Positions 1 to 64,000 of a stretch of 64,000 nucleotides of DNA are shown one piece after another. This DNA is from Halovenus salina (lineage in GTDB: Archaea > Halobacteriota > Halobacteria > Halobacteriales > Haloarculaceae), in the NCBI RefSeq assembly GCF_026410925.1, contig NZ_CP112972.1, positions 806,001 to 870,000 on the forward strand, read 5' to 3'. Every line of letters starts with the position of its first letter. Position 1 is the stretch's first letter. A program made the translations under genes and the position numbers. Below the pieces are notes generated by a model. That model did no database searches, had not been told where the DNA came from, and was given only the letters and a program-made list of their open reading frames with translations.

Positions 1-2
1 CC

Positions 3-221
3 GGCATCGCTGGCCCGGGCGGTGGAACCGAGGAGAAGCCGGTGGGGACGGTCTGTATCGGCGTCGCCTACGCGGCACCGTGGGGGAGCGAGCGGTCGAC
101 TGCACGGGTTGAGCGCTACGAGTTTGACGGCGACCGCACCGAGTGCAAGGCACAGTTTGTCGACCAAGCGCTTGCAGACCTGTCGTCGGCCGTCGACGAG
201 GTTATCAGCCCTCCCGACTGA
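3..221 (+). CDS. CinA-family C-terminal domain (NMN amidohydrolase, PncC-like), 5' end outside window
   Basis: This is the last 72 codons of a gene that begins before the window. The reading frame from base 3 opens with GIAGPGGGTEEKPVGTVCIG, the conserved glycine-rich stretch and Lys-Pro-Val-Gly of the CinA C-terminal domain. That family hydrolyses nicotinamide mononucleotide to nicotinic acid mononucleotide and ammonia, a step of pyridine nucleotide recycling. The gene ends convergently with nadM, overlapping it by 17 bases, so two NMN-handling genes lie side by side. Whether the N-terminal CinA domain is present cannot be seen. Confidence 0.85.
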   Translation, partial: GIAGPGGGTEEKPVGTVCIGVAYAAPWGSERSTARVERYEFDGDRTECKAQFVDQALADLSSAVDEVISPPD

Positions 222-720
222 CGGCCTGGATGCGCTGGATGCCGTTTATCTCGTCGAGAACGTCGACCACCGCATCGGGGACGTGTGACTCCCAGTCCTC
301 GCCCTCGACCATCCGCTCGCGGAGCTTGCTACCTTTCAGGACGTCGCGGTTGTACATCGGCGTCTGCCGGACCTCGACACCGGCTTCGGTGAACAGTTGG
401 ACGACCAGCGGATTGTTCGAGAACGCGATATCGAACCGGGGAGCCATGCTCTCGACGTGACTCACCCAGACTGCGTTCCGGTTCAGGTCCTCGATAGGGA
501 CCGTGTAAACGGTCGTATCGATATCCATCGCCTCGATGGATTTGGTCGCCATCATAATGCGTTCGCCGGCTGTGAACGGATTTCGGACTGTGTGAGAGTC
601 CCCGGCGCTTCCAATACCAAAGACAAGTTCGTCTACCTCGTCGACGATTTCGGCGACGAGCTGTGCGTGCCCGTCGTGAAACGGCTGGAACCGACCGATG
701 ACCAGACCACGTGTCGTCAT
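205..720 (-). CDS. nadM: Nicotinamide-nucleotide adenylyltransferase
   Basis: The enzyme transfers AMP from ATP to nicotinamide mononucleotide to make NAD+. The 171-residue protein is the usual length for archaeal NadM. It starts [18 protein letters not shown], where [10 protein letters not shown] (residues 9-18) is the nucleotidyltransferase HxGH-type signature, and it carries a late KGSKLRERM stretch in the position of the second nucleotide-binding motif. I chose the ATG at 720 because the frame upstream of it does not look like protein and the signature must lie near the N-terminus. It is convergent with the CinA-type gene and divergent from lonB. Confidence 0.95.
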
Positions 721-889
721 TGCCTGTATCGAGACGGGGGAGTTTCTTAAACCCTGTCTCGTATCATACACCGGAGCAGATATTAGCTATTCGGCTGCAG
801 TACTGCGGTTTTTCCACATTCAGGGTGGTCATAGGGGGAGAAAGTATATCAGTAGACAGCACTTGTCCAAAGATGGTAGCAACGATTGT

Positions 890-3115
890 ATGAGTAACGA
901 CAAAGACGCTCCAGATAACGAGCGGGAGACGGACGCCCCGGAGGGGCACGCAGAGCCGTCTCCGAACGGAGACAGTCCTCCTGGGGACCGGTCAGACACG
1001 GAGTCGGGCGATTCGCGTCCGGCCGAGGAACACCTGCCTGGTCGGCGGGAGGGCGAGCACGACGCCGGCCGTGACGGGGCCGGCAGTCCCGACGACGTGT
1101 GGGATGACCCCCCGCGGAGTCCAGACCCCAATGGAGTTGACCGCAACAGCGAGGAGTACGACACAGAAATCGACGAGGTACTCGGCAGCGACGTCGACGA
1201 GGATATGGAAATCGACGAGGAAATCGCCGAGGACGACTTACTCGGCGGCCTCCAAATCGACGCCTCGGACGAAATCGAGGTGCCAGACAGACTCGTCGAC
1301 CAGGTTATCGGGCAGAGCCACGCCCGCGATACTGTCCTGAAAGCGGCCAAGCAGCGCCGCCACGTGATGATGATCGGGTCGCCCGGAACCGGGAAGTCGA
1401 TGTTGGCCAAAGCGATGAGCCAGCTGCTTCCCCCGGAAGACCTGCAAGACATTCTTGTCTATCACAACCCCGACGACGGCAACGCACCGAAAGTCCGGAC
1501 CGTGCCCTCGGGGAAAGGTGAACAGATTGTCGACGCCCACAAAGAAGAGGCGCGCAAGCGCAGCCAGATGCGCCGCTTTATCATGTGGGTTCTTATCATC
1601 TTGGTGTTGGGCTACTCGCTCATCTTCATGGGACAGCTCCTGCTCGGTATTATCGCCGCAGGTATCGTCTATCTCGTCTTCCGGTACATGTCACGGGGCA
1701 ACGACGCAATGGTCCCGAACATGATTGTGAACACGGCAGACCAGCAGACTGCACCCTTCGAGGACGCGACCGGCGCTCACGCCGGTGCGCTGCTGGGCGA
1801 CGTTCGCCACGACCCGTTCCAGTCCGGCGGGATGGAGACGCCCAGCCACGACCGCGTCGAGCCCGGCGCGATTCACAAGGCCAACAAGGGCGTGTTGTTC
1901 GTCGACGAGATCAACACGCTCGATATCCGGTCACAGCAGAAGCTAATGACTGCCATCCAGGAGGGCGAGTTCTCCGTCACGGGCCAGTCCGAGCGCTCCT
2001 CGGGTGCGATGGTCCAGACCGAGCCCGTCCCCTGTGACTTCGTGATGGTCGCGGCCGGAAACATGGACGCGATGCAGAACATGCATCCAGCGCTTCGCTC
2101 GCGCATCAAGGGGTACGGATACGAGGTGTACATGGACGACACCATCGACGACACCGCCGAGATGCGCCGGAAGTACGCCCGCTTTGTCGCCCAGGAGGTC
2201 AAGAAAGACGGGCGGCTCCCGCATTTCACCCGAGATGCAATCGAGGAAATCGTTCTCGAATCCCGGCGTCGGGCCGGCCGCAAGGGCCAGCTCACGCTGG
2301 AGCTGCGTGACCTGGGTGGGCTCGTCCGCGTCGCAGGCGACGTTGCTCGCGCCAAGGACAAGCAGTATACCGAACGCGAGGACGTCGTCGAAGCCAAGGA
2401 CCGCTCGCGCTCGATCGAGCAACAGCTCGCTGACGAGATGATAGAGCGGCGCCGCGAGTACGGCACGACGGTCGCAGAGGGCAGCATGGTCGGCCGAGTC
2501 AACGGGCTCGCCGTGATGGGCGAGGACTCGGGTATCATGCTCCCCGTCGTGGCTGAAATCGCCGACGCACACGGTCCCGGCGAGGTTATCGCCACAGGAA
2601 AACTCCAGAAGATGGCCGAGGAGTCCGTGATGAACGTCTCGGCAATCATCAAGAAGCTCTCGAACGAGGATATCACCGAGAAGGACATCCACATCCAGTT
2701 CGTCCAGGCGGGCCAGCAGGGTGTCGACGGTGACTCCGCCTCGATTACGGTCGCGACGGCCGTCATCTCCGCGCTCGAGGACATCCCCATCGCACAGAAC
2801 GTCGCCATGACCGGCTCGCTGTCGGTCCGGGGTGACGTACTCCCGGTCGGCGGTGTCACGCACAAAATCGAGGCCGCGGCCAAATCGGGCTGTGACACAA
2901 TCATCATCCCGAAAGCCAACGAGCAGGACGTGATGCTCGAAGACGAGTACGAGGATATGGTCGAGGTCATCCCGGTCTCGCACATCTCCGAGGTGCTGGA
3001 TATCGCGCTCGACGGCGACGCCAGAAAGGAGTCGCTAGTTGACCGCCTCAAGTCCATCACCGGTAGCGCACTCCACAGCGAGGTCACGCCGAGCGGAAAC
3101 CCCAGCCCACAGTAG
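890..3115 (+). CDS. lonB: Archaeal membrane-anchored Lon protease
   Basis: This is an ATP-dependent serine protease of the LonB class, attached to the inner face of the membrane. The order is a roughly 130-residue very acidic N-terminal extension, Walker A GSPGTGKS at residue 163, two membrane segments inserted in the AAA+ domain (about 227-268), a Walker B-like [10 protein letters not shown], then the protease domain. The catalytic Ser is at about 616 (DGDSAS) and the Lys at about 659 (GGVTHK). The 43-residue spacing matches the Lon Ser-Lys dyad. The start at 890 (MSNDKD) was preferred over longer frames whose upstream part is not protein-like. A TATA-like AAGTATAT lies about 45 bases upstream. 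A CPBP protease gene follows two bases after the stop. Confidence 0.96.
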
Positions 3116-3117
3116 CT

Positions 3118-3927
3118 GTGCCGGCCTGGGCATCGTTTCTCGCCGTCTCGGTTTTGACCGTCGGAACGGTTCTCGTTCTTGCACGCCGCTCGGAGGATGT
3201 TATCGACCAGCACGCGCCCGCAGGACAGGGCAACGCGGCTGTGCCGGCGACGGCGTCCGGCCTCTCGGTACAGACTAACTCGGTCGACAACACGGCGGTG
3301 CGGCGTCCGCCGACACAGGCGGTTGATGACACCACGGAGATTGTTCTCACCTCCCGACTGTTGCTCGTAAACGCCATCGTCACGCAGGGAGCGGTTGCGC
3401 TCGTCATCGCACTGTCGGCCTGGTACTTCGAGATACCAGGCGACGCCATCGGCATTACTGTCGAGGTGGGCGCGGTCGCAGTCGGCGTCGCCTTCGGTGC
3501 TGTCCTCTGGGTGGCGAACGAACTTTCGACGAGAGTAGCCGACGCCGTCGGCGCGTCGTACGACGAGCGGGTTCGCCACCTGCTCGCGCCAGACGCTGCC
3601 GGCGGTTGGGTCGTGCTTCTCACCGTCGCGTTGCCGCTGATTGCTGTCTCTGAGGAACTCCTCTTCCGGGCGGCACTGGTCGGCGTTCCGGCCGCGGGGC
3701 TGGGCCTGAACGCGTGGGCACTCGCAGGCGTCTCCTCGCTCGCGTTTGCGCTCGGTCACGGCGCACAGGGGCGTGTCGGCGTCGTCGTCACGGGAACGCT
3801 CGGGTTCGTGCTCGCGGCTGGCTACGTTCTCACCGGGAGCCTGCTGGTCGTCGTCGTTGCACACTACGTCCTCAATGCGGTCGAGTTTCTCGTCCACGAA
3901 TTCCTCGGCGTCGATGCGCTGGGCTGA
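3118..3927 (+). CDS. CPBP-family intramembrane metalloprotease
   Basis: A hydrophobic protein of 269 residues with about eight membrane segments. It carries all three CPBP (Abi/CAAX protease) motifs: EELLFR with Glu179/Glu180 and Arg184, FALGH with His214, and HYVLN with His249/Asn253. Family members cleave prenylated or other membrane proteins; the substrate here is unknown. The GTG start lies two bases after the lonB stop, so the pair is almost certainly one transcript. This suggests a shared role in membrane protein turnover, but that is inference. Confidence 0.9.
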   Translation: MPAWASFLAVSVLTVGTVLVLARRSEDVIDQHAPAGQGNAAVPATASGLSVQTNSVDNTAVRRPPTQAVDDTTEIVLTSRLLLVNAIVTQGAVALVIALSAWYFEIPGDAIGITVEVGAVAVGVAFGAVLWVANELSTRVADAVGASYDERVRHLLAPDAAGGWVVLLTVALPLIAVSEELLFRAALVGVPAAGLGLNAWALAGVSSLAFALGHGAQGRVGVVVTGTLGFVLAAGYVLTGSLLVVVVAHYVLNAVEFLVHEFLGVDALG

Positions 3928-3974
3928 GCGACTGTCCCCCTGAACTATATTCCTGGAGGGCACCAGGAACAGAC

Positions 3975-5267
3975 GTGCGACTGGTCCAGGTCATCATTCC
4001 GTCAGGTAAACGCGAGGCGTTGCTCGCCCGTCTCGACGACGATGGTATCGACTACGTCGTGACCGAGGAGACCAGCGGCCGGGAGTTCGATAGCATCGCG
4101 TACATTCCGCTCCCGACGAACGCCGTCGAGCCGACGCTGGACAGCCTCAGGGAGGCGGGGTTGGGCGAGAATACCTTTACCGTCGTGCTCGACGCGAACA
4201 CGGTCGTCTCTCGGCGTTTCGAGGCACTCCAGGAGGAGTACGCCGAGGAGCAAGACGAGGACCGCATCGCCAGAGACGAACTCGTCTCGGCGGCGGCGAG
4301 TCTCGCTCCCTCGACGACGACCTACGCCATCATGACAGTCGTGAGTGCGGTCGTCGCGACCGCTGGCCTCCTGCTCGATTCGGCCGCCGTCGTCGTCGGG
4401 TCGATGGTCATCGCGCCGCTAGTGGGGCCGGCGCTCTCTGCCAGTGTCGGGACCGTCGTCAACGACAGCGAGATGTTCCGGCGCGGCGTCCGTCTTCAGG
4501 CTGCGGGACTGGTGCTCGCGATTCTGTCGGCGTTTGCGTTTGCGTTTCTCGTTCGGCAAGTCCACCTCATCCCGCCGCTTGCGGACGTAACGACAGTACC
4601 CGAAGTCCAGGAGCGGGTTGCCCCGGATTTCCTGATGCTCGCCATCGCCATCGGAGCCGGTGTCGCTGGTATCGTGAGTCTCACCAGCGGTGTCTCCGCG
4701 GCGCTCGTGGGTGTCATGATTGCTGTTGCGCTCATCCCGCCGGCGGCGACGGTCGGCATCGGTCTCGCCTGGGGACAGCCACAGGTCAGCCTCGGTGCCG
4801 GCGTGTTGTTGCTCGTCAACGTCCTCTCGATCAACCTCGCCTCGCTCGTCGTCCTCTGGTACAAGGGGTACCGGCCAAAACAGTGGTTCTACCACGAGGA
4901 CGCCCGGAACGCGTTGCTCAAACGAGGTGCCGCGCTGGTGGTGGCTATTCTCGTACTCTCTGCGTTTCTGGGTGGCGTCACCTTCGATTCCTTCCAGCGC
5001 GCCTCCACAGAGGACGACATCCGGGCTGATGCGGCTGCCGCAATCGAGGCGTTCGCTCCGGGCCAGGACATCGACGTGTTGAGCGTCGAAATCGAGTATC
5101 CCAGAGCGTTACCGTTCCAGAACCCCGACCGCGTGGTCGTGACCGTCGGCGTTCCGCCGGGAGAGTCGGCATCGGGACTGGCAACGCTCATGCGGACAGA
5201 GATGCGAGAAACGACAGGCACCGACCTGAGCGTCGAGGTGCGCTACATCCAGACCGAGCGCGGCTAA
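3975..5267 (+). CDS. DUF389 / TIGR00341 family membrane protein
   Basis: A 430-residue protein with a soluble ferredoxin-like N-terminal domain of about 105 residues (VRLVQVIIPSGKRE...), then a hydrophobic core of about six membrane segments containing the repeated small-residue GSMVIAPLVGP motif typical of DUF389, and a C-terminal soluble domain. No biochemical role is firmly established for the family. The GTG at 3975 is the only start that gives the conserved VQVIIP N-terminus. The gene follows the CPBP gene after 47 bases, which include a TATA-like ACTATATT, so it may have its own promoter. It overlaps the convergent GTPase gene by four bases. Confidence 0.88.
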   Translation: MRLVQVIIPSGKREALLARLDDDGIDYVVTEETSGREFDSIAYIPLPTNAVEPTLDSLREAGLGENTFTVVLDANTVVSRRFEALQEEYAEEQDEDRIARDELVSAAASLAPSTTTYAIMTVVSAVVATAGLLLDSAAVVVGSMVIAPLVGPALSASVGTVVNDSEMFRRGVRLQAAGLVLAILSAFAFAFLVRQVHLIPPLADVTTVPEVQERVAPDFLMLAIAIGAGVAGIVSLTSGVSAALVGVMIAVALIPPAATVGIGLAWGQPQVSLGAGVLLLVNVLSINLASLVVLWYKGYRPKQWFYHEDARNALLKRGAALVVAILVLSAFLGGVTFDSFQRASTEDDIRADAAAAIEAFAPGQDIDVLSVEIEYPRALPFQNPDRVVVTVGVPPGESASGLATLMRTEMRETTGTDLSVEVRYIQTERG

Positions 5268-6238
5268 TCCTCGTCTATCGGGAGTTCAGGTTCGTAATCG
5301 ATTGCCTCAATGGCGGCCATCAGGACACCCTCGACGTTCTCGTCCTCGGTCACACTCATCATGTGGTCGGCATCCTCGAAGGATTCCTCTGCGCGGTCGC
5401 TCTTGTTGAACACCGAGAGGACCGGAGCGTCGAAGGTGGACCCGATGTCGTCGCGTAGCGAGCGCTGGAGGTCGAGCGGGTAGCCACAGTCGACGCTCGG
5501 GTCGAGGACCACCAGGACGGCGTCGGCGGCGTGTTCGAGCGCGCTCACGGCCTGTGATTCGACCTCGTTGCGTTCCTCAGCCGGCCGGTCGAGTAGCCCG
5601 GGCGTGTCGACGAGTTGGTAGCGGATGTGGCGGTGTTCGACGTGCCCCACGTGGACCTGTGTCGTCGTGAACGGGTAGGAGGCTTCCTCGTTGCTGGCCC
5701 GGGTCACGTCGTTGACGAAGGAGGATTTCCCCACGTTGGGATAGCCGGCGACGACGATTGTGGGTTCGTCCGGCCGGATGTCGGGGAGGTCACGGAGCTG
5801 TTCGCGCGCATCGAGCAGTGCTTCGAGGTCGTCTTCGACCTCCTCGACGACGTCTGCGAGGCGGGCAAATGCCTGTTTTCGGTGTTTTTCGGCCAGGTCA
5901 ATGCCGCTGTTTCGCATCTTCGACTCGTATTCGTGACGGATATCTGTCGCCTTCCGACTCGCCCAGGTCACCTCGTTGAGGTGTTGCCGGAGCGCGTCCA
6001 CGTTGACGATAGCGTCGGCGAGATTCACGTAGAACGGGTCTAGTCGGTCGAAATCCGGCCAGCCAGAGACGACGTTTTCGAGATTGTCCGAAATGATGTT
6101 CGTGGCCGTCAGCAGCATCGACTCCTGGGCGTCGTGGCCGGATTTGGCCCGGCCAGAGCGTGCGGCCCGCGAGAAGGCCTTGTCGACGAGCTCGTCGGCA
6201 AGCGGCGATGTCGGGAGGCCCTCGAATGGTTGACTCAT
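5264..6238 (-). CDS. NOG1-family GTP-binding protein
   Basis: A GTPase of the Obg/NOG1 branch, in archaea and eukaryotes linked to large ribosomal subunit maturation. The N-terminal helical NOG1 domain occupies about residues 1-155. The G domain shows G1 GYPNVGKSS (165-173), G3 DTPGLLDR (211-218) and G4 NKSD (278-281). At 324 residues it is the usual archaeal length and lacks the long C-terminal tail of eukaryotic Nog1. It lies 54 bases downstream of the HemQ/PitA-like gene on the same strand and converges on the DUF389 gene. Confidence 0.93.
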   Translation of the reverse strand: MSQPFEGLPTSPLADELVDKAFSRAARSGRAKSGHDAQESMLLTATNIISDNLENVVSGWPDFDRLDPFYVNLADAIVNVDALRQHLNEVTWASRKATDIRHEYESKMRNSGIDLAEKHRKQAFARLADVVEEVEDDLEALLDAREQLRDLPDIRPDEPTIVVAGYPNVGKSSFVNDVTRASNEEASYPFTTTQVHVGHVEHRHIRYQLVDTPGLLDRPAEERNEVESQAVSALEHAADAVLVVLDPSVDCGYPLDLQRSLRDDIGSTFDAPVLSVFNKSDRAEESFEDADHMMSVTEDENVEGVLMAAIEAIDYEPELPIDED

Positions 6239-6292
6239 TGGGCAGTCGTAGTTCGTCTGCCCGTAAAACGCGTTCGCTCTCGGCTCCGGGGC

Positions 6293-8158
6293 TTAGGCCA
6301 GGAAGACGTGCCGCGGTTTGTCAGCAAGGATTTCACGGCCCCATTCGAGCGTCTCGGCGAATGCGTCCGACCGGAAAAAGCCCATCGCGTCTTCTTTCGA
6401 GTCCCACCGGCTGGCGATGAACATGTCGTTCTCGTCGTCGGTGTTGACCAGAAGCGCTGTGTCACGGTGGCCGTCCATCTCTTCGAGCAGCCCGTGAACC
6501 TCCTCGAACGTCTCGCCGAACTCCTCGCGGTACTCCGGCTCGACAGTGTAGAACATCCCCATTGTCTCGAAGCCGCCGCCGGCGTCAGCCCAGCCGATTT
6601 CGCCAGGCAGGTCCGCAAGGTAGTCACTGGCTGTTTCGGCGGCGTCTGCGGTGTCCCAGTGGCTCACGACCGCCGCTGTGTCGCTCTCTGGGTCGTCGTA
6701 GACGGTCGTCCCTCTGTGGGTATCGTAACGGTCGAAACCGTTGCCCAACTCGGCCACCTCGTCTTCGAGTGTCCCCAGGTCGGCATCGGAGTACAACACC
6801 AGCGCGAAGATGTCCTCGCCGTGGGGCTGGCCGCCGTAGACGTCGAGGTCGTCGAGCGTCCCGCGGATGTCGGCGGACTCCTCGGCCGTGTGGTCGCCCG
6901 TCGCGTCGCCGCCCTCAACGGGACCGCCGTAGCTCTCGTCGACGCCGGGCAGGTCTTGCAGGAACCCGAAGGCGGTGTCAGCAGCCCGCTCGGCGTCCCA
7001 GACGCTGACGATGGCCGACCGGCCGCCCTCGGCTCGGACCCGCGTGAGGAGATGCGAGTCGTAGTGCTCGAAGTTGCCCCTGAGTCCGTCGACCTCCTCG
7101 GCGAGTTCCTGGGCGTCGGCCCCGGAGTAGAGGACGAGCGCGAACCCGTCCTCTTCGAAGTCCTCGCCAGCGTGGATTCCGAGCTGGGCGAGACGGGTCT
7201 CCATGTCCTCGACGTCGGTCCAGCTGGCGTCGGTTTCGGCCATCGGGGGTTTGCCGGCGGAATCCTCGTCGTCTGCCTCCTCGTGTTCGTCTGTCTCTGT
7301 GGCCTCCTCGGGATGGGTCGGTACCGAGTCGGGGGTCTCCCCGTCGGTCGTCTCGTGGCCCTCATCGGTCGGAACGGGTTCGCCAGCCAGCAGCGCCGGC
7401 AGGTCCGTCGGCGCGATGCGACGACCGACGTAGAAGCTCCCGAAGTCGGCGAACTGGGAGGTCGAGGGGTCGAAGCGCATCTCGTAGAGCAAGTCTTTCA
7501 TGTCGGTGAGGTCGTCGCCCCAGAGGGTGACACCCCACTCCCAGTCGTCGATGGCGATTGCGCCGGTAATCATCTGGACGACGCTGCCGCCGTAGTCCCG
7601 GCCGATATCGCCGTGTGCCTCCATGTGCTCTGCCCGCTCGTCGAACGGCAGGTCGTACCAGTTCTGGCCGGGCTGGCGGCGCTTGTCCATGGGGTAGAAA
7701 CAGACGTGTGTTGCGTCCGGAATTGTCGGATGCAGCCGCGTCCGGATGTAGTTTGCCAGCCCCGAATTCTCGTCGAGGTCACCTTCGAAGTAGTCTCGGG
7801 CCCGCTCTGAGTAACCCGAGGCTTCGGTCACAGAGACAAACGACGTTTCGCGGTCGGTGTACTCGGCGAATGCGGTGTTCTCGAACCCGCGCTCCAGCGC
7901 GCCGACGTGAGCAGTCGAAGGGCGGAGATGCAACACGAGGAAATCGGCCTTGTGTCCCAACATCGAGTATATCGCGCTTTCTCCCTCTTCAGCGTCCTCG
8001 ACGGCGAGCGTCGACTCAAAGTACTCGGTGGCCTCGTCGAGGATTCGCTCGCGCTCGTGGGCTGGCGTGTCACGCCAGGCGTCCCAGTCGATGGTCCGGA
8101 AGTCGTGTAATGCGTACCATCCCTCCTCTGTCGGCGGCGGGTCGCGTGGTTCCGGCAT
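6293..8158 (-). CDS. HemQ-like (chlorite dismutase family) protein fused to ABM-type domains (PitA-like)
   Basis: Residues 1-265 form a HemQ/chlorite-dismutase-type domain: the coproheme-decarboxylase signature YPMDKRR with Tyr155, and the proximal haem ligand His182 in MEAHGDIGRDY. After an acidic linker (about 262-315) come two clearly related modules (about 321-405 and 434-518; compare FALVLYSGAD with FALVLYSDAD, and both ending LPG) and then an antibiotic-biosynthesis-monooxygenase fold (about 530-621, MFYTVEPEY...IASRWDSKEDAMGFF). A shorter HemQ-ABM fusion called PitA is known from Haloferax. The likely job is the last step of haem synthesis (coproheme to haem b), with the C-terminal domains possibly handling haem; the latter is inference. 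Confidence 0.85.
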   Translation of the reverse strand: MPEPRDPPPTEEGWYALHDFRTIDWDAWRDTPAHERERILDEATEYFESTLAVEDAEEGESAIYSMLGHKADFLVLHLRPSTAHVGALERGFENTAFAEYTDRETSFVSVTEASGYSERARDYFEGDLDENSGLANYIRTRLHPTIPDATHVCFYPMDKRRQPGQNWYDLPFDERAEHMEAHGDIGRDYGGSVVQMITGAIAIDDWEWGVTLWGDDLTDMKDLLYEMRFDPSTSQFADFGSFYVGRRIAPTDLPALLAGEPVPTDEGHETTDGETPDSVPTHPEEATETDEHEEADDEDSAGKPPMAETDASWTDVEDMETRLAQLGIHAGEDFEEDGFALVLYSGADAQELAEEVDGLRGNFEHYDSHLLTRVRAEGGRSAIVSVWDAERAADTAFGFLQDLPGVDESYGGPVEGGDATGDHTAEESADIRGTLDDLDVYGGQPHGEDIFALVLYSDADLGTLEDEVAELGNGFDRYDTHRGTTVYDDPESDTAAVVSHWDTADAAETASDYLADLPGEIGWADAGGGFETMGMFYTVEPEYREEFGETFEEVHGLLEEMDGHRDTALLVNTDDENDMFIASRWDSKEDAMGFFRSDAFAETLEWGREILADKPRHVFLA

Positions 8159-8207
8159 ACTAGGGACTACACAAGGCGGTGTTGGAAAGCTTTCGTTTCG
8201 GGGCCGC

Positions 8208-9983
8208 TCAGGTCAACAGGAGCGGTCCGAACAACAGCACGGCCATCGCAGCAATCATCGCAAGCGTCAGCGCCACCGTCGCGACGGTTACAATCTCTCG
8301 CCCGTAGGATGTCGGCAGCCGCGAGACGACAGACTCTGCTGCCGCCCGGAAGATGTGCCCGCCATCGAGCGGGAACGACGGAATACAGTTGAAGATTGCG
8401 AGGTTGAAGTTAATCCACCAGGTCCAAAAGAGGAGGCTGAGCGTGACAAGCAATCCCCCGCCGAAGGCTGAGAACGGCCCCTCGACGACGAAGAACCCAG
8501 AGACGCCAGAGGTGAAGCCGGCGAAGTTATACGAGAAGCCGTCGACGATGAGCGTCGCAAACGGCAAGACAAGCAACTGGACGTGATACCAGAGAAAGCC
8601 ACCCACGGCCGAGAAGTCATCCGGAATCGCATCCCCGCCGAGCATCGCGAGGAAGTTCTCGGCCGGGTACGGGTCGACACCGAAGTCGTTCACCACGATA
8701 CCGCTGTAGCCGTCGGCCGCAGCGACACCGATACGCGGGTCGGCGCTCGACCCGCCGACGGTCACGTTGTACGGCGTCCGCTCGCCGTCGACGACGGCGA
8801 CAACTGATATCTCTGTGCCCGGGTCGAAGCTGTCGATGCGGTCGCTGAACGCAGACGTATTCGAGACTCGCGTGCCACCAAGCTGTGTGACGATGAACGA
8901 CTCTTCTGTGGGTGCGCCGGCCGCTGCCATCGGTCCATCGGAATCGACATCGAAGACGTAAGCCCCGATTGGGAGCGTCGCGCTCCCGCGGTCGGTCTCG
9001 ATGGACGCGACAGACCGCCCCTCGACAGCGGCCGCGAGCTGTCCTTCGGTGCTCACGGCGGTACCGTTGACCGTCTGGATGATGGGTTGCTGGCTGCCCC
9101 CGAGTCGGACTTCGGGAATCACATCCGTAACCGCGCCGGTGATGAGCAAGCGCCTGTCGACGGAAACGTCCTCAGCATCTCGCCGCGAGACAGTCACCTG
9201 TTCGGCGTCGGAATCGTCCAGGTAGTCTTCGAACTCGGTTGCGTTCTCGACGTGAGTGCCGTCGATGTGTGTGATGACGTCGCCGCGCTCGATGCCGGAA
9301 TCGGCTGCCCCAGAGCCATCGAAGGTGTCTCCGACGGCAGCTCCGGGAGCGGCCGTGACGAAGCTCGTCAACACCACGAGCCCGACGAGTGCGATGGCTG
9401 TGACAGCGAAGTTGTTCGTGATGCCCGCCGCGAACATCCGGGCCTGTGCACCGCGGTCGGCGTCACGCTGGTCGTCGATGTCGGGTTCGACGAACGCGCC
9501 AAGCGGAATGAAGCCGATGAGCGCAATACCCATCGAGTCAATCTCGATATCGTCGACCCGACAGAGCAGGCCGTGGCCACCCTCGTGGACGACGAGACCC
9601 ACCAGCAGCCCGAACAGAATCTCCGGGGCCGCCGACAGTGGGAGGAAGTCGTTGACGCCGGGGATGACCAGCACGTTCTGTGGACTCTCGATGGTCGCCG
9701 TCTCTGGCTGTGTGATGATGGCGGGGACAGAGAGGGCGACGACGATACCGGCAAGAACCATTACGACCAGAGAGATGCCGACACCGAGGTTTCCCCAGGC
9801 GCGCCAGAAGCGCTTTGGGCTGGCTAGCCGACTCAGGAACTGTCGGCCGCGCCTGGTCTTGATTGTCAGCATCGGGCCGGTGACCTTGACGTACTCCGGC
9901 AGATAGCCGTAGGCCCGCAACGCCATCGCGATAACAGTGTAGATGACGATGCCGACGAGGACGCCGGTCAGCAAGTCTACCAT
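8208..9983 (-). CDS. Site-2 protease (M50 family) membrane metalloprotease with PDZ domains
   Basis: A regulated intramembrane protease of 591 residues. The zinc-binding HEGGH is at His133/Glu134/His137 and the second-site FPLDGGH motif is near the C-terminus. There is a leading membrane segment and several more around the catalytic core. Between the two motifs sit two PDZ-like regions, recognisable by VGDTFDGSGAADSGIERGDVI and the later GPMAAAGAPTEES segment. Such enzymes cut membrane-bound anti-sigma factors or transcription factors in other organisms; the target here is unknown. The ATG at 9983 gives a start directly at the first membrane helix. It is divergent from the PPOX-type gene. Confidence 0.9.
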   Translation of the reverse strand: MVDLLTGVLVGIVIYTVIAMALRAYGYLPEYVKVTGPMLTIKTRRGRQFLSRLASPKRFWRAWGNLGVGISLVVMVLAGIVVALSVPAIITQPETATIESPQNVLVIPGVNDFLPLSAAPEILFGLLVGLVVHEGGHGLLCRVDDIEIDSMGIALIGFIPLGAFVEPDIDDQRDADRGAQARMFAAGITNNFAVTAIALVGLVVLTSFVTAAPGAAVGDTFDGSGAADSGIERGDVITHIDGTHVENATEFEDYLDDSDAEQVTVSRRDAEDVSVDRRLLITGAVTDVIPEVRLGGSQQPIIQTVNGTAVSTEGQLAAAVEGRSVASIETDRGSATLPIGAYVFDVDSDGPMAAAGAPTEESFIVTQLGGTRVSNTSAFSDRIDSFDPGTEISVVAVVDGERTPYNVTVGGSSADPRIGVAAADGYSGIVVNDFGVDPYPAENFLAMLGGDAIPDDFSAVGGFLWYHVQLLVLPFATLIVDGFSYNFAGFTSGVSGFFVVEGPFSAFGGGLLVTLSLLFWTWWINFNLAIFNCIPSFPLDGGHIFRAAAESVVSRLPTSYGREIVTVATVALTLAMIAAMAVLLFGPLLLT

Positions 9984-10078
9984 TACGTATGTTGTAGCCC
10001 CCTCCGAAAAAGAGGGTTTGGATGGATTCCGGTGAGGCACCGGGTAAGCATATCCGTCCGGCGTGCCACCGAAAGAGT

Positions 10079-10471
10079 ATGCCAGCTATTCCATCCGAAT
10101 TTCACGACTTCTTCGAGAAGCCGACGTTCGCACACGTCGTAACGATGCTGCCGGACGACCGACCACATACGACACCTGTCTGGGTCGACTACGACATCTC
10201 GGACAACAGATTGCTCGTCAACACCGAGCGCCACCGCCGGAAGGCAAAGAATGTGGCCGAAAACCCAGATGTATCGGTGAGTATGACCGACCCCGACGAC
10301 CCGTACCGGTTCCTCTCTGTCACAGGAACCGTCATCGAGACGACGACAGATGGAGCACGCGAACACGCCGACGAGTTAGCACAGCGGTACGTCGACGAGG
10401 ACTACCCAAGCGAGATACAGACCGAGCGACTCCTGCTCCGGATTCGACCGGACGATATCTTCCACAACTAG
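10079..10471 (+). CDS. PPOX-class (pyridoxamine 5'-phosphate oxidase fold) F420- or flavin-dependent oxidoreductase
   Basis: A protein of 130 residues with the split-barrel flavin/F420-binding fold: FAHVVTMLPDDRPHTTPVWVDYD near the N-terminus, then the RKAKNVAENPDVSVSM strand-helix region and a late LLLRIRPDDIF strand. The length and motifs fit the small family often listed as PPOX-class F420-dependent oxidoreductases. The substrate is unknown. The ATG at 10079 was chosen because the frame upstream reads through the divergent promoter region. It stands alone between the S2P and asd genes. Confidence 0.85.
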   Translation: MPAIPSEFHDFFEKPTFAHVVTMLPDDRPHTTPVWVDYDISDNRLLVNTERHRRKAKNVAENPDVSVSMTDPDDPYRFLSVTGTVIETTTDGAREHADELAQRYVDEDYPSEIQTERLLLRIRPDDIFHN

Positions 10472-10577
10472 CCAGAGCCGACGACGAGACAGCCCGGATA
10501 TTCGATGTCGACAGCAGCAGCGACAGATGTGGACGGTTTCCAAACTGTTTTGACCGATGTCCCACCTACGACACCCT

Positions 10578-11615
10578 ATGACAGTAGCTGTCGGCATCCT
10601 CGGCGCGACGGGGGCAGTGGGCCAGCGCCTGGTCCAACTGCTCGCGCCGCATCCAGAGTTCGAGATTCGAGCGCTCACGGCGAGCGAGGCAAGCGCAGGC
10701 CGGTCCTACGGGGACGCGTCGAAGTGGCGCATCGAGTCGCCGATTCCGGATGCGGTTGCCGAGATGACCGTGACAGAGACGACGCCAGAAGCAGTGCCGG
10801 ACGACCTGGACCTGTTGTTTTCCTCGCTGCCCTCGGATATTGGCCGCGAGGTCGAACCCGCCTTCTGTGAGGCGGGCTACGTCGTCTCCTCGAACTCCTC
10901 GAACGCCCGGACAGCCGACGACGTGCCGCTGACGGTTCCGGAGGTCAACGCCGACCACATCGACCTCATCGAACGTCAGCGTGACGAGCGCGGGTGGGAC
11001 GGCGCACTCGTCAAGAACCCAAACTGCTCGACAATCACGATGGTTCCCCCGCTCGCTGCACTCGACGACGCCTTCGGCCTCGACCGCGTCACCGTCGCAA
11101 CGCTACAGGCGGTGTCGGGCGCGGGGTACGACGGCGTCACCTCGATGGAGATTATCGACAACGCAATTCCACACATCGGCGGCGAAGAGAACAAGATGGA
11201 GACAGAATCACGCAAACTGCTCGGAGAGTTCGACGGCGCGAGCGTCTCTTGGCACGACACACGGGTCGAGGCCTCCTGTAACCGGATTCCGACTCTCGAC
11301 GGCCACCTCGAAAACGTCTGGGTGGAGACGACAGCGGACGCGACTGTCGAAGAGGCAGCCGAGGCCATGGAGTCATATCCCTCGCTAGAGCTTTACAGTT
11401 CACCGGACCAACTCGTCCACGTCTTCGAGGACCCGGAGCGACCACAGCCCCGGCTGGACCGCACACTGGAGGGCGGGATGGCGGTCGCGGCCGGCGGCCT
11501 CAGGTCGACCGACGGCGGCCTCCAGTTCAACTGTCTCGCACACAACACACTGCGGGGCGCGGCGGGTGCGTCACTGCTGAACGGCGAACTCCTGGCCGAA
11601 AAGGGATACATTTGA
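10578..11615 (+). CDS. asd: Aspartate-semialdehyde dehydrogenase
   Basis: Catalyses NADPH-dependent conversion of aspartyl phosphate to aspartate semialdehyde on the route to threonine, methionine and lysine. The 345-residue protein opens with the Rossmann motif GILGATGAVGQ. It has catalytic Cys150 in KNPNCST and the conserved HIGGEENKMETE and SCNRIP segments of the archaeal/fungal-type enzyme. The start at 10578 places the nucleotide-binding motif at residue 7. No other threonine or lysine genes are adjacent. Confidence 0.95.
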   Translation: MTVAVGILGATGAVGQRLVQLLAPHPEFEIRALTASEASAGRSYGDASKWRIESPIPDAVAEMTVTETTPEAVPDDLDLLFSSLPSDIGREVEPAFCEAGYVVSSNSSNARTADDVPLTVPEVNADHIDLIERQRDERGWDGALVKNPNCSTITMVPPLAALDDAFGLDRVTVATLQAVSGAGYDGVTSMEIIDNAIPHIGGEENKMETESRKLLGEFDGASVSWHDTRVEASCNRIPTLDGHLENVWVETTADATVEEAAEAMESYPSLELYSSPDQLVHVFEDPERPQPRLDRTLEGGMAVAAGGLRSTDGGLQFNCLAHNTLRGAAGASLLNGELLAEKGYI

Positions 11616-11655
11616 GGTCAGCAACGGAGGGCTGACCGGAACCCACGCCGAGGCG

Positions 11656-12573
11656 CTATGCCCCGCCCTCGGCGAGTTCGGACTTCATCTCCAGATTGTG
11701 GATTCCGTAGCCGATATCGTCGGCGATTTCTATCAACACCAGCTCCTCCTCGCCGCTGATGGTGGTCTCTGGCTGTGTATACAGGTGCAAGGTTCCGTAG
11801 ATGGTGTCGTTGTACATCGTCGGCACGACCGCACACTCGTTGTACTCAGGGTCCGGCTCTCCGGTGACTTCCGGAGGGAGCGTCGGATCACGTTCGACGA
11901 CCAGTTGGGGCGTCGTGACAGCGGTCTCGGTTCGCTCGCAGGTATCGCTCACGTGGGTCGGTTCGAGAGCGGCAGAATCGATGCCGCGTGCCGCATGCGG
12001 TGTCAAACGGCCATCGTCGTACCGTGTCAGCCAGACGAAGGCGTAGGCGTCGCCGGTGACGAACTGATAGCAGACAGCCTGTTCCAACGGTTCCCGGCTC
12101 TCCTCTCGAACCAGGGACCGATTCACCTCTCGAACCGTCTTTCGTACTCGCTCCAGACGGCCGACTCGCTGTTTAGCGCGGGAGGCCTCGACGGCGTTCT
12201 CGATTCGGTTTGCCAGGACGGTGTACTGGTCGGCGCTGCTGCTCTTTTGGAGGTAATCTGTCACGCCCGCAGAAATCGCTTCGCTCGCGACTGCCTCGCT
12301 GCCCTTGCCGGTGAACAGGATAAACGGAAGCTCAGGAAACTCCGCGCGGACAGATTCGAGGAACTCGATACCGTTGGTGTCGGGCATGTCGTAGTCGGAG
12401 ACCACACAGTCGACATTGTTTTCGTGCAGGTGAGTCATCCCCTCGGTGGGCGAAGCGGCGGTCGTCACGCTGAACTGCGACGATTCCCGGGTCAGAAGCG
12501 TCGGGGTCAACGTGACGAACGACTGGTCATCATCGACGTGAAGCACCTTGATTTCGTCGCCTCCCGGTCCCAT
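11656..12573 (-). CDS. Response regulator: receiver plus GAF-like domain
   Basis: Residues 7-120 form a receiver domain with phosphoacceptor Asp60 (CVVSDYDMP), acidic pair DDD at 14-16 and Lys in YLQK. The remaining part (about 150-295) is a GAF-like sensor fold ending in ...LVLIEIADDIGYGI. There is no DNA-binding or kinase domain. The segment FTGKGSEAVASEAISAG is almost identical in the hybrid kinase at 58244, so the two receivers are paralogues. Haloarchaea carry many such single-output regulators. The output partner cannot be deduced. Confidence 0.85.
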   Translation of the reverse strand: MGPGGDEIKVLHVDDDQSFVTLTPTLLTRESSQFSVTTAASPTEGMTHLHENNVDCVVSDYDMPDTNGIEFLESVRAEFPELPFILFTGKGSEAVASEAISAGVTDYLQKSSSADQYTVLANRIENAVEASRAKQRVGRLERVRKTVREVNRSLVREESREPLEQAVCYQFVTGDAYAFVWLTRYDDGRLTPHAARGIDSAALEPTHVSDTCERTETAVTTPQLVVERDPTLPPEVTGEPDPEYNECAVVPTMYNDTIYGTLHLYTQPETTISGEEELVLIEIADDIGYGIHNLEMKSELAEGGA

Positions 12574-12729
12574 TGTCGGCTGATTATGCTGTGACTGACT
12601 TATAGTTCACTCATTCGTAAATTTCGGACAAAAATAACTTTTGGTGTGTCTTCGCATCGGTAGACCCATCGAGAAGAGCTCAACCTGTACCGACGAGATA
12701 GCACAAAAGGCGGAGTCGATGGCAGGGAA

Positions 12730-12735
12730 TATAAA
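12730..12735 (+). promoter_or_regulatory. TATA box of the flavoprotein gene
   Basis: TATAAA centred about 25 bases before the ATG at 12758. This is the spacing expected of a leaderless haloarchaeal transcript. Confidence 0.65.
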
Positions 12736-12757
12736 CGCCGGGCGAGTGACGTGAGGT

Positions 12758-14116
12758 ATGGAACGCATCGACGTCGCAGTCGTCGGCGGTGGTCCAGCAG
12801 GGACCTCGGCGGCGTGGCAGGCTGCCAAGCACGGCGCCGAGGCGGTCGTTTTCGAGAAGGGAGTTCCGCGGGCCGACCGAGATGGGATGGGCCCGGATTC
12901 GACCGACGCCGCCGGCCTGCTCGATTACTGGGTCGACCTGATGGGGTTCGATCCCGACGAGATCCCCGAAGACATCATCCTCCGTCGGCTCGATGGTGCC
13001 GACTTCATCGGACCCTCAGCGACGCTTTCACTCGACAACACCGGCATCAGCGCCTCGTATCCGCATTTCGGCTGTGCCTTCCACCGGGCGCGCTTCGACG
13101 ACTGGCTCCGCGAGCGAGCCGAAGACGCCGGCGGCCGCTATGCGGTCGGTGACAGTGTCACATCGGTCGAAACTCACGAGAACGGGGGGTACAGCCACAC
13201 GCTGACCCTCTCTGGTGGCGAGCAGGTCGAAGCCGAGTATCTCATTCTGGCGGACGGCCCACAGCGGACCGTCACGGTCGACACCCTCGACCAGTTCACC
13301 GCCGACGGTCACTCGATTGCCGACGTACTTGACCCCTCCTCGGTCAACCACATCGCCTACCAGGAACACCGCGAGGTCCCCGAGGAACTGTACGACCCAC
13401 ACCGGCTGAAGTTCTGGTGGGGCCTAATGCCCGGACACACCGCCTATCCGTGGGTATTTCCCAACGACGGCAACGTCGCTCGAATCGGCCTGACGATGCC
13501 TATCGGGCTGGATATCGAGGACTACGACCACCGCAAGTGGGCGCTGCTCCGGAGCGACGACGAGAAAATACCACAGGGGAAGACGTACATCGAACGCCTC
13601 ATTCATCGCGAGTATCCCGAGTACGACATTGAGGATTTCCCGCTCGTCGAAGAGCGAGGGAAGCGAAAGGGAACAGAGACGTACGCTATCTCCTCGACGC
13701 GGCCGATCGAGTCGCCGACGCGGGCGAACATCGCGGTCGTCGGCGGCGCGATGGGCGGCACCTCCGCGTTCCACGAGGGTGGCGACCACGTGGCCGTCCG
13801 GACCGGAAAAATCGCCGGTCGCCTGGCGGCACAGGGGCAACTCGACCGGTACAACAGTGAGTGGAAGGGGGCCCTAGATACAGAGTTCCTCCGGAACGTC
13901 ACGATGGCCGACCTCGTCAGAGAGTACGAGCCGGCAGACTGGGACCGCGCCTTCGAGACCGCCGGGACGATGACCAATCAGGGCGAGCGCTCGCTGCTCG
14001 GGCTGCTCAAATCGGGACTCTCCGGCGTCAAGCTCCTCCGGGAGTACCAGCGGCGGAAGCGCTCGTTCTCCGACGGCAACTACGTCCAGTTCAGCGAGTC
14101 GGAGTACAGCTTCTAA
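12758..14116 (+). CDS. Geranylgeranyl reductase-family FAD-dependent oxidoreductase
   Basis: A flavoprotein of 452 residues with an N-terminal FAD-binding VVGGGPAGTSAAWQAAKHG motif, mid-protein LILADGP, and a late IAVVGGAMGG...HEGGDHVAVRTG motif characteristic of geranylgeranyl reductases. The family hydrogenates isoprenoid double bonds of archaeal ether lipids or menaquinone, or forms part of related reductases; haloarchaea carry several paralogues, so the exact substrate is uncertain. A good TATA box sits 25 bases upstream of the ATG. It is convergent with coaD. Confidence 0.85.
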   Translation: MERIDVAVVGGGPAGTSAAWQAAKHGAEAVVFEKGVPRADRDGMGPDSTDAAGLLDYWVDLMGFDPDEIPEDIILRRLDGADFIGPSATLSLDNTGISASYPHFGCAFHRARFDDWLRERAEDAGGRYAVGDSVTSVETHENGGYSHTLTLSGGEQVEAEYLILADGPQRTVTVDTLDQFTADGHSIADVLDPSSVNHIAYQEHREVPEELYDPHRLKFWWGLMPGHTAYPWVFPNDGNVARIGLTMPIGLDIEDYDHRKWALLRSDDEKIPQGKTYIERLIHREYPEYDIEDFPLVEERGKRKGTETYAISSTRPIESPTRANIAVVGGAMGGTSAFHEGGDHVAVRTGKIAGRLAAQGQLDRYNSEWKGALDTEFLRNVTMADLVREYEPADWDRAFETAGTMTNQGERSLLGLLKSGLSGVKLLREYQRRKRSFSDGNYVQFSESEYSF

Positions 14117-14135
14117 GAACAGTTCTGTTCGGCGG

Positions 14136-14654
14136 TCACTCCAGCAGGCGGCCGTGTTCGTCGATCTCGCCGTTGCGGATGCGTGTGCTGCTGATTCGGG
14201 TGCCGTCCTCAGCGACGACAAAGGGGGCCGTGTGAATTTCGAGCCGAGGCAGGTCGTTCGCGACGCGCGTCTCGTTGAGTTCGTAGGCACGTCGCTGTGC
14301 TTTGGCCTCGGGCGAGACCACGAGCGCGTCGGCGTCGGGCCGAGAGGCTGCCGGGCCGTGTGTGTCTTCGAGCGTGACAATCTCGTAGCTGGCACTGTAG
14401 GTATTGGCGAGGTTCTCCAATTCCGCGTCGAGTCTGTCACGGCGTTCCTCGATCGGGCCGAGCTGTGCGGCGTGGTCTGGGTCGCTCCGTGTCTGCGTGG
14501 CGACGGCTGAATCCGTGAGACCGACGATGACGTGGCCGTCGCCGGTCCCGTCGTGGCTCGCCGTCTGGAACGCGGTATGTAACAGCGCCCGGTGGCCGTT
14601 GTGAATTGGGGTGAACGTTCCCCCGAGGATTGCAATCCGTTCGTTTCGAGTCAC
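14136..14654 (-). CDS. coaD: Archaeal-type phosphopantetheine adenylyltransferase
   Basis: Catalyses ATP-dependent adenylylation of 4'-phosphopantetheine in coenzyme A synthesis. Signatures are GGTFTPIHNGH near the N-terminus and ISSTRIRNGEID near the C-terminus, the paired nucleotidyltransferase motifs, with the spacing of the archaeal PPAT family. I use the GTG at 14654 (VTRNERIAIL), which puts the first motif about eight residues in; another in-frame GTG at 14669 would add five residues. It is unrelated in sequence detail to NadM at 205-720, although both share the fold. Confidence 0.88.
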   Translation of the reverse strand: MTRNERIAILGGTFTPIHNGHRALLHTAFQTASHDGTGDGHVIVGLTDSAVATQTRSDPDHAAQLGPIEERRDRLDAELENLANTYSASYEIVTLEDTHGPAASRPDADALVVSPEAKAQRRAYELNETRVANDLPRLEIHTAPFVVAEDGTRISSTRIRNGEIDEHGRLLE

Positions 14655-14669
14655 AGTTCCGTTATACAC

Positions 14670-14983
14670 GGTCGATTGTCGTATACGTACTGGTTCGGAC
14701 CGAAGGCAGGGTTCATGTCCTCCCAGCTCAAAGGGTGGGTGCGTGCCCTAGTCCCCGCCAGAGTAGACCCATACGGGTGCAATGACGCGCGGCGAACCCG
14801 GGCACGCGACAGACCGGACGACAGTGTCCATCGATTCGGAAAACGCCCGCACGAGGGTTAGCCGGCTGACGCGGCACGCCGCCAGGGATGATGCCGGTCG
14901 TTAGTGTTTCGGGCGTACATTTTCCGCGAGACAGTGAGCTTCTTGAGCCGGTGGCCCGAACAACAAAGACGGTGTATCCGTCG
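14670..14983. other. 313-base gap without a convincing protein gene
   Basis: Short open frames on both strands here lack protein-like composition. The only ordered signal I find is the H/ACA-like hairpin at 14741-14811. Bases 14812-14880 can form a second weak hairpin (CAGACCGG with CCGGCTG) but without a clear ACA box. Confidence 0.6.
14741..14811 (+). ncRNA. Candidate H/ACA-type guide RNA hairpin (23S pseudouridylation)
   Basis: An 8-bp perfect lower stem (GCGTGCCC at 14741-14748 with GGGCACGC at 14800-14807) encloses a pocket and an upper hairpin (ACCC-ATAC-GGGT) whose 3' strand contains AATGA, resembling the bulge and GA of a kink-turn. ACA lies one base after the stem (14809-14811), and 14 bases separate the top of the 3' pocket strand from ACA, the spacing H/ACA guides require. 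The 3' pocket strand AACCC can pair with GGGUU, and GTC in the 5' strand with GAC. This fits the conserved 23S stretch GGGUU-U-A-GAC, whose third U (E. coli 2586 equivalent) is pseudouridylated in haloarchaea. The upper stem is imperfect and the 5' pairing is only three bases. Confidence 0.42.
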
Positions 14984-15157
14984 ATGAGACGACCCTCGGA
15001 GTGCCCGAACTGTGGTATCAGCTGGGAAGGCCACGAGCCTGCTGAGGCACAGGTCAAACCGACCGACGCCGAGCGCTTCGAGATAGCGTACTACACCGAG
15101 ACGGAGTCCGGAGCGTGGCGATGTCTTCGGTGTTCACACGTCACGACGGGCGATTGA
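14984..15157 (+). CDS. Small CxxC zinc-finger protein, 57 residues
   Basis: The frame starting MRRPSECPNCG contains CPNC near the N-terminus and CLRC near the C-terminus, a four-cysteine zinc site enclosing about 35 residues. Small proteins of this kind are numerous in haloarchaea and mostly of unknown function. I chose the ATG at 14984 because the frame upstream, although open, is not protein-like. It lies ten bases from the convergent DoxX-type gene. Confidence 0.7.
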   Translation: MRRPSECPNCGISWEGHEPAEAQVKPTDAERFEIAYYTETESGAWRCLRCSHVTTGD

Positions 15158-15167
15158 GACCAGACTG

Positions 15168-15575
15168 CTACACGTTGTTTGTGGGCTTCGTGTACCAGAA
15201 CGCGAGTGCGATAAGCACGCCCTGAAGCGGCAGTCGTCCCCAGCGGACGAGTGCAGACGGGTCGCCGCCGCCAGACAAGCCTTCGATGACGACGCCGCTT
15301 GTTGCCATGTAGATGTTCGCCGGGTAGATTGCGAGCAACAGCGCTACCGTTCCCCAGGCCGCATACTGTCGGGTTCGGGGAACCAACAGCCCAACTCCGA
15401 CAGCAATCTCTGCGAGTCCTGAGAGATAAACCAACGCGAGTGGAAACGGCAACAGCGGCGGAATAATCTGTGCGTAGAGGTCGGGAACGACGAAGTGAAG
15501 GATGCCAGCGACGACGTAGGCCGGTGCCATCACGTAGAGTATCGGGCGCTTGAGGCGACCGAGGATAGAACTCAT
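15168..15575 (-). CDS. DoxX-family membrane protein
   Basis: A protein of 135 residues with four predicted membrane helices. The conserved pattern YVVAGILHFVVPDLYAQIIPP and the LSGLAEIAVGVGLLVP segment match the DoxX / DoxX-like family of quinone-associated or uncharacterised inner-membrane proteins. The specific role is unknown. It lies between a small zinc-finger gene and a divergently transcribed HTH_10 regulator. Confidence 0.8.
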   Translation of the reverse strand: MSSILGRLKRPILYVMAPAYVVAGILHFVVPDLYAQIIPPLLPFPLALVYLSGLAEIAVGVGLLVPRTRQYAAWGTVALLLAIYPANIYMATSGVVIEGLSGGGDPSALVRWGRLPLQGVLIALAFWYTKPTNNV

Positions 15576-15722
15576 TATCTACGGTAGGGCAGACAGGAAC
15601 GAAATGGTTTCGTCTGCTGGTGTGCGTCAGAAGTCGTCGATAGATTGCCTTCCTGGCGAAAGCAACAGGTGGGTCCGCCCCCAATCGAAACACACAGTAG
15701 TGACGATGTTCCAACAAGATTC

Positions 15723-16403
15723 ATGGGACTGCTGGCCGAGTACGAGATTACCTGCGAGGGGTTGCCGTTTGTCGCTGTCGCCAAAGAGGTTCCTGAGACG
15801 ACCCTGGAGCTCAAATTTCACCCGAGCGAGAGCCATTACACGGCCTTTCTCGTCCGCGTAACCGAGGGGCCTGCCGACGCGGTCGAGCAGGCGTTCGAGG
15901 CGGGAGCGTTCGTCGCCGACTACGCTCCTATCGAACGCGAGGATGCCACGCCGTGTTACCGGGTCGAGCCGGCGATATCGATATCGATGAGAGACCAGCT
16001 CGGCGACTACGTCGATGACGTGACCGAACTCCAGGCGCTTGCGGCCGCCGACGCCGATATCAAGGGAATTCGAGTCACCGCCACCGGCTGGATTCAAAGC
16101 GGCTGGTTTGCCGACCGGGAGACACTCGACAGCTTCCGCTCGTTCTGGGAGCGAAACGGCAGATTCCAGCTGCGCCGGCTGACTCCCGCCGCCGACGCGG
16201 GTGACGCAGACGCCGGTCTCACCGACCGCCAACGCGAGGCGCTGTTGACCGCCAACGAGATGGGCTATTTCGAGATTCCCCGGACGGCCTCGCTCGAAGA
16301 TGTCGCCGACGAGCTGGAGATTACCGCCTCCTCGCTCTCCGAGCGGCTCCGGCGTGCCCACTCACATCTCATCGACACTGTCGTCTCCTACAGTATCGAC
16401 TAG
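15723..16403 (+). CDS. HTH_10 (bacterio-opsin activator-type) transcriptional regulator
   Basis: A protein of 226 residues. The C-terminal 55 (LTDRQREALLTANEMGYFEIP...EITASSLSERLRRAHSHLID) form the HTH_10 DNA-binding domain first seen in haloarchaeal Bat. The N-terminal portion resembles the ligand-sensing part common to these regulators. The ATG at 15723 (MGLLAEYEI) gives the standard N-terminus. It lies directly upstream of, and in the same direction as, the ABC exporter pair, so it may control that transport operon; that is inference from position. Confidence 0.85.
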   Translation: MGLLAEYEITCEGLPFVAVAKEVPETTLELKFHPSESHYTAFLVRVTEGPADAVEQAFEAGAFVADYAPIEREDATPCYRVEPAISISMRDQLGDYVDDVTELQALAAADADIKGIRVTATGWIQSGWFADRETLDSFRSFWERNGRFQLRRLTPAADAGDADAGLTDRQREALLTANEMGYFEIPRTASLEDVADELEITASSLSERLRRAHSHLIDTVVSYSID

Positions 16404-16420
16404 CAACACGCCGCCCGTCT

Positions 16421-16438
16421 GGCCGTATATAAACGGCC
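16421..16438 (+). promoter_or_regulatory. Palindrome overlapping a TATA box upstream of the ABC exporter
   Basis: GGCCGT and ACGGCC form a perfect 6-bp inverted repeat around ATATAA. A TATA box within a palindrome is a natural repressor operator. It lies 51 bases before the exporter ATPase start, so it would give a leader of about 25 bases. Confidence 0.55.
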
Positions 16439-16489
16439 TCACGGCTGAGAGAAGCAGCTACCCGGCGGTCTCTCGAATGAGGTTCTGGT

Positions 16490-17515
16490 ATGGTAGAATC
16501 TCAGAACCGAACAGAGACGGAACTCGCAATCGATGCACAGGACGTTCACGTGACCTACGCCGATGGGACAACGGCCGTTCGCGGGGCAACCCTCCAGGTC
16601 GAGCGCGGGGAGTTTTTCGGCTTTCTCGGACCGAACGGCGCGGGAAAGACGACCTCAATCAAGACCCTCGCGACACTGCTTCACCCGACGGACGGCTCGG
16701 TCCGCATCAACGGTTACGACACGGTTTCGGAGCCACAGGCGGTCCGCGAGTCAATCGGCTACATGGCCCAGGAGACGAGTATCGACAGAGAACTCTCACC
16801 CCGGGAGAACCTCCGACTCACCTGCGAACTGTACGGGGTTCCCGAGTCCGAACGTGAGGGGCGAATCGAGGAACTGCTCGAGCTCGTCGGCCTGGGTGAC
16901 GTTGCAGACACGCGCTCGGAGAAGTTCTCCGGCGGGATGAAAAAGCGCCTCGACGCCGCGACGGTCCTGGTCCACCAGCCGCCGGTCGTCTTCCTCGACG
17001 AGCCGACCACCGGTCTCGACCCCGAGGCACGACTTCGGCTCTGGGAGTACTTCGAGCGAATCAACGACCAGGGGACGACGGTGTTTCTCACGACGCAGTA
17101 CCTCGAAGAGGCCGACCAGCTCTGTGATCGGCTCTCGCTCCTGCAGGATGGACAGGTCATCGCGACCGGCCGGCCGGAGGAGCTCAAATCCGACGTCGGC
17201 GTCGATGTTATAGATCTGACACTCGCTGACGCCGATGAGAACAAACACCGCGCAAAACAGCTCCTTCAGCGTCTCGACGCGGTCGAGGGTGCGACCGTCG
17301 CGACGACCACCGCCGGCGTGACAGTCCGGTCCCCGGCGGTCCGGGGGGCGGCTAACGAGGTGTTTGGCGCACTCGACGACGCCGGTATTACCGTCGAGAG
17401 CTTCGATATCCACTCGCCGACGCTTGACGACGTATTCCTCGCGCTGACCGATGACTCCACGGAGGAGTCGCCGACGACTGGAATGGCCTCGCTCGGGACG
17501 GAGGTGACACAATGA
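16490..17515 (+). CDS. ABC transporter ATP-binding protein (DrrA-like exporter)
   Basis: The ATPase of a two-gene exporter, 341 residues. Walker A GPNGAGKT is at 47-54, the signature SGGMKKR at about 147, and Walker B VVFLDEPTTGLDP follows. The C-terminal about 100 residues form the accessory domain of the DrrA/CcmA-type drug or polysaccharide exporters. It overlaps the permease gene by four bases (ATGA), implying translational coupling. It is probably regulated through the palindrome at 16421-16438. Confidence 0.92.
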   Translation: MVESQNRTETELAIDAQDVHVTYADGTTAVRGATLQVERGEFFGFLGPNGAGKTTSIKTLATLLHPTDGSVRINGYDTVSEPQAVRESIGYMAQETSIDRELSPRENLRLTCELYGVPESEREGRIEELLELVGLGDVADTRSEKFSGGMKKRLDAATVLVHQPPVVFLDEPTTGLDPEARLRLWEYFERINDQGTTVFLTTQYLEEADQLCDRLSLLQDGQVIATGRPEELKSDVGVDVIDLTLADADENKHRAKQLLQRLDAVEGATVATTTAGVTVRSPAVRGAANEVFGALDDAGITVESFDIHSPTLDDVFLALTDDSTEESPTTGMASLGTEVTQ

Positions 17516-18408
17516 GCGACCGGTCGGCTGCGGTGCAGAAAGCGTCCGGGAACGGTCCAGCGACCGACGTTCGGGTCAGCTTCAAGCGCTGGCTCGTCAA
17601 GACCGCTCGCAACCCCTACGTGACCTTCACGTCGCTCGTCCAGCCGGTCATCTTCCTCGTCCTCTTCGTCGAGGTTTTCGGGGCCGTCTCTGAGGGTGCT
17701 CTCGCCGAGGTGTTCGCCGACGATATCAGCTACGTCGCGTATCTGACGCCGGCTATCGTCATCATGTCGACGCTGTCGTCGGCCGCGGTCTCTGGTATCG
17801 GCCTCGTCGCCGACATGGAGGAAGGAATGTTCGAGAAGATACTCGTCTCGCCGATGAACCGAAGCGCGATGTTTCTCGGGAAGGTCCTCTCGGAGGTCGC
17901 GCGCATCGTCGTCCAGAGCACCATTATCCTGGTGCTCGGCTACGTCCTCCTGGCGGTCAAGACGGGCGCGTCCGTCGACGAGTACATCCAGACCGGGCTC
18001 GCAGGATTCCTCGGCGTCATCGCCGTCACGGTCGTCTTCGGCGGGGTCTTCATGGCGTACTCGAACATCGTCGCGCTGGTGACCCGCGACCAGGAGGCGA
18101 CGATCATGCTCGCCAACCTGCTCACGTTTCCGCTGGTCTTCGTTTCGAGTGCCTTCCTGCCGCTGGACGTGTTGCCGGGCTGGATAGAGACCGCCGCGGT
18201 GGTCAATCCGATCACCTACGGCGTCGACAGTATCCGTGCGATCATGCTCGGTGAGGACGTGATGACCGTCATCGACGTGACGGCCTTCGGCGGACTGTGG
18301 AACACGGTCGTGCCCGCGGTTGCCGTCCTGACCGGCTGTCTGCTCGTCCTCGGTGGATTCGCCGTCCGGCTGCTCCGACGCGCCGCCAGGGCCGACGTCC
18401 AATCCTGA
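17512..18408 (+). CDS. ABC-2 type transporter permease
   Basis: A membrane protein of 298 residues with six predicted helices and the ABC-2 family pattern: an N-terminal cytoplasmic segment, then FTSLVQPVIFLVLFVEVFG, and later NLLTFPLVFVSSAFLPLDVLPGW. It pairs with the preceding ATPase to form an exporter, likely as a dimer of each. The substrate is unknown; relatives export drugs, lipids or polymers. Confidence 0.92.
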   Translation: MSDRSAAVQKASGNGPATDVRVSFKRWLVKTARNPYVTFTSLVQPVIFLVLFVEVFGAVSEGALAEVFADDISYVAYLTPAIVIMSTLSSAAVSGIGLVADMEEGMFEKILVSPMNRSAMFLGKVLSEVARIVVQSTIILVLGYVLLAVKTGASVDEYIQTGLAGFLGVIAVTVVFGGVFMAYSNIVALVTRDQEATIMLANLLTFPLVFVSSAFLPLDVLPGWIETAAVVNPITYGVDSIRAIMLGEDVMTVIDVTAFGGLWNTVVPAVAVLTGCLLVLGGFAVRLLRRAARADVQS

Positions 18409-18465
18409 TTGGTGTGAGTCTGTACCGTCGTGGCGACCCAACCCACCGTCCTGTGAAAGGATGAG

Positions 18466-19149
18466 TCACCCGCGGTACCGCCAGCCGACGAACAGCCCGG
18501 CGGTGAGACAGAGCAGGAGGACCGACTCGATGCGTCCGCCACTCGCCACGAGATAACAGAGGCTCGCTGCGATGCCCATACCGAAGATTTGGGAGAGCGA
18601 GAGCCGCGGACCGCACTCCTGGAGACCGACTGCCAACACGACAGCACCCAGAGCGACGCCAGCGACCACGTCGACGAGATAGTGGACGCCGAGCGCGACT
18701 CGGCTGGCGCTAACGAGCGCGACAACCACGCCCGCGACACCGAATCGCTGTCGTCGCGTCCCGACGGTCAGAACCACCGCAAGTCCGAGATACGCGACCG
18801 TGACACTCGTCGCGTGGCCGCTCGGAAAGCCGTATCCGGTCGCATAGGCCGCCCCCTCGTAGAGCGGTTCGAGAACGTCCGGGAGCAGCCCCGGGTCGAA
18901 CCACTCCTCGTTCGGGCGAGGTCGCTCGAAGATGTGCTTGAGCGTTCTGTAGAGGCCGATAGCAACCGCCAACATCCCACCGACGGCGAGAATTCCCTCC
19001 CGACGCTCTCGCTGTGTCACGACAAGTGAGATCAACAGAAGCGTCAGAAACCAGGCGTCACCGAGCTGTGTGACGAGTGCAGCCACCAGCGCCACCCAGT
19101 CCGGAAGCGTCGTCTGGATGATGTCGACAGCACCGACTCCTCGCGCCAT
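18466..19149 (-). CDS. PAP2-family phosphatase, membrane
   Basis: A 227-residue membrane protein carrying the three phosphatidic-acid phosphatase type 2 motifs in order: KHIFERPRP, then FPSGHAT, then SRVALGVHYLVDV. The conserved Lys/Arg, His and Arg/His/Asp residues are all present, so it should be active on a lipid phosphate or pyrophosphate such as polyprenyl diphosphate. The first helix begins near residue 15. It is convergent with the ABC permease gene. Confidence 0.9.
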   Translation of the reverse strand: MARGVGAVDIIQTTLPDWVALVAALVTQLGDAWFLTLLLISLVVTQRERREGILAVGGMLAVAIGLYRTLKHIFERPRPNEEWFDPGLLPDVLEPLYEGAAYATGYGFPSGHATSVTVAYLGLAVVLTVGTRRQRFGVAGVVVALVSASRVALGVHYLVDVVAGVALGAVVLAVGLQECGPRLSLSQIFGMGIAASLCYLVASGGRIESVLLLCLTAGLFVGWRYRG

Positions 19150-19199
19150 ACACTCGACACTCGGTATCGGTCAAAATAACGGTGGCTGTTTGCCGTCGT

Positions 19200-19907
19200 C
19201 TACTCCTCTTCGATTTCGTCGTCCTCCTCTGCCCGCATTTCGAGCGACCGTACCGCCTCCTCGGGCGACATATCGACCGCGGCCGGCACCGGCCCCGACC
19301 GCTCGGACCCTGCGCCGGTTGTCATCAGCAGGCCCATTCCCTGCCGCACCGAGAGGTCGACCTCGTGAATCTCGTCTTCGGGGACGAGTACGAGCCGCCC
19401 GCTCGCAGGGTTGGGGCTGCTCGGTAGGAAGACGTTGTACACTGTCGAGCCGGCGACCTCACTGACCTGTTTCGGGCTCTCGCTCGTGATGAGGCCGATT
19501 GTGTAGACGTTCTTCCGTGGGAACTCGACGAGCACGAGACTGTCGTAGGAGGTCTCGGCGCTCGAAAACGACTTCGAAATCTGGCGGACAGTGCTGTAGA
19601 CCGTCCGGAAAATCGGAATGAGCGTGACCGACCGCCCGAGACTTCCGAACAGGCGCTGACCGGTCTTTCTCTGGGCGATGAATCCCAGCGTCGTAATGAG
19701 GAGCACGATCAGCAGCGCCGCAATTACCCGAGCGATTATTTCGACGTTCGCTGTATACGATTCCAGGCTCGTCCCCTGAACGACGGGGTCGACGAGCTGG
19801 AATGCGAAGCCGCTCAACAGCTGTAAGACATACAGCGTGATGACAAGCGGTGTGACGAGAACGATGCCGGCGATAAAGCTGTCTCGGAGGCCGCCCCTGA
19901 GTGACAT
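19200..19907 (-). CDS. DUF502 family membrane protein
   Basis: A protein of 235 residues with two membrane helices in the first 90 and a soluble C-terminal part. The segments TPLVITLYVLQLL, PIFRTVYSTVRQI and the VFLPSSPNPASGRLVLVPEDE stretch are characteristic of DUF502. The function is not established. The start at 19907 (MSLRGGLRDSF) gives the usual short N-terminus before the first helix. It ends in an acidic tail. Confidence 0.85.
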   Translation of the reverse strand: MSLRGGLRDSFIAGIVLVTPLVITLYVLQLLSGFAFQLVDPVVQGTSLESYTANVEIIARVIAALLIVLLITTLGFIAQRKTGQRLFGSLGRSVTLIPIFRTVYSTVRQISKSFSSAETSYDSLVLVEFPRKNVYTIGLITSESPKQVSEVAGSTVYNVFLPSSPNPASGRLVLVPEDEIHEVDLSVRQGMGLLMTTGAGSERSGPVPAAVDMSPEEAVRSLEMRAEEDDEIEEE

Positions 19908-19973
19908 ATCAGGTAGCACGCAACCGCCGTTTAATAAAGGTGGTTGTGAGCGAACTGGCACGACCGCCCCGTC

Positions 19974-20084
19974 ATAGTGATTAGTGCGGTAATTTTCAGA
20001 CCTGGTTCAGAAAGTCGGCTGTTTCACGTTCTGAAACACAAAACGAGCGACGGTGTGGCGGTAACGACTCGCAATAATCACTAT
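19974..20084. repeat. 10-bp inverted repeats bounding the gap before the sulfatase-type gene
   Basis: ATAGTGATTA at 19974-19983 and its perfect complement TAATCACTAT at 20075-20084 bound a 111-base unit. Inside it GCGGTAA occurs twice and GTTTCA/TGAAAC (20021-20037) forms a further 6-bp inverted repeat. The right arm ends on the stop codon of the sulfatase-like gene. It could be a small inverted-repeat element, a structured 3' end, or chance. Confidence 0.35.
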
Positions 20085-21580
20085 CAGCGGAGATAGCCGA
20101 GGTCTTCGAGCTGTTCTTCGAGATTCTCGTCGATATCTGCGCTCTGTTCGGTCACGATGTCGCTGTCGGTCAGGCGGCCGTACTCCTCGGCGACTCTGTC
20201 GTGTTCGTCGGTCGAGACGACCGTTGCCTCTCCGGGAGCGTCGATGTCGACTGTCACGAAGTGGTCGTCTTTCTGTGCGTACTTGCGGACGACGCCGTCG
20301 TTGTTCTCGTAGACCGCCCGCCACGGACCGACGTAGGTCTCGATATCGTCGATAGAGCTGTATTTGGGAAGCTTCGCCTCGGGAAGCCGGAACGTCGACG
20401 TGAGCGCCACATCGCGGTCAGTCAATGGGTCCTCGGCCGTCCCCTCGACTGCGGCCCGGAACAAAGCCGGCGTATCAGTCAGTGACACAACGGAATCGAC
20501 GACGCGGCCGTCACGCTGGTCGGGATAACTGACGACGAAAGGGACGTGGGTCAGGGCCTCGTGGACGCTCCATTTGTGGTCCTGAACGCGGACCCCGTCG
20601 ATGAGGCGGCTGTGTTCGCCGAAGGCTTCGCCGTGGTCGCTCGTTATTACCACGAGCGTATCATCGAGCGAGTCGCGGGCCTCCAACTGTTCGACGAGGT
20701 TCTCGACGACGGTGTCGGCCTGTCGGATAGTGCCGTCGTAGAGGTCTTCGAGCGCTTCCAGTCGGTCCCAACCACTGCCGTTGAGCGTCTCCCAGATGCT
20801 CGGTTTGTCCTCGCGTTGAATCCGCCAGCTCTCCTCGTCTGCCCACTCGTCGAACTCGGCTTGTGGCTCGTACGGCGAGTGGGTGTCCATCAGGTTGATA
20901 CAGGCCGCCCAGGGGCCGTCCTGTTCGGCCTCCCAGTCGAGGAAGGCATCGGTAAAGGCCTTGCCGTACAGCGTCTTGTACCCGGATCCTGGCTCCGGAC
21001 TCTGTTCGGTGTCACCGGCAAGCCCGCCGACCCGTTCTTTCGCGGTGCCGTAGACGCTGCCGAGCGGGCCCGTGGGGAGAGAGCCGAGACGCTGCGTCAG
21101 CCTGGAGACAGCGTCGTACCACCTGAAGTAGACGCGTTTGAGCGCCGAGCCGTCAATTTTGTTCTCCAATCGTTCGGCAAGCGGGTACTCTGGCTCGTGT
21201 TTGTACTCGAAGGCGTCGCCAAGATTCGAGGCGTTCGAGACGATGCGGTTGTTCGTGAACAGTCCTGTCGCGTAGCCGTACTCGGACTGGAGCTCGCGCC
21301 AGACTGTCCGGTCGAGAGAGATCTGTGCAGTGTGTTCGAAGGCTTCGTGTTCCTCGACGTGGGCCCCGGTGAACATGCTCACGTGGCTTGCGATGCTGTG
21401 GATGCTCGGGGCCCTGGCCTGGGTGTAGACCGTCGACCGGTCGGCGAACTCGGAGAGAAACGGCGTCGTCGTCCGGTCGTAGCCGTGGAGGCTGGTGTTC
21501 TCGGCCCGAACGGAATCGAGGATGACGAGCAGGATGTTGTTCCGTTCGTTCACGCCAGAAGCATCGCCACCGCCGCCCAT
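20084..21580 (-). CDS. Sulfatase / alkaline phosphatase superfamily hydrolase
   Basis: A 498-residue member of the sulfatase-like superfamily. It has the N-terminal metal-binding NILLVILDSVRAENTSLHGYDR, FLSEFADRS, VSMFTG and the later DTLVVITSDHGEAFGEH motif. The usual formylglycine site Cys-x-Pro-x-Arg is absent; the matching stretch is APSIHSIASH, so it is probably a phospho- or other hydrolase rather than a true sulfatase. There is no signal peptide, so it may act in the cytoplasm on cell-surface precursors. It is divergent from the sugar dehydrogenase gene. Confidence 0.85.
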   Translation of the reverse strand: MGGGGDASGVNERNNILLVILDSVRAENTSLHGYDRTTTPFLSEFADRSTVYTQARAPSIHSIASHVSMFTGAHVEEHEAFEHTAQISLDRTVWRELQSEYGYATGLFTNNRIVSNASNLGDAFEYKHEPEYPLAERLENKIDGSALKRVYFRWYDAVSRLTQRLGSLPTGPLGSVYGTAKERVGGLAGDTEQSPEPGSGYKTLYGKAFTDAFLDWEAEQDGPWAACINLMDTHSPYEPQAEFDEWADEESWRIQREDKPSIWETLNGSGWDRLEALEDLYDGTIRQADTVVENLVEQLEARDSLDDTLVVITSDHGEAFGEHSRLIDGVRVQDHKWSVHEALTHVPFVVSYPDQRDGRVVDSVVSLTDTPALFRAAVEGTAEDPLTDRDVALTSTFRLPEAKLPKYSSIDDIETYVGPWRAVYENNDGVVRKYAQKDDHFVTVDIDAPGEATVVSTDEHDRVAEEYGRLTDSDIVTEQSADIDENLEEQLEDLGYLR

Positions 21581-21672
21581 AAGCGCACGGATTCCGTGGA
21601 CGAGGCCAGAACAGTGTCGAAACGTTATTTGTGCTTCTGGCCCGAGTTTTGCCTAATGGAAGGGTCCGATAC

Positions 21673-23028
21673 ATGAAGCGACGGCAGTTTCTCAGCCTGA
21701 GCGCGGGCGCTGGGATGGTGGGTCTGGCTGGCTGTACGCTCGGCACGGGAACGGACAGCCCCAAAAACGAGGGGCCGACAGTCGCCCTCGAAGAGGTCGT
21801 CACGGGCGTGACTTTCCCAACGGGGATGGTCTTTCTTCCGGGCGGCGACCGCCTCATCGTCGAACGTACCGGACAGGTCCTCCGACATACAGACTCCGGG
21901 CTCGCGCGGGAGCTGTTCGTCGACGTGAGCGACCGGATGGCCGAAGTCGAGGGCGAGCGCGGTCTGGTCGGAATCGCACTCCACCCCGACTTCACCGAGA
22001 ACCGACGGCTGTTCCTGCGGTACAGCGGCCAGCTCCCCGACTCGATGTCGGCTGATGACTACTCTCACCTCGGCGTGCTCGCGGAGTTTCAGGCAAACGA
22101 AGAGCTGACTGGCGTCGTCGAGGACTCCGAGCGCCGGATACTCGAAGTGCCCGAGCCCGGTCCGATGCACAACGCGGGAGCGCTCTCCTTTGGCCCGGAC
22201 GGCTACCTCTATGCCGCCTTCGGTGACGGCCAGCGGACCAGCTTCGAGGAGGGGAAATCGTGGTGGTACGACCAGGGACAGGCCGCACAGAACATCACCG
22301 GCAATCTGCTCGGCGGCATTCTCCGGCTCGACGTCGACAACACCGACGGCGACAAGCCGTACGCGGTTCCCGACGACAACCCTCTCGTCGGCGAAGAGGG
22401 ACGCGACGAGTACTACGCCTGGGGCTTTCGCAATCCCTACAAAATATCCATCGACGACGGCCGGCTGTTCGTCGGCGACGTCGGTGAACACACCCGGGAG
22501 TCGGTATACATGGCAGAAGAAGGGGCAAACCACGGCTGGCCAATCAAGGAGGGGTCCTCGTGTGCGCCCTCGACCTCGATTGGACACTCGATAGCCGACA
22601 ACCCACTCAACGTCTTCAACCCCAAGACATGGCAGGCACTGACAAACCGTGTCTCGCCGGTCAAGGCGTGTGCGACGCCGAAACACGCGAAAGGCGAGAT
22701 AATCGACCCAATCGTCGAGTACCAGCGCTCTGGCTCGCGGGCAGTCACCGGCGGCTACGTCTACCGCGGCGACGGCATCCCAGAGCTACAGGGACAGTAC
22801 GTCTTCGGCGACTACATGCAGCCGGCACCGCTGTTCGCGGTCGACCCCGACCACGACGGTGGACGACCATATCCGGTGCAAGAGCTCACCGTTGAAGGAA
22901 CCGACAGCGGCCGCCTGAACAGCAACGTGCTCTCGTTCGCCCGCGACCCCGACGGCGAAGTCTACGTGTTGACGACGAACTTCCAAGAGGGAAGTGGACT
23001 CGTCCGTCGGCTCGTTGCGGCAAACTGA
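21673..23028 (+). CDS. PQQ-type sugar (glucose/sorbosone) dehydrogenase, Tat lipoprotein
   Basis: A secreted beta-propeller oxidoreductase of 451 residues. The N-terminus MKRRQFLSLSAGAGMVGLAGC has a twin-arginine motif followed by a lipobox (LAGC), so it should be exported folded and lipid-anchored. The propeller shows LAFPTGM-like GVTFPTGMVFLPGGDRL, RGLVGIALHPDF, MHNAGALSFGPDGYLYAAFGDG and WGFRNPYKIS, typical of soluble aldose sugar dehydrogenases. The ATG at 21673 was chosen because it gives the Tat signal. Whether PQQ is made in this cell is not shown. Confidence 0.9.
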   Translation: MKRRQFLSLSAGAGMVGLAGCTLGTGTDSPKNEGPTVALEEVVTGVTFPTGMVFLPGGDRLIVERTGQVLRHTDSGLARELFVDVSDRMAEVEGERGLVGIALHPDFTENRRLFLRYSGQLPDSMSADDYSHLGVLAEFQANEELTGVVEDSERRILEVPEPGPMHNAGALSFGPDGYLYAAFGDGQRTSFEEGKSWWYDQGQAAQNITGNLLGGILRLDVDNTDGDKPYAVPDDNPLVGEEGRDEYYAWGFRNPYKISIDDGRLFVGDVGEHTRESVYMAEEGANHGWPIKEGSSCAPSTSIGHSIADNPLNVFNPKTWQALTNRVSPVKACATPKHAKGEIIDPIVEYQRSGSRAVTGGYVYRGDGIPELQGQYVFGDYMQPAPLFAVDPDHDGGRPYPVQELTVEGTDSGRLNSNVLSFARDPDGEVYVLTTNFQEGSGLVRRLVAAN

Positions 23029-23030
23029 GC

Positions 23031-23474
23031 TTACTCGCGCAGTCGCGGCCCGAGAACCGTCGCGCCGACGACGTTGCCGATTCCACAGACGACACCCCAG
23101 ACCGCGACCGCACCGACGACCAGCAGTGGGCTCCCGACCGCCGTGGCGACCGGCCCGCCGAAGGCCACGAGCGCGAGAATCAGGACCACGATTGGTGTGA
23201 CGCTTGCGGCGACTGCCGGCGCGGCGGCCAGTCCGTCTCTGAGGCCTGTCCAGAGTCCGACGGCAAACAGCGGGAGGACGTACATCACGACGAGGGCGAT
23301 GACCTGTGTCACGACACTGTCGACGATGAGACTGTCCCGGACGAACAGCACACCCGCGACCAGACCGAAACAGACCGCCATCGCGACGATGGTCGCGAGG
23401 GCTGGCAACGCGCCAAACCGCAGCAGATACTCCCTGTCGGTCTCTGTCCCGGGTCGGTGCCAGCGCTCGAACAT
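23031..23474 (-). CDS. Four-helix membrane protein, function unknown
   Basis: A protein of 147 residues, almost entirely hydrophobic after a short charged N-terminus (MFERWHRPGTETDREYLLRF). Four membrane segments are evident, at about 25-45, 58-80, 90-110 and 118-138. I do not recognise a family. It ends convergently three bases from the sugar dehydrogenase stop. Confidence 0.6.
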   Translation of the reverse strand: MFERWHRPGTETDREYLLRFGALPALATIVAMAVCFGLVAGVLFVRDSLIVDSVVTQVIALVVMYVLPLFAVGLWTGLRDGLAAAPAVAASVTPIVVLILALVAFGGPVATAVGSPLLVVGAVAVWGVVCGIGNVVGATVLGPRLRE

Positions 23475-23545
23475 AACGGAGGTTTGTGAGTTGGACTCTT
23501 TACTCTGCCGTCTCCCGATGAGCGGCTATGAGCTGTTCGACCGAG

Positions 23546-24520
23546 TTACTCGTGGCCGCTCACCGGGACGGGTTCGTAGGGCGCTTCAAGCCACTCGATG
23601 TCGCTATCCGACAGCGAGATATCCAGCGCCTCAACCGCCTCTTCGAGGTGTTCGATACTTGTCGTGCCGACAATTGGAGCGTCGACCCATTCCTTGTGGA
23701 GCAGCCACGACAGCGCAATCTGTGCCATCGTCGCGTCTTTCTCGTCGGCGAGTTCCTGGACACGCTCGTTGACCTCTCGGCCGTTGCCCGCGAAGTAGGG
23801 GTGTTCTCTGGCATACGAATCTGACTGGCCCCGTGTCGTGGCATCGAACTCCTCGTGGGGCCGCGCCAGGTAGCCCCGAGCCAGCGGACTCCAGGGAACC
23901 ACGCCGATGTTCTCCTTGTCACAGAGCGGGAGCATCTCTCGTTCTTCCTCGCGGTAGAGCAGATTGTAGTGGTTCTGCATCGTCGCGAACCGCTCCAGAC
24001 CGAGCCGGTCGCTCGTGTGAAGCGCCTCTGCAAGCTGGTGGGCCCACATCGAACTCGTCCCGACGTAGCGGGTCTGGCCGCGCCGAACAGTGTCATCGAG
24101 TGTACGCAGCGTCTCCGCGATTGGCGTCTGCTCGTCCCAGCGGTGGGTTTGATAGAGGTCGACGGTCTCCATCCCGAGTCTGTCGAGACTCGCCGACAAC
24201 TCCTGTTCGATTGCCTTCCGAGAGAGGCCCCCGGAGTTGGGGTCATCCTCGTCCATCTGGAAGTAACACTTCGTGGCGACGACGGCCTTCTCACGGTGAC
24301 CCGCAAGCGCGTCTCCGAGCACGCGCTCGGATTCGCCCTCGGAGTACATGTTGGCGGTGTCGAAGAAGTTGATGCCGAGGTCGAGTGCCCGTTCGATAAT
24401 GGGGTAGCTCTCCTCGGGGTCGAGCACCCAGTCGCGCCACTCCGAGGTTCCAAAGCTCATACAGCCCAGGCAGATGCGGCTGACCTCCATGCCGGTCGAG
24501 CCGAGTGTCGTATACTCCAT
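23546..24520 (-). CDS. Aldo/keto reductase
   Basis: A TIM-barrel NADPH-dependent oxidoreductase of 324 residues. The catalytic tetrad is visible as Asp54, Tyr59 (DTANMYSEG), Lys84 and His126. Later PWSPLARGYL and the C-terminal SWLLHKEWVDAPIVGTTS nucleotide-binding segment match the family. The substrate cannot be told; several haloarchaeal members act on sugars or aldehydes. It stands alone and is divergent from the small 65-residue gene. Confidence 0.92.
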   Translation of the reverse strand: MEYTTLGSTGMEVSRICLGCMSFGTSEWRDWVLDPEESYPIIERALDLGINFFDTANMYSEGESERVLGDALAGHREKAVVATKCYFQMDEDDPNSGGLSRKAIEQELSASLDRLGMETVDLYQTHRWDEQTPIAETLRTLDDTVRRGQTRYVGTSSMWAHQLAEALHTSDRLGLERFATMQNHYNLLYREEEREMLPLCDKENIGVVPWSPLARGYLARPHEEFDATTRGQSDSYAREHPYFAGNGREVNERVQELADEKDATMAQIALSWLLHKEWVDAPIVGTTSIEHLEEAVEALDISLSDSDIEWLEAPYEPVPVSGHE

Positions 24521-24607
24521 AGCCTACCCCTCGTGCCGAGCGCCCGAAAAAGTTGCCCGTAGCCGCCCATCTACAGGCTTTTATTCACCGTTGGCTAACA
24601 CGGTGAT

Positions 24608-24805
24608 ATGACTGCACTATCTTTCGACGAGGACGGTGTCGATGTTGTCTATCAGGGGACGGATTTCCGCCTGGAGAAGGCACTTATCGAAGACGCCATC
24701 CAGAAAGAGTATCCGGACGTGACTGACCACGAGGTCCTCCAGATTATCGAAGACGACCCGTCGCTTTCAGGAGAGCCACGACGTGTCGGCGATATCCTGA
24801 AGTGA
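24608..24805 (+). CDS. Small conserved haloarchaeal protein, 65 residues (possibly DUF5800)
   Basis: An acidic protein (MTALSFDEDGVDVVYQGTDF...) with strands followed by two short helices and the segment DHEVLQIIEDDPSLSGEPRR. It resembles a small haloarchaeal family I remember as DUF5800, but that label is from memory. No function is known. It is convergent with ccdA three bases away. Confidence 0.65.
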   Translation: MTALSFDEDGVDVVYQGTDFRLEKALIEDAIQKEYPDVTDHEVLQIIEDDPSLSGEPRRVGDILK

Positions 24806-24808
24806 GCG

Positions 24809-25486
24809 TCAGGCAGCCCCCGGGACGACCTCGAAAACGGCCCAGAGGTAGTACCCCGAGACAGCGAACAAGATTGCGCCGGTGGCGCGGTTTATCGCGC
24901 TGCTGTAGCGCGCGAGAGTTTTCGTGACGCGCTGGCTAAAGGGCTGAGAGAGCAGTGCAAACGCCAACAGTGGCGTCCCGATGCCAAGCCCGAAGGCGAG
25001 AAAGCCGAGCATACTCTCGGCGTGTGTGTCATAGAGCACGGGCGTCCGGGCAAAAAACAGCGCAATCGTCGCCGGATTACAGGGGATGACGACGGCCCCA
25101 AAGAAGAAGCCGTAGCTGAACGCCGACACAGAGGGGTACCGAGACTGGGGCGGGTCGATGACAGGCAGCCGCGAGAACCGCTTCGGGTCGACCACCAACA
25201 CGACGCCGACCAGCGCGAGCAGGCCGAATGCGAGCGGCGACACGTCCTCGACGACCGTGTTGACCGACTCCTCCAACACGAAGGTGAAGACAACACCGAC
25301 GGTTGCCATGAACGTCAGGACACCGGCAACAACGAGCAGCCCGAGAACGGCAACCGGTCGGTTTCCGTCGTCACCGGTACTAGCGAGATACGCAATAAAC
25401 GCCGGATACAACGGAATCACACAGGCCGCTGTCAATGGCGTCGCGACGCCCAGGGCGAAGTGTTCGGTCAGCCCTGCGAGTGTCAT
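24809..25486 (-). CDS. ccdA: Cytochrome c biogenesis / thiol-reductant membrane protein CcdA
   Basis: A six-helix membrane protein of 225 residues that carries electrons across the membrane to reduce extracytoplasmic thiols. The two expected cysteines lie in the paired motifs TAACVIPLYP (N-terminal half) and VVIPCNPAT (C-terminal half), as in CcdA/DsbD. The start codon overlaps the tlpA stop by four bases, so the two are translationally coupled and CcdA very likely reduces that thioredoxin-like lipoprotein. Confidence 0.9.
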   Translation of the reverse strand: MTLAGLTEHFALGVATPLTAACVIPLYPAFIAYLASTGDDGNRPVAVLGLLVVAGVLTFMATVGVVFTFVLEESVNTVVEDVSPLAFGLLALVGVVLVVDPKRFSRLPVIDPPQSRYPSVSAFSYGFFFGAVVIPCNPATIALFFARTPVLYDTHAESMLGFLAFGLGIGTPLLAFALLSQPFSQRVTKTLARYSSAINRATGAILFAVSGYYLWAVFEVVPGAA

Positions 25487-26064
25487 CGACAGTTCTCGTC
25501 GAGCGCAGACTCGATTTCGCTCGCCGAGACACCCTTGTCGAGTTCCGTCGTCGAGCCGTCCGGACAGACTAGGATGACCGGCGACTGCGGGGCGACAGCG
25601 ACACGCTGGCCGAATTGGTCGACGAGACCGCGGGTCATCTCCGCGGGAGCGACCGCAAAGCGCCACCCGAACCCGTTCTCCTCGGCGTGGCTCCGCAGGT
25701 CGTCGGGGTCGTCGTTCTCGTCGATGGTGACATCGACGAAGGTAACGTCGTCGCCGTTTCTGTCGTAGGCGTCGGCGAGTGAGCCCTGTTGTCGCCTGCA
25801 CGTCGAACACCACGTCGCGAACGTGTGCAAGACGACGGGCTGGTCGGTTTCGGCAATCGAGAACTCCTCGTCGGCCGTCGCGTCCATCAGGGTAACAGAC
25901 TGCCAGTCCGCGCTAGAGCCGTCGCCTGTATCTGTGTCCCTGCCGTCGTCCGCGGTCGTGTCCTCGCCGTCGTCTCCGCCGCCGAGACAGCCAGCGAGTG
26001 CTGCCGTCGCGCCTGCCGCCAGAAGCACACCTCGCCGGGTCCGTTCGTCTGTCATTGTCCTCAT
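25483..26064 (-). CDS. Thioredoxin-like (TlpA/ResA type) lipoprotein
   Basis: A redox protein of 193 residues. The N-terminus TRRGVLLAAGATAALAGC has a twin-arginine pair and a lipobox, followed by an acidic Asp/Gly linker. The thioredoxin domain has the active site WCSTC (FATWCSTCRRQQG). Its partner CcdA is encoded directly downstream with a 4-base overlap. Likely roles are cytochrome c haem-ligand reduction or general thiol repair outside the membrane. An alternative ATG at 26055 would shorten it by three residues. Confidence 0.9.
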   Translation of the reverse strand: MRTMTDERTRRGVLLAAGATAALAGCLGGGDDGEDTTADDGRDTDTGDGSSADWQSVTLMDATADEEFSIAETDQPVVLHTFATWCSTCRRQQGSLADAYDRNGDDVTFVDVTIDENDDPDDLRSHAEENGFGWRFAVAPAEMTRGLVDQFGQRVAVAPQSPVILVCPDGSTTELDKGVSASEIESALDENCR

Positions 26065-26095
26065 TTTGTAGGGAGCATTCTAACTAACAGCGGGA

Positions 26096-26116
26096 CTGTG
26101 CACCACAAGTGCACAG
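26096..26116. promoter_or_regulatory. Palindrome between tlpA and mutS
   Basis: CTGTGCAC and GTGCACAG form a perfect 8-bp inverted repeat around CACAA in the divergent promoter region. It lies 32 bases upstream of the tlpA ATG, close to where its promoter should be, and is a plausible operator. Confidence 0.5.
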
Positions 26117-26165
26117 ACGCCACGCGCGAGAGGCGGGGAGACAACCCGACAGGAGACCCGTGACG

Positions 26166-26172
26166 TTTTAAT
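26166..26172 (+). promoter_or_regulatory. TATA-like element of mutS
   Basis: TTTTAAT lies 24-30 bases before the mutS ATG at 26196, the place expected of a leaderless promoter. Confidence 0.5.
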
Positions 26173-26195
26173 CGGAGACGCACACAGGGAGGGAT

Positions 26196-28850
26196 ATGAC
26201 CACAGCCGGGGGAATCGTCGGCGAATTCTTCGATTTGAAGCGAGAAACAGACGCCGACCTGTTGGCGATGCAGTGCGGTGATTTCTACGAGTTCTTCGAC
26301 GAGGACGCAGAGACTGTCGCCGAGGAACTCGACCTGAAGGTCTCACAGAAGTCTTCACACGGCTCGTCGTACCCGATGGCTGGCGTTCCAGTCGACGACC
26401 TCACGCCGTATCTGACTGCGCTCGTCGAACGGGGCTATCGTGTCGCGGTGGCCGACCAGTACGAGACCGACGACGGCCACGCCCGCGAGATTACCCGCGT
26501 CGTGACGCCAGGGACACTCATCGAGACCAGCGACGCAGATGCCCAGTATCTCGGTGCAATCGTCGCCGACGACGGCGACTACGGCGTCGCCTTCGCGGAC
26601 GTTACGACCGGCCAGTTCCACGTGACCGAGTGCGAGGGCGACGGTGCGACTGACGAACTGCTGACGGAACTGTACCGGTTCGACCCGGTCGAGCTTCTTC
26701 CTGGCCCGACGATGCGTAACGACGACAGCCTGCTGGAGACGCTCCGCGAGCGGACGAACGCGACGCTGACGCTGCACGGTGCTGACGCGTTCGCACCTGG
26801 CCGTGCGCGCCACCGCGTCCGGGAGCACTTCGGCGAGGAGACGCTCGACAGCGTCGGCGTCGCCGACGAGGAACTCGGCATTCGGGCCGGAGGTGCAGTC
26901 CTGTCCTACGTCGAAGACAGTGGGGCCGGTGTGCTGGCGTCGGTGACCCGCCTTCAGGCCCATGGCTCCGGAGACCACGTCGAACTGGACGCGACCACAC
27001 AGCGGAATCTGGAGCTGACAGAGACGATGCAGGGTGACCGGAGCGGGAGTCTGCTCGACACAATCGACCACACCGTAACCAGCGCCGGTCGTCGTCTGCT
27101 CGCGGAATGGCTGCGCCGGCCCCGACAGTCTCGCGGCGAGTTGCGAGAGCGCCAGTCCGCCGTCGCAGCACTAAGTGAGGCGGCGATGGCCCGCGAGCGA
27201 ATTCAAGAGACCCTCGACGGTGCGTACGACCTCGAACGGCTCGCCTCACGGGCGGCCTCCGGCAGTGCGAACGCCCGCGACGTGCGCGCCGCCGCCGAGA
27301 CGCTCGCCCTGCTGCCAGAACTCCACGCGATTGTCGCCGAGACCGACCGCCTGGCGGACTCGGCGCTTCCCGAAGCGCTCTCGCGGCCGGACCGCGAGGC
27401 GGCCCAGCGTCTCGCCGAGGAACTCGACGCCGCCATCGTCGACGACCCGCCGGGAACGGTCACACAGGGCGGCATCATCCGCGAGGGGTACGACGACGAC
27501 CTCGACGAAATTATCACCCGCCACGAGGAGGCGCTGTCCTGGATAGACAGGCTGCCAGAGCGCGAGAAACAGGCACACGGCATCACCCATCTCTCGGTCG
27601 ACCGCAACAAGACAGACGGCTACTACATCCAGGTCGGCAACAGCGAAGTCGAGACGGTGCCCGACGAGTACGAACAGATCAAATCGCTCAAAAACAGCGA
27701 GCGGTTCACGATTCCAGAACTCGACGAGCGCGAGCGCGAGATTCTCCGCCTGGAGGAACAACGTCACGACCTCGAACGCGACCTGTTCGAGGGGCTGCGC
27801 GACAAGGTTGCCCGGCGCGCCGAAACGCTCCAGGCCGTCGGCCGCGCGCTGGCGGAGGTCGACGTGTTCGCCAGCCTGGCGACACACGCGGTCAGAAACG
27901 ACTGGAGCCGGCCCCAACTGTACGACGACAGTAGACTCGACATCGAGGCCGGCCGCCACCCCGTCGTCGAACAGACGACCGAGTTCGTCCCCAACGACGT
28001 ACGGATGGACGACGACCGCTGCTTTCTGGTCGTCACCGGCCCCAACATGAGCGGGAAATCGACCTACATGCGCCAGGCCGCACTTATCACGCTGCTGGCA
28101 CAGATTGGCAGCTTCGTACCGGCCCGGCGCGCCGAAATAGGTCTGGTCGACGGCATCTACACCCGCGTCGGCGCGCTCGACGAACTCGCACAGGGTCGCT
28201 CGACGTTCATGGTCGAGATGCAGGAACTCTCGAACATCCTCCACTCGGCGACAGACGACTCGCTGGTCATCCTCGACGAGGTTGGACGGGGCACCGCGAC
28301 GTACGACGGCATCTCCATCGCGTGGGCGGCCACCGAGTATCTGCACAACACGGTCCGGGCGAAGACCCTATTTGCGACGCACTACCACGAACTCACCTCC
28401 CTCTCGGAACACCTCAGCCGCGTCGAGAACGTCCACGTCGCGGTCGATGGCGAGCCAAGCGGTGGCTCGGAGGACGTGACCTTCCTGCGGACGGTCAGAG
28501 ACGGACCGACAGACCGGAGTTACGGCGTCCACGTCGCCGACCTCGCGGGGGTTCCTGGGCCCGTCGTCGACCGCTCCCGAGAGGTGCTCGCCAAACTGCG
28601 CGATGAGAAAGCAATCGAAGCCAGAGGCGGCGACACCGAGCCGGTACAGACGGTGTTCGACCTCAACTCCGGCCAGTTCCGCCAGGAGAGCGCCGACAGG
28701 GGAGCCGACACGGACGACGAGGAGGCAACTATGACCACGGCGGAACAGGAAGTCCTCGACGCCGTTCGGGAACTCGACGTAACCGAGACACCCCCAATCG
28801 ACGCGGTCCAGAAGCTCAAAGAGTGGCAGCGCGAACTCGACGAGTCCTGA
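26196..28850 (+). CDS. mutS: DNA mismatch repair protein MutS
   Basis: A full-length MutS1 of 884 residues. The mismatch-recognition motif GDFYEFF lies near residue 27, the connector and core domains follow, and the ATPase has Walker A GPNMSGKST at about 615, then the VILDEVGRGTATYDG Walker B and ATHYHEL. The C-terminus carries the helical tail used for dimerisation. No mutL is adjacent. A TATA-like element lies just upstream. It is divergent from tlpA-ccdA. Confidence 0.96.
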   Translation: MTTAGGIVGEFFDLKRETDADLLAMQCGDFYEFFDEDAETVAEELDLKVSQKSSHGSSYPMAGVPVDDLTPYLTALVERGYRVAVADQYETDDGHAREITRVVTPGTLIETSDADAQYLGAIVADDGDYGVAFADVTTGQFHVTECEGDGATDELLTELYRFDPVELLPGPTMRNDDSLLETLRERTNATLTLHGADAFAPGRARHRVREHFGEETLDSVGVADEELGIRAGGAVLSYVEDSGAGVLASVTRLQAHGSGDHVELDATTQRNLELTETMQGDRSGSLLDTIDHTVTSAGRRLLAEWLRRPRQSRGELRERQSAVAALSEAAMARERIQETLDGAYDLERLASRAASGSANARDVRAAAETLALLPELHAIVAETDRLADSALPEALSRPDREAAQRLAEELDAAIVDDPPGTVTQGGIIREGYDDDLDEIITRHEEALSWIDRLPEREKQAHGITHLSVDRNKTDGYYIQVGNSEVETVPDEYEQIKSLKNSERFTIPELDEREREILRLEEQRHDLERDLFEGLRDKVARRAETLQAVGRALAEVDVFASLATHAVRNDWSRPQLYDDSRLDIEAGRHPVVEQTTEFVPNDVRMDDDRCFLVVTGPNMSGKSTYMRQAALITLLAQIGSFVPARRAEIGLVDGIYTRVGALDELAQGRSTFMVEMQELSNILHSATDDSLVILDEVGRGTATYDGISIAWAATEYLHNTVRAKTLFATHYHELTSLSEHLSRVENVHVAVDGEPSGGSEDVTFLRTVRDGPTDRSYGVHVADLAGVPGPVVDRSREVLAKLRDEKAIEARGGDTEPVQTVFDLNSGQFRQESADRGADTDDEEATMTTAEQEVLDAVRELDVTETPPIDAVQKLKEWQRELDES

Positions 28851-28857
28851 GAAACGC

Positions 28858-28863
28858 CTATAT
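28858..28863 (+). promoter_or_regulatory. TATA box of the C2H2 zinc-finger gene
   Basis: CTATAT about 25 bases before the ATG at 28886, eight bases past the mutS stop, so the small gene likely has its own leaderless transcript. Confidence 0.5.
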
Positions 28864-28885
28864 CTCCGGCACGTCAAAAGATAGC

Positions 28886-29020
28886 ATGGTTTCGGAGACC
28901 GACAGGGACGGGACAACGTGGTACGAGTGTGACCTGTGCGGGCTCACCTTCGACAGCCGCGAGGAAGCAACCGAACACGAGAGTCGGTGCGACGCCGAAG
29001 AACCGTCGTACATCCAGTAG
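28886..29020 (+). CDS. C2H2 zinc-finger microprotein, 44 residues
   Basis: MVSETDRDGTTWYECDLCG opens a single zinc finger: Cys-x2-Cys (CDLC), then His and Cys in HESRC, giving a C2HC-type site. It is too short to do more than bind one zinc. Such microproteins are widespread in haloarchaea, and some influence biofilm and swarming in other species, but the job of this one is unknown. The start at 28886 is supported by the TATA box. Confidence 0.72.
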   Translation: MVSETDRDGTTWYECDLCGLTFDSREEATEHESRCDAEEPSYIQ

Positions 29021-29021
29021 G

Positions 29022-29444
29022 TCAGGCAGTCAGTTCGTAGGCGTGTTCGGCGAACTGGTCTTCCTCGAAGACGAAGACTCGGCCGTCGACAAGGTCGCCG
29101 TCAACGTCGATTTCGTATCGCAGGTCGTTTCGCGTTGCCTCGACACCGGCAAACAGCGTCCGGGTTTCATTCTTGTCGAGAATGACACGACCCACGCCAG
29201 AGGATTCGAGAATGTCTCCTTCTGTCGTCCGCTCGTCGACGTAGAATAACACACCGCTTGTCTCTGATTCGTCTGTTACGAGGACGTGAATATCTTTTCC
29301 GGGTGCCGTCATGTGCGGCGTCGATTCGGGGTCTGGAACGCCATGATAGAAGACCTCTCTGTCGTCGAGATACTCGACGACGACGCCGCCGTCGACGAGC
29401 CGGACCGGGAGCGTTGCCGGCGCGACCTCAGAGAACGTTGTCAT
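29022..29444 (-). CDS. Conserved haloarchaeal protein (possibly DUF5796)
   Basis: A soluble 140-residue all-beta protein: TLPVRLVDGGVVVEYLDDR, FYHGVP, KDIHVLVTD, SGVGRVILDKNE and the final RVFVFEEDQFAEHAYEL. It resembles the haloarchaeal family I recall as DUF5796; the name is from memory. No catalytic residues can be singled out. It is convergent with the zinc-finger gene one base away. Confidence 0.7.
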   Translation of the reverse strand: MTTFSEVAPATLPVRLVDGGVVVEYLDDREVFYHGVPDPESTPHMTAPGKDIHVLVTDESETSGVLFYVDERTTEGDILESSGVGRVILDKNETRTLFAGVEATRNDLRYEIDVDGDLVDGRVFVFEEDQFAEHAYELTA

Positions 29445-29500
29445 ATCCGCCGCTACGGCACTGAGAGATAAAACAGCGTCCTTTGGCTACCGTGACGTTC

Positions 29501-29809
29501 TCATCCCAGTTCCTCGTCGGTCGGGAAGAGGCTCCGTTTGACGAGCCAGTAGACGACGCTGGCACCGACAATACCGGCCGCGAGCGCGACCGGCCCTGGG
29601 AGTTCGGGGAACTGCTGGAGGCTGCCGACGGCCAGCGCGAAGCCAGTGAGGATGGATGCGCCGACACCGACCATGTACTGCTGTCGTCTGAGGTCCCGAG
29701 ACTGTGGCGTCACCTCTGGTGTCTCTGCCTGTTCAGGTGGGTCCTGCTCACGGTCCTGGGGCACCGCCTCGTCGTCAGCGTCGTCACCACTCTCGTCCTC
29801 AACACTCAT
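29501..29809 (-). CDS. Small membrane protein with acidic N-terminus
   Basis: A protein of 102 residues. The first 40 are acidic and low-complexity. Two membrane helices follow (about 46-66 and 73-92), separated by a short loop QQFPELPGP. The C-terminus is WLVKRSLFPTDEELG. I do not recognise a family. Confidence 0.62.
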   Translation of the reverse strand: MSVEDESGDDADDEAVPQDREQDPPEQAETPEVTPQSRDLRRQQYMVGVGASILTGFALAVGSLQQFPELPGPVALAAGIVGASVVYWLVKRSLFPTDEELG

Positions 29810-29850
29810 TGCCGGCGGTAGGCAACCCCGTCAGAAGTGCGTTTCGTCGC

Positions 29851-30534
29851 TCACTCCATGTACGACGGGCGTGTCTCGTAGGCAATCGGGTCGCGCTCGC
29901 CGAGGCGCTGGAAGGCAGCCAGCCGATAGGCACAGGCGTCACAGGTCCCACAGGCGGGCTCCTCGCTGCGGTAACAGCTCCAGGTCTGATCGAAGGGGAC
30001 GCCCAACTCCAGCCCGCGTCTGGCGATGTCCGTCTTCGAGTTCTCGGCGAAGGGCGCGACAATCTCGATTGTCGTCTCGGGCTTTGTTCCCGTATCGACC
30101 ACGGACTGGAAGGCCTCAAAGAAGGCGGGCCGGCAGTCGGGATACCCCGAGAAATCCTCCGAGTGCGCGCCGATGAACACGGCCGAGCAGTCCCGCGCTT
30201 CGGCCGCCGAGACGGCCATCGAAAGCAGGTTCGCGTTCCGGAACGGGACGTAGGAGTCGGGCACCTCGTCGCTGTCCCGGTCCGCGTCGCTGACCGCCAT
30301 CTCGTCGTCGGTGAGACTCGACGCGCCGAGGGTCGCGAGGTGGTCCGTCTCGACGCGGAGAAACGCCGCGTCGACGGCGTCAGCAAGCGACTTCGCACAC
30401 TCGAACTCTTTGCCGGCGGTCTCCTGGCCGTAGGAGGTGTGCAGGAGATGTGGCTCGTAGCCCCGGTCGATTGCCTCGTAGGTCGCTGTCGCGCTGTCCA
30501 TCCCGCCCGAAACCAGGACGACCGCGCCGGTCAT
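29851..30534 (-). CDS. queC: 7-cyano-7-deazaguanine synthase (QueC)
   Basis: Makes preQ0, the precursor of archaeosine in tRNA, from 7-carboxy-7-deazaguanine, ATP and ammonia. The 227-residue protein has the PP-loop SGGMDS at 9-14, YGQ..., FIGAHSEDFSGYPDCRPAF and the zinc-binding cysteines in SCYRSEEPACGTCDAC. The gene overlaps SBDS by four bases. QueD and QueE are not in the window. Confidence 0.95.
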   Translation of the reverse strand: MTGAVVLVSGGMDSATATYEAIDRGYEPHLLHTSYGQETAGKEFECAKSLADAVDAAFLRVETDHLATLGASSLTDDEMAVSDADRDSDEVPDSYVPFRNANLLSMAVSAAEARDCSAVFIGAHSEDFSGYPDCRPAFFEAFQSVVDTGTKPETTIEIVAPFAENSKTDIARRGLELGVPFDQTWSCYRSEEPACGTCDACAYRLAAFQRLGERDPIAYETRPSYME

Positions 30535-31256
30535 CGAGTCTTGATGTCGTCTTTATCCTCGATAATCTGTGTTTCGGCCTCGCCGCTCGAGACCTCGTTG
30601 ACGAGGTCGTAGAACTCGTTTTGGAGACCAGCCGGGAACTCGATGACGCCGACCCAGGAGCCGTCGGCCTGCCACTCCTCGTCTTCGAGGTCGCCGAACT
30701 CCCGGACTTTCGCCTGTCCGCTGCCCGCGTACTCCGGCGGGAGCTGTGTGGCGACGGTGACCGTCTCGAAACGAATCGGGATGACCGGCCGCAGTTTATC
30801 GAGTGCCTCGTCGACTTGGTTCTCGACACGCTCCATCGGATCGATGCGGAAGTCCGTCTCCTCCAGGGCGGACTCGATGCGCTCGGGGGGATGGGGGGCG
30901 TTGTCCATCTGTGGGTTGACCGCGTTGCGGGCAATCTGGTTGATGAGCGCTTTGCGCTTTTGTTCCTGCATCTCGCGGCGCTGTTCGGCCGTTATCTGTA
31001 TCTCGCCGTCTTTGATAACATCGGGGATAATGTCGAGTGGCTCGGTCGTGTCGAACACCTCTTCGAGGGCGTTTTCCGGCGGCCGGTCACCGCTTGAGGC
31101 GTCCTCGAAGACATCCTCGGCCGCGATGACGTCTTCCAGCTCTCCGTCGAACTCATCGCGTTTGATGTCGAGTGCGGCGTCGGGGTCGACCAGTACCTCG
31201 AACCGCTGGCCGTGTGATTCGAGTCGCGCCGTGACTGCGTCGTCGAGTGAAATCAT
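30531..31256 (-). CDS. Ribosome assembly factor SBDS
   Basis: The archaeal homologue of the Shwachman-Bodian-Diamond protein, which helps release eIF6 from the large subunit. The 241-residue protein has the N-terminal SBDS fold (MISLDDAVTARLESHGQRFEVLVDP, FDTTEPLDIIPDVIKDGEIQITAEQR), the central helical domain with NPQMDNAPHPPERI, and the C-terminal ferredoxin-like domain. It is transcribed toward queC with a 4-base overlap. A 141-base gap separates it from psmA. Confidence 0.95.
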   Translation of the reverse strand: MISLDDAVTARLESHGQRFEVLVDPDAALDIKRDEFDGELEDVIAAEDVFEDASSGDRPPENALEEVFDTTEPLDIIPDVIKDGEIQITAEQRREMQEQKRKALINQIARNAVNPQMDNAPHPPERIESALEETDFRIDPMERVENQVDEALDKLRPVIPIRFETVTVATQLPPEYAGSGQAKVREFGDLEDEEWQADGSWVGVIEFPAGLQNEFYDLVNEVSSGEAETQIIEDKDDIKTR

Positions 31257-31397
31257 ATTCGGATATTTTGGTGGACCGTTTAAATGTGTTTGTGAACAAC
31301 TCTCCCGGAGCCGCTGGCTCGCTGACTGGGAGCAAGGACCGTCTACAGACAGAGCAGGTGCTCGTCAGTGTGAGAGAGCGGAAAGAAGTGAGAGGAC

Positions 31398-32162
31398 TTA
31401 CTCCTCTGTCTCGTCGTCGTCGCTATCCTCGCTCGCCAGCAGGTCGAACGATTCGAGGTAGTCGGTCTTCTCGTCTTCGGTAAGCTGGTGGAAGGTTTCG
31501 GTCTCGGCGTCGATCGTCGCCATGCCGATGCCTTCCGGCGTCAGCCCGCCGTCGTTGACGGAGGCAAGAGCGTCAAGCGCGAGCTCGATACCGCCGTCGA
31601 GGTCGGCGCTCTCGTCGTAGTTGTCTTCGAGGTACTCCCGGATTTCGCCGCGGTCGGAGCCGACCGCAAGCGCCTTCCACTCGTAGGGAGTCCCGGAGGG
31701 GTCGGTCTCGTAGAGCTTCGGTTCGCCGTCGGCGATGCCCGCGATGATGAGCGCGACACCGAACGGGCGTGCGCCGCCGACCTGCGTGTACTGCTGGATG
31801 TAGTCGGTGACCTCTTTGGTCAGCGTCTCGACAGCAATCGGCTCGCCGTAGCGGAGTTCGTTGACCTGGGTCCGGCGGCGAGCGAAGTCGATAAGCTGGC
31901 GGGCGTCGGCGACGTGGCCGGCGCTCGCGATGCCGATGTGGTCGTCGGCCTTGTGGATTTTTTCGACGCTGTCGCGTTCCATCAGCGGCGATCGAATGCG
32001 TTTGTCCACCGCCAGCACGACACCGTCGTTCGTTCGGACGCCGATACTTGCTGTGCCGCGCTTGACCGCTTCTCGCGCGTACTCGACCTGATAGAGGCGA
32101 CCGTCGGGGGAGAAGATGGTAATTCCCCTGTCGTACGCCTGCTGTTGGTTTTGTCCCTGCAT
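31398..32162 (-). CDS. psmA: Proteasome alpha subunit
   Basis: The outer-ring subunit of the 20S proteasome, 254 residues. The family signature AYDRGITIFSPDGRLYQVEYA is at the N-terminus, with the gate-forming residues before it, and NDGVVLAVDKRIRSPLM and QYTQVGGARPFGVALI follow. The last 40 residues are acidic. It starts two bases after the rnp2 stop in a single operon, as in many archaea. Confidence 0.97.
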   Translation of the reverse strand: MQGQNQQQAYDRGITIFSPDGRLYQVEYAREAVKRGTASIGVRTNDGVVLAVDKRIRSPLMERDSVEKIHKADDHIGIASAGHVADARQLIDFARRRTQVNELRYGEPIAVETLTKEVTDYIQQYTQVGGARPFGVALIIAGIADGEPKLYETDPSGTPYEWKALAVGSDRGEIREYLEDNYDESADLDGGIELALDALASVNDGGLTPEGIGMATIDAETETFHQLTEDEKTDYLESFDLLASEDSDDDETEE

Positions 32163-32164
32163 AG

Positions 32165-32644
32165 TTACTCGGTGTCGAGGTTCGTCGCGCCTACTGGTCC
32201 GGCCTCGGTCTCGATATCGATGCGTCCGTCTCGGACGACGCCAGACCGTTCCGTTCCGTCGAACACGACGTGTCTCTGCTTCGAGTCTATCGGTCCGCGA
32301 CCCATATACTTTTCCTCACAGGCTCGGACCGTCCCGCTGGTTCCTCGGACGCACACGCCAACATCCACTCCCTCGACGCTGTCGAGACAGGCCACCACCG
32401 CTCGGGCCTTGTCGACACCGCCACGGCGCACGCGGACGACTGCGTAGCCGTCGCCGTCTGCGTGTTCGAACCGTAACACCGACAGGTCCAGGTTCGCGCT
32501 GCCGGTGTCCCCGAGCAGGTTCTGGGCACTGTACCAGAGCGCCCGCTGGAAGCTCTCGCGTCCGAACTCCTCGCCGGCCCACGTTTCGAACTCGACAGCG
32601 AGATACCGCCACCGCGGCTGGAGGTGTTTCGGAAGGTGTTTCAT
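32165..32644 (-). CDS. rnp2: RNase P protein component 2 (Pop5)
   Basis: The Rpp14/Pop5-family subunit of RNase P, 159 residues: MKHLPKHLQPRWRYLAVEFE is the family's N-terminal signature, followed by LWYSAQNLLGDTGSANLDLSVLRFE. It works with the other RNase P proteins on the catalytic RNA. The last 40 residues after CEEKYMGRGP are a haloarchaeal tail. It overlaps the methyltransferase gene by four bases. Confidence 0.94.
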   Translation of the reverse strand: MKHLPKHLQPRWRYLAVEFETWAGEEFGRESFQRALWYSAQNLLGDTGSANLDLSVLRFEHADGDGYAVVRVRRGGVDKARAVVACLDSVEGVDVGVCVRGTSGTVRACEEKYMGRGPIDSKQRHVVFDGTERSGVVRDGRIDIETEAGPVGATNLDTE

Positions 32645-33249
32645 CGAACGGCACGCTGTGCGACCAGGACACCCACCTGTTCGTGGACCGGTTCGACGGC
32701 GGTAAGCGCAAAGCCAGCGTCAGTGAACGCATCGGCCAGCACGCCGACCGTCGCCGGGTCGTCGACCGCAGGTGAGTAGAAGGGCTCCTCGGGGTTCGGT
32801 TCGCCGAAGAACATCACGTCGCCGAGAACGACTCGGTCCGCACCAAGGTCACCCAGTACCGCGATTGTCTCGCGCTTTTCCTCGTCCGAGAGGTGATGCA
32901 TCGCGAAGTTTGAAGTGACAATATCGACGCTGTCGGGAGCATTCGGCTCTCGGAATCGCCCTTCGCCGAACGCGATGTTTTCCAGGCCTCGCTCCGTGGC
33001 CTTGGCCCGTGCTTCGTCGAGCATCCCCTCACTGATATCTCGGCCGACGACCTCGCCGGCGTCTTCGGCCAGTGCCAGTGCGATAGCGCCGGTACCGGTG
33101 CCCAGATCGAGCACCACGTCCGCTGGCGAGGGGTCGGCGTGATCGACGACCAGCGAGACCGTCGCCTTGTACTCCTCGCTTTTGTTCGAGTCATACTCCG
33201 GGGCCTTCTCGTCGAACCGCTCGGCGTGGTCTGTGAGTGACTGTTTCAT
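32641..33249 (-). CDS. Class I SAM-dependent methyltransferase
   Basis: A protein of 202 residues with the SAM-binding motif I VVLDLGTGTGAIA, GRDISEGMLDEARA and a VTSNFAMHHLSDEEK segment. These identify a class I methyltransferase but not the acceptor. The ATG at 33249 (MKQSLTDHAERFDEKA) is preferred; upstream sequence is not protein-like. It overlaps rnp2 by four bases, so it belongs to the rnp2-psmA operon. Confidence 0.88.
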   Translation of the reverse strand: MKQSLTDHAERFDEKAPEYDSNKSEEYKATVSLVVDHADPSPADVVLDLGTGTGAIALALAEDAGEVVGRDISEGMLDEARAKATERGLENIAFGEGRFREPNAPDSVDIVTSNFAMHHLSDEEKRETIAVLGDLGADRVVLGDVMFFGEPNPEEPFYSPAVDDPATVGVLADAFTDAGFALTAVEPVHEQVGVLVAQRAVR

Positions 33250-33333
33250 ACGCCTCCGTTCGCTCCCCATCCAAATCAAGGATGCGACTGGGGATAGTTT
33301 GAATACAGTTCCAGGCCGACAGTAAGATGATAG

Positions 33334-34224
33334 ATGGACGTACGCGATATTTCCGCTGGCGGTATCATGGGGGCAGGGTTCGTGTTGGTGGTGCTCCAGT
33401 TGTTCCAGGGAGTACAGCAACTCGACGGATTCGAGGGGACAGACCTCTATGTCGTCTTCGCAGTCGAGACGCTGCCCTTCGTCGTCATCAGCATGGCGTT
33501 GATGTACGTCGGATCCTGGCTGTTCACTGGGTCAGAAGTCGACGACGAACTGCCACGTGTCGTCGCCTGGGCCGCCGGGAGCGTGGCGCTGTTTGGCTCT
33601 CTGGCTGCCCTACTGGTGTTCAGCCTGCAGGTGACACTCGCCGGGGAGACTCTCGAACAGGCACCGTTTGTCGTCGTCAACCTCGTCACTGTCGGCGCAC
33701 TCGCCGGCGTGCTCGTCGGCATATACGACGCCCGCAGCCGCATCCACCAGCGCGACCTCGAACACGAGCGCGACCGCGTCGAACAGTTCGCGAACAAGGC
33801 CGCCGATATCAACAACTACGGCCGGGCACTCAACCGCAGCGAGTCTGTCGAGGAAATAAGTTCGCTCTGTCTCGAAGCGATGCAGACGTTCCTGGGGCTG
33901 ACAGACCTCGTGTTCGCCGTCGTCGACGAAGAGATACAGCTCGTCGACGACACGACTGTCGGTGTCGACCAGGCAGTTCTAGGAGACCTGATAGAGCGGT
34001 CCCACGACCAGGAACAGGCAACCGCGGTCAGCCACGATAGCCCGGACGCTATCACGTTCAACGTGACCGACAACGCCGAGGGCACGTTCGTCGTCGTCGC
34101 ACTGCTCGACGAGAACGGTCTCGGAGAGGAGGATGTTCAGCTCCTGGAGATGCTGGTTGCCCACATTGCGACGGCACTCGACCGGGTGCATGGAGGACAG
34201 ATACGCACGAGCAACTCGTCCTGA
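33334..34224 (+). CDS. Membrane protein with coiled coil and GAF domain, no kinase
   Basis: A protein of 296 residues. Four membrane helices lie in about residues 9-130 (VLVVLQLF, FAVETLPFVVISMALMYVGSW, SVALFGSLAALLVFSLQV, VNLVTVGALAGVLVGIY). A charged coiled coil follows (IHQRDLEHERDRVEQFANKAADINN), then a GAF domain ending LLEMLVAHIATALDRV. The usual histidine kinase part that follows such an arrangement is absent, since the frame stops soon after the GAF. It may be a sensor that acts through a partner or a degenerate kinase. Confidence 0.8.
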   Translation: MDVRDISAGGIMGAGFVLVVLQLFQGVQQLDGFEGTDLYVVFAVETLPFVVISMALMYVGSWLFTGSEVDDELPRVVAWAAGSVALFGSLAALLVFSLQVTLAGETLEQAPFVVVNLVTVGALAGVLVGIYDARSRIHQRDLEHERDRVEQFANKAADINNYGRALNRSESVEEISSLCLEAMQTFLGLTDLVFAVVDEEIQLVDDTTVGVDQAVLGDLIERSHDQEQATAVSHDSPDAITFNVTDNAEGTFVVVALLDENGLGEEDVQLLEMLVAHIATALDRVHGGQIRTSNSS

Positions 34225-34335
34225 CGGCCGAAGTTGTTCTTACTATTGATAACTTGAAGCGCCGATTGATATAATATCACCCCTTGGGAAAGGAAAATTG
34301 CCTGCACTCAGCTATGGGGGGTGTGGCACCGATCA

Positions 34336-34358
34336 CGCCGGACAGGCGACCGTTTTTT
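34336..34358 (+). terminator. Possible terminator
   Basis: A CGCC/GGCG stem around GGACA is followed four bases later by TTTTTT (34353-34358), read in the direction of the GAF protein gene about 110 bases upstream. The short stem makes it tentative. Confidence 0.35.
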
Positions 34359-35442
34359 ATTGCTCTGTTGGGAGTATCAACGCGTCACAGAGTCCATCGA
34401 CGCCCGACTCGGCGCGTATCTGGCGCTGTCGTTGTGCGCCGCTGCCTTTCTCGTAAAGTGTCCACAGCGAGGGAACGTCGAGTCGGTCGGCCTCGCGTTC
34501 GACGAGCCTCTCGATTGGGACGGCCTCCTCGAAGGACCGGTCGAGCAGGGCCGCATTGTGACCGTGTCGCAGCGCCCGCCACTTGTTCTCGTCGAGCAGT
34601 TCTCGGCGGTGCTCACGGCCGGCTTCGCCGTCTTCGTACCGTTCACAGAGATCAATCACGGCGGCGTGGATGTACTCGACGAAGGCGGCGACCCGGTCGG
34701 GGTCGTGTTGGCCGTCGGGGACCCGCACCTCGACGGTTCCGTGGCCGGTGTGTGGGCGAACGTCGTACCACAGTTCGCCGCGGTCGTCTATCGAGTCCGT
34801 TTCGAGCATCGCCGTCTCGAAGGCTTCGAACTCCTCGTAGGAGTCAAACGCCGTCGGCACGCCGGTGTTCGGAAGCCCCTCGAAGATGCGGGCGCGTGCC
34901 GACTGGAGTCCCGTATCGAACCCGTTCCAGTACGGTGAGTTGACCGAGAGCGCGAGCATGAGCCCGAGATGCCAGCGAATCTCGTTTGCCACCCAGACGG
35001 CCTTCTCGGGGTTGTCGACCCCGACGTGGACGTGCAGCCCAGCGGTCGTGTTCCGGTGTTGGGTGTACTGGATGCGGTCGAGCTGTGACCGGTAGCGCGG
35101 CTTCTCGGCGTGTTCGAGTTCCCGCCACCGCGCAAGAGGATGTAGCCCAGCCCCAGCAATCTGGAAGCCGTGTCGCGTTGCGTGTTCGACCAGCGCCTCA
35201 CGAACGGCGCGCAGACTCTCGTTGGCTGCGCTCACACGCTCCAGCCGAGGGGTCTGAGTCTCGATGACGCACTTGAACAGCTCGTGGTCCAGACGACCGT
35301 CGAGGAGCTCCGGTGGGTCACTCTCGTAGACCAGTTCGTCGCTCCCGGCGGTCGGCCGTCCGGCCTGGTCGACGACGTAGAACTCCTCCTCGATACCGAG
35401 GGTCCCCATCCGGCTGAAGTTGTCGGCATCGCCGCGTTCCAT
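34357..35442 (-). CDS. gshA: Glutamate-cysteine ligase (haloarchaeal GshA)
   Basis: Makes gamma-glutamylcysteine, the main low-molecular-weight thiol of haloarchaea. The 361-residue protein is of the GCS2 family: [14 protein letters not shown] near the start, [33 protein letters not shown], and [21 protein letters not shown]. The ATG at 35442 ([13 protein letters not shown]) is preferred over the longer frame. It has no operon partner and lies between a GAF protein and rnp3. Confidence 0.93.
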
Positions 35443-35543
35443 CTGCCGGTGGATTGGACTCGGTGACGCTAAAGTATTCCCCTTACAGAAGCGTATGCGT
35501 ACCGAGCACACGACCGTAGCGGGCGTGCTGTTGCCCGATTGTC

Positions 35544-36239
35544 TTATTCGTCGTCGACTCGCCGGACGCCCGGCTGGACGAAGGCATCAGACCCCCGGTG
35601 TCTGTTGCGCTCGGCCAGGCGGCCCCACTCGGCGAGTCCCTCCTGAATCTGTTCGGCACTGAATCCGACAGCCTCGCCGACGGCCTGGAGCTCCCGGGGT
35701 GCCCGAAGCCCGAGGTGTGACTGGGCATCAGCACTGACGACGTAAGGCACGTCGTAGTACTCGACAATCTCCCGGAGCTTTCGGAGGTCTCCGAGCGTCT
35801 GTACGCGGGTCCCACCCGCGTCCCGCAGGACGCCCCGGAGAGAGAACTCGACTCTGACACCGTGGTCGACTGCCTCCTGTGCGAGCACGTGGTTGAAGTC
35901 GCCGTCGCCGGCCATCGGATGTGCGAGCACGTCGACGGCGGACTGCTCGACGGCAAATCGGTTGAGTTTCGGCGTCCCACCGTGGACGGCCACGATTGTG
36001 GTATTCTCGCGGTGTGACCCGATGTAGCCACTCGCCGTACTCGGGTCATCGGCGCGGATTTCGACGCCGGCAACCACGTCGATATCGTACTTCTCGGCAA
36101 CGGCGTCGGGGTCGTACGACGCTGGCTCCGAGCCGTGGTTACGAACAACCACGCCGTCGAAGCCGTACTCGCTTGCCGTCAGCGCGTGTCGCGCGACCGT
36201 ACTGGTGCCGTCGGGATGGGCATGGATTGCCTCGTACAT
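35544..36239 (-). CDS. rnp3: RNase P protein component 3 (Rpp30)
   Basis: The Rpp30-type, TIM-barrel-like subunit of RNase P, 231 residues. The family features are [56 protein letters not shown] and [17 protein letters not shown]-like [18 protein letters not shown]. It begins one base after the stop of the RNA-binding protein gene. rnp2 is about 2.9 kb away rather than adjacent as is usual. Confidence 0.93.
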
Positions 36240-36240
36240 A

Positions 36241-36672
36241 TCACAGGGATTCGAGGACGGACTCCATGTTGTCGACCGCGTGTTCTTTCTTCGCGGGATA
36301 GGCCTCGACTTTCGCTCGGAAGGTGATACCGTCGCCGCGTTCGACGTCACCGTTGAACGCGGCCTGTTTCGACAGCGTCAGGAAAAACTCCGTGTTCTCG
36401 GTCACGCGCTCATCGAGTTCGTCTTCGACCTGGGAGAACTCTGCGTCAGGCAGGTCTCCGAGCGCATTTAAGACGGTCCGCATCCCGTCTGCGTTCTCGA
36501 CACGCGCCGAGAGTATGAGTATCCGGTCCCCGTGATGACCTGTCGAGTCGGCCCGCGTTATTTCGAACTCTTCCGGAAGCAACAGCCGGAGAGCGTCTTC
36601 GACCCGTTGGTCGTCCTCCGTGGCATAGCAGAACGTCCGGAGGTCGATGTAGTGAAACGGGACCGAAGACAT
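36241..36672 (-). CDS. RNA-binding protein of the COG1325 type
   Basis: A 143-residue protein: VPFHYIDLRTFCYATEDDQRVEDALRLLLP and HHGDRILILSARVENADGMR match the archaeal family annotated as predicted exosome subunit or RNA-binding protein. These genes commonly accompany rnp3 and large-subunit protein genes, as here. The molecular role is not settled. Confidence 0.85.
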   Translation of the reverse strand: MSSVPFHYIDLRTFCYATEDDQRVEDALRLLLPEEFEITRADSTGHHGDRILILSARVENADGMRTVLNALGDLPDAEFSQVEDELDERVTENTEFFLTLSKQAAFNGDVERGDGITFRAKVEAYPAKKEHAVDNMESVLESL

Positions 36673-36678
36673 ACTGCG

Positions 36679-36867
36679 TTAGTCCTCGTCTTCGGCGGCT
36701 TCAAGCGAGTCGGCAGGGATGCCGTGTTCCTTGCCGTCCTCGAAGGAAACAGTGTAGTTCTCGTCGCCGAACATCGTCTCGGAGATCTGTGTGATTTCGC
36801 CGGCCTCGCCGTCGTAGTCGCTGTGCTCGTCTTCAAGTACAACCGTATCGCCTTTCTCGAAGCTCAT
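36679..36867 (-). CDS. Small SH3/KOW-like acidic protein, 62 residues
   Basis: MSFEKGDTVVLEDEHSDYDG begins a beta-rich protein that continues GEAGEITQISETMFGDENYTVSFEDGKE. The pattern is that of a single KOW or SH3-type barrel. The ATG at 36867 follows a TTTTTAT about 27 bases upstream on this strand. No function is known. It lies seven bases upstream of the COG1325 gene, so it may be cotranscribed. Confidence 0.68.
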   Translation of the reverse strand: MSFEKGDTVVLEDEHSDYDGEAGEITQISETMFGDENYTVSFEDGKEHGIPADSLEAAEDED

Positions 36868-36988
36868 GTTCCCGAGTTGCCCGTGCCAGAATAAAAAGTG
36901 ACTGATACAGACCGCCGGAAGCGAGGGTCTGCCCAACCTCGATATGACAGCAGCGGTGTGTCGAGAGAAATAGCAGCCCTACTACTAA

Positions 36989-38038
36989 ATGGACCCCTCT
37001 CCAACGACCGATATGTCGCGGACCCTCCAACAGCACCTCTCGCTCGCAGGACGGCTTGCCGTCGCGTCTATCGTTGTGGGTGCTGTCTCGGTGACTATCG
37101 CCGTCACCGCAGCATTCCTCACAGGACTAGTAATCTGTGTCGGCATCCTCTTTGCCGGGTTTCTCCTTGGACTCCTCCTGGCACCGGTTACCGACAGCGC
37201 GTCGGTGCTCGGTGTGTTGTCATTCAGCACCAGCCAGTGGCTTGCCGTCATCCTCGGAAGTGGATTACTCGTCGCACCGCCGCTGTATCTCAGGACCGCC
37301 AGACGGAATATTCAGCTGTTCGAGACAGAACTCGGCACGGCCGGCACCCCAGCGAAAGACCGCCATCCGGAGATTGCAGCCATATGTCAACAGCTCGCAC
37401 AGCAGACGGACATTCCCGCTCCTGATATTCGTATCGTGAACCGCCGTCGACCGGAGTCGTACTCGCTTGCGGACGGTTCGGGAGGGACTATCGTTATCTC
37501 GCGGGGTGTTATCCGACAGCTCGACCGCGAGGAGGTGCGAGCTGTCCTGGCACACGAGGTGAGCCATCTGGCCAACGGCGACACACACGTTCTCCGGTGG
37601 CTTCTCGTTCCGATGCTCGTCGCAGAGCACCTAGGCCAAAACGAACGGCCGAGCCTGGGGGAGGGCCATCTGATAGTCGGCCTCGGGTACGTGGTTCATC
37701 TCTTCGCCTGGGCGTGTGTCCGCCTCGTGACGACCGTCCAACTATGGCTCTGCCAGTTCGGCATCGCGTTACTCTCTCGGGGCCGCGAGTTCGCCGCCGA
37801 CGCCGCCAGCGCGCAGTTGACCGGGTCACCGTCGTCACTGGCAAACGCACTTCGGAAGCTCGACGATGCCCGCAGTCGTCCCAGCAGAGACAAACGCGAT
37901 TTCATGCGCTCTGCCGGGGTGTTAGATATTCTGCCGGTCGAACGCCGCACCCTTGGCGACGGACCGTTCCGGACGCACCCGAAGACTGAGGTCCGTATCT
38001 CCCGTCTCGAGTCGCTCGTCAAAGCGGTTGAGAGCTGA
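36989..38038 (+). CDS. M48 family (HtpX-like) membrane metalloprotease
   Basis: A 349-residue zinc peptidase. The HEVSH zinc site is near residue 189, with the third ligand in REFAADAAS. Two N-terminal helices and a further hydrophobic region between the motifs match HtpX. It should degrade damaged membrane proteins. A second in-frame ATG at 37013 (MSRTLQQHL) could be the real start. Its stop codon abuts the citrate synthase stop. Confidence 0.9.
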   Translation: MDPSPTTDMSRTLQQHLSLAGRLAVASIVVGAVSVTIAVTAAFLTGLVICVGILFAGFLLGLLLAPVTDSASVLGVLSFSTSQWLAVILGSGLLVAPPLYLRTARRNIQLFETELGTAGTPAKDRHPEIAAICQQLAQQTDIPAPDIRIVNRRRPESYSLADGSGGTIVISRGVIRQLDREEVRAVLAHEVSHLANGDTHVLRWLLVPMLVAEHLGQNERPSLGEGHLIVGLGYVVHLFAWACVRLVTTVQLWLCQFGIALLSRGREFAADAASAQLTGSPSSLANALRKLDDARSRPSRDKRDFMRSAGVLDILPVERRTLGDGPFRTHPKTEVRISRLESLVKAVES

Positions 38039-39172
38039 CTAGCGCTCCTCACGGGGCGTCCACGTCCGGCCGTGCGTCCCCGTATGCCGGCTCCGGGGCC
38101 GGATGATGCGGTTGTCCGCGAGCTGTTCGAGAGAGTGAGCCATCCAGCCACCGACCCGTGCAGCGGCGAAGGTGGTCGTAAAGAGGTCGCGCGGAATCCC
38201 GACGCCGTTGAGGAGGGCAGCGGTGTAGTACTCGACGTTGGTCTCAAGCGAGAGGTTGGGGCGCTCCTGTGCGAGCACGTCGGCAGCCGTCCGCTCGAAA
38301 GTCGTAACAGTCTCGAAAAAGTCCGAGTCGCCCGACTCGCCGTAGAACCGTTCGGCGGCCGTCGAGAGAACCGCCGCACGCGGGTCCCGGACGTCGTAGA
38401 CACGGTGGCCAAAGCCCATCAGCCGCTCGCCGGCGTCGAGCGTGTCTCTCACGTGCGCCTCGGGTTCGCCACGCTCGTGGACCTCCTGGAGCATATCCAA
38501 CACGGGGCCGGGTGCGCCGCCGTGGAGCGGTCCCTTGAGTGTCCCGACCGCGGCCGTCGCCGCCGAGATCACGTCCGACTCCGTCGAGACGACGACTCGG
38601 GCGGTGAACGTCGAGGCGTTCAAGCCGTGGTCAACGACCGTATTCAGGTAGGTTTCAACTCCGCGAACTGCGGCCTCGTCGGGCTCCTCGCCGTTGAGCA
38701 TGTAGAGGTAGTTCGCTGCGTGGCCCAGTCCAGGGTCGGGATCGACTGGCTCGGCTCCCCGTCGGTACCGCCAGTACGTCGCGATGACCGTCGGGACGAC
38801 TGCAATGGCGCGTTTTGCTTTCTCTTCAGGGGCGTCCCCGTCGTCTCCGAGCGTCGCGGCGGCGAGACCCATTCGAAGGGCGTCCATCGGCGGCTCCTCC
38901 TCGGCGGCGGCCTGTTCGAGCAACGCCCGGGTCTCCTCGGTTATCCCGCGACGCGTCGCGAGTTCGTCCCGGAACGACTCGTACTCCGCTGCCGTCGGGA
39001 GACGGTCGTTCAACAGCAAAAACAGCGTTTCTTCGTAGGTCGCGTTCGTGGCGAGCTCCTCGACGGGGAAGCCGGCGATGAACAGTTCCCCGTTTTCGCC
39101 ATCGATGTCGCTGAGTCGCGTCTCCGCGACGGTGATGCCTTCGAGACCGCGATGAATCTGTTGGCTGTCCAT
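38039..39172 (-). CDS. Citrate synthase (or 2-methylcitrate synthase)
   Basis: Condenses acetyl-CoA (or propionyl-CoA) with oxaloacetate. The 377-residue protein contains GPLHGGAPG and MGFGHRVY, the two catalytic histidine motifs. The third motif reads LETNVEYYTA, with Glu where classical citrate synthase has Asp (NVDFYSG type). That pattern is shared by the second, CitA-like, citrate synthases of actinobacteria. Whether it is the cell's main citrate synthase is therefore uncertain. It is convergent with the M48 protease gene. Confidence 0.9.
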   Translation of the reverse strand: MDSQQIHRGLEGITVAETRLSDIDGENGELFIAGFPVEELATNATYEETLFLLLNDRLPTAAEYESFRDELATRRGITEETRALLEQAAAEEEPPMDALRMGLAAATLGDDGDAPEEKAKRAIAVVPTVIATYWRYRRGAEPVDPDPGLGHAANYLYMLNGEEPDEAAVRGVETYLNTVVDHGLNASTFTARVVVSTESDVISAATAAVGTLKGPLHGGAPGPVLDMLQEVHERGEPEAHVRDTLDAGERLMGFGHRVYDVRDPRAAVLSTAAERFYGESGDSDFFETVTTFERTAADVLAQERPNLSLETNVEYYTAALLNGVGIPRDLFTTTFAAARVGGWMAHSLEQLADNRIIRPRSRHTGTHGRTWTPREER

Positions 39173-39246
39173 GACATGGAGTACCCCTCTTATTCATTTA
39201 ACACCTTCCATTAACTGAGAACGGCAGCCAGTCCCGAAGCACCTCT

Positions 39247-40056
39247 TCAGCCGGTCCGAAACGAGAAATCGAGCGCCGAGGCGGAGTGAGTCAACGAGCC
39301 CATCGAGATGATATCGACTCCGGTGGCGGCGTAATCGGGAACGTCTTCGACGGTGATACCGCCGCTCGCCTCCGCGAGCGTCTCTTCGGGAAGCAACTCG
39401 ACGCCGCGCTCGACGGCGGCAGGTGAGAGATTGTCGAAGAGCACGATGTCGGCACCGGCCGCGGCCGCGCGCTCGCCGTCCTCGGGTCGTTCGACCTCGA
39501 CGTCGATCTTGGTCGCAAACGAGACGCGGTCGGCGAAGTGTTCGATTGCTCCTTCCAGCCCCATCTCCGCGATGTGGTTGTCCTTGACCATCACCATATG
39601 CGAGAGGTCCAGCCGGTGGCTGTCACCGCCGCCGGCGACGACGGCGCGTTTCTCGACGCCGCGTAGTCCTGGTGTCGTCTTGCGTGTGCCAGCGATGTCG
39701 ACACTGTCGGAAGCCTCGCGGGCGGCGTCGACAGCCCGCCGTGTCCGGGTCGCAATACCCGAGGCGTGGCCGGCGATGTTGACCGCGACGCGCTCGGCTC
39801 GAAGCACGTCGGTAGCCGCTCCCTCGACCTCGAGGACAGTCTCGCCGGCCTCGATAGCGTCACCATCGGAGACCCCGAGGTCGACGGAGCCGTCGAGATA
39901 CTCGAAGACGCCGGCTGCGGCGTCGAGTCCCGCGACCACGCCGGCCTCCTTGGCGACGAGGCGGCCGGTCGTCTTGCCGGGTACCTCGTTGGTCACGTCG
40001 TGGTGGCCCAGGTCCTCGCGGAGCCACCGCTCGATTTGCAGTTGCGTGACCGGCAT
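39247..40056 (-). CDS. nadC: Quinolinate phosphoribosyltransferase (decarboxylating)
   Basis: The third enzyme of de novo NAD synthesis: quinolinate plus PRPP to nicotinic acid mononucleotide. The 269-residue protein has EDLGHHDVT, the TRKTTPGLR phosphate-binding motif, HRLDLSHMVMVKDNHI and LFDNLSP. It is the last gene of the nadA-nadB-nadC operon, two bases after nadB. Confidence 0.96.
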   Translation of the reverse strand: MPVTQLQIERWLREDLGHHDVTNEVPGKTTGRLVAKEAGVVAGLDAAAGVFEYLDGSVDLGVSDGDAIEAGETVLEVEGAATDVLRAERVAVNIAGHASGIATRTRRAVDAAREASDSVDIAGTRKTTPGLRGVEKRAVVAGGGDSHRLDLSHMVMVKDNHIAEMGLEGAIEHFADRVSFATKIDVEVERPEDGERAAAAGADIVLFDNLSPAAVERGVELLPEETLAEASGGITVEDVPDYAATGVDIISMGSLTHSASALDFSFRTG

Positions 40057-40058
40057 CG

Positions 40059-41564
40059 TTACGAGTCAGGTGCCGCCTCCGGCGTTCGCGTTTCGGCGTC
40101 GGTGAGGTAGTGACAGCCGACAGACTGCTCGTTTTCGGCCGCGGCCCGCGCAATCAGCAGCGAGACAACCGACGCTGACCGGAGTTCGTACAGCGACCGC
40201 GAGGTACGGGTGCGGACGTAGGCGTCGACCTCTCCCTTGAGGCGTCGGAGCACGCTCTGTGCGCGTTTCAGGCCGTCGGTCGAGCGTTCGATGCCGACCT
40301 GTTCATCCATCACGCGCTGGAGGCGGTCGAGCTTCTGGCGGGCGAAGTTCGACGGCAGTTCGGGGTCCCGTTCCAGCAGCTCCGGCGGTTCGATGCGTGA
40401 GATTTCGCTTCCAGTGGCATCCTCGCCGGCTCGAAGCCCCCAGACAAGCCCTTCCAGCAGCGAGGTGCTCGCGAGACGGTTCGCGCCGTGGACGCCAGTA
40501 CAGGAACATTCGCCGACCGCATAGAGGTCCGTGAGGCTGGTCCGGCCGTACTCGTCGACGGCAACCCCGCCACAGAGGAAGTGCTCTGCGGGCGAGACCG
40601 GGATTCCCTCGGTCCAGTCGATGCCGCTGTCCTCACATTTGACCGCGAGTTCGGGGAAGTAGCCCGCGAAATCGAACGTCGAGACATCAAGGTAGACCTC
40701 GCCGGTCTCCTCTCGTTCGGTCTTGACGGCACGGGCGACCGCGTCCCGGGGCGCAAGTTCGGCGTCCTCGTGGTAGTCGGGCATGAACCGCTTGCCGTCG
40801 GCGTTACGCAGGAGTCCACCCTCGCCCCGGACAGCCTCGCTGACGAGGAAGGTCCCCTCGTCGGTGGTGCAGGCGGTCGGGTGGAACTGGACGAACTCCA
40901 TGTTGGCGACATCCGCGCCTGCGAGTGCCGCCATCGCGATACCGTCCCCGGTCGCGCTGTCGGGGTTCGTCGAGTTGGGGTACAGCGCGCCGATACCGCC
41001 GGTTGCGAGCACGGTCGAGCCAGCGAACGTCGGTGCCCACTCGCCGTCCTGTTCGAGCAGTGCGCCGTAGACCTGTCCCTCGTGGCGCAACAGCTCCAGG
41101 GCAGCGGTATCTTCGAGTATCGTCACGTCGGTCTCGTCAGCGACGTAGTTCAGGAAGGGGACGTGGATATGTTTGCCCGTCTCGGCGTTGACGTGGAGGA
41201 TGCGAGGTTCGTCGTGTGCGGCCTCCTGGCTGTAGTCGAATCCCTCGCCTTCGGTGTCGAATTCGATGCCGACTGTATCGACGAGTACGTCACGAACCGT
41301 GTCGGTGGCGTTTTCGACGAGGACATCGACAGCATTCTCGTCGGCAGTCCCGCTGGAGGCGTCGACGATATCCTGTTTGAACTGTACAGGGTCGTCACGG
41401 GTGACAGCGATGCCGCCCTGTGCCCACCAGGTCGATGCGTCTTCGGGTCGTTCGGCTTTCGTCGCCAGCGTCACGTCTGCACCTGCTCGGTCCGCTGCGA
41501 AGGCAGCAGCGAGCCCGGCGATGCCCGCGCCGACGACGAGAACATCTGTCTCTCGCTCGTTCAT
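40059..41564 (-). CDS. nadB: L-aspartate oxidase
   Basis: Oxidises L-aspartate to iminoaspartate for NadA. The 501-residue flavoprotein starts with the FAD motif VVGAGIAGLAAAFAADRAG. It has THSREAAHDE-like DYSQEAAHDEPRILH, EFVQFHPTA and the GECSCTGVHGANRLASTSLLEGLVWG stretch shared by the succinate dehydrogenase family. Its start overlaps the nadA stop by four bases. Confidence 0.96.
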   Translation of the reverse strand: MNERETDVLVVGAGIAGLAAAFAADRAGADVTLATKAERPEDASTWWAQGGIAVTRDDPVQFKQDIVDASSGTADENAVDVLVENATDTVRDVLVDTVGIEFDTEGEGFDYSQEAAHDEPRILHVNAETGKHIHVPFLNYVADETDVTILEDTAALELLRHEGQVYGALLEQDGEWAPTFAGSTVLATGGIGALYPNSTNPDSATGDGIAMAALAGADVANMEFVQFHPTACTTDEGTFLVSEAVRGEGGLLRNADGKRFMPDYHEDAELAPRDAVARAVKTEREETGEVYLDVSTFDFAGYFPELAVKCEDSGIDWTEGIPVSPAEHFLCGGVAVDEYGRTSLTDLYAVGECSCTGVHGANRLASTSLLEGLVWGLRAGEDATGSEISRIEPPELLERDPELPSNFARQKLDRLQRVMDEQVGIERSTDGLKRAQSVLRRLKGEVDAYVRTRTSRSLYELRSASVVSLLIARAAAENEQSVGCHYLTDAETRTPEAAPDS

Positions 41565-42679
41565 ATTTCGAGCATTCGGTCGAGTGCGACCTGTGCGAGT
41601 TCTTTCTCCTCGGGCGCGACCTCGATGACATTGCGCTCGCGGCCCTCGATGAGCTCTTCAAGCACCCAGGTCATGTAGTTGGGGTCGATCTGGCGCATGG
41701 CGTTGCAGTCCATACAGGCCTCGCCACACAGCGGGATGACGTTCACCTCGGGATGCCACCGCGAGAGGTGATTCGTCAGGTGAATCTCGGTACCGATGGC
41801 CCATGTCTCGCCGGGGTCAGCGTTCTCGACGGTCTCACAGATGGTCGAGGTAGAGCCGACCACGTCGGCGGCCTCGACGACCTCGCGGCGACACTCGGGG
41901 TGGACGACAACGTTCGCGTCGGGGTTGTCGGCGCGAACCTGTTCGATGTGGTCCTCGCGGAACCGCTCGTGGACCTGGCAGTACCCCTCCCAGAGGATGA
42001 TATCGTTCTCGACGGCCTCGGCGGCGTCGCTCTCGGGGTCCCAGGGGTCCCACTCTGCGGTTTCGTCTTCCATCCCCAGGCGGTGAGCGGTGTTCTCGCC
42101 GAGGTGTTTGTCCGGCAAGAAGAGTACCTTGTCGCCGCGCTCGAAGGCCCACTCGAAGGCACGATGGGCGTTCGACGAGGTGCAGACCAGCCCGCCCTGT
42201 TCAGCACAGAAGGCTTTCAGGTCCGCGTAGGAGTTCATGTAGGTAATCGGGATGATGTTCTCGTCGGTCATCGAGGTAAGTTCGGCCCAGGCAGTGTCGA
42301 CCTGCAGGGCCTCTGCCATCCCAGCCATCGGACACGACGCCTCCATGCTCGGGAGGATAACCGTCTGTTCGTCGTCGGTGATGATGTCGGCAGATTCGGC
42401 CATGAACGTCACGCCGCCGAAGATCACGTAGTCGGCGTCGGCGTTGGCGGCTTCCTTGCTCAGCTGGTAGGAGTCGCCGACGAAATCCGCGTGTTCGACG
42501 ATTTCCCGGCGCTGGTAGTTGTGGCCGAGGATGAGAACATCGTCACCCAACTCATCGAGCGCCGTCTCGATGCGTCGCTCGCGCTCGTCCTCCCCTAAAT
42601 CACGGTAGGCAGGCGGCAGTTGTTCCAGATTGTCGTACTTGAACAGACTGAGGTCAGTCTCGAACGCCGCAGTTTCCAT
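41561..42679 (-). CDS. nadA: Quinolinate synthase
   Basis: Condenses iminoaspartate and dihydroxyacetone phosphate to quinolinate on a 4Fe-4S cluster. The 372-residue protein has cluster cysteines in EASCPMAG, HPECRREVVEAAD and CGEACMDCNAM, plus GHNYQRREIVEHADFVGDSY near the N-terminus. I prefer the ATG at 42679; a GTG at 42688 would add three residues. It is the first gene of the NAD operon, reading away from the MBL gene. Confidence 0.96.
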   Translation of the reverse strand: METAAFETDLSLFKYDNLEQLPPAYRDLGEDERERRIETALDELGDDVLILGHNYQRREIVEHADFVGDSYQLSKEAANADADYVIFGGVTFMAESADIITDDEQTVILPSMEASCPMAGMAEALQVDTAWAELTSMTDENIIPITYMNSYADLKAFCAEQGGLVCTSSNAHRAFEWAFERGDKVLFLPDKHLGENTAHRLGMEDETAEWDPWDPESDAAEAVENDIILWEGYCQVHERFREDHIEQVRADNPDANVVVHPECRREVVEAADVVGSTSTICETVENADPGETWAIGTEIHLTNHLSRWHPEVNVIPLCGEACMDCNAMRQIDPNYMTWVLEELIEGRERNVIEVAPEEKELAQVALDRMLEI

Positions 42680-42837
42680 TTCTGGCACACGTAGTCACCC
42701 AGTAGTACTTACAGTCTATGGAGCGGAGTTTTGAAAAGATTTTGTATTCAATATGGCCTTCCGGTGACTCTGGTTGTTCCTGGGGCGTCGTTGCTGGTTC
42801 CGAAACGCTTACTCGTTGGTCGGGGACAGGGTACCGT

Positions 42838-43677
42838 ATGGACGAGGTTCACAGCGACTGGGGCGACTGGCTCCCACGGGCAGTCGAGGCGGCCGACCCA
42901 GACGGCCTTCGCCTCTGGTATCTCGGGTGTAATGGCTTCGTACTCAAAAGCGCAGGTGGGACGACGGTGTACATCGACCCGTATCTCGGCACGGGCGACC
43001 CGCCCCGGACGATTCGGATGATTCCGGTCCCCTTCGACCCGGAAGACGTAACAGCCGCCGACGCAGTTCTGGCCACTCACGAACATTCCGACCACGTCCA
43101 CGGCCCGAGTCAGGCACCGATACTCGCCCAGACTGGTGCCAACTTTTATGCCACAGACCCGAGCCTCGCTGTTACGGACGAACAGGACTGGACCACGAAC
43201 TGGGACGTAGACGCCGAGCAGCTGACAGCTGTCTCCCCGGGAGACACCTTCTCCGTCGGCGACCTCACCGTCTCTGTCGAGAGTGCGAACGACCCCGACG
43301 CCGACGGCGAGGTGGCCTACGTCATCGAGCACGACGCCGGGACGTTCGTCCATGGCGGCGACGCACGTCCGGGGAGCTTCGAGTCAATCGGTGAGAGCTA
43401 CGACGTCGACCTAGCGGTCCTCGCCGTCGGTTCGGTTGGGATGATTCCAGACAAGGAGACCCGCGAGCCGAAGCTGACGAAATGGTACAACGACGAGAAC
43501 ATGATTATTGAGGCGGCGACCGAACTCCAGGCCGACCGACTCGTCCCGACGCACTGGGACATGTGGAAAAGGCTGACCGCCGACCCAACCGCGCTCGTCG
43601 AGCATGCCAGGAGCTTCGAGTACCCCCGTCACGTCGAAATTGCCGAAATCGGTGATACGGTCGACCTCAGTCGATAG
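42838..43677 (+). CDS. MBL-fold metal-dependent hydrolase (UlaG-like)
   Basis: A metallo-beta-lactamase fold enzyme of 279 residues. The HxHxDH metal site reads ATHEHSDHVHG, and later GGDARPG and PTHWDMWKRL supply further ligands. The closest named group I recognise is L-ascorbate-6-phosphate lactonase (UlaG)-like, but no ascorbate pathway is evident. The ATG at 42838 is preferred. It is divergent from nadA. Confidence 0.85.
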   Translation: MDEVHSDWGDWLPRAVEAADPDGLRLWYLGCNGFVLKSAGGTTVYIDPYLGTGDPPRTIRMIPVPFDPEDVTAADAVLATHEHSDHVHGPSQAPILAQTGANFYATDPSLAVTDEQDWTTNWDVDAEQLTAVSPGDTFSVGDLTVSVESANDPDADGEVAYVIEHDAGTFVHGGDARPGSFESIGESYDVDLAVLAVGSVGMIPDKETREPKLTKWYNDENMIIEAATELQADRLVPTHWDMWKRLTADPTALVEHARSFEYPRHVEIAEIGDTVDLSR

Positions 43678-43719
43678 GCTGCCGAGCCGACGAATTGGTA
43701 GGTTTTTCTAGTAAACAGG

Positions 43720-43726
43720 TTTAATA
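43720..43726 (+). promoter_or_regulatory. TATA box of the coiled-coil protein gene
   Basis: TTTAATA 25 bases upstream of the ATG at 43751, implying a leaderless transcript. A TTTTT run just before it (43703-43707) may end the preceding MBL transcript. Confidence 0.55.
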
Positions 43727-43750
43727 TCGTTCCCAAACCCAGTCGAATGT

Positions 43751-44959
43751 ATGAGCAACTCACAAGGGTACGAGGAGATAGTGACCTCCTCGGATGGGGT
43801 GAATGTGGTCAAGCGGTTCGAAGAGGACGAGTTCCCCGTTCCGGCCATCGCGTTCGATTTCACATCTGACCGCGAAGAGGATGTCCACATCTCACTCTCG
43901 GACACAGTACCCGAAGATATCGAGGTCGAGGATCTCGGGTTCCACCCGGAGTACGGTAGCGAGTACTGGGTCATCGACGACGACAGCATCGTCTTCGAGC
44001 GCGACCTGGAGCCCGGAGAAACATATACCACGGTGTATGGCATCCGCGCAACTGGGAGCGACAACGTCGAGAAGTTCCTGACCGAGCCCACGCTCGAATC
44101 GGTCGACCCGCCGCTTCCCGACGACGAGAGCGCTGAAGACATCGTCCCCGAAAGCGACAACGACGTACTCAAAGACGCAATCGCCGGCGACGGCGAGATT
44201 CCCGGGCTGGAAGATGAAGAGGCCGAGGACGAGGACGACGAGGATGTCGAGAAACTCGACCTCAAAGACCCCAACGACGCCACAGACGACGGCGAAACGG
44301 GCGACGCCGGCGACGTTTCTGCCGTCGAGGGGAGTGTCGTCGCGACGATGGCCGCCGAAATCAGAGAGCAAAACGTCTCGGCAGAGGACCTGAGGCTCCT
44401 CCAACAGGCCTTCAAAGCTGTCGACGAGGATGGGGCAACCACAGCGAAAGTCGAACAGATTCAGGAGGATGTTGCCGACCTCAGGGCGTACACCAGTGCA
44501 CTCGAGGAGTTTCTGGACGAGAACGGGACCGCACAGCAACTGCTCGAAGAGTTTGAGGGGCGGGTCGACTCTGTCGGATCACAGCTCTCGTCGCTACAGT
44601 CGGCGGTCGAGACAAACGCCGAAGGAATCGAGTCGGTCACAGAGACGGTAGACGGATTCGACGAGGACATCCGGTCCCTCGATGACGAGGTTGTCTCTGT
44701 CCGCGAGGATATGGAGTCGCTTACCGACGAGATAGAGACGGTATCGGCCGACGTCGACGAGACAACCGAGAAGATGGGAGATGTCGACGAGGAACTCTCG
44801 GCGTTCGAAACGAGTCTCGAAGAGGTCCAGTCGGATATCGAATCCCTCGAATCGGCTGTCGACGACGGTGAGGTGACCGAACGGCTCGACAAGATCGAGG
44901 AGAACATCGACGACCTACAGACCTGGCAGGAACAGATCAAAAAGACGTTTGGTGGGTAA
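43751..44959 (+). CDS. Coiled-coil protein with N-terminal beta domain, function unknown
   Basis: A protein of 402 residues. About residues 1-115 form a beta-rich domain (AIAFDFTSDREEDVHISLSD, EDLGFHPEYGSEYWVIDDD, RDLEPGETYTTVYGI). A very acidic linker follows (about 125-195). From about 215 to 395 the sequence has continuous heptad-like repeats with SLTDEIETVSADVDETTEK, a long coiled coil. No membrane helix is seen. It looks like a scaffold or filament-type cytoplasmic protein. I do not recognise the family. Confidence 0.75.
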   Translation: MSNSQGYEEIVTSSDGVNVVKRFEEDEFPVPAIAFDFTSDREEDVHISLSDTVPEDIEVEDLGFHPEYGSEYWVIDDDSIVFERDLEPGETYTTVYGIRATGSDNVEKFLTEPTLESVDPPLPDDESAEDIVPESDNDVLKDAIAGDGEIPGLEDEEAEDEDDEDVEKLDLKDPNDATDDGETGDAGDVSAVEGSVVATMAAEIREQNVSAEDLRLLQQAFKAVDEDGATTAKVEQIQEDVADLRAYTSALEEFLDENGTAQQLLEEFEGRVDSVGSQLSSLQSAVETNAEGIESVTETVDGFDEDIRSLDDEVVSVREDMESLTDEIETVSADVDETTEKMGDVDEELSAFETSLEEVQSDIESLESAVDDGEVTERLDKIEENIDDLQTWQEQIKKTFGG

Positions 44960-44970
44960 CCGTTCGGAGG

Positions 44971-45879
44971 CTACTGTTCGCCCTGTTGTCGCTCGCGTTC
45001 GACCGTCGTGAGCGCGATACCTGCGAGGACGATGATACCGCCAAGCGCCGTGTACGCCGTCGGAACCTCCGTGAGAAAGACAAAGGCAAGAATCGTCGCG
45101 CCGACCGGCTCGCCGAGCATCGACACCGAGACGACGCTCGATTCGAGATGAGCGAGCGTCCAGTTGATCACGGTGTGGCCGAGCAGTCCGGGCCCGGCCG
45201 CGAGTCCAAGGAAGATGAGCCACTCTCGGGGCGGATAGCCGGTCAACTGACCACCCTGTAGCAGCGAGATGACGAGCAGACAGACTGTACAGACGCTGTA
45301 GACCACGACGACGTAGGGAATCAGCGAGACCCGCTGGCGAAGCGACCGTCCCGCCAGAACGTAGCCGGCAGCCATGAGCGCACCGAACAGCGCGAGTGCG
45401 TTCCCCAGAAGTGGATTCGGCCCGACCAGGACACCGCCGAGAAAGTCGCCCATCGACATAGTGGCTATTCCCGTGACAGCAACCAGGATGCCGCCGACCA
45501 TTCGTCGGTTGAGATACTCAGAGAGCAACAGCCAGGCACCGAGTGCAACAAACAGCGGCTGGGACTGGACGAGCGTGACGCTCGCGGCGACGCTTGTCCA
45601 CTCCAGGCTCTCGAACCACGAGGCGAAATGCAACGCCAGGGCGACCCCGGAAAGCGTCGCGAACGCGAGGTCTCGACGCCGTATCAGCCGGAACTCCTCA
45701 CGGTACCGCCAGGCTGCAATCGGTAACAGTGGCAGCGTCGTGAACAACACCCGATAGAAGGCCGTGACAGCCGAGGGAGCCTCGCTCACCTCGACGAGGA
45801 TGGCTCCCGTGCTGATAGCGACGATGGCAACAGCCAGCCCGAGGAAAGGCGTCCTGTCTCCGTGCTCTGACACAGCCAC
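44971..45879 (-). CDS. EamA/DMT-family transporter
   Basis: A ten-helix drug/metabolite transporter of 302 residues, built of two similar EamA halves: GAILVEVSEAPSAVTAFYRVLFTTLPLLP in the first and LGHTVINWTLAHLESSVVSVSMLGEPVGATILAFVFLTE in the second. Such proteins export amino acids or other small metabolites; the substrate is not evident. It is convergent with the coiled-coil gene eleven bases away. Confidence 0.9.
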   Translation of the reverse strand: MAVSEHGDRTPFLGLAVAIVAISTGAILVEVSEAPSAVTAFYRVLFTTLPLLPIAAWRYREEFRLIRRRDLAFATLSGVALALHFASWFESLEWTSVAASVTLVQSQPLFVALGAWLLLSEYLNRRMVGGILVAVTGIATMSMGDFLGGVLVGPNPLLGNALALFGALMAAGYVLAGRSLRQRVSLIPYVVVVYSVCTVCLLVISLLQGGQLTGYPPREWLIFLGLAAGPGLLGHTVINWTLAHLESSVVSVSMLGEPVGATILAFVFLTEVPTAYTALGGIIVLAGIALTTVERERQQGEQ

Positions 45880-45915
45880 CGCTCCGGCCGCAGACCGGAT
45901 ACAGGTTTCGGAAGC

Positions 45916-46626
45916 TCAGGCCTCGCCGTAGACCGGGACTGCCGCGCCGCTTGTCACACCCGTCGCGTCGCTACAGAGTGCCAGGAAGGTGTCGGCGATG
46001 TCTGCGGGGTCGACCCACGAGGAGTGGTCGGCGTCTGCCATCATCTCACGGTTCATCGGCGTGTCGATGACACTCGGCATCACAGCGTTTGCCCGCAGTT
46101 GGCCGCTGTTTTCCTCGGCTATCGTCTCGGTCAGCAGCCGGATGCCTGCCTTCGTCGCTCGGTAGATGCCATCTCCCTCACCGCCCTCAAGCGAAGACTG
46201 CGCCGACACGCTGACGATAGCACCCGACTGTTCGCGGATGTGTGGAATCGCGTGTTTCGAGGCCAGAAACATCGTCTTCAGGTTCACGTCGAAAAGGAAG
46301 TCGAACAGGTCACCCTCGGTCTCGTCGAGCGGGCTGCCGCCGCGCCAGGTGCCGGCGATGTTGGCCAGATAATCGAGCTGGCCGTGGCTGTCGACAGTTT
46401 CCTCGATTGTCTCCTCGACGGTCGCCTCGTCGGTGAAGTCACCCTGGTAGAAGTCGATGCGGTCGGGTGCATCGAGCAAGAAGTCATCGTCGTCGGGCGA
46501 GACGAGGTCAGCCCCACAGACGGTCGCGTCGGCCTCGAGAAACGCCTCCGCGACCGCACTGCCGAGTGCGCCACCGACGCCGGTTACCAGGACCACGCTG
46601 TTGCTGAAGTCGAACGTGACGGACAT
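45916..46626 (-). CDS. Short-chain dehydrogenase/reductase
   Basis: A Rossmann-fold NAD(P)-dependent oxidoreductase of 236 residues. The catalytic set is Ser in VSVSAQSS, Tyr and Lys in YRATKAG, and NIAG follows the cofactor region. The glycine motif reads TGVGGALG, with Ala where the second Gly of TGxxxGxG is usual. The substrate is unknown. It lies on the minus strand 36 bases upstream of the EamA transporter gene. Confidence 0.88.
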   Translation of the reverse strand: MSVTFDFSNSVVLVTGVGGALGSAVAEAFLEADATVCGADLVSPDDDDFLLDAPDRIDFYQGDFTDEATVEETIEETVDSHGQLDYLANIAGTWRGGSPLDETEGDLFDFLFDVNLKTMFLASKHAIPHIREQSGAIVSVSAQSSLEGGEGDGIYRATKAGIRLLTETIAEENSGQLRANAVMPSVIDTPMNREMMADADHSSWVDPADIADTFLALCSDATGVTSGAAVPVYGEA

Positions 46627-46668
46627 ATTTCCCAGGAGGGCTCGAACACGTATAAAACTCTGGCGGGG

Positions 46669-47124
46669 TCACTCGCCGCCTGCGGCCCCGGCACAGAGAC
46701 CGTCCCAGCGGCCTTCGTCTTCGAGGAAGGTCTGTAGCTCGTCGGCGTACTCTTCGACGAGTTGTATCGCGGAGTCGAGTTGAGCCTCGTCGATACCGTC
46801 GTCGTCGCCGTCGACGCCGAGCAGCCCACGAATCTTGCCGAGAACGCCCTCGCCACCACCGCCGGTATCCTGCTGGCCCATGGGTTGTCCCCCCATTCCC
46901 TGTGGCATATTGTCCAGTTCGGGGAGGATATGCTCGATTTGATCTGTGTCGGCGACCAGTTCAGCCTGTTCGGGGTCCTGTGGATTCTCGATGTCGAACT
47001 CGACGGCTGTCATAATGAGGCCCCACTGCTGGTTCGTGAACTTGGAGGCGACGATGCGGTCGTTGAACTGCTGGTCGACCTGCATGCGTGCGCCCGCGAG
47101 TCTGTCCTGCCATCCGTTGCTCAT
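46669..47124 (-). CDS. Conserved haloarchaeal protein (possibly DUF5799)
   Basis: A protein of 151 residues. Its N-terminal half, QQFNDRIVASKFTNQQWGLIMTAVEFDIENPQDPEQAELVADT, looks like a haloarchaeal family I recall as DUF5799. The middle is a Gly/Gln-rich linker (MPQGMGGQPMGQQDTGGGG) and the end a short acidic helix. No function is known. Confidence 0.72.
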   Translation of the reverse strand: MSNGWQDRLAGARMQVDQQFNDRIVASKFTNQQWGLIMTAVEFDIENPQDPEQAELVADTDQIEHILPELDNMPQGMGGQPMGQQDTGGGGEGVLGKIRGLLGVDGDDDGIDEAQLDSAIQLVEEYADELQTFLEDEGRWDGLCAGAAGGE

Positions 47125-47168
47125 ATCACCCGATACGACAGGGAAGCCTATGAGCGTTTTCCACCGCG

Positions 47169-47567
47169 TTACAGGTCCGCGCCGTCGGTGACCGTGATGT
47201 CGGCGTGAAGTCCCTCACGGAGGGCGGAGTGGACGTGGCAGATGTCCTCTGCTCGCGCGACGACATCGTCGACAGAGTCGCCGAGGTCTGCCTCGACGTG
47301 GACCTCGAAGGAGATGCTTTCGAGGTCGTCGCCGTCGTCGAGTTCTGCCGAGGACTCGATTTGTACTGTGCCGATGTCGTCGAATCCTTCCTTGTTGGCA
47401 CCGACGCGGAACGCGGGGATGAAACAGGAGGCATAATCTGCGACGAGTGTCGCGTTCGGGTCGGGGCCGTCCTCACCGGTCGCGTCGATGACCAGGTCGA
47501 AGTTCCCGACGACGCTGTTGGTAGTGTATCCCTCTTCGCACGTGCTGGTGATGTTGATATCTGACAT
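47169..47567 (-). CDS. OsmC-family protein
   Basis: A 132-residue OsmC/Ohr-fold protein. The two conserved active cysteines are visible in YASCFIPAF and DICHVHSALR, and the beta strands between them match the family. Members reduce organic hydroperoxides or other thiol-reactive compounds. It stands between the DUF5799-type gene and the UPF0173 gene on the same strand. Confidence 0.86.
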   Translation of the reverse strand: MSDINITSTCEEGYTTNSVVGNFDLVIDATGEDGPDPNATLVADYASCFIPAFRVGANKEGFDDIGTVQIESSAELDDGDDLESISFEVHVEADLGDSVDDVVARAEDICHVHSALREGLHADITVTDGADL

Positions 47568-47633
47568 CGATTTTCTGTACGGTTCCTAGCCCCAAAACTG
47601 TGTGTCTCTCAACAGTATTTGCAGCAACAGCCG

Positions 47634-48344
47634 CTACAGTTCGAACGTCTCGTCGCCGTCGAGGACGACCGGCTCGGCGGACGAGTTCGTCTCGACGTAC
47701 TGTTCGAAATTGGCGGTGTCGATCTCTATTGGCGGGAACGAGTCGTAGTGCATCGGGAGGGCGTAGTCGACGCCCAGCCAGTCAGCGGCAATCGAGGCCT
47801 GGTGTGGCCCCATCGTGAAGTGGTCACCTATCGGCAGGGCCGCCGCGTCCGGTTCGAGGTAGTCGCCGATGACATCGCGCATCGAGGTCATCAACGCGGT
47901 GTCGCCCGCGTGGTAGAACGTCGTCGCTTCGCCGTCGTCTGTGGGGTGTGAGTCGGAGATGACAAACCCTGCGGGCATCCCGCCGGAGAACTCGTAGTCG
48001 GTCATCAGCCCGTTGGTGTGGTCCGAGCGGTGCATCGTGACGAAGGCATCTCCGAGTTCGAGCGTGCCGCCGATGTTGAATCCGATGGTGTTGTCCTCCT
48101 CGACGTCGAACTCGTCGGCGACAAAGCCCGTCAGTTCAGGCGTCCCAGCCACCGTCGCGTCACCGAACGCGCCGGCATCTGCGATGTGGTCTGCGTGCCC
48201 GTGTGTCAGCAGGACGTAATCGGGCGTGTCGAGGTCAGACGGCTCCAGCGATGTCTTGGGGTTGTCGAAAAACGGGTCGATGAGCAAGCTGGTCGTCCCG
48301 AGTTCGACGTGCCACGTCGAGTGGCCGTGCCAGGTGAGTTCCAT
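47634..48344 (-). CDS. UPF0173-type metal-dependent hydrolase
   Basis: A 236-residue metallo-beta-lactamase fold protein. [26 protein letters not shown] at the N-terminus, [19 protein letters not shown] and [11 protein letters not shown] are the four regions of the UPF0173 family. The chemical substrate is unknown. It is distinct from the UlaG-like enzyme at 42838. Confidence 0.88.
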
Positions 48345-48432
48345 TGCATTACGATGTTCTCACGAAATCCACTTAAGCTATGGTGTACCGGTCGCTCCGA
48401 GAATACGTCTGTCGTCTCGTGCCCAGGACTGA

Positions 48433-49023
48433 TTACCGCCACGACTGGTGCATCGCCGCGGCGAGATCGAGTGCAGTCTGTTCTTTCCTGTCGTCAGACT
48501 CCTGGTTTGTATAGACGAGGTCACCGATTGCGTTTGCATCCCGGAAGATGATGTGTGATTCTTCGCCCTCTGTCGTTCCGCCGATTGATTCGACTGCAAT
48601 TTGTCGTGACTCGTAGCCGAATCCACTCTGGAACGGAGAGTTGTCGAACGCCTCCTGGGCCGCCTCGACGGTGTCGTACAATCGTACCGTGCTCGCACAC
48701 GCCTTTAGATCAAAGCCACCATCTTCTGAAAACTGCGGTCCAAACAGCCGAACCGCATCAACATCACGGAGCACAGAGGTATTTTCGATCGCCTCCAATC
48801 CGAATCCGTCTTGTGGATCTTCCTCATTCCAGTCCTCGTCTGTCTCGTCGGTTAGCGCCTCCTTACCGAGGAGCAACGACTCCGGACTCATCTCGAACGG
48901 CGAGTCGTCGTTACCTTCTGTCGAGACGGTGTCGTCACCACCACCCAGTCCGAGACAACCCGCAGCCACAGCCGAAACTGATACTGTCATTTTTGTGAGA
49001 GGTTCGCGACGCGATTGGACCAT
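48433..49023 (-). CDS. Predicted lipoprotein, paralogue of the protein at 50806
   Basis: A secreted protein of 196 residues. The N-terminus MVQSRREPLTKMTVSVSAVAAGC has a basic region and a lipobox (VAAGC) followed by a Gly/Asp linker. The C-terminal 140 residues show the pattern also found in the downstream lipoprotein: IIFRDANAIGDLVY here against IRFRDANVIAHVLW, and a final HQSWR against HNKWR. No known domain is recognised. It has normal high-GC composition. Confidence 0.75.
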   Translation of the reverse strand: MVQSRREPLTKMTVSVSAVAAGCLGLGGGDDTVSTEGNDDSPFEMSPESLLLGKEALTDETDEDWNEEDPQDGFGLEAIENTSVLRDVDAVRLFGPQFSEDGGFDLKACASTVRLYDTVEAAQEAFDNSPFQSGFGYESRQIAVESIGGTTEGEESHIIFRDANAIGDLVYTNQESDDRKEQTALDLAAAMHQSWR

Positions 49024-49087
49024 ATTATGACGGCGTGCCGGTGATAATTAAATCACAACCCAGTGTTACACACAGAGAGACGAGACG

Positions 49088-49339
49088 TTACAGCCTCGGG
49101 TTTGCTGTGTCGGCCCACCGTGCCATCTGTCGGTTCAGTGCCCAAAACAGGACCACGATCATAACGACGACCGCGAGCGTGACGACCGCTCCGAAGTAGA
49201 TGTCATTTTCGGCCGGCAGCCCGACGAGCAACACGAGCGAGCCAGCAAGTACCATCTCGACAGCACAGCGAATTCCCGGAAGGAGAAACCCCGGCCGTCT
49301 CTCTGTAGCGCCCCGTCGGCCTCGTTGCTCCCTTGCCAT
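49088..49339 (-). CDS. Small two-helix membrane protein
   Basis: A protein of 83 residues with a basic N-terminus (MAREQRGRRGATERR) and two hydrophobic helices (about 27-42 and 50-68). The second ends in FWALNRQMARWADTANPRL. No family is recognised. Confidence 0.6.
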   Translation of the reverse strand: MAREQRGRRGATERRPGFLLPGIRCAVEMVLAGSLVLLVGLPAENDIYFGAVVTLAVVVMIVVLFWALNRQMARWADTANPRL

Positions 49340-49438
49340 ACTGCCAGTTGTGCGCTCCTGGGGTAGTAGCTCTTTGGCATTCCGATCTTGACTGGCTGTC
49401 GCCCGGTTATTTATTGGCCTCGCGTCCGTGTTTTAGGT

Positions 49439-50587
49439 ATGGACCAAGATGTCTCTCGTCGTCACCTCCTTGCCGCGGCCGGATCGGTGTTGTCGGCAAG
49501 CGTCGCGGGCTGTGCGTTACAGGCCCCAGAAGAGATTTCTCGGACCGACAGCCCTCCTGAAGACGAGGAGTTGGGTGATTTCCCTGACGAGTTCGATACC
49601 CCCGAGCAACGCGCCAGCAGCCCTCCTGCAGACTCCGAGCAGACGGCAGTGTACGAGCAGGTCGTCGACTCGGTCGCTGCAGTGGAGGTGCGCACCTCCC
49701 AGGGTCCTGCCGGCGGGTCTGCCTGGATGTACGACGACTCCTATCTCGTTACGAACGACCACGTCGTCGCACTCGCCGACAGCACGTACGTTCGCTTCAG
49801 AGATGTCGGCTGGCGAGAGGCCTCGGTTGTTGGAACCGACTTCTACAGTGACCTTGCGGTCCTCGATGTCGAGAACAAACCTGACAGCGCAACACCGCTC
49901 CCGCTGGTCGACGGGCCGAAGGCCGTCGGTACTCCTGTCGCAGCAATCGGAAATCCCTACCAGCTTGCCGGCTCGTTCTCGACGGGGGTTATCAGCGGTC
50001 AGGACCGCAACATCCAGGCACCGGGCCGGGATTTCAGTATCGCTGACGGCATCCAGACTGACGCCGCCGTCAACCCCGGCAACAGCGGCGGTCCGCTCGT
50101 GACCTACGACGGCGAGGTGGCTGGCGTCGTCAGTGCCGGCCGGGGCCAGACTATCGGATTCGCCATCTCGGCGGCGATGGTCAAACGCGTTGTCCCCGAA
50201 CTCGTCGACAACGGCGAGTTCGAACACTCCTATATGGGAATCCGCCTGCTCGACGTTCGCCCGGCACTCATCGAGGCAAATAACCTCCCAGTCTCCTGGG
50301 GAGTCTACGTCCACAGCATTGCAGATGACGGACCCTCTAACGGAGTACTCGAAGGAAGCGACGAGGATCGGACAGTCAACGGACGGGAGGTGCCCGTCGG
50401 CGGCGATGTTATCGTCCGGATGGACGACTGGCCGATTCCGAACCAAGAGCGGCTTTCTGCGTTTCTCGCACTCGAAACCGACCCCGGCGACACCATCGAG
50501 GTCGAGGTCGTCCGCGACGACGAGCGCCGGACAGTCTCACTGACTCTCGGGACCCGCCCGCCTGCCCAGCGCCCACGGCAAGGTTGA
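49439..50587 (+). CDS. HtrA/DegP-type serine protease, Tat lipoprotein
   Basis: A secreted trypsin-like protease of 382 residues. The signal SRRHLLAAAGSVLSASVAGC has a twin-arginine motif and a lipobox. The catalytic triad is His in TNDHVVA, Asp in YSDLAVL and Ser in NPGNSGGPL, and the C-terminal about 100 residues form a PDZ domain (MGIRLLDV, GDVIVRMDD). It should degrade or refold proteins on the outer surface. The ATG at 49439 gives the complete Tat signal. Confidence 0.92.
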   Translation: MDQDVSRRHLLAAAGSVLSASVAGCALQAPEEISRTDSPPEDEELGDFPDEFDTPEQRASSPPADSEQTAVYEQVVDSVAAVEVRTSQGPAGGSAWMYDDSYLVTNDHVVALADSTYVRFRDVGWREASVVGTDFYSDLAVLDVENKPDSATPLPLVDGPKAVGTPVAAIGNPYQLAGSFSTGVISGQDRNIQAPGRDFSIADGIQTDAAVNPGNSGGPLVTYDGEVAGVVSAGRGQTIGFAISAAMVKRVVPELVDNGEFEHSYMGIRLLDVRPALIEANNLPVSWGVYVHSIADDGPSNGVLEGSDEDRTVNGREVPVGGDVIVRMDDWPIPNQERLSAFLALETDPGDTIEVEVVRDDERRTVSLTLGTRPPAQRPRQG

Positions 50588-50805
50588 AAGAGACCGTGCT
50601 GGGACGGCCAGACGTGGCTGTTTAGACGGTTGTGCACCAGCCGCGAGGCTACCGGGGCAGGGCTGTGAAAACGTCAGGTTACCAGTAGTTGAAATTGGTT
50701 TCTTTATTCAGTTCGTGGAATGAAACGGCCGTTACGTACAGCGGAACAGGCCTTGCACGGTGTCTATTTACACTAGCTTTTTTTCACCAGCCTCTAACAA
50801 ATTGT

Positions 50806-51474
50806 ATGGATAGACGAACGTTATTGCGGACGATTGGTGGATCCTTAGCAATTGGAGTTGCCGGTTGTTCCGGGGACGGAAACGGAAGTGATGGGGGTAA
50901 CGAAGGCGAGACACCGAGAGGAGAAACCACTTCGTCACCAACCAGTACTTCAACGCCAACCAAAACAGAATCACCGACTGCTACTCCGAGGCAGACGCCA
51001 TCCGCATTTGCGACAGAGGGGGGTTCATCCCTGATAACGAAACCCCCCGAGGAGCTAGCGATGACTGAGGCAGATACTCCAAATGGTTATTCAAAAGAAC
51101 CATCGAGTAAGTACGTTCGTGAAGTTGGAGACGGTGTTTTGTATGAGATTGAATTTCTAAAATCTTCAGAAACAAGAGAGATATATTTCAGAATGACAAA
51201 AGCTACCAGTATTCAAAATGGTGAGAAAGCATACGATACTGTATCATATGACAAATTGGGGTCGACTATTGAAAACCCATCTAACAGAAGACAACTAGAC
51301 ATAGCGACTGAAAGTATCTTTATCCAGGCTCAAAATTCTAATCTTGCAAATAGTTACATTCGATTCAGGGACGCAAACGTTATTGCACATGTACTTTGGA
51401 GAACAAGAGACACCTCAATCAGCCTAGAAAACATTGGCCAGCTAGCCGTTAATATTCATAATAAGTGGAGATAA
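50806..51474 (+). CDS. Predicted lipoprotein in AT-rich DNA, paralogue of the protein at 48433
   Basis: A protein of 222 residues. MDRRTLLRTIGGSLAIGVAGC carries a twin-arginine motif and lipobox, then a Thr/Ser/Pro-rich linker (TSSPTSTSTPTKTESP) like a surface spacer. The C-terminal domain matches the lipoprotein at 48433 in the FRDANVI and final NKWR blocks. Codon use is AT-rich, with many A/T third positions, unlike every neighbour. I infer recent acquisition of this allele. Confidence 0.78.
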   Translation: MDRRTLLRTIGGSLAIGVAGCSGDGNGSDGGNEGETPRGETTSSPTSTSTPTKTESPTATPRQTPSAFATEGGSSLITKPPEELAMTEADTPNGYSKEPSSKYVREVGDGVLYEIEFLKSSETREIYFRMTKATSIQNGEKAYDTVSYDKLGSTIENPSNRRQLDIATESIFIQAQNSNLANSYIRFRDANVIAHVLWRTRDTSISLENIGQLAVNIHNKWR

Positions 51475-51975
51475 TCAATAGAACACAATAAAACGGCTCC
51501 TATGGTTGTCACCCACACCGATTCGGTGAGGGAGCCATTCGCCCAACTGATAGACATGCTTTGATTGATACGAGATTAGCGAGTCCGGCTGCTGACTTCG
51601 GGCTCTGCATCATACACACACGTTGAGTCTTGTTCATCAGTGACAGGATACCTAGCGTTTAGTTCACAGCCCTACTTGACGAATTGCTCGCTCAGGCTCA
51701 GAGGAAATCTGAGTAAAGAGATTACACTAGCAACTATTGAGGTATTAGTAAAATCAAAAGACTCGCTTCCTGTACCCCGGCATCTCGCACACCGTGACCA
51801 TCAGATTAAAAAGCTTTTAATCGAAGTTGAAACTTATAGCCGTTGTATTTTCTGTTTGTGGACAAACGTATTTCGTCTCTCTGAGCCTTCTTCTAATACC
51901 AATCAGAGCTTGGCAGCACTACTGAACAGAATAGGCGTGCTTTCAACTACTGTTACGTCAATCGAAACGCGAGAC
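51475..51975. other. AT-rich intergenic segment, no convincing gene
   Basis: About 500 bases between the AT-rich lipoprotein gene and the end of the ribosomal operon. Open frames are short or unlike proteins. It holds one nested hairpin (51495-51536) and otherwise looks like decayed or imported DNA. No transposase fragment or direct repeat was recognised. Confidence 0.65.
51495..51536 (+). terminator. Nested hairpin downstream of the AT-rich lipoprotein gene
   Basis: GGCTCC (51495-51500) pairs with GGAGCC (51531-51536), and inside it CACCG pairs with CGGTG around ATT. It begins 21 bases after the stop codon. There is no T-run after it, so a terminator role is only possible. Confidence 0.4.
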
Positions 51976-52731
51976 TCAAATGTCGCTCTCGAAGTCCTCG
52001 AGCGAGTAGGCTGGCTCGGCACCGCGGCGGTCCAGTGTCTCGTTGGCGAGCAGCCAGTAGACGACCGACAGCGCCTTGCGGCCCTTGTTGTTCGTCGGCA
52101 CCACGAGGTCGACGTTGCTCGTGGTGTTGTTCGAGTCACACATCGCGATGACAGGGATGCCGACCGTGATGGCCTCCTTGACTGCCTGTGCGTCGCCGAT
52201 GGGGTCTGTAACGACGAGCACGTCCGGCTCGATGTAGCCGTCGTACTTGGGGTTGGTCAGCGTGCCTGGGATGAAACGACCCGTCCGGGCGCGAGCACCA
52301 ACGGCCTCCGCGAACTTCTCGGCCGGGAACCGGCCGTACTGGCGCGAGGAGGTGACCAGCATCTGTTCGGGGTCGTAGTTCGACAGGAAGTTTGCTGCCG
52401 TCCGAATCCGGCTGTCGGTCATCGACACGTCCAGCACGTAGAGACCATCGGTCCGGACGCGGTGGATGAACCGCTCCATGTCCGCGGTGTTCTGCTGGGT
52501 GCCGATGTGGACACCGGAGCCGAGGTAGTCCTCGACCGGGATGAGGAGGTCAGCGTCCTCGTCGGACATCACGTCCTCGTCGAGTGCGCTCTCCTCCTCG
52601 TCTGGTTCTGCCGCGTCGTCCGCGGCGGGCTGTTCGTCTTCCGTCTCGGCCTCGGGGGCCTCGGCCTGCTCCGCCTCCTCGGCGGCGTCAACCTCGGACT
52701 CCTCGAGACCGTCGTTTTCGTTTCCACTCAT
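51976..52731 (-). CDS. rps2: 30S ribosomal protein S2
   Basis: The haloarchaeal uS2 protein, 251 residues. An acidic N-terminal extension of about 60 residues ([20 protein letters not shown]) precedes the core, which begins [40 protein letters not shown] follows. It is the last gene of the S13-to-S2 operon, overlapping eno by four bases. In other haloarchaea mevalonate kinase normally follows; here AT-rich DNA follows instead. Confidence 0.97.
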
Positions 52732-53924
52732 GCGTTGTGTTCAATCCTGATGAGTTCGTTCAGCTTCGCTGTCCGCTCGCCGCCGACCGCGCCCGTCTTG
52801 ATGAACGGCGCGTCCGTGGCGACGGCGAGGTGGGCGATTGTCGTGTCTTCCGTCTCTCCACTCCGGTGTGAGATGACTGGGTCGTATCCGTTCCGTCGGG
52901 CACGCTCGACCGCTTCGACTGTATCCGAGAGCGTGCCGATCTGGTTTGGCTTGATGAGGATGCTGTTCGCTGCCCCCATCTCGATACCACGCTCCAGGCG
53001 GTCGACGTTGGTGACAAAGAGGTCGTCGCCACAGACCAGCGTCTCCGTGCCGACGCGCTCGGTGAGTTCGACGTATCCCTCGAAGTCGTCCTCGTCGAGG
53101 GGATCCTCGACGTAGACCAAGTCGTACTCGTCGACCAGCCCGGCGACGTATTCGATCTGTTCGTCTGTATCTCGGACGGTCTCGCCGTACCGGTAGACGC
53201 CGTCGTCGTACAGCTCTGCGCCGGCGATATCGAGACCGAGACCGATCTCGAAGCCGACCTCGTCTTCGACGGTTTCGATTGCCTCCGCGACAAGTTCGAA
53301 CGCCCGGGAGTCGTCGATAGAGGGAGCCCACGCACCCTCGTCGCCTTTCCCACAGGCCACCCCATGCTCGTCGAGCAGGTCACCGACTGCGGCATGGACT
53401 GCCGCGTTGGCGAAAACCGCCTCCTCGACCGATGGTGCACCGATTGGTGCAGCGAGAAACTCCTGGATGTGGGTCGCGTCCGCGGCGTGTTCGCCGCCGC
53501 CGACAACGTTCCCGAGCGGTGTCGGGAACGTGTCGCCACGGAACGTGCCGCCGAGGTGCTGGAACAGTGGCGCACCCAACACGTCGGCAGCGGCTTTGGC
53601 GGCTGCCATCGAGATGGCGACCGCACTGTTCGCGCCGATCTGTGAGAAGTCGTCGGTCCCGTCGGCTGCGTGCAACGCCGCGTCGATATCGCGCTGATTA
53701 CCGGCGTACACGTCGCCGACGAGGCGTGGAATCGCCATCTCGCGTGCGTTGGCAATCGCCTCGCCAACCGGCAGCTCGATGGCTTCGTACTCGCCGGTAC
53801 TTGCACCTGATGGCGCCTTCGCTCGACCGAAGCCACCACTCTCCGTCCGAACGTCTGCCTCGACAGTCGGATTGCCGCGGGAGTCGAGCACCCGCCGCAG
53901 GCGGACGTCCGTGACGAGTGTCAC
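52728..53924 (-). CDS. eno: Enolase
   Basis: Converts 2-phosphoglycerate to phosphoenolpyruvate. The 398-residue protein has [39 protein letters not shown] and the [13 protein letters not shown] and [10 protein letters not shown] catalytic motifs. The GTG start overlaps the rpoK stop by four bases. Its place inside the ribosomal operon is normal for haloarchaea. Confidence 0.97.
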
Positions 53925-54097
53925 GCGCGGTCACCTCGCCGCACAGTGAAGGGGAGAACGTTCGCGTCGTACTCCTCGGCGGCGATGAGAATCGGCTCCG
54001 TCTGCTCGGTGTCGACGAGCACCGGTGCGCCGTAGGCCACCTGCAGGGCTCGTGCGCCGATGATACGAGCCTTCTCGTAGCGGTTATCTGGTTTCAT
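53921..54097 (-). CDS. rpoK: RNA polymerase subunit Rpo6 (RpoK)
   Basis: A protein of 58 residues read on the minus strand as [20 protein letters not shown], continuing with GAPVLV and [11 protein letters not shown]. The [15 protein letters not shown] block is diagnostic of the omega-like Rpo6. Its ATG overlaps the rpoN stop by one base (TAATG), and its stop overlaps the enolase GTG. Confidence 0.95.
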
Positions 54098-54297
54098 TAT
54101 TGATAGGGTGCCACGATGTCGACGAGGTCTTTATGCGAGACCAGCATGCGCCGACAGCAGTGCCGTTCGACTCCGAGCTCGTCGAGCACCTTCTCTGGGT
54201 CTTCGGGGTCGCTGGCCTCTCGCGTACGGTGCTTAAACTCTTCCCAGTGTTCACCGACGACCGTCCCACACGTGAAACACCGGACTGGTACCATCAT
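54097..54297 (-). CDS. rpoN: RNA polymerase subunit Rpo10 (RpoN)
   Basis: A protein of 66 residues beginning [21 protein letters not shown], with the zinc site CxxC plus the CC pair in ERHCCRRM. This is the conserved Rpo10 fold. Two adjacent ATGs (54297 and 54294) are possible starts. It is seven bases downstream of rps9 in the same operon. Confidence 0.96.
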
Positions 54298-54304
54298 GGG
54301 AATA

Positions 54305-54703
54305 TCACCGATAGGATTTCTGGTAGCGAGCGCGTGCTCCGGGACCGCCCCACTTCTTGGCCTCGCGCTGGCGGACATCGTTGACCAGAAGTGACCTGTC
54401 GAACTCCATGTATGCGTCACGGAGTTCGGCGTCGTTGGTGTGTTGGACGATACCGCGGGCAATCGCCGTCCGTGCGGCGTCAGCCTGTCCCATCACGCCG
54501 CCGCCTTCGACGGAGATGTCGATATCGACGTCCTCACGAAGCGGGTCGTCGATGACACGGAACGGCTCCAGAATCTTCAGCTGGGCCGACTCCGGGTCGT
54601 ACAGCTCGACCGGCCGTCCGTTGATGCGGACCTTACCGGTCCCTTCTCGGACGGTCGCTCGCGCGATTGCCGTCTTCTTCTTGCCTGATGTGTTCGTTAC
54701 CAT
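54305..54703 (-). CDS. rps9: 30S ribosomal protein S9
   Basis: The uS9 protein, 132 residues. [24 protein letters not shown] at the start, [20 protein letters not shown] in the middle and the basic tail [20 protein letters not shown], which reaches the decoding centre, are all present. It overlaps rpl13 by seven bases. Confidence 0.97.
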
Positions 54704-55131
54704 GTTACGTTCGCTCCGAGTTCTTCGCTCACGTCTCCCAGCGAGACGAACTTGATGTTCGAGAGTCTGTCCAGTGACGTATCATCGAGCACTTCCGCCT
54801 CGTCATACGGGTTGCCGACGTAGATGCGGATGTTCTCGAAGGCCTCACGACCGCGTGTCTTCTTGTACGGCAGCATGCCGCGCACTGCTCGCTTGAAGAT
54901 GCGGTCCGGCCGTTTCGGGTAGTACGGTCCGCTGTCGGAGCCAAGCTCGCGGCGCTTGGTGTAAGTCTCCATGGTGTCTTCCTCACGGCCGGTGATGACC
55001 GCTTGCTCGGCGTTGACGACTGCAATGCGTTCGCCATCGAGCGCGCGTTCGGCGACCTGTGAGGCGACACGGCCCATGATACAGTCACGGGCGTCAACGA
55101 CGAGGTCTGCCTCGAATTCGGCGACGCTCAT
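54697..55131 (-). CDS. rpl13: 50S ribosomal protein L13
   Basis: The uL13 protein, 144 residues. [45 protein letters not shown]-like [20 protein letters not shown], and [10 protein letters not shown] match archaeal L13. It overlaps rpl18e by four bases. Confidence 0.97.
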
Positions 55132-55478
55132 CGGATCACCCGTACGTTCGCTGCTTCCGGATTGTTTTCGAGTATCTGTTCGAGTTTCATTGTCTCACCG
55201 ACCTGGTCGATTTTTGTCTGCGCAGTGCCCGAAAAGTCGACTGCGGCAACAGTGACCTCCTTGCTGAGGGCACCGCTGCCGAGCACTTTCCCCGGCACAA
55301 CGACTGTTTCGTCCTCCTGTGCGTACCGCTCGATGCGGCCCAGGTTGACCTCTGCGTGCGTCCGCCGCGGCTTCTCCAGTCGCTCGGCAACGTCTTCCCA
55401 GACGTCGCTGCCGGAGTTCCGGGCAGCCGACTTCAGGTCGGCGATGAGACTGTTGAGTCTCGGGTTTGTCTTGCTCAT
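55128..55478 (-). CDS. rpl18e: 50S ribosomal protein L18e
   Basis: The archaeal/eukaryotic eL18 protein, 116 residues. The conserved features are [39 protein letters not shown] and [20 protein letters not shown]. It follows the tRNA-Leu gene by 19 bases on the same transcript. Confidence 0.97.
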
Positions 55479-55497
55479 AACCTACCTCCTGAAAAAT

Positions 55498-55581
55498 GCA
55501 GGGAGCAGGATTTGAACCTGCGGACCCCTACGGGACAGCGCCCTGAACGCTGCGCCGTTGGCCTGACTTGGCTATCCCTGC
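55498..55581 (-). tRNA. tRNA-Leu (anticodon CAG)
   Basis: An 84-base cloverleaf on the minus strand. The acceptor GCAGGGA pairs with TCCCTGC. The anticodon loop TTCAGGG gives CAG, reading leucine CUG. A long variable arm (TCCCGTAGGGGT), as class II leucine tRNAs have, is present, along with a GGTTCAAATCC T-arm. CCA is not encoded. The gene lies between rpoD and rpl18e in the S13-S2 operon and must be cut out of that mRNA. Confidence 0.95.
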
Positions 55582-55716
55582 TCGCGTCTGTTAGTTGGTC
55601 TGCCCCCCACAAACCCGTTTCGGTCTGCCGGTCCGCGCCGCTCTCCAGCGCGACCCGACGGGCCGATGGCTGCACGCGCTTGCGTGTGCTGGGTGTGTGA
55701 GGGAGTCGTGTCATCG

Positions 55717-56493
55717 TTATAGCTGTACCGTCTCTTTGAGTTCCGCCGCCCGTGATTCGAGCGTGCCGGCGGCCTCTCGAACGAGTTCGTCGACACTGAA
55801 CGAGCCATCTGTCTCGACGTCGAAGACGAATGCGTCTTGTACGTCGTGGACGGCGAGTTCTTTCTCGGGGTAGCGGTTGGTGAGGTCGTTGTCGAAAGAC
55901 TCTGTCGCCACGAGGTCGCCGTTCTCGACGTCGGCGTCGGCGTGTTCTGCGGCCTGCTCCTCGATGACGCCCCGGAGAATCTGGGGATCGCCGTCATCGA
56001 ACTCACTTTTGTCGCCGGTGACCTCGACGGTTTGGAGGTGTCGGTAGCCGACCGCCACGCCGCCCTGGTGTTTGGCGTGTTCGCGGCCGGTATCGAGTAC
56101 CGCGTCGGCCTCGAACTCCAGTCGCTGACCCTCTTTGAGGTCGATAATCGGGATATTATCGTCGGCGGCAGAGACCATCTCGTCGCTGGAGACGATATCG
56201 CCCGAGTACGCGGTGTCGGGACCAGACACGTCGAGGGAAAGCGTAACCTCGTCACCGATTTCGAACTCGCCAGGTGGCGTCGTCAGTGGCACAAGTCCGA
56301 GCCGGAGGCCGATCTGTTCGTCGAACATGACGCTCGAGTTCTCGACGACTCGAACGGTATCGATGCTGAACGTCGGCACGTCGGCGATCATCGCCCGTCG
56401 GATGCCGTTGGCGAACGCCGGCGTGACCGGTCGCACGACAAACCGTGCGTGCCGTTCACTCCGCTCGACGAACTGGACCTCGTAGTCGGACAT
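55717..56493 (-). CDS. rpoD: RNA polymerase subunit Rpo3 (RpoD)
   Basis: The alpha-like subunit, 258 residues. [21 protein letters not shown] and [12 protein letters not shown] are the dimerisation signatures. The sequence has no cysteine, so the 4Fe-4S cluster found in Rpo3 of some archaea is lacking, as in other haloarchaea. It is transcribed from rps11 toward tRNA-Leu with a 3-base gap from rps11. Confidence 0.97.
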
Positions 56494-56495
56494 GA

Positions 56496-56882
56496 TTAGA
56501 AGCCCGCGTTCTTTGGACCGCGGGTACCATCGTGTGGAATCGGGGTCACGTCTTCGATGCGGCCGATTTCCAGCCCGGCGCGGGCCAGCGCGCGAATCGT
56601 CGCCTGTGCGCCCGGTCCGGGGTTGGTCTGCTGGTTGCCGCCCGGACCGCGAACGCGGACGTGGACGCCTTCGACGCCCTGGTTGAGGACGTTCTCGGCG
56701 ACTTCCTCGGCCATCTGCATCGCGGCATAGGGCGAGGCCTCGTCACGGTTCTGCTTGACGACGGTTCCGCCGCTGGATTTGGCCAGCGTCTCGGCACCGG
56801 TCTGGTCCGTGATGGTGATGATGGTATTGTTGAACGATGCGTGCACGTGGGCAATGCCCCAGATACTGTCTTCGTCTGCCAT
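56496..56882 (-). CDS. rps11: 30S ribosomal protein S11
   Basis: The uS11 protein, 128 residues: [40 protein letters not shown] and the C-terminal [18 protein letters not shown]. It begins right after the rps4 stop (the two genes abut). Confidence 0.97.
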
Positions 56883-57407
56883 TTATTGGTCCTCCCCTCG
56901 TTCCGGGTGAAGGTCGTCGCTCAGCGGTGAGGTCTCGTCGAAGGCGACGGCACCCTCCTCGCTGACGTACACCTTGTAGGACGGTCGCTGAACGCGCGAG
57001 CCGTCGACGGTGATGTGACCGTGTGAGATGAACTGTCGCGCCTGACCGATGCTGTTTGCCAGCCCGTTCCGGTAGATGACCGTCTGAAGGCGGCGCTCCA
57101 GGATGTCGGTCACGTCGAGTGACAGCACGTCCGCCAGTGACTCCTGCTCGTCGAGGATGCCGAGTCGCTGGAGGCGAGCCACGAACTCGGAGTGTTCGGC
57201 CTCGGCGACGCTTTCGTCACCGCCGGCCCCGCCGAGTGCGTTCCGTGCCTCACGGCGGTACTGACGCAGCTCGGACTCTGCTCGCCAGAGCTCTTCCTTG
57301 TTCTTGAGACCGTATTTGCCGAGCAGACCGGACTCCTCGGCAATACGCTCGTCCTGGTAGGGATGGTTCGGCGTCTCGTAGAACGTCGTGTTGTTTCCGA
57401 GTGCCAT
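56883..57407 (-). CDS. rps4: 30S ribosomal protein S4
   Basis: The uS4 protein, 174 residues, with the S4 RNA-binding domain [20 protein letters not shown] ahead of [17 protein letters not shown]. The first 20 residues ([19 protein letters not shown]) are of archaeal type. Its ATG overlaps the rps13 stop by one base. Confidence 0.97.
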
Positions 57408-57916
57408 TATTCTTCACCTCCGTCCTCTGCAGCTTCCTCCTTGATGGCCTCGACGTTGACGCCGATAGTGCCCTCGGTACGGCCCGTGGACTTGGTCCGC
57501 TGTCCGCGGACTTTCTGGCCGCGCTTGTGTCGAACGCCTTTGTAGGAGTCGATCATCTTCATGCGGTTGATGTCCTGCTGGCGCGTCAGCTGGAGTTCGT
57601 TGCCGATCTCGTGGGTGGTCTCACCTTCGAAGAAGTCGTTCCGGTGGTTGGCGAGCCACTCCGGAACCTCGTCGGCAAATCCTTCTACGAGGTCGACAAT
57701 CTCGTCAATCGTGTCGTCGTCGAGTGCTCCGAAGGTGGCGGTTCGGTCGACGCCGGCCTTGTCGGTAATCACTCGCGCCGCACGGTGTCCGATACCTTCG
57801 AGCTCTGTCAGGGACCGTTCGACCGATTTGGTCCCGTCAAGGTCGCTCTGTCCGATGCGGACGAAGTAACGAATGTCGTCGTCCTCCTCCGCGTTCTCTG
57901 GTTGTTGTTCACTCAT
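57407..57916 (-). CDS. rps13: 30S ribosomal protein S13
   Basis: The uS13 protein, 169 residues. After an acidic start ([16 protein letters not shown]) it has [40 protein letters not shown] and [12 protein letters not shown]. The ATG at 57916 is preferred; the frame upstream enters the tRNA spacer. It is the first protein gene of the operon, 22 bases from tRNA-Ser. Confidence 0.97.
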
Positions 57917-57937
57917 GTGTGAGTCGGTGTGATGCAC

Positions 57938-58019
57938 GTCGTGGCGGGGATTCGAACCCCGGAGGCATTACGCCACATGGTTAGCAACCATGCGCCTTGG
58001 GCCACTTGGCTACCACGAC
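57938..58019 (-). tRNA. tRNA-Ser (anticodon GCT)
   Basis: An 82-base class II cloverleaf on the minus strand. The acceptor GTCGTGG pairs with CCACGAC. The anticodon loop TTGCTAA gives GCT, reading AGC/AGU serine codons. A long variable arm (GTGGCGTAATGCCTC) and GGGTTCGAATCCC T-arm are present. CCA is not encoded. It lies at the head of the rps13 operon and is likely cotranscribed. Confidence 0.95.
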
Positions 58020-58120
58020 ACGCGGAACTCGCGTTTGTCACGCTGCCTTACTTGCGCCCACGGCATGGACTCGGGGAAGCGCACCCCTACACGATTCTAC
58101 TACACTGTCTCCCCCGCGAG

Positions 58121-58128
58121 TATTTAAA
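58121..58128 (-). promoter_or_regulatory. TATA box of the tRNA-Ser / S13-S2 operon
   Basis: Read on the minus strand, TTTAAATA lies about 102 bases before the tRNA-Ser 5' end. This predicts a transcript with roughly 75 bases of leader to be trimmed by RNase P. Confidence 0.6.
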
Positions 58129-58211
58129 CACAACGAATCGCTCGTCAATCACCCGGTGGGTCTGTGTCGTCTCGATAAAGATGGGTGGGAAAATCCGCGT
58201 CGGACCGGCTA

Positions 58212-58218
58212 TTTTTAT
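58212..58218 (+). promoter_or_regulatory. TATA-like element of the hybrid kinase gene
   Basis: TTTTTAT about 26 bases before the GTG start at 58244, suggesting a leaderless transcript. Confidence 0.5.
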
Positions 58219-58243
58219 GTGATACGAGACAAATGCGTTGGTA

Positions 58244-60124
58244 GTGACCGACGCGATTTGTCTGTTACACGTAGACGACGACCCAGAGTTTACCGAGCTG
58301 ACGGCGGAGTTCATCGGTCGCGAGTTCGACGCATTCGAGACGGTACAGGCAGTCGACGCCGAAGAGGGGCTGGCACAGTTAGACGACCAGCCAATCGACT
58401 GCGTCGTTAGCGACTACAAGCTCCCCGGGATTGACGGTATCGAGTTTCTCGAATCGGTGCGAGCAGACCATCCTGACCTGCCCTTTATTATTTTCACCGG
58501 GAAGGGAAGCGAGGCCGTCGCAAGCGAAGCAATCTCCGCGGGCGCGACAGACTACTTCCGGAAGGAACGAATCGGGAACCAGTACGACCTCCTGGCGAAC
58601 CGGGTGATGAACGCAGTCGGTGCGAGCGAGGCCCGACAGCGTGTCAAGGAGCGAACACAGGAGTACCGAATGCTGGTCGAGCGGACCCCGGTCCCGCTGT
58701 TGGTCGTCGGGAACGACCACGAGATACGGTACGTGAACAGCCACGCCGTCGATACCTTCGGCGCAGACAAAGAGAGCGACCTGATTGGAGAAGCTGTCTC
58801 GACGTTCGTCCCCGAGAGTGATGTCGCGTACAGCCGCCTCGAGGAGGCTCTAGAGGAACGGACACCCGCCGAGTTCGCCGAACACGAGTTCATCGATATC
58901 GACGGCAACACGCGATACGGACGCGGGTCTGTCGTCCCAGTCACCTTCGGTGGAGAGCCGGCGGCGCAGGTCGTCATCTCGGATATTACGGAACGAAAGC
59001 GCCACGAACGCAGAGTGAAACAACACCAAGAGCAGATTACACAGCTCCACGAGATTGGCGTCGAGATTGCCGGCTGTGAGAGCAAGCAGGAAGTCTACGA
59101 GCTGATGGTCGAGGCGACAGAGGGGATTCTCGATTTGGACCTCTGTATCGTCGATAGCGTCGAAGACGGCCGTCTCGTCGCCCGGGCGACCTCCTCAGAG
59201 TTGACAGAGTACGAAGAGTCGCCGGTCGAAGATGCCGGAATCGCCGGCAAGGCGTACCGGACCGGCGAGTCGTACCTCGTCAACGACGGCAGCAACAACC
59301 CGGCAGCCGACCCCGTCGGCGAGTTCGAGTCTGCGATTACGGTACCAATCGAGGACTTCGGGGTCTTCCAAGCAACCGCCAGAGACCCAGATTCCTTCGA
59401 CGGGCGCGACCTCGAACTGGTCGAGCTGCTGGTGGGACACGTCCGGGAGGCGCTGGTTCGTCTCGACCAGGAAGAGCGCCTCCGCGAGCAACGAGACAGG
59501 CTCAGACGAGAGAACGAGCGTCTCGACCAGTTCGCCAGCATCGTCAGCCACGATATCCGAAACCCGCTAAACGTGGCAAAGCTCCGCCTCGATCTGGCCA
59601 GAGACGAGGTCGACAGCGACCATCTCGGTGCCGTCGCCGAATCCATCGACCGCATCGAGACACTGACCGATGATCTCCTCTCTCTCGCGCGCATGGGCGA
59701 GACAATAACAGACCCTGCTCCGGTCGACATAGAGCATATTGCCACCGCCTGCTGGCAGAACGTCGAGACGGCGGACGCGACGCTGTCGGTCTCGAAGAGT
59801 GCACGAATCGAGGCAGACGACACCCGCCTCCAGCAACTCATAGAGAACCTGTTTCGAAACGCAATCGAGCACGGCGGTGAAGACGTCACGGTTACTGTCG
59901 GCCTCCTCGGCGGCGGGTTCTACGTCGAAGACGACGGCGATGGCCTACCGCCGGAGGCTCGCGAGCGAGCGTTCGACACGGATTTCTCGACCCGGGACGA
60001 GGGGACTGGCTTTGGCCTGGCAATCGTCTCTCGAATAGCCGAGGCGCACGGCTGGTGTGTCACAGCGACCGAGAGCGATGCCGGCGGCGCACGCTTCGAG
60101 TTTCGGGGCGTCGAGACCGTCTAG
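58244..60124 (+). CDS. Hybrid sensor: receiver-PAS-GAF-histidine kinase
   Basis: A cytoplasmic signalling protein of 626 residues. Residues 5-118 form a receiver with Asp57 (CVVSDYKLP). A PAS domain follows (about 130-255, ending VVISDITERKRHE), a GAF domain (about 270-405), then a HisKA dimerisation helix with the phosphorylation His436 in FASIVSHDIRNPL and an HATPase domain (NLFRNAIEHGG, DDGDGLP, GTGFGLAIV). The receiver is closely related to that at 11656. No membrane helix is seen. The GTG at 58244 is preferred because the upstream frame adds only TTG and GTA codons. Confidence 0.92.
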   Translation: MTDAICLLHVDDDPEFTELTAEFIGREFDAFETVQAVDAEEGLAQLDDQPIDCVVSDYKLPGIDGIEFLESVRADHPDLPFIIFTGKGSEAVASEAISAGATDYFRKERIGNQYDLLANRVMNAVGASEARQRVKERTQEYRMLVERTPVPLLVVGNDHEIRYVNSHAVDTFGADKESDLIGEAVSTFVPESDVAYSRLEEALEERTPAEFAEHEFIDIDGNTRYGRGSVVPVTFGGEPAAQVVISDITERKRHERRVKQHQEQITQLHEIGVEIAGCESKQEVYELMVEATEGILDLDLCIVDSVEDGRLVARATSSELTEYEESPVEDAGIAGKAYRTGESYLVNDGSNNPAADPVGEFESAITVPIEDFGVFQATARDPDSFDGRDLELVELLVGHVREALVRLDQEERLREQRDRLRRENERLDQFASIVSHDIRNPLNVAKLRLDLARDEVDSDHLGAVAESIDRIETLTDDLLSLARMGETITDPAPVDIEHIATACWQNVETADATLSVSKSARIEADDTRLQQLIENLFRNAIEHGGEDVTVTVGLLGGGFYVEDDGDGLPPEARERAFDTDFSTRDEGTGFGLAIVSRIAEAHGWCVTATESDAGGARFEFRGVETV

Positions 60125-60164
60125 CATGGAAATCCTTTTCGCTGGACCGACCTGAGTGCCGTCC

Positions 60165-61211
60165 ATGATGACGTCCGACGAGATTCGAGAGCGCCTTCGA
60201 GCGGTGGAGGACCCACATCTGGGCGACGATATCGTCACACTTGGACTGGTCCGGGAGGTAACCGTCGACGACGAGGCCGAGACAATCCGAGTGACGCTCG
60301 GGCTCGGTGCGCCCTACTCGCCAACAGAGACGTCGATAGCGGGCCGCGTTCGCGACAAGCTGGACGATAGCGGCTACGAAATCGACCTGACGGCGGCGGT
60401 CGACAGAGGCGTCGACCCCGAGGAGACGGTGCTCCCGAACGTCAAGAACATTATCGCCGTCGCCTCGGGCAAAGGCGGCGTCGGCAAAAGTACCGTCGCG
60501 GCGAATCTAGCGGCCGGCCTCGCCGACCTCGGCGCACGGGTCGGGCTGTTCGACGCCGACGTGTACGGTCCGAACGTCCCCCAGATGATGGGGACCGACG
60601 AACAGCCACAGGTCACCGAGGACGAGACAATGCTCCCGCCGGTCGCCCACGGCGTCGAGATTATGAGCATGGAGTTCCTGCTCGGCGAGAGCGCCCCGGC
60701 TATCTGGCGTGGGCCGATGGTCCACAAGGTTCTCACCCAGCTCTGGGAGGATGTCGACTGGGGGCGTGGCGGTAGCCTCGATTACATGGTCGTCGACCTC
60801 CCCCCTGGGACCGGCGACACCCAGCTGACGATGCTCCAGAGCATCCCCGTCTCGGGCGCGGTCATCGTGACGACTCCCCAAGCGGTCGCACTCGATGACG
60901 CAGAACGAGGGATGGAGATGTTCGGCGAACACGAGACCCCCGTCCTCGGTATCGTCGAGAACATGTCGACGTTCGTCTGTCCGGACTGCGGCGGCCGTCA
61001 CGACATTTTCGGCTCCGGCGGCGGCGAAACGTTCGCCGAAGAAACAGATATGCCGTTCCTCGGGTCGATTCCGCTCGACCCGGCAGTCCGTACGAGTCAA
61101 AATCCCGTCGTCCTCGGCGACGATGAAACCGCGGATGCGGTCACCGAGTTCGTCGAAACCACCGTCGACATGCAGGGCGTCGTCCACCGACGGCGAGAGT
61201 CCTCCCGCTGA
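60165..61211 (+). CDS. Mrp/NBP35-type iron-sulfur cluster carrier ATPase
   Basis: A 348-residue protein that delivers Fe-S clusters. An N-terminal MIP18/DUF59 domain (about 1-90, IRERLRAVEDPHLGDDIVTLGL) precedes the P-loop NTPase with the deviant Walker A GKGGVGKST and VVDLPPGTGDTQLT. Two cysteines in FVCPDCGGRH form the cluster-binding CxxC. The ATG at 60165 is preferred over a GTG nine bases before. It lies 106 bases upstream of the antiporter operon. Confidence 0.93.
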   Translation: MMTSDEIRERLRAVEDPHLGDDIVTLGLVREVTVDDEAETIRVTLGLGAPYSPTETSIAGRVRDKLDDSGYEIDLTAAVDRGVDPEETVLPNVKNIIAVASGKGGVGKSTVAANLAAGLADLGARVGLFDADVYGPNVPQMMGTDEQPQVTEDETMLPPVAHGVEIMSMEFLLGESAPAIWRGPMVHKVLTQLWEDVDWGRGGSLDYMVVDLPPGTGDTQLTMLQSIPVSGAVIVTTPQAVALDDAERGMEMFGEHETPVLGIVENMSTFVCPDCGGRHDIFGSGGGETFAEETDMPFLGSIPLDPAVRTSQNPVVLGDDETADAVTEFVETTVDMQGVVHRRRESSR

Positions 61212-61303
61212 CTCCGACGCTCCGAAACGAAATCGTTTTCGTCCGCCCCCACGCAGTCCAGACAACGAGCTGCTTCCATGCGAGACCTATCACTTCGTCA
61301 ACA

Positions 61304-61309
61304 GAGGTG
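61304..61309 (+). promoter_or_regulatory. Shine-Dalgarno before mnhE
   Basis: GAGGTG, eight bases before the GTG start at 61318. It supports that start and matches the strong ribosome-binding sites ahead of the next four genes. Confidence 0.55.
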
Positions 61310-61317
61310 CCAGGCCG

Positions 61318-62415
61318 GTGTCGGATAGTCGACTGCTTGTCCCCGTCGCCACGTCCTCGACGCTGCGTCAGACAGTCGAGTACGCCGTCAGAACCGCACT
61401 TGACAGCGACGGTGACGGGTACGTTCGGTTCGTCTATGTCCACTCGCCCGAGGTGTCAGATGATAGATTAAGCGACGAGACAGAGACAGATGTCGAGACG
61501 ATTACCGGGTTGCTCGACCGCATCACCGTCTGGGCTGAGGAAGACACTGGTGACCACACCGGTGAACTGACTGTCGAGACCGACCAGATTGGGGCCGACA
61601 GATATCTCTTCAGTCCCAGCGACGTGGGGGCTGCACTGGCCGAAGCGGCGGCCGAAAACGACATCGACCGTGTCGTTCTCGACCCGGAGTACGACCCCGG
61701 TATCGGGTCGCCGCTCCTTCGACCCCTCGAAGTCGAGCTGACACGACTGACTGACGTTCCTGTCGAGGAGGCACCGGTCCAACGGCAGGTCCGTCGCCGT
61801 CCGCTCGTCTTACGGTCGACACCACTACAGGCTGGTACACTGGCGTTTGTCTCGTTTGTCTTCTACCAGATTCTTGGCGGCACATTCACCGCATTCGACC
61901 TCGTGACCGGGGCGGTTTCGGCGACTATCGTCGGTGTGAGCCTCGCCCGCATCACGTTCACCCACAACCCGTCGACCACCTCGCTCCGTCGGCTGCTGCG
62001 GATGGTCGTCTACGTGCCGTACCTGTTTGCCGAGATACTCAAAGCGAACATCCAGGTCGCAGCCGTGATACTCGACCCGCGGCTACCAATCGAACCCCGG
62101 CTCACGCGGGTGAACGCCGCTGTCTGGGGGAGTGTCCCGGTGACGACGCTCGCAAACAGCATCACCCTCACGCCGGGGACGCTTACCGTCCGCGTCGAGG
62201 GGCGAACCCTGACCGTACACACGCTCGTGCCCGGCCCCCGCGAGGGACTGTTCGACGGCGGGCTCGAAAGTGCGGTTCGGTTCGTGTTCTACGGTCGGAG
62301 CGCGATGAACATGCCGAGCCCCCGGGAACGAGGAGATACCGAAATTCTCCAATCTCCCGATGACGAGACAGCAACAGCAGACACTGTCGAGACCGACGGA
62401 GGTGAACAGCAATGA
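61318..62415 (+). CDS. mnhE: Na+/H+ antiporter subunit E with N-terminal USP-like domain
   Basis: A protein of 365 residues. The first about 155 (SRLLVPVATSSTLRQTVEYAV, DRVVLDPEYDPG) resemble a universal-stress-protein nucleotide-binding fold. The C-terminal half is MnhE/MrpE: membrane helices in LAFVSFVFYQILGGTFTAFD, then YLFAEILKANIQVAAVILDP and ANSITLTPGTLTVRVEG. The antiporter exchanges Na+ for H+ across the membrane. The stop overlaps mnhF by four bases. Confidence 0.9.
   Translation: MSDSRLLVPVATSSTLRQTVEYAVRTALDSDGDGYVRFVYVHSPEVSDDRLSDETETDVETITGLLDRITVWAEEDTGDHTGELTVETDQIGADRYLFSPSDVGAALAEAAAENDIDRVVLDPEYDPGIGSPLLRPLEVELTRLTDVPVEEAPVQRQVRRRPLVLRSTPLQAGTLAFVSFVFYQILGGTFTAFDLVTGAVSATIVGVSLARITFTHNPSTTSLRRLLRMVVYVPYLFAEILKANIQVAAVILDPRLPIEPRLTRVNAAVWGSVPVTTLANSITLTPGTLTVRVEGRTLTVHTLVPGPREGLFDGGLESAVRFVFYGRSAMNMPSPRERGDTEILQSPDDETATADTVETDGGEQQ
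62398..62405 (+). promoter_or_regulatory. Shine-Dalgarno before mnhF
   Basis: GGAGGTGA six bases before the mnhF ATG, within the end of mnhE. It is one of four nearly identical strong sites in this operon. Confidence 0.65.
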
Positions 62416-62702
62416 TTCCCAACTCCGGCGACCTCGTGACCGACGCGTTCCTGATTGCGGCAGCGCTGTTTATGCTGTTGGCGGTCGCACTGTTGTATCG
62501 CGCCCTCAAGGGACCGACGACACAGGACCGTGTGCTCGCGGTGAACGTCCTCGGAACGAATACCGTGGTCATTCTCGCGTTGCTCGGGGCGGCACTGGGT
62601 GAGCCGTCGCTTCTCGACATTGCGCTCGTCTACGCGCTGTTGAACTTCCTGATGTCGGTCGCCATCTCGAAGTTCACCGTCGAGCAGGGAGGTGTGCTCT
62701 GA
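62412..62702 (+). CDS. mnhF: Na+/H+ antiporter subunit F
   Basis: A three-helix membrane protein of 96 residues. The family block LYRALKGPTTQDRVLAVNVLG follows the first helix, and LLDIALVYALLNFLMSVAISKF is the last. It is required for Mrp complex assembly. It overlaps mnhE and mnhG by four and one bases. Confidence 0.93.
   Translation: MIPNSGDLVTDAFLIAAALFMLLAVALLYRALKGPTTQDRVLAVNVLGTNTVVILALLGAALGEPSLLDIALVYALLNFLMSVAISKFTVEQGGVL
62688..62694 (+). promoter_or_regulatory. Shine-Dalgarno before mnhG
   Basis: GGAGGTG seven bases before the ATG at 62702. Confidence 0.6.
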
Positions 62703-63073
62703 TGGTCGACGCACAGAGTGTGGCCATTCTGGTGTTGGTCGGCCTCGGCCTGTTCTTTACGTTCGTCTCGACGGCGGGCGTGTTGCGTCTGCCCGACATC
62801 TACTCGCGGGCACACACCGCCTCGCAGGCGGATACGCTGGGTGCTGGCTTCACTCTCGCGGCCGTCGCGCTCGCGCTGGGCCTCGAAACCGGCTCGTACA
62901 AGACAGTGTTGCTGTTGTTTTTCATCTTCATCACCAATCCGACAGCCGCCCACGCGATTGCGCGGGCCGCCGAAGAAGAGGGTATCGAGCCGTGGACGAC
63001 CGACGACGACCGGACCGACGAGGAACTCTACCGTGATTCGAACGTCGAAACCGACGGAGGTGACAGAGAATGA
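62702..63073 (+). CDS. mnhG: Na+/H+ antiporter subunit G
   Basis: A three-helix membrane protein of 123 residues. GVLRLPDIYSRAHTASQADT is the MnhG/PhaG signature, followed by FFIFITNPTAAHAIARAA. An acidic tail of about 30 residues follows. It overlaps the DUF4040 gene by four bases (ATGA). Confidence 0.94.
   Translation: MVDAQSVAILVLVGLGLFFTFVSTAGVLRLPDIYSRAHTASQADTLGAGFTLAAVALALGLETGSYKTVLLLFFIFITNPTAAHAIARAAEEEGIEPWTTDDDRTDEELYRDSNVETDGGDRE
63056..63063 (+). promoter_or_regulatory. Shine-Dalgarno before the DUF4040 subunit
   Basis: GGAGGTGA six bases before the ATG at 63070. Confidence 0.6.
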
Positions 63074-63615
63074 TATCCGCATTCGAGGCAGTACTGTTCG
63101 CGTTCATCCTGACGACAGCGGTCGCAACCGCACTCCTGCGAGACATACTCGCGGTTATCGTGGTCTTTGCCGCCTACAGCCTGGGGATGGCGCTGTTCTA
63201 TGCCTTCCTGCTCGCGCCCGACGTGGCGATGACCGAGGCCGCAATCGGTGCTGGCGTGACCACACTGTTGTTGTTGCTGGCGCTGGTCAAGACGAGCCGG
63301 CCGGACCTAGAGACGCGGTTCGAACGGCCAAACGTGCCGGCGCTGGTCGTCTTTGGCGCGCTGTTTCTCGTGCTCGCGTCGACGCTGAGCGAGTTCCCTG
63401 CCGTCGGCGCGTCGGATGCTCCGGTCTGGGACAACCCGGCAGTCACGCAGTACTACATCGAGAACGCCTACGCCGACACCCACGTCGAGAACGCGGTTTC
63501 GGCCGTGCTGGCTGGCTACCGTGGGTTCGATACCTTCGGCGAGGCCGTCGTCGTCTTCGCCGCCGGTATCGCCACACTCACGGTCCTCCACCGGGAGGTG
63601 TTCACCCGTGAGTAA
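63070..63615 (+). CDS. DUF4040 (MnhA C-terminal / MbhD-like) antiporter subunit
   Basis: A membrane protein of 181 residues corresponding to the C-terminal part of MnhA (MrpA), which in many archaea is a separate gene. SLGMALFYAFLLAPDVAMTEAAIGAG is the family signature. A second region (FDTFGEAVVVFAAGIATLTV) resembles MbhE, so the two small Mbh-type units may be joined here. It overlaps mnhB by eight bases. Confidence 0.88.
   Translation: MISAFEAVLFAFILTTAVATALLRDILAVIVVFAAYSLGMALFYAFLLAPDVAMTEAAIGAGVTTLLLLLALVKTSRPDLETRFERPNVPALVVFGALFLVLASTLSEFPAVGASDAPVWDNPAVTQYYIENAYADTHVENAVSAVLAGYRGFDTFGEAVVVFAAGIATLTVLHREVFTRE
63594..63600 (+). promoter_or_regulatory. Shine-Dalgarno before mnhB
   Basis: GGAGGTG seven bases before the GTG start at 63608. 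It supports that start over later ATGs. Confidence 0.6.
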
Positions 63616-64000
63616 CGCCGATGAGAGCCCACTGGGTGACGCTGGCTCGACGTACATCGAGAGCCAGATTATTATGGTGACCGTCCGCATCATCGCGCCG
63701 TTTGCCTTCACCTACGGGCTCTTTCTGGTCTTTCATGGCTCTGGCTCGCCGGGCGGCAGCTTCCAGGGTGGGGCTATCGTCGGCGCAACTGTCCTGATGA
63801 TTGCGTTCGCCTTCGGTATCGAGCCGACCCGGGACTGGATACGGAACCGGACCGTGGTCGGACTGGCCGCAGGCGGTGTCACAGCCTTCGCGATGGTCGG
63901 TCTCGTACCGATGTTGCTCGGAGGGAACTTCCTCGAATACGAACGCTACAAGACAGATCTCGGCATCGAGGTGAAGTACGGCCTCGAAGCCATCGAGATT
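63608..64000 (+). CDS. mnhB: Na+/H+ antiporter subunit B, 3' end outside window
   Basis: The first 131 codons of a MnhB-type membrane protein. After a soluble start (MSNADESPLGDAGSTYIES) come helices containing FAFTYGLFLVFHGSGSPGGSFQGGAIVGA, the hallmark glycine-rich segment of MnhB. It continues beyond base 64000. The gene order E-F-G-DUF4040-B matches haloarchaeal Mrp operons, in which C and D subunits would be expected next. Confidence 0.9.
   Translation, partial: MSNADESPLGDAGSTYIESQIIMVTVRIIAPFAFTYGLFLVFHGSGSPGGSFQGGAIVGATVLMIAFAFGIEPTRDWIRNRTVVGLAAGGVTAFAMVGLVPMLLGGNFLEYERYKTDLGIEVKYGLEAIEI

Follow-up and report, generated by a model that had tools for sequence, protein, structure and literature searches.

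A two-hairpin H/ACA guide RNA in Halovenus salina, the probable counterpart of a guide known from other haloarchaea and predicted to act on 23S rRNA

Introduction

In a 64,000-nucleotide stretch of Halovenus salina DNA (the window), a gap of 201 bases between two genes contains a hairpin at 14741–14811, which was originally predicted to be an H/ACA guide RNA. None of the ORFs spanning this gap matched a Pfam family. The locus raises the question of whether this hairpin is a genuine guide and, if so, which uridines it would serve. The gap holds the gene for a guide RNA of about 180 nt with two H/ACA hairpins, the hairpin at 14741–14811 being only its 5′ half. Almost certainly, the locus is orthologous to the double-hairpin H/ACA guide of other haloarchaea (HP1+HP2, also Hvo1+Hvo2 or sR-h45) and would guide Cbf5 on 23S rRNA. 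The name sR-h45 is presumably the later one for the HP1/HP2 RNA of Haloferax volcanii.

Rfam 15 includes further guide RNAs of this class, but a search against it returned no family whose gathering score was reached here; the top match, to Deinococcus Y RNA (15.9 bits), was a chance one, and at a permissive threshold only chance matches were obtained. The locus is a near-universal, single-copy ribosome-modification gene that has been overlooked by standard RNA-family annotation, having no Rfam family, and the new covariance models described here recover it across the class.

Structure of the guide RNA

The sequence features on which the original prediction was built are found in the 5′ hairpin, HP1 (Table 1). 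Its perfect 8-bp stem is formed by GCGTGCCC and GGGCACGC (14741–14748/14800–14807) and is extended to 9 bp by a U–G pair between 14740 and 14808, placing the ACA box one base past the 8-bp stem, as had been described. The top of the AACCC pocket strand lies 14 bases from the ACA, the AATGA kink-turn-like element occurs within AATGAC, and AACCC is complementary to the organism's own 23S rRNA, whose sequence around the position equivalent to E. coli 2586 is GGGTTTAGACCGTC. As originally noted, only three bases pair in the 5′ pocket (GUC with GAC). Folding gave z = −2.9. The minus strand of 14741–14811 folds slightly better; however, only the plus strand is compatible with the ACA boxes, K-turns, pockets and promoter. 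An alternative register of the HP1 upper stem, with which another site scores slightly higher, was likewise rejected, its stem not being conserved in relatives.

Taken alone, these features amount to no more than chance, and it is conservation and prior knowledge that decide. A bare descriptor (8-bp stem, ACA within 2 bases, 45–63-base interior, TGA in the 3′ half) has four matches in the window, at three distinct places, compared with 1.0 per simulated 64 kb. The weakness of the descriptor alone is illustrated by a chance-level hairpin at 60544–60610, which satisfies it with an 8-bp stem and an ACA.

The reading of the locus as a single hairpin holds for HP1 but is incomplete, having missed a second, equally conserved H/ACA hairpin (HP2), which lies about 30 bases downstream and ends in its own ACA. 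The distance from pocket top to ACA in HP2 is 15 or 17 nt, depending on the pairing register (14 nt in HP1), where about 14–16 nt is expected. Conserved GA/AUGA K-turn-like elements are rightly placed in both hairpins, and are predicted to bind L7Ae.

Table 1. Features of the guide RNA locus and its surroundings in the window
Feature	Position	Strand	Remarks
FAD oxidoreductase	12758–14116		
Cytidylyltransferase-like gene	14136–14669	minus	Pfam PF01467; one side of the gap
Promoter-like block	14702–14717	plus	BRE-like GAAGGC and degenerate TATA-like TTCATG; shared by orthologues
HP1, 5′ H/ACA hairpin	14740–14811	plus	R1 covariance model, 84.9 bits, E 2.5e-18
HP1 lower stem	14740–14748/14800–14808	plus	9 bp
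HP1 5′ pocket, GUC	14751–14753	plus	pairs with GAC after the target UN
HP1 upper stem	14755–14758/14789–14792	plus	apical stem above
HP1 K-turn-like element, GA/AATGAC	AATGAC at 14781–14786	plus	
HP1 3′ pocket, AACCC	14795–14799	plus	pairs with GGGUU preceding own 23S U2616 (E. coli 2586)
HP1 ACA box	14809–14811	plus	
Spacer between HP1 and HP2	14812–14842	plus	about 30 bases; sequence unconserved, length very variable in relatives
HP2, 3′ H/ACA hairpin	14843–14919	plus	R2 covariance model, 97.5 bits, E 2.2e-28
HP2 lower stem	14843–14849/14910–14916	plus	
HP2 5′ pocket, GAGGGUUA	14853–14860	plus	pairs with UGACCCUC of helix 69
HP2 upper stem	14862–14866/14893–14897	plus	K-turn-like UGA/AUGA
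HP2 3′ pocket, GUUA (1915 register) or UAGU (1917 register)	14900–14905	plus	before own 23S U1951 or U1953
HP2 ACA box	14917–14919	plus	
Small zinc-ribbon ORF	conserved part from near ATG at 14984		downstream side of the gap

Upstream of 74 aligned orthologues, GAA and TTTAA-like (BRE/TATA-like) sequences are enriched at a fixed distance, with an AT fraction of 0.59–0.96 at −40 to −36 against about 0.33 around it. The window's copy of this block is degenerate, and its TATA-like element is poor. The shared promoter-like block and the lack of conservation of the downstream gene support a free-standing gene, from which a short RNA would be transcribed on the plus strand under its own promoter. 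Genes for Cbf5, Gar1 and Nop10 are present. In each hairpin, L7Ae would sit at the K-turn-like element and Cbf5–Nop10–Gar1 at the pocket and ACA box.

Conservation and covariation

With the 201-base gap as query, BLAST gave matches in 47 of the 59 relatives searched, from many families of the order, in two conserved blocks, which correspond in the alignment to the HP1 hairpin and the second hairpin. Covariance models of HP1 and HP2 each recovered 144 of the 145 genomes of the class, with the two matches adjacent and on the same strand, and within the window the next matches after HP1 and HP2 were at noise level. It is this conservation that raises the hairpin above chance. Among orthologues, the stretch separating the two matched patterns ranges in length from 0 to 248 bases. 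A DNA pattern scan of genome contigs also gave many bacterial chance matches, which were discarded.

The conservation check named with the original prediction came out in its favour, the stems covarying and the pocket being conserved across the class. Among 60 aligned orthologues, 96.0% of the cells in the HP1 stems are paired, and nine pairs (65 cells) have changed on both sides, which was reached in 0 of 500 shuffles. For HP2, the corresponding values are 96.5% and eight pairs (45 cells; 0/500 shuffles), with some lower-stem counts affected by seven Halovenus-like rows whose lower stem is shifted by a single position in the alignment; in the correct register, 6–8 bp of this stem are kept in 74/74 orthologues. 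Slid-partner controls gave far lower covariation throughout for both hairpins. An ACA or AUA box stands at the expected distance in 68/74 (HP1) and 74/74 (HP2) orthologues. The invariant letters are those of the pockets, K-turn and ACA boxes, with GAACC at the HP1 3′ pocket in nearly all orthologues, and the pockets remain constant while the stems change, although pocket conservation is partly built in, since the pocket letters belong to the pattern that fetched many of the orthologues; the gap BLAST and covariance-model searches are less affected. The H/ACA architecture of lower stem, pocket and upper stem is thus backed by covariation, and the claimed guide identity is borne out by two hairpins with covarying stems, pockets, K-turn-like elements and ACA boxes.

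The sole genome of the 145 without either hairpin (G081) is a draft of 120 contigs that carries the rRNA-adjacent hairpin described below, and the absence of both hairpins is probably an assembly gap. In a 1.9 Mb genome from another family (G044), both hairpins are very divergent (L175:677–833, minus; 36 and 43 bits) and keep the main pocket letters, making this copy useful for rooting the RNA family. Genomes of a single genus (g2), probably Halorhabdus, carry partial copies of the HP2 3′ end (around UAGUGUUCCGGGCGUACACUACGA) about 0.2–0.9 kb downstream of the gene (L172:745–832, L173:528–615 and L174:38–110, all minus), which may form a third hairpin, stem from a duplication or mark an integration scar.

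Predicted rRNA targets

A 2008 study predicted a pair of hairpins with a long spacer between them for H. volcanii and further halobacteria, assigning HP1 to psi-2621 (E. coli 2586) and HP2 to psi-1956/1958 (E. coli 1915/1917) (PMC2584109). A later publication lists them as Hvo1 and Hvo2, giving the Hvo1 fold as 10/5/9, and treats H. volcanii as experimentally validated on the basis of a 2011 paper (PMC4652768). In a scan of the organism's own rRNAs (16S, 23S and 5S; 816 uridines), the best site for HP1 was 23S U2616 (5′-GGGUU-U-A-GAC, E. coli 2586; 5+3 bp), the very uridine that had been proposed, and the best for HP2 was U1951 (UAAC-U-A-UGACCCUC, E. coli 1915; 4+8 bp). In a shifted register, which was read by hand, HP2 pairs around U1953 (E. 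coli 1917) through UAGU/ACUA and GAGGGU/ACCCUC, its 5′ pocket then pairing by 6 bp rather than 8 bp. Both hairpins show bipartite complementarity that leaves UN unpaired, with the published sites as their best rRNA sites, suggesting that HP2, the 3′ hairpin, serves E. coli positions 1915 and 1917 in helix 69. The stem of haloarchaeal helix 69 differs from that of E. coli, and the HP2 match was found from the organism's own 23S rRNA, not with the E. coli sequence.

Permuted pockets found an equally good rRNA site in 233 of 300 cases for HP1 and 58 of 300 for HP2; pocket pairing alone is not selective. The target assignment is convincing because the sites were named beforehand by published work, not because such pairing is rare. 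In the proposed action, the HP1 pocket would pair by 5+3 bases around U2616 in the peptidyl-transferase centre, and the HP2 pocket around U1951 or, in the shifted register, U1953 in helix 69, whereupon Cbf5 would isomerise U2616, U1951 and U1953 to pseudouridine.

Alternative explanations

One rival reading is that the hairpin and its ACA arose by chance and are complementary to rRNA by accident. In its favour, a random 64 kb holds about one match to the bare descriptor, and permuted HP1 pockets often find rRNA sites that are equally good. However, the conservation of covarying stems in essentially the whole class already refutes this explanation, to which we give practically no weight. The intergenic position, ahead of the small zinc-ribbon ORF and with a homologue of the FAD oxidoreductase at 12758–14116 near 41 of 83 loci, could instead point to a regulatory element acting in cis, a leader or terminator that belongs to a neighbouring gene and is merely H/ACA-like. 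This is very improbable: of the 83 loci, just 2 have the downstream gene and 9 an adenylyltransferase-like neighbour, the hairpins have their own promoter-like block, and the letters that do not vary are those of an H/ACA guide. The unconserved downstream gene, combined with the FAD oxidoreductase near 41/83 loci, argues in particular against the hairpins being that gene's leader.

An H/ACA RNA acting mainly on tRNAs or mRNAs, rather than on the published 23S sites, would be compatible with a scan that covered rRNA only and with the three-base pairing of the HP1 5′ pocket. However, the published sites ranked first for both hairpins and the pockets stay constant as the stems change, so that main targets of this kind are scarcely to be expected. 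The reading of the locus as an orthologue of the known double-hairpin guide of 23S rRNA is thus retained.

A further hairpin beside the rRNA operon

Weaker second matches of the HP1 model in four genomes of one family were used to build a model of another H/ACA-like hairpin, which lies outside the window (G000:C1:1621800–1621878, minus; L187:8301–8379, minus). This model matched 223 of 293 genomes of the order and 69 of 78 genera, including the window's own genome, whereas in several genera among the 293 genomes the model search did not find the hairpin; Rfam has no family for it. A 16S gene can be seen 576–879 bases downstream on the same strand in 36 of 47 loci; the remaining loci, with no 16S in view, are mostly short or lie at a contig end, one being an exception. 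Its features include a K-turn-like element, a box reading ACA or AUA and a 3′ pocket, CCUCC, that hardly varies, and in an alignment fitted to the structure covariation is strong (11 pairs and 101 cells, with 0/500 shuffles for the cells).

Its targets were ambiguous from two genomes of one family, and the wider alignment favoured 23S U2602 (GGAGG-U-C-GUGAG, E. coli 2572) as the best common rRNA site. U2602 ranked first of the 816 uridines for 17 of 23 distinct pocket pairs, at a constant offset, and permutation controls were as good in 1/150 cases by first ranks and 11/150 by total score; the statistical support is thus moderate, and U2602 is a tentative candidate target. In H. volcanii, a Cbf5-dependent pseudouridine has reportedly been found near the E. 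coli 2572 position. Haloarchaea may carry a second, undescribed H/ACA guide, a single hairpin 0.6–0.9 kb upstream of 16S on the same strand that would direct pseudouridylation of 23S U2602, a proposal that we regard as possible, with somewhat less than even confidence. If it is true, a guide for the ribosome's peptidyl-transferase region adjoins the rRNA operon that it serves, and its confirmation would add to the few pseudouridine guides known in haloarchaea.

Comparison with known guide RNAs

The RNA as such was known before, from Haloferax volcanii, and the locus is almost certainly a new orthologue of it. As in HP1/HP2 (Hvo1/Hvo2) of that species, which belongs to another genus, two H/ACA hairpins occur in one RNA, in the same order on one strand and with a long spacer, and the targets assigned here are the same, namely 2586 for the 5′ hairpin and 1915 plus 1917, by alternative pairing, for the 3′ hairpin. 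The orthology to Haloferax sR-h45 proposed at the outset is upheld by this agreement with the published description. The published Hvo1 fold, 10/5/9, is also consistent with HP1 in the window, where the 3′ pocket has 5 nt and the lower stem 9 bp (PMC4652768).

The kinship extends, by description, to the Thermococcales Pf7/Pab40 H/ACA sRNA, which has three adjacent hairpins, in contrast to the two spacer-separated hairpins in the window. Stem II of that RNA is given as the homologue of HP1, and stem III as the homologue of HP2 (PMC2584109).
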